This document shows positions 1-10,000 of a stretch of 10,000 bases of DNA, piece after piece. The first letter of the stretch is position 1; each line of letters begins with the position of its first letter. This DNA comes from Anaerolinea sp. (GTDB taxonomy: Bacteria > Chloroflexota > Anaerolineae > Anaerolineales > Anaerolineaceae), in assembly GCA_020216845.1 (NCBI GenBank), contig JAIWNK010000039.1, forward strand, positions 1 to 10,000, written 5' to 3'. Made by a program: the position numbers and the translations under genes. The notes under the pieces are model-generated. The model saw nothing but the letters and a program-made list of their open reading frames with translations, did not search any database and was not told where the DNA came from.

Positions 1-1
1 C

Positions 2-118
2 AACCTGTTTGGTACCAATGCCCCCGATTATCGCATTCTGCGCGCCAAGTCGTTGGAAGGGGCGGTGATGCCGGATGGCTCGAAGAACTGGCGACAAGAA
101 GGCCATCAGGAAAGCTGA
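2..118 (+). CDS. C-terminal end of an unrecognised protein (partial)
   Basis: An open frame enters from the left edge and stops with TGA at 116-118, giving 38 visible residues. They are polar and include ILRAKSLEG, VMPDGSKNW and the terminal HQES. I do not recognise the family from this tail. It overlaps the next gene by about 44 bases if that gene starts at the ATG at 75, which would suggest translational coupling and a shared operon. Sulfur-carrier genes often sit beside the enzyme they serve (a TtuA-type thiolase, a MoeB-like activator, a tungsten or molybdenum oxidoreductase). The tail lacks the Cys-rich end expected of TtuA, so no assignment is made. The frame could also be a chance one. 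Confidence 0.5.
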   Translation, partial: NLFGTNAPDYRILRAKSLEGAVMPDGSKNWRQEGHQES

Positions 119-320
119 ACAGGCGCAGATTCGGCTGCGGCAGCAAGTGTTCTTTGTTTGCTCCGGTCAGCCGCTCAGCCAGGCTTTGCTGACTTTGGGC
201 CTGGAGCCGGAGCGTTTTTTGGCTGTGCGTAATGGGCAGATGCTGCCAATGGATGGGGTATTGGCCGCCGGCGACGAGGTGCAATTGGTTGCAATCGTCG
301 CCGGCGGCTGCTTGCGCTAG
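75..320 (+). CDS. ThiS/MoaD-family ubiquitin-like sulfur carrier, TtuB-like
   Basis: Small 81-residue beta-grasp protein. Residues 31-78 follow the pattern of TtuB and related small sulfur carriers: a helix PLSQALLTLGLEPE, then LAVRNGQ, then GDEVQLVAIVAGG ending in the diagnostic Gly-Gly (77-78). Family members carry a C-terminal thiocarboxylate that donates sulfur to tRNA 2-thiouridine, thiamine, molybdopterin or other products; TtuB in Thermus thiolates tRNA U54. The chain does not end at Gly-Gly: Cys-Leu-Arg follows (79-81), which would have to be removed before activation. The ATG at 75 has GGAAGGGG at 55-62, a rather long 12-base spacing. It gives about 18 extra basic residues before the fold, so the true start may be further in (ATT 129 or GTG 147 are the only others nearby). 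The TAG stop overlaps the glnA stop on the other strand. The family is sure; the exact pathway is not. Confidence 0.82.
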   Translation: MARRTGDKKAIRKAEQAQIRLRQQVFFVCSGQPLSQALLTLGLEPERFLAVRNGQMLPMDGVLAAGDEVQLVAIVAGGCLR

Positions 321-1654
321 ACGGTTTCGAGGTAGCGCTTCAGTTCCCAATCGCTGACGTGCAGGCGATATTCTTCCCATTCGGCCATGGCCGCGGTGCG
401 GAATTGGGCATAGGTCGTTGGCCCCAGCGCGTCTTTGATAACCGGGTCGCGGTCGAGTTCACCGAGCGCTTCAATCAACGAGCCGGGCAATTCGCTGACC
501 CCCAGCTGAGCGCGCTCTTCGGCGTTGAGGTGATAGACGTTGATGTTGTTGAGCGGCTCGGGGCAGGGCAATTGGCGATCAATGCCATCCAATGCGGCGC
601 CCAACATGGCGGCAAATGCCAGGTAGGGGTTGCAAGAGGGGTCGGGGCAGCGTAATTCGGCGCGCACGGCCTTGTATTGACCCTCGGTGTAGCGCGGAAT
701 GCGAATCAGCGCGGAGCGGTTGGTCTGTGCCCAGCCAACGTAGACAGGCGCCTCATAGCCGGGCACAAGGCGTTTGTAGGAGTTGACCGAGGGGGCGACA
801 ACCGCAGAAAGCGCGCGTGCATGGGCGAGTTGCCCGGCAATTAACCCATAGGCCAGGCGGGAAAGGTGGAAGGGGTCGTCTCGGTCATAGAAGACGTTGT
901 TGCCTTCCAGGTCGGAGAAGGATTGGTGACAATGCATTCCCGAGCCATTGATGCCAAAGATGGGCTTGGGCATGAACGAGGCGATCAGACCGTGCTGAGC
1001 AGCAATGGCTTTGACGGTGTATTTGAGCGTGAGCACGTTATCGGCAGTGCGGAGGGCATCGGCAAAGCGGAAGTCAATCTCATGTTGGCCGAGGGCAACT
1101 TCGTGATGGCCAACCTCGACTTCCAGCCCCATGCTGTTGAGGGCGGCCATCAGCTCAGAGCGCACCCGCACCGCCTCGTCATTGGGGGAGAAGTCAAAAT
1201 AGCTGCCCACGTCATGGGGGACGGGATGAATGCTATCCCCGCCATTGCGCCGGAAGAGGAAGAATTCTGGCTCGGGGCCAACCTGGAAGGTTAAGCCACG
1301 CTGACGTAGTTTTTCGAGGGTGCGCTTGAGCACGCCGCGCGGGTCACCATCAAAGGGGCGTCCATCGGGTTGATAGATGTCGCACAAGAAGCGTGCCCGG
1401 CGCATATCCGCCGGGGTCCATGGCAGCACAGCATAGGTGTCGACATCCACGCGCAGGTGCATGTCGCTTTCCTGAATGCGGGCAAAGCCTTCGACGGAGG
1501 AGCCATCGAACCACAGGCCGTCATCCAAGGCCTGCGAAAGGCGCTCAACCGGTGCATCCAGGCTTTTGACTGCGCCGGTTACATCGGTAAATTGGAAGGA
1601 CACAAAGCGAATGCCATCTTCCCGAACACGAGCAAGGACTTGTTGTTTATTCAT
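317..1654 (-). CDS. glnA: Glutamine synthetase type I (GSI-alpha-like)
   Basis: Cytoplasmic dodecameric enzyme that makes glutamine from glutamate, ammonia and ATP. The 445-residue length and the lack of a GSI-beta insertion fit the alpha subtype (Bacillus type), which is not adenylylated. Visible landmarks are DGSSVEGF (50-57) and ESDMHL (62-67); the metal and substrate site GPEPEFFLF (126-134); HHEVALGQHEIDF (183-195, with Leu where Pro is usual); NGSGMHCHQS (236-245); the ATP/glutamate region NSYKRLVPGYEAP (291-303); NRSALIRIP (312-320); and RCPDPSCNPYL (335-345). The start is the ATG at 1654-1652 because GGAGGT (1664-1659) lies 4 bases upstream and the family's N-terminus begins there. 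The frame stays open upstream to an ATG at 1750, but that extension runs through leader hairpins and is not family-like. The gene has its own promoter and a leader of about 390 bases containing a glmS-type ribozyme, so glucosamine-6-phosphate control is proposed. It converges with the sulfur-carrier gene, and the stop codons overlap. Confidence 0.97.
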   Translation of the reverse strand: MNKQQVLARVREDGIRFVSFQFTDVTGAVKSLDAPVERLSQALDDGLWFDGSSVEGFARIQESDMHLRVDVDTYAVLPWTPADMRRARFLCDIYQPDGRPFDGDPRGVLKRTLEKLRQRGLTFQVGPEPEFFLFRRNGGDSIHPVPHDVGSYFDFSPNDEAVRVRSELMAALNSMGLEVEVGHHEVALGQHEIDFRFADALRTADNVLTLKYTVKAIAAQHGLIASFMPKPIFGINGSGMHCHQSFSDLEGNNVFYDRDDPFHLSRLAYGLIAGQLAHARALSAVVAPSVNSYKRLVPGYEAPVYVGWAQTNRSALIRIPRYTEGQYKAVRAELRCPDPSCNPYLAFAAMLGAALDGIDRQLPCPEPLNNINVYHLNAEERAQLGVSELPGSLIEALGELDRDPVIKDALGPTTYAQFRTAAMAEWEEYRLHVSDWELKRYLETV

Positions 1655-1675
1655 CTCGACCTCCAAAAGAAACTT

Positions 1676-1710
1676 AAAAATTGAACGGGACATGCAAAGG
1701 CATGGCCCGT
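1676..1710 (-). terminator. Terminator-like hairpin ahead of the glnA ribosome-binding site
   Basis: ACGGG-C-CAUGC (1710-1700) pairs with GCAUG-U-CCCGU (1695-1685). That is two 5-bp blocks around a single C/U mismatch, with a CUUU loop. UCAA and a run of five U (1680-1676) follow. It lies about 12 bases before the GGAGG of glnA and could attenuate transcription. The upstream stretch GCAUGG (1748-1743) is a perfect complement of CCAUGC (1705-1700) in the hairpin's 5' arm, so an anti-terminator pairing exists. The U-run is offset by four bases from the stem, so efficiency is uncertain. Confidence 0.45.
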
Positions 1711-1755
1711 TGTAAACCAAACAAACAGATAGGCTGGCCTTCCCATGCAAACAAA

Positions 1756-1772
1756 CCGGTGTGATGCACCGG
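1756..1772 (-). other. Hairpin directly after the ribozyme
   Basis: CCGGUG (1772-1767) pairs with CACCGG (1761-1756) around CAUCA. UUUGUUUG follows, giving a weak terminator-like look. It abuts the 3' strand of the P3.1 pseudoknot and could stack on it. It may be part of an expression platform or simply a spacer between the ribozyme and the gene. Confidence 0.45.
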
Positions 1773-1990
1773 GTCGCGTTTGCACATTGTCACAGCCGTC
1801 ACCGGCTGCTTTTGAGTGCAGACTTGAATTCTGGAAGGGGAGAAAGGAGCCTGCGACTGGCTCCGGAGGCATCCGCTGATCTACTCGATTTTTCCCTGTT
1901 TTCCTGACCCCGACAGGGGTAGCACACGTTTCGCAACGTGGAACCTCCACCTCGTCATCTCATCCTGATTGGGTGAGACTCAGCCGCTAT
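1773..1990 (-). ncRNA. glmS-type self-cleaving ribozyme/riboswitch in the glnA leader
   Basis: Read on the minus strand. The strings GACGAGG (1956-1950), GGAGGUU (1948-1942), AUCGA (1889-1885) and UCAGCGGAUGCCUCC (1879-1865) match the conserved core of glmS ribozymes, recalled from the Bacillus subtilis and Thermoanaerobacter sequences. The pairings fit too. P1 is 1979-1971/1965-1957. P2 is GGAGG 1948-1944/CCUCC 1869-1865. P2.1 is CGA 1954-1952/UCG 1888-1886. P2.2 is 1986-1980/1879-1874, with one bulged G at 1984. P3 is GGAGCC 1864-1859/GGCUCC 1851-1846. P3.1 pairs the P3 loop GUCGC (1857-1853) with GCGAC (1777-1773). P4 is UGCAC 1820-1816/GUGCA 1785-1781. P4.1 is CAGCCG 1808-1803/CGGCUG 1798-1793, closed by a GUGA tetraloop. 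The G at 1956 aligns with the catalytic guanine (G33 in B. anthracis, G40 in Thermoanaerobacter). Predicted cleavage is between A1988 and G1987, in AUA|GCG. Differences from the standard are an insert of about 52 bases at 1941-1890, a P3-P4 linker of about 25 bases, and the glnA context. Catalysis and ligand response are inferred. Confidence 0.85.
1890..1941 (-). other. Two-hairpin insertion inside the ribozyme core
   Basis: In the reference glmS ribozymes I know, GGAGGUU runs almost directly into AUCGA. Here about 52 bases separate them. They contain a perfect 6-bp stem CACGUU/AACGUG (1940-1935/1930-1925) closed by a GCGA (GNRA) tetraloop, then a 5-bp stem ACCCC/GGGGU (1920-1916/1911-1907) with a UGUC loop, then a purine-rich tail. 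A competing pairing, CCCUGU with ACAGGG across 1918-1893, is also possible. The insert enters between the P2 strand and the P2.1 strand. It could be a peripheral stabilising domain. Confidence 0.65.
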
Positions 1991-2018
1991 TTCTCCAACG
2001 CTATTCTTTTGTTGTCGG

Positions 2019-2037
2019 CGGGGCTTTCCGCGCCCCG
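2019..2037 (-). other. 5' leader hairpin near the glnA transcription start
   Basis: On the minus strand CGGGGC (2037-2032) pairs with GCCCCG (2024-2019) around a 7-base loop. It begins about 8 bases after the predicted transcription start. It would remain on the short 5' fragment after ribozyme cleavage and may protect that end. No U-tract follows, so it is not a terminator. Confidence 0.5.
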
Positions 2038-2051
2038 TCTAGACAAGGAGG

Positions 2052-2081
2052 ATATTAACATGGGTTTGTGACATTTGTCAA
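2052..2081 (-). promoter_or_regulatory. Sigma-70-type promoter of glnA
   Basis: Minus strand: -35 TTGACA (2081-2076), 18-base spacer, -10 TAATAT (2057-2052); TTAATA gives a 17-base spacer. Transcription should start near 2045, so the mRNA has a leader of about 390 bases that begins with a stable hairpin and then enters the ribozyme. This is the strongest promoter match in the gap, and it is divergent from the recA promoter. Confidence 0.8.
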
Positions 2082-2123
2082 GGGGTTGAATGGCTGTGTT
2101 TTGAATTTGTTGCCCGAAAAAGC

Positions 2124-2152
2124 TTGCCGGAATAGAACAAATATACTATAAT
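2124..2152 (+). promoter_or_regulatory. Promoter of recA
   Basis: TTGCCG (2124-2129), 17-base spacer, TATAAT (2147-2152), with a start expected near 2159. A second perfect TATAAT occurs at 2184-2189 without a good -35, and could be a weaker start closer to the gene. Between the -35 and -10 lies an imperfect inverted repeat at 2132-2149 that could be an operator. Confidence 0.75.
2132..2149. promoter_or_regulatory. Possible operator (LexA candidate) in the recA promoter
   Basis: ATAG (2132-2135) and CTAT (2146-2149) form an inverted repeat with a 10-base centre. It can also be read as TAGAA-N6-TACTA, one base from a perfect TAGTA-N6-TACTA palindrome. It sits in the promoter spacer and touches the -10 box. 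recA is normally under LexA control, but I do not know the LexA consensus for this lineage, so this is a placement-based guess. Confidence 0.3.
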
Positions 2153-2199
2153 TGTGCATCATATCCTTTTTGGGAAGTTCGGCTATAATTAACCTGTCT

Positions 2200-2219
2200 G
2201 TGGGGTTGTGTTGCCCCAC
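2200..2219 (+). other. recA 5' UTR hairpin
   Basis: GTGGGG (2200-2205) pairs with CCCCAC (2214-2219) around an 8-base loop. It lies in the untranslated leader of recA, 19 bases before AAGGAG. There is no U-run. It may stabilise the mRNA 5' end, especially if transcription starts from the second -10 at 2184. Confidence 0.4.
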
Positions 2220-2251
2220 CATTTGAAGTTTGGTGAATAAGGAGCTTTAAA

Positions 2252-3343
2252 ATGCCGCGAAAATCTTCTTCTGCTGCACAGCCGCCTGCAAGTGTGCAAC
2301 CGCGCATGGATGATGCCCGCCGTTCTTTGTTGGATAAGGCCTTGGGCGATATTGTCAAACGATATGGAGAGGGTTCAATTATGCGTATGGGTGAAGCGCA
2401 TCAGCTGACGGTTGAGGCCATCCCGACCGGCTCGCTCTCGCTGGATATTGCTTTGGGGGTGGGCGGGGTGCCGCGTGGGCGTATCACCGAAATCTATGGC
2501 CCAGAATCTTCCGGCAAGACGACGTTGTGCTTGCATATCGTCGCGGAGGTGCAGAAAATGGGCGGCATGGCTGCGTATATTGACATGGAACATGCCATGG
2601 ATCCGGTTTATGCGGCGCGTTTGGGTGTGGATGTGGATAACCTGCTCATTTCGCAGCCGGATATGGGCGAGCAAGCGTTGGAAATCACCGAAACTTTGGT
2701 GCGTTCTGGTGCGGTGGACCTGGTGGTGATTGACTCGGTGGCTGCCTTGGTGCCGCGGGCAGAAATTGAGGGTGATATGGGCGATGCCTCGATGGGTATG
2801 CAGGCCCGCCTGATGTCGCAGGCTTTGCGCAAGCTCTCCGGGGCCATCAATCAGACCAAGACGGCGGTCATTTTCACCAATCAGTTACGACAAAAGATTG
2901 GGGTGATGTTTGGCAATCCGGAGACGACGACCGGTGGCATGGCGCTCAAGTTTTATGCTTCGGTGCGCCTGGATGTGCGCCGGATTCAGTCAATTAAGGT
3001 CGGCGCAGAAATTATCGGCAGTCGGGTGCGCGTCAAAGTGGTCAAGAACAAGGTTGCCCCGCCTTTCCGCACGGCTGAATTTGACATTATGTACAATGAG
3101 GGCATCTCCAAGGTCGGTGACATCATTGACCTGGCAACGCAGTTGGAGTTGATTACCAAACGGGGTGCTTTCTTTTCCTATGGCGATATTCGTTTGGGGC
3201 AGGGCCGTGAAAATGCCAAAGAGTTCCTGCGGCAAAATCCGGAAATCAGCAACGAAATCGAGCTGGCGATTCGGCAGCGAGCCATGGGCGGTGAATTGCC
3301 GCTGATGTTGAGTGGCAGTGATGATAGCGTGGATGACGAGTAA
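2252..3343 (+). CDS. recA: RecA recombinase
   Basis: ATP-dependent DNA strand-exchange protein and SOS co-protease; cytoplasmic filament on single-stranded DNA. 363 residues, normal length. Motifs: Walker [10 protein letters not shown] (83-91), catalytic Glu in DMEHAMD (Glu113; the usual form is DAEHALD), Walker B LVVID (157-161), [13 protein letters not shown] (183-195), and the L2 DNA-binding loop through NQLRQKIG and GNPETTTGG (210-229). The C-terminus is acidic ([10 protein letters not shown]), as in most RecA. The start is the ATG at 2252 with AAGGAG at 2239-2244 and 7-base spacing. It has its own promoter. Its stop lies 11 bases inside the next gene, so the two following lipoprotein genes are probably co-transcribed. 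No recX is adjacent. Confidence 0.98.
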
Positions 3344-3893
3344 GCCGCGCCTGACGCTCAGCGTGGTTTTGTGGCTTGGGTTGGTGCTGCTGCTGGCAGG
3401 TTGCAGCTTGCAGCAGCGCTCGGCTTCGACCGAGCCGCAGCAGCCTTTCTTCGTCCCGCCAACCCTGGTGCCGCCGACGCCGATTGTCACTGCAACTGCG
3501 GCGGCCTTTGCCCGCAGTACACAGGAACTGAATTGTACCAATGGTCTGACCTTCCTTTCCGATCAAACCATTCCGGATGGCAGTCAGGTGGAGCCTGGCT
3601 CGACCCTGAGCAAGGTTTGGGAAGTGAAGAACAGTGGCACGTGCAGTTGGACGGCTGCGTATCGCGTCAAACTGATTGCCGGCGATCCGTTGGGTGCAGC
3701 AGAGGAGCAGGCTTTGGTGCCTACCTTGGGCGGCAGCACCGCGGCTTTGCGGATTGTGTTCCAGGCGCCAACGCAGCCGGGCAATTATCGTAGCGCATGG
3801 CAGGCTTATGATCCACAGGGAGAACCGTTTGGCGACCCGTTTTTCATTGACTTTGTGGTTGTCTCCGCCTCACCGCCAACGCCTACGCCTTAA
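3333..3893 (+). CDS. Lipoprotein with NBR1-type Ig-like domain
   Basis: 186 residues from the ATG at 3333. Residues 1-24 are a lipoprotein signal peptide: Lys/Arg near the start, a Leu-rich core, then the lipobox LAGC with Cys24 as the lipid site. A Pro/Thr/Ala spacer follows (about 30-62). Residues 68-177 match the 'next to BRCA1' Ig-like domain: an initial Cys, [41 protein letters not shown], and [14 protein letters not shown]. In bacteria this domain is found on secreted or surface proteins and is taken to bind proteins or sugars. A Pro/Thr tail ends the chain. The start overlaps recA by 11 bases and lacks a clear Shine-Dalgarno, which suggests coupling. GTG 3312 and ATG 3321 are alternative starts. 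The exact role is unknown. Confidence 0.85.
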
Positions 3894-3897
3894 CTGG

Positions 3898-4719
3898 ATG
3901 CTCTTTTGGTTGATTGGGCAATTGTTGAGTGCTTGCACGGCTGCAAGCGCAATTGCAATTTCTCCGCCGGCTTTGGTGACACCGACTTATACCCCGTTTC
4001 AGCCGCTGCCAACCGACACACCCGCGCCGCGCCCAACCTGGACGCCGCTTAAGACCGCGAGCCCAACCTTAAGCCCAACCCCAACCCCTCAGCCTTCCTT
4101 TACTGTGAGTTTCACCCCAACGCTAACCGAGACAGCTACAATGACGCTTGCACCGACCTTGCCTGCGGAAGCGCAGGTGCAGGGGGTGGTGGGCTATCAA
4201 CAGCTGTATCTGCTGGATTGTGAGAGCCGCTCGGCGGTGGATTGGGCGGCTTTTTTTGGCGTGCGGATTGATGAACAGGACTTTTTGAATAACCTGCCCG
4301 CTTCGGATGACCCGGATGAGGGGTTCGTTGGCAGCGTGAATGGAATGCTTGGGCAGATTCCGCCACTTTCGTATGGCGTTCATGCTGAACCGGTGGCGCG
4401 CTTGTTGCGCTCGTATGGCGTCTCGGCGTATGCCCGCCGCGGGGCAACCTGGCAGGAGGTGCAGGCGGAGATTGCGGCGGGCCGGCCGGTGATTGCCTGG
4501 GTCATTTATGGCATCTCTGCCGGTGTGCCTGTCGCTTACACGGCTTCCAACGGTCACACAACGACGGTGGCTGCCTATGAGCATACGGTGATTGTTGTTG
4601 GATATGCACCGGATACGGTGACGGTATTGGATGGCAACCGTCAATATACGGTTGCCCTGGAACGCTTTTTGGCTTCCTGGCAGGTGCTGGAGACGATGGC
4701 GATTTTCTATGTGCCCTGA
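3898..4719 (+). CDS. Predicted lipoprotein with C39-like peptidase domain
   Basis: 273 residues from the ATG at 3898. A short hydrophobic start runs to SAC, a possible lipobox with Cys13. A Pro/Thr/Ser-rich linker covers about 23-90. Residues 95-273 look like the C39-like peptidase family (Peptidase_C39_2). They include LLDCESRSAVDWAAFFG with the probable nucleophile Cys108, then LPASDDPDEGFVG, GQIPPLSYGVHAEPVA, RPVIAWVIYG, EHTVIVVGY with probable catalytic His229, and VLDGNRQY with probable Asp245. It is likely exported and anchored outside; its substrate is unknown. The signal as called lacks a basic N-region. A TTG at 3847 would add one (HRQRLR) but has no ribosome-binding site. The ATG lies 4 bases after the previous stop, typical of re-initiation. 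The end overlaps the converging beta-glucosidase gene by 13 bases. Confidence 0.82.
   Translation: MLFWLIGQLLSACTAASAIAISPPALVTPTYTPFQPLPTDTPAPRPTWTPLKTASPTLSPTPTPQPSFTVSFTPTLTETATMTLAPTLPAEAQVQGVVGYQQLYLLDCESRSAVDWAAFFGVRIDEQDFLNNLPASDDPDEGFVGSVNGMLGQIPPLSYGVHAEPVARLLRSYGVSAYARRGATWQEVQAEIAAGRPVIAWVIYGISAGVPVAYTASNGHTTTVAAYEHTVIVVGYAPDTVTVLDGNRQYTVALERFLASWQVLETMAIFYVP
3975..4165 (+). repeat. Low-complexity Pro/Thr/Ser coding tract
   Basis: Degenerate CCCAACC/ACGCC-like units encode the TP-rich linker between the membrane anchor and the catalytic domain. The amino-acid pattern (TPT, PTPTP, PTL) repeats loosely and the DNA does not repeat exactly, so this is a biased linker and not a tandem array. 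Such linkers are common on secreted Chloroflexota proteins and are possible glycosylation sites. Confidence 0.6.
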
Positions 4720-6080
4720 GCACCGGGCAGAGGCGGAACGCCATTGTGACGGACAATTTCGGCAAACCAGCGTCCGCTATCTTTGAGGATGCGCTGCTGC
4801 GTCTCAAAATCTACGTAGCACAGGCCAAAGCGCATTCGGTAGCCGTAAGCCCATTCGAAGTTATCCAACAAACTCCACACCAGGTAGCCAATGACCGGCA
4901 CGCCTTGTTGGATGGCGCGCTGGAGTTGCACAAGGTGTTGGTGCAGGTAGCGAATGCGGCGTTCGTCGCGCACACGTCCATCGGCATCTACACCGTCAGG
5001 CACGGGCACGCCGTTCTCGGTGATGAAGAGCGGCAGCGGCGGATAGTCGCGTTGCAGGCGCAGCAGCAGTTCAAATAACCCGGCGGGGTAGATTTCCCAC
5101 ATTTGTGAATATTCGTTGCCGATTGGTTGCACCTGACTGGCCTGGATGAGGGGAGTTTGTGGGTCATGATGGATGACGGCACGGGTGTAGTAGTTGACGC
5201 CCAAAAAGTCCAACGGGGCAGAAATAAGCCGCAAATCATCCGGTTCAATGGGCGGGAAGAACGACCCAAGTGCCTCGAGCAGCTCTTGCGGATAGCAACC
5301 GTATAGCAAGGGGTCGAGGAAGGAGCGGTTCAACACGGCATCAAACAGGTGTGCGGCGGCCTGGTCTTCGGGGGTGTTGGAGGCCGGGTGCACGGGGCTG
5401 AGGTTGAGGGTGATGCCAATCGGTTTTCCGGCAGGCAGTTCGCTGCGCAGGGCTTGCAGGGCTTTGCCATGCGAGAGCAGCAGGTGATGCACACTTTGCA
5501 GGGCAGCAAAGGGGTCTTGAATGCCAGGGGCATGTTCACCGGTGAAGTGACCGGCCATGGCAGCTACCCAGGGTTCGTTGTGTGTAATCCAATAAGCAAC
5601 CCGGTCGCCCAGGCGACGGGCAATCACCGCGGCATAGTCTGCAAAGGCATCGGTTGTTTGGCGGTTGGGCCAGCCGCCCTGATCTTGCAGGGCTTGCGGT
5701 AAATCCCAGTGGAAGAGGGTTAGAACCGGGGCCAGGCCGTTGGCAAGTAATTCATCAATCAGCCGGTCGTAAAAGTCTAACCCGGCCGGGTTGAGGCTGC
5801 CATTGCCTTGTGGAAAGATGCGGCTCCAGGCGATGGAGAAGCGGTAGGCATTCAGGCCCATCTCCTTCATCAGGCGGATGTCATCTTGATAGCGCAGGTA
5901 GTGCTCTGCCGCTCGGTCGCCGGTTTCCTGGCGTTCAATTTTGCCAGGTGTGTGGCTAAATGTATCCCAAATGGAAGGGCCTTTGCCGTCAGCTGTCGGG
6001 CTGCCTTCGATTTGGTAAGCGGATGAAGCTGTCCCCCACAAGAAGTTGGATGGGAAGGGAAGCAAGGGTGTGTCGGTCAT
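4707..6080 (-). CDS. GH1 family beta-glucosidase
   Basis: Hydrolyses terminal beta-linked glucose (or galactose/fucose) from oligosaccharides. 457 residues, usual for GH1, with no signal peptide, so cytoplasmic. Visible: N-terminal FLWGTASSAYQIEG (Gln23 sugar site), FHWDLPQ (123-129), acid/base Glu169 in THNEP, NYYTR (297-300 region), nucleophile Glu355 in ITENG, and the aglycone/glycone residues around WSLLDNFEWAYGY (402-414). The start is the ATG at 6080-6078 with GGAGGG 5 bases upstream; a longer in-frame reading to 6134 would pass through the promoter. It has its own promoter at 6114-6141. The exact sugar specificity cannot be read from the sequence. The gene symbol bglA/bglB is not assigned. 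Confidence 0.96.
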   Translation of the reverse strand: MTDTPLLPFPSNFLWGTASSAYQIEGSPTADGKGPSIWDTFSHTPGKIERQETGDRAAEHYLRYQDDIRLMKEMGLNAYRFSIAWSRIFPQGNGSLNPAGLDFYDRLIDELLANGLAPVLTLFHWDLPQALQDQGGWPNRQTTDAFADYAAVIARRLGDRVAYWITHNEPWVAAMAGHFTGEHAPGIQDPFAALQSVHHLLLSHGKALQALRSELPAGKPIGITLNLSPVHPASNTPEDQAAAHLFDAVLNRSFLDPLLYGCYPQELLEALGSFFPPIEPDDLRLISAPLDFLGVNYYTRAVIHHDPQTPLIQASQVQPIGNEYSQMWEIYPAGLFELLLRLQRDYPPLPLFITENGVPVPDGVDADGRVRDERRIRYLHQHLVQLQRAIQQGVPVIGYLVWSLLDNFEWAYGYRMRFGLCYVDFETQQRILKDSGRWFAEIVRHNGVPPLPGAQGT

Positions 6081-6113
6081 CAAATCCCTCCAGGGTGGTG
6101 TAATGGTAGTTTG

Positions 6114-6141
6114 ATTATAGCGACACCCTGGCAAAGGTCAA
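6114..6141 (-). promoter_or_regulatory. Promoter of the beta-glucosidase gene
   Basis: Minus strand: TTGACC (6141-6136), 16-base spacer, TATAAT (6119-6114). Transcription should begin near 6107, leaving a leader of about 27 bases that contains GGAGGG before the ATG at 6080. It lies in the 96-base gap after the acetyltransferase gene, so the glucosidase is probably expressed separately from the MATE-GNAT pair. Confidence 0.7.
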
Positions 6142-6176
6142 TCAATTGTAAACTGTTTGAAAAGTGGCGTGTGGGG

Positions 6177-6725
6177 CTATGGGCGCGGGCTGACGGCAGC
6201 CAACAGGTCGGTCAGTTGCCAGCCCAGCACGCAAACCGGCAGGTCTATGCCGCCGGGGTTGTAGGTGGTTTGGCGGATGATTTTTCCGCCCAGTGCCTGA
6301 TAATATTGGGTGGAGGCGCTTTGGGTGTAGCTCCAAATGAGCACCCGTTTGCACCCCAGGGTGGCAATGCGTTGCCCCAGGTTGAACAGCAGGGCTTTGC
6401 CGATGCCGCGCCGTTGTTGTTGCGGATGAACGAAGAGTTTGTAAATTTCGCTATCATAGCCGAGTGGCGCTTCCAATTCGTTCGGGTCTTGCTCAATCCG
6501 TCCGCCCATGCCAAACCCCAACAGGTTGCCATCTTCTTCGGCGATGCTGCCCAACGGCGGATAGGGCCAGGCATACCAGGAGCAATATTCGGCCAGGGCT
6601 TCTTGCCAGCAGGTTTCGGCCAACAGGTGCGGCGGATAAAATGCGGCATAGGCTTGCTGTGCGGCAGTCAGGTAGAGGCGGGTAACAGCCGGTAAATCGT
6701 TGGGGGTAAGCGGTCGGATCTTCAT
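6177..6725 (-). CDS. GNAT-family N-acetyltransferase
   Basis: 182 residues. Members transfer an acetyl group from acetyl-CoA to an amine on a small molecule or protein. The N-terminal beta-alpha unit [14 protein letters not shown] is typical. Motif A spans IYKLFVHPQQQRRGIGKALL (94-113), with the acetyl-CoA pyrophosphate loop R-R-G-I-G at 105-109. Motif B is seen in the helix and strand up to YYQALGGK (141-148). The substrate is unknown. The ATG overlaps the TGA of the upstream MATE gene (ATGA, 4 bases), so the two are translationally coupled and probably work in the same process. A drug exporter plus an acetyltransferase may suggest detoxification or resistance, but that is inference only. 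Confidence 0.92.
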   Translation of the reverse strand: MKIRPLTPNDLPAVTRLYLTAAQQAYAAFYPPHLLAETCWQEALAEYCSWYAWPYPPLGSIAEEDGNLLGFGMGGRIEQDPNELEAPLGYDSEIYKLFVHPQQQRRGIGKALLFNLGQRIATLGCKRVLIWSYTQSASTQYYQALGGKIIRQTTYNPGGIDLPVCVLGWQLTDLLAAVSPRP

Positions 6726-8077
6726 GCAGGAACGGTCTGCGAGATGTTATGAATCCAGCGCCGTGAACGGAAACGCCATAGACTGACAAAGAATTTGACC
6801 AGCTCTTCGCTCATGATGACGAGGTAGACCCAATAGACCGGCAGGTGGAAAACAAAGGCGGCCAACAATGCGCTTGGCACGCCAACGACCCACATCGTGC
6901 CGCCATCCAGAAACATGCTGAAGCGCGTGTCGCCGCCGGAGCGCAGGATGCCAACAATGGCGGTCATGTTGCTGACCCGAATCCACAGCACAAAGGCCAT
7001 CACCAACAAGATGCGCCGAGCGTAATCCAACACTTCGGGGGAGACTTTGTAAAGTGATAGGATGTTGCCAGATAGCAGATAGATGCACGCGCCAATCAGC
7101 ATGGCGCCGCCAGCCCCCAGCATTAGGGCGCGCCGGGCATAGGTATAGGCAGTATCTTGCTCCTGAGCGCCAATTTTGTTGCCGACCAGGATGCCGGTTG
7201 CGTCGGAGATGCCGATGAAGATGACAAAGGCCAGGTTTTCGATCGTGCCAGCAATTTGAATGGCCGCAGCGGCTTCGGTGCTGATGTGAGCATAGATGGC
7301 GTTGTAGGTGCTGATGCCCAGAGACCAGAGCATTTCGTTGATGACGACCGGAAAAGCGATTTTGAGGAAGTTGACAACAAAGCTGCGCTGGAAAGCGATC
7401 AGGCGGTGCAGAGGGGCAGCGGTTGGGGCGCGACGCAGATAGGTGTAGCCGAGCAGCAGCAGGCATTCGAGTGTGCGCGCAATCACGGTTGACAGGGCGG
7501 CGCCCTGAATGCCCATGGCCGGCAAGCCCAGGTGACCAAAAATCAGCAAATAATTGAGCAGGGTTTTGAGGCTGATCGTGATTGCGCTGACAAACATCGG
7601 GGGGCGGGTGTTGCCGGTGCTGCGCAGGGTGGCTGCATAGGTAAAGCTGATGGCCGTCATCGGATAACTGAGGCCCGATAGCCGCAGATAGCCAAGGCCA
7701 GCCTGGATGACCGCAGGGTCATTGGTGTAGATGCTCAAGGAAACTTGTGGCAGGACGATGGCCATGAAGCTGAAGAACAGGCTGCCGGTTAACCCCATGG
7801 CTAAGCTGATGCCCATCACGCGGTGAATGCTTGGTACATCGCCTTTGCCCCATAGCTGTGCGGTGAAGACGCCCGCGCCGCTGCTGATGCCGAACAGTAA
7901 AAACATCAGCAAAAAGAAGATCTGATTGGAAAGTCCCACGGCGGCAACCGTCACCTCGCCCAGCTGACCGATCATCAGCACGTCGAACAGGTTGAGCGAA
8001 GAAGAGATGAAGTTTTGAATGATGATCGGCACAGCAAGTGCCAATAGGCGGGCGTAGAAGCTGCGGTCTAGTTTCAT
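6722..8077 (-). CDS. MATE-family multidrug/cation efflux transporter
   Basis: 451 residues, the normal size for a 12-helix MATE (NorM/DinF-like) inner-membrane antiporter driven by sodium or protons. Helix 1 region [24 protein letters not shown] is the classic MATE start. The second half repeats it near [23 protein letters not shown]. Further landmarks are [13 protein letters not shown] in the first half and [16 protein letters not shown] in the second, which are the two symmetry-related loops, and LNYLLIFG. The C-terminus is basic and short. The start is ATG 8077-8075. No Shine-Dalgarno precedes it and a TATAAT sits only 8 bases upstream, so the mRNA is probably leaderless. The first gene of a two-gene operon with the acetyltransferase. 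The substrate is unknown. Confidence 0.94.
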
Positions 8078-8085
8078 AGCGTTGT

Positions 8086-8091
8086 ATTATA
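8086..8091 (-). promoter_or_regulatory. -10 element of the MATE-GNAT operon (leaderless)
   Basis: Minus strand TATAAT (8091-8086) ends 8 bases before the A of the MATE start codon. The usual 6-8 base distance from -10 to start site puts transcription initiation at or within one or two bases of the ATG. No convincing -35 is seen about 17 bases further up. Confidence 0.55.
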
Positions 8092-8114
8092 ACCGGCTTT
8101 CTGGCCTTGCGTTA

Positions 8115-8123
8115 TGCTATAAT
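8115..8123 (+). promoter_or_regulatory. Extended -10 promoter of secA
   Basis: TGCTATAAT (8115-8123) is an extended -10 (TGN-TATAAT). The -35 position is poor, which is usual for extended -10 promoters. A start near 8130 gives a leader of about 18 bases. It is divergent from the MATE -10 with 26 bases between the two boxes, so the two polymerases would compete. Confidence 0.65.
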
Positions 8124-8147
8124 CGAGCTTCAGAAAGGGTACCGAGA

Positions 8148-10000
8148 ATGCTGCAAAAGATTGCTCGCTTTTTTGGCGCGGATGCGAATGAACGCGCTTT
8201 GAAGAGTTTTGTTGAAAAATTGGAAAAGATCAATCGCCTGGAAGCGCAATATGAGGCGTTGAGTGATGAGGCGTTGCGAGGCTTGACGGATGATTTCCGG
8301 CGCCGTTTGGCACAGGCTTGTGAGGGGCTGGAGGACGAGAAAGAGCGCCAACGCGTTGAGCAAGAAACGCTCGATGCTCTGTTGCCGGAGGCCTTTGCGG
8401 CGGTGCGCGAGGCCAGCAAGCGTACCCTGGGCATGCGCCATTATGATGTGCAGATGATTGGCGGCATGGCGCTGCATAGCGGCAAGATTGCCGAGATGCG
8501 CACTGGTGAGGGCAAGACCCTGGTTGCAACCTTGCCGCTGTATTTGAACGCCCTGACCGGGCGCGGGGTGCATTTGGTGACTGTCAACGATTACCTTGCC
8601 CGCCGCGACGCGCGTTGGATGTCGCCTATTTACCATGCTCTGGGTATGCAGGTGGGGGTGTTGCAAATGGCAGGTCGGACCGAGAACGGCAAAAAAGCGT
8701 TTTTGGTGGACCCCACGCGCATTTCTAGCTTTGAAGATCAGCACAACTTGCGCCTGGTGGATCGAGCCGAGGCCTACGCCGCCGATATTACCTATGGCAC
8801 CAACAGCGAATATGGCTTTGACTACTTGCGCGATAACCTGGTGATGCGCATCGAAGAGCGTGTGCAGCGCGGTCATTTTTATGCCATTGTGGACGAGGTG
8901 GATAACATCTTGATTGATGAGGCGCGCACCCCGCTGATTATTTCAGGGCCGGCAGCCGACGATGCCGAATGGTATGTGCGCATGGCGCAGGTCGTCAAGC
9001 AGTTGCGCCCAGAAGATTATGAGGTCAGCGAAAAAGATCATCAGGTGACGCTGACCGAGGTCGGTGAGGCGCACGTGGAAGATCTCTTGGGTGTGGAACT
9101 GCGCGACCCGGAACGCCCAGAAGATATTACCCCGGAACAGGCGCGCATTTTGGGCTACCTGGAACAAGCTTTGCGTGCACAGCACTTGTATCGCAAAAAC
9201 AAGGAGTATATTGTTCAAGCTGGCCGGGTGGTGATTGTGGATGAGTTTACCGGTCGGCTGATGCCGGGGCGGCGTTGGTCAGAGGGGCTGCATCAGGCGG
9301 TTGAGGCCAAAGAGGGTGTGCGGGTTGAGCCGGACAATGTCACCTATGCGACCATTACACTGCAAAACTATTTCCGCATGTATCAGAAACTGGCTGGCAT
9401 GACCGGCACAGCTGCGACTGAGGCGGAAGAGTTTGGCAAGATTTACAAGCTGGATGTTTTGCCGATTCCCACCAATTTGGAATTTCGCGTCAGCCGCTCG
9501 GACTCGGAGTTGGTGGCCGTTGACTCGCGCGATGAGCAGGGTTACAAGGTGACCTATTATGCCCGGCGCGATGACCCACAAAAACGCCCCCTGTTTTGGA
9601 AGCGCAAGGATTATCCCGACCTGGTTTATCGCACCGATGAAGCCAAGCAGCGGGCAATTACGACGGAGATCGTGCGGCTCAATGCCATGGGCCGCCCGCA
9701 ATTGGTCGGCACGACCTCGGTTGAGCATTCAGAACGCCTGTCAAGCCGCATGAGCGCCGAACTGGTGCGGCGTTTGATGCAGACCTTGCTGATCCGGCAG
9801 GCCTGGTTGAAGAAGCATGACCGTGCTGCGGCAGAGGTTGCCATTCCCGAACTGGCCTTGCTTAATCAGCCTTTGGAAAAGCTGAATGTGGCGGATTTAC
9901 GTCCTCTGGCGCGTCAGGCTGAGCTTGCTTCCCTAAACCCGGAAGAAGAGACGAATATGCAAATGCTGCTGGAACTTTTGCAGCTCGACGCTGTCTATGC
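8148..10000 (+). CDS. secA: Preprotein translocase ATPase SecA (partial, runs off the edge)
   Basis: Motor of the Sec pathway: binds SecYEG at the membrane and pushes unfolded preproteins across using ATP. 617 codons are visible without a stop; the C-terminal domains lie beyond the window. Start ATG 8148 with AAAGGG at 8134-8139. Motifs: MRTGEGKTL, Walker A (117-125); [28 protein letters not shown]; Walker B VDEVDN (248-253; VDEVDS is usual) followed by [43 protein letters not shown] (418-422); [18 protein letters not shown] (522-529). Compared with the standard form there are extra residues at about 175-206, at about 475-500 before DLVYRT, and after 530, where the expected VLNAK motif has not appeared within 88 residues. 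The frame is intact, so these are insertions and not a break. Confidence 0.97.

What the first reader, a model, noticed from the sequence alone, without database searches (positions are those of the whole stretch)
1773..1990. A glmS-type ribozyme sits in front of glutamine synthetase
Seen: the conserved core strings in correct order and every helix of the glmS ribozyme, including two features that are hard to get by chance. These are the P3-loop pseudoknot (GUCGC 1857-1853 with GCGAC 1777-1773, exactly after P4) and P4.1 with a GUGA loop. P2.2 shows a compensatory change, CU/AG where B. subtilis has CC/GG. Known: the glmS ribozyme cleaves its own mRNA when bound to glucosamine-6-phosphate and is described, as far as I know, ahead of glmS, which consumes glutamine. 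Glucosamine-6-phosphate is also a classical cumulative feedback inhibitor of E. coli glutamine synthetase. Inference: the same metabolite acts on glnA mRNA here, a re-targeting of the ribozyme to the enzyme that supplies glutamine. I cannot exclude that similar cases are already catalogued.
Basis: partly seen in the sequence, partly recalled or inferred. Interest (0 to 1): 0.95.

Follow-up and report, generated by a model that had tools for sequence, protein, structure and literature searches.

The report
glmS-type ribozyme controlling ammonia assimilation
A self-cutting RNA known for sitting in front of the amino-sugar gene glmS also sits, in an altered form found across many Anaerolineales bacteria, in front of the genes for glutamine synthetase and glutamate synthase, where it would likely cut the message when glucosamine-6-phosphate builds up and so probably tie nitrogen assimilation to cell-wall sugar supply.

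Summary
Confirmed, and larger than reported. Window 1999-1768 (-) scores 41.8 bits against the Rfam glmS ribozyme (cut-off 37) and leads into glnA (1654-317, -). The same genome has a second, weaker copy before glmS. In 61 genomes (window's and relatives) 68 matches precede glmS (42), glnA (25) or neither (1); 18 genomes have both. A capped GTDB scan for the variant core gave 112 ribozymes: glnA first in 71, an ada/eamA operon in 20 (glnA seen behind it in 15), glutamate synthase-family genes in 11. In the phylum sample outside the order, 52 of 53 precede glmS and none glnA. The variant keeps the cleavage site and P2.1 pocket letters but moves the P2.2 bulge from position 6 to 4; 51 of 66 pairs covary. 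Not in RF00234: a helix (P0) pairing the leader upstream of the cleavage site with J3/4, and, in many glnA-type but few glmS leaders, a terminator-like hairpin with an upstream element that can pair with it or with the ribozyme. Likely mechanism: GlcN6P-dependent self-cleavage lowers GS/GOGAT expression, possibly by attenuation. Cleavage, ligand and attenuation are untested. Ten literature searches showed no earlier description; the 2011 glmS survey was not readable here.

The parts
2052..2081 (-). sigma-70-like promoter, TTGACA 2081-2076, 18 nt spacer, TAATAT 2057-2052, TG before the second hexamer
   Evidence: consensus scan only, 10 of 12 matches; 2 promoter-like sites in the region, 0.8 expected from shuffles
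1768..1999 (-). glmS-type ribozyme (RF00234)
   Evidence: cmscan 41.8 bits, gathering score 37, E 3.3e-7
1990..1996 (-). 5' strand of extra helix P0 (GGAGAAA), upstream of the cleavage site
   Evidence: pairs with 1845-1839; in A1 7 of 7 pairs have double changes, 81.1% of cells paired; swap test
1987..1988 (-). predicted cleavage site A1988|G1987
   Evidence: aligned to AGCG of RF00234. A and G in the parsed glnA-type rows, but the parser favoured A at this place; L047 reads G|G by eye
1981..1986 (-). P2.2 5' strand C2 G3 (G4 bulge) C5 U6 G7
1957..1979 (-). P1 hairpin (GUCUCA 1979-1974 with UGAGAU 1962-1957)
   Evidence: 8 of 9 P1 pairs of A1 have double changes
1944..1955 (-). ACGAGG core with P2.1 5' strand (1954-1952) and P2 5' strand GGAGG (1948-1944)
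1886..1888 (-). P2.1 3' strand UCG, part of the cofactor pocket
   Evidence: pocket role of residues 43-45 from PMC7125110 passages, numbering mapped by me
1874..1878 (-). P2.2 3' strand C52 A53 G54 C55 G56
1865..1869 (-). P2 3' strand CCUCC
   Evidence: 100% of cells paired, almost invariant
1846..1864 (-). P3 hairpin, loop strand GUCGC 1857-1853
   Evidence: 6 of 6 P3 pairs with double changes
1839..1845 (-). 3' strand of P0 (UUUCUCC)
1833..1838 (-). element E1 CCUUCC in J3/4
   Evidence: complementary to E2 (by eye)
1778..1823 (-). P4 (1823-1816 with 1785-1778) and P4.1 (1809-1803, GUGA loop, 1798-1792)
   Evidence: 6 of 6 P4 pairs (75% of cells paired) and 7 of 7 P4.1 pairs with double changes
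1773..1777 (-). P3.1 3' strand GCGAC
   Evidence: 5 of 6 P3.1 pairs with double changes, 82.6% of cells paired
1732..1744 (-). element E2 GGGAAGGCCAGCC; GGAAGG 1743-1738 pairs with E1
1684..1711 (-). element E3, terminator-like hairpin, U-run 1680-1676 behind it
   Evidence: window 1716-1672 folds at -15.6 kcal/mol, z -4.08; such a hairpin in 50 of 79 leaders, 2.4 expected. The stock terminator scan did not list it
317..1654 (-). glnA, type I glutamine synthetase, 445 aa, GGAGG 5 nt ahead of the ATG
   Evidence: TIGR00653 521.9 bits; PF00120 and PF03951

Best explanation
The glnA leader carries a glmS-class ribozyme of a distinct conserved subtype that is predicted to cut its own RNA when glucosamine-6-phosphate binds, and so would likely lower glutamine synthetase and, in relatives, glutamate synthase expression. 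Shown here: the ribozyme sequence, its covarying helices, its recurrence before glnA, ada-eamA-glnA operons and glutamate synthase-family genes in Anaerolineales, the unchanged P2.1 pocket letters, the shifted P2.2 bulge, the extra helix P0, and a terminator-like hairpin (E3) with the complementary elements E1 and E2 in 78 of 109 glnA-type leaders examined. Inferred: GlcN6P is the cofactor, cleavage occurs at A1988|G1987, and the result is repression, so that GlcN6P, made from glutamine by GlmS, reports that glutamine is plentiful and turns down the GS/GOGAT pathway together with glmS. Also inferred, and less sure (about 0.4): the output is transcription attenuation. E2 would pair either with the 5' arm of E3 (antiterminator, read-through) or with E1 in the ribozyme (which frees E3 to terminate), and ribozyme folding or cleavage would tip the choice.
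For: RF00234 hit above cut-off. Second ribozyme (35.6 bits, below cut-off) directly before a GlmS (TIGR01135, 780.8 bits) in the same genome. Of 68 matches in 61 genomes 42 precede glmS, 25 glnA, 1 neither; 18 of 49 positive genomes have both. Variant-core scan, capped: of 119 stretches 7 are chance matches and 112 ribozymes (4 of them cut off or masked before the middle); glnA first in 71, ada/eamA first in 20 (glnA seen behind in 15), glutamate synthase-family genes first in 11, 8 at a contig end, 2 other, 0 glmS, the last partly by choice of pattern. PF01645 Glu_synthase for both proteins of one such pair, 24.0 and 290.2 bits against 20.4. Covariation in 51 of 66 pairs, 0 of 500 shuffles as high. 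P2.1 letters C44 and G45 the same in all 115 glnA-type and 42 glmS-linked rows, U43 in 112 and 39. E3 in 50 of 79 leaders against 2.4 expected, in 4 of 41 glmS leaders. E1, E2 and E3 together in 78 of 109 leaders, none in 11. E2 tail fits its own E3 5' arm better than others' (-12.12 against -10.84, sd 0.16) and the 3' arm no better (77 leaders). A 2007 survey thought attenuation may be over-represented in Chloroflexi riboswitches in general (PMC2258182, passages).
Against: No cleavage, ligand or expression data. Position 4 is C in 42 of 42 glmS-linked rows but G or A in the bulk of glnA-type rows; published changes in P2.2 are strongly harmful and only partly rescued by bulge shifts (PMC7125110, passages), so cleavage may be slow. 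8 of 42 glmS-linked rows fit no bulge-shift scheme (A or C at 6 opposite A53). 31 of 109 leaders lack at least one of E1, E2, E3. In the window E1:E2 is only 6 bp and E2:E3 about 4 bp (by eye). E3 alone (mean -16.18) is more stable than E2:E3 (-12.12), so read-through would depend on timing. In the E1:E2 swap test the longest stem lies in E1 in only 17 of the 35 variant leaders (my count by eye). 11 of the 50 E3 hairpins end 40-93 nt from the start codon and some are other hairpins. Swap and shuffle tests do not remove shared ancestry. Why ada- and eamA-like genes share the operon is unexplained.
Confidence: 0.75

Rival explanations
1. The variant core has changed cofactor, for example to another amine made from glutamine or to glutamine itself, as happens in rare variant riboswitch classes that change gene partners (recalled).
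For: A consistent core difference goes with a different gene set: AGCGRCUG in 22 of 25 glnA-linked copies found without the pattern, C at position 4 in 42 of 42 glmS-linked ones. The position before ACGAGG is G in 42 of 42 glmS-linked rows but in 52 of 115 glnA-type rows.
Against: G1, C2 and the P2.1 letters, which the paper places at the cleavage site or cofactor pocket, match between the two sets, and the changed positions 4-6 go with a P2.2 that still pairs (99.4% of cells).
Confidence: 0.1
2. GlcN6P-dependent self-cleavage acts only by mRNA decay, as described for the glmS mRNA; E1:E2 is a structural closing helix and E3 a constitutive partial terminator or stability hairpin.
For: Decay after cleavage is the mechanism stated for this class (PMC9971707, passages), and PMC2258182 sets it apart from classes with expression platforms (passages). 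10 of 72 leaders with glnA directly behind have none of the three elements yet keep the ribozyme.
Against: E3 lies 21-35 nt before the start codon in 39 of the 50 leaders that have such a hairpin, is rare before glmS (4 of 41), and E2 tracks the 5' arm of E3 and not the 3' arm.
Confidence: 0.4
3. The element is a decayed copy of the glmS ribozyme without activity.
For: Moderate score (41.8 bits), and position 4 departs from the glmS-linked copies.
Against: Core letters are nearly invariant in 115 parsed copies, helices covary, glnA-linked copies occur in 24 genus codes, and 50 glnA-type rows form one side of a branch, SH-aLRT 86.
Confidence: 0.05
4. The ribozyme serves a neighbouring transcript and not glnA.
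For: recA is divergent next to it; a hairpin stands between ribozyme and glnA.
Against: On the same strand, glnA, an ada/eamA(-glnA) operon or glutamate synthase-family genes come first among the recognised genes in 102 of the 104 scanned loci with room to see.
Confidence: 0.03

Closest known systems
glmS ribozyme (RF00234)
   Same: covariance-model match above cut-off, P1, P2, P2.1, P2.2, P3, P3.1, P4, P4.1 and P2.1 pocket letters
   Different: precedes glnA, ada/eamA(-glnA) or glutamate synthase-family genes; P2.2 bulge at position 4; extra helix P0 (also in glmS-linked copies of the clade); terminator-like hairpin downstream
glutamine riboswitch (glnA RNA, RF01739)
   Same: listed as a glutamine-sensing motif named after glnA (PMC3766115, passages)
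   Different: no match above its cut-off in the window; a small aptamer and not a ribozyme (recalled)
Deinococcus-Thermus glmS ribozyme variants with additional stems in the core (McCown 2011)
   Same: the window also carries extra hairpins between P2 and P2.1 (63 nt where the model has 10)
   Different: described for other phyla; recalled from the abstract, the paper was not held

Membership tests
glmS ribozyme | score above the RF00234 gathering cut-off | tested here: met
   41.8 against 37 bits
glmS ribozyme | A|G cleavage site in AGCG | tested here: met
   present in the window and the parsed rows (the parser favoured A); L047 has G|G by eye
glmS ribozyme | core double pseudoknot P2.1/P2.2 | tested here: met
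   97.9 and 99.4% of cells paired in A1; almost invariant, so no covariation
glmS ribozyme | bulge at position 6 of P2.2 (as in the studied T. tengcongensis core) | tested here: not met
   bulge at position 4 in the window and in 22 of 25 glnA-linked copies found by RF00234; a feature of the known sequences rather than a stated condition of membership
glmS ribozyme | P3/P3.1 pseudoknot and P4.1 tetraloop hairpin | tested here: met
   P3.1 5 of 6 and P4.1 7 of 7 pairs with double changes
glmS ribozyme | GlcN6P-dependent self-cleavage | not testable with these tools
   needs bench work
glmS ribozyme | located before glmS (usual, not structural) | tested here: not met
   glnA follows
glutamine riboswitch RF01739 | score above its cut-off | tested here: not met
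   RF00234 is the only family reported

The most novel reading that the evidence does not exclude
A ribozyme that works a transcription attenuator: in Anaerolineales the glmS ribozyme was duplicated, re-cored and joined to an antiterminator/terminator pair, turning GlcN6P into a general nitrogen-sufficiency signal that shuts the whole GS/GOGAT pathway by RNA self-cleavage.
Probability: 0.35. Interest if true: 0.95.

Novelty: new variant of a known kind. Interest (0 to 1): 0.86.

Why it matters
In the review passages seen here the glmS ribozyme is a device that regulates production of its own cofactor (PMC10043782, PMC9971707, PMC2258182). A conserved, structurally distinct subtype before glutamine synthetase and glutamate synthase genes would make it a pathway-level regulator of nitrogen assimilation and give a natural test of the bulge-shift predictions made from mutant libraries. 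If the hairpin is a regulated terminator, it would be a self-cleaving ribozyme coupled to transcription attenuation. It also offers an RNA counterpart to the old observation (recalled, from E. coli work) that GlcN6P inhibits glutamine synthetase.

Tried and rejected
Ligand switch: compared core letters of glnA- and glmS-linked rows and found no change at G1, C2 or P2.1; kept as a minor rival. P0 as part of the switch: in 38 of 39 rows where both strings could be placed, P0 and E1 overlap by 1-2 letters, which suggested that loss of P0 on cleavage frees E1; in the window they abut without overlap, so this link is not claimed. E2 with the 3' arm of E3: no signal. P0 beyond the clade: only 17 of 58 phylum rows could be parsed; -7.01 against -4.82, sd 0.54, carried by eye mainly by same-order and same-class rows. 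Chance matches: 7 of 119 pattern stretches lack the ribozyme middle; the 5 with titles are not Chloroflexota.

Literature, all in an open-licence library: ten searches, listings only, one with no result. Passages were then seen of PMC3766115, PMC4448311, PMC11602151, PMC9481103, PMC10043782, PMC7125110, PMC2258182 and PMC9971707. None of these shows a glmS ribozyme before glnA or glutamate synthase. McCown 2011 was not held; from recall its abstract says all but two glmS ribozymes lie in glmS mRNAs, and I do not know what the two are.

Rows dropped: 34 of 99 nonredundant glnA-type ribozymes (the longer ones and a misparsed one) were not given to alignment A1; two rows have a misread 5' core (L047 and L161); 3 of 82 glnA leaders (too short); 1 of 42 glmS leaders (L024); of 115 glnA-type rows 50 went into the tree with 42 glmS-linked and 58 phylum rows (quick search).

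Full report
What is there. The only Rfam match above cut-off in the window is the glmS ribozyme RF00234 on the minus strand, 1999-1768, 41.8 bits against a cut-off of 37, over the whole model. The next gene on that strand is a type I glutamine synthetase, 1654-317 (TIGR00653, 521.9 bits). A promoter-like site lies just upstream of the ribozyme. recA is divergent on the other side.

The genome has two. A search of the window's own genome (75.73% complete) finds a second ribozyme, 35.6 bits and so under the cut-off, on another contig. The gene right behind it is a 613-aa GlmS. So one genome carries a copy before the gene that makes GlcN6P from glutamine and a copy before a gene that makes glutamine.

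Conservation. Among 61 genomes (the window's and 60 relatives) 49 have a match at E 0.001 or better, 68 matches in all, and 17 genomes have one over the cut-off. By tblastn against the window genome's own GlnA and GlmS, 42 are followed by glmS, 25 by glnA and 1 by neither; 17 genomes have one of each and an eighteenth has both plus the third copy. In 41 of these genomes 22 GlnA orthologues of at least 65% identity with the N-terminus in view were checked by motif: 17 have the ribozyme within 1.5 kb upstream (one of them known), including two, G003 and G013, whose glnA copy RF00234 did not report; five do not, among them G047 where an EamA-like gene fills the view. Four more distant GlnA (52-56%) have none. 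In 201 genomes across the phylum there are 65 matches in 62 genomes. The 59 not yet classified are followed by a GlmS-like gene in 57 (34-74% identity), glnA in 1 (a genome of the window's family that also has a glmS copy) and neither in 1; the other 6 were classified. Outside the order this makes 52 of 53 glmS, 1 neither, 0 glnA. A GlmS-like protein of the lowest identity tested is still a glmS by NF001484, 413 bits against 381, though its cut-short translation misses TIGR01135 (402.5 against 418).

Wider scan with names. Seven lack the ribozyme middle and are chance matches; the five of them with titles are not Chloroflexota. The other 75 of the 80 titled stretches carry Chloroflexota, Anaerolineae or Anaerolineales names, among them Longilinea arvoryzae, Levilinea saccharolytica, Pelolinea submarina and Bellilinea caldifistulae. 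Of the 112 ribozymes, 4 (L078, L082, L088, L140) are cut off or masked before the middle. glnA is the first recognised gene in 71; an Ada-like AraC/methyltransferase gene (in L076 and L092 only an EamA gene) leads in 20, with glnA seen behind in 15; glutamate synthase-family genes lead in 11, a pair in 8 of these; 8 stop at the contig end; 2 have none of these. None precedes glmS, which the choice of pattern favours. Pfam for one representative each: PF01035 with HTH_18; PF00892; PF01645 for both proteins of the pair, 24.0 and 290.2 bits, cut-off 20.4. Behind the pair in L120 lies a protein with GATase_6 at 26.9 bits, just under its cut-off of 27.

A distinct subtype. In the studied core P2.2 is C2-G56, G3-C55, C4-G54, C5-G53, a bulged position 6 and G7-C52 (PMC7125110, passages). 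Of the 25 glnA-linked copies found by RF00234, that is independently of the pattern, 20 read AGCGGCUG with CAGCGG, 2 AGCGACUG, 2 AGCGUAUG; one (L047) was misparsed and reads GGCGGCUG by eye. The 42 glmS-linked ones have CAUG with CAGCGG (27), CAAG with CAGCGG (7), CCUG or CCAG with CGGCGG (6), CCUG or CACG with CAGCGG (1 each). So the bulge can sit at 4, 5 or 6: with A53, U6 stands opposite in 28 of 36 glmS-linked rows; the other 8 do not pair there. The paper infers from mutant libraries that such bulge shifts restore activity in part. The P2.1 letters that it places in the cofactor pocket are unchanged. A quick tree puts the 50 glnA-type rows used on one side of a branch, SH-aLRT 86, compatible with one origin.

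Covariation. On 65 glnA-type ribozymes my structure of 66 pairs has 90.5% of cells paired (40.5-46.1% when slid), 51 pairs with double changes and a covariation score of 0.472 against 0.199 in shuffles, 0 of 500 as high. P2.1, P2.2 and P2 are almost invariant and give no covariation; P0, P1, the two hairpins between P2 and P2.1, P3, P3.1, P4 and P4.1 do.

Extra helix P0. The leader just 5' of the cleavage site pairs with J3/4 (GGAGAAA with UUUCUCC in the window). All 7 pairs have double changes, 81.1% of cells paired. For 42 glmS-linked ribozymes of the clade the duplex energy is -10.79 against -7.32 (sd 0.40) when partners are swapped, and for 115 glnA-type ones -8.20 against -7.46 (sd 0.09). 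The RF00234 structure line has no such pair. P0 would keep the two cleavage products together; its function is not known, and I cannot say whether it has been described.

Downstream elements. Between ribozyme and glnA many leaders carry E2 (GGAAGGGC...) and E3, a hairpin with a U-rich tail; 69 of 77 E3 hairpins have a GCAUGCC-like 5' arm. A hairpin of -10 kcal/mol or better with such a tail is present in 50 of 79 leaders against 2.4 in block shuffles, 39 of the 50 ending 21-35 nt before the start codon. In the window it folds at -15.6, z -4.08. In 41 glmS leaders, under a slightly looser tail rule, 4 have such a hairpin and 1 has both E1- and E2-like strings. E1 (CCCUUCC, in J3/4), E2 and E3 occur together in 78 of 109 leaders, none in 11, a mixed set in 20; much of this follows ancestry. 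In 35 leaders with a variant E1 the longest exact stem with the downstream leader is 6.49 against 5.50 swapped (sd 0.13), though it lies in E1 in only 17 of them; clear compensated cases are L012, L015 and L150. E2 fits its own E3 5' arm better than others' and the 3' arm no better. This is the layout of an antiterminator. Which ribozyme state favours which pairing is not settled, and the window's own pairings are short.

Reading. The simplest account is that GlcN6P cleaves the glnA and glutamate synthase messages as it does the glmS message, so that the product of glutamine-dependent amino-sugar synthesis reports nitrogen sufficiency. The attenuator is my inference from sequence; the published picture, that this class stands apart from those with expression platforms (PMC2258182, passages), would need amending if it holds.

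Limits. 

Noticed in passing
L066 2289-2511 (+), also L101 797 (+), Longilinea arvoryzae: A further glnA-type ribozyme with no recognised target gene on its strand; a clear ORF downstream is an ABC-transporter ATPase (PF00005) on the opposite strand.
   Followed up: partly
L159, ribozyme at 5365-5580 (-): The other scanned glnA-type ribozyme with none of the recognised genes behind it.
   Followed up: no
L232 (genome G070, match at C334:30271-30512, -): The one match in the phylum sample not followed by glmS or glnA; ORFs behind it look by eye like a sugar aminotransferase, a Gfo/Idh oxidoreductase and a Mur-type ligase (no family search).
   Followed up: partly
L077, L090, L127, L136, L139 and others: An Ada-like O6-methylguanine methyltransferase gene and an EamA transporter gene share the ribozyme-led gene row with glnA; no reason for this is known to me.
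   Followed up: no
window 1772-1756 (-): A further short hairpin with a U-rich tail directly after P3.1; several relatives have a hairpin at this place by eye.
   Followed up: no
window 75-320 (+): Small ORF, by eye a ThiS/MoaD-like sulfur carrier; similar small ORFs and an ATPase of TtcA/TtuA look lie convergent behind glnA in several relatives (clusters c10 and c1).
   Followed up: no
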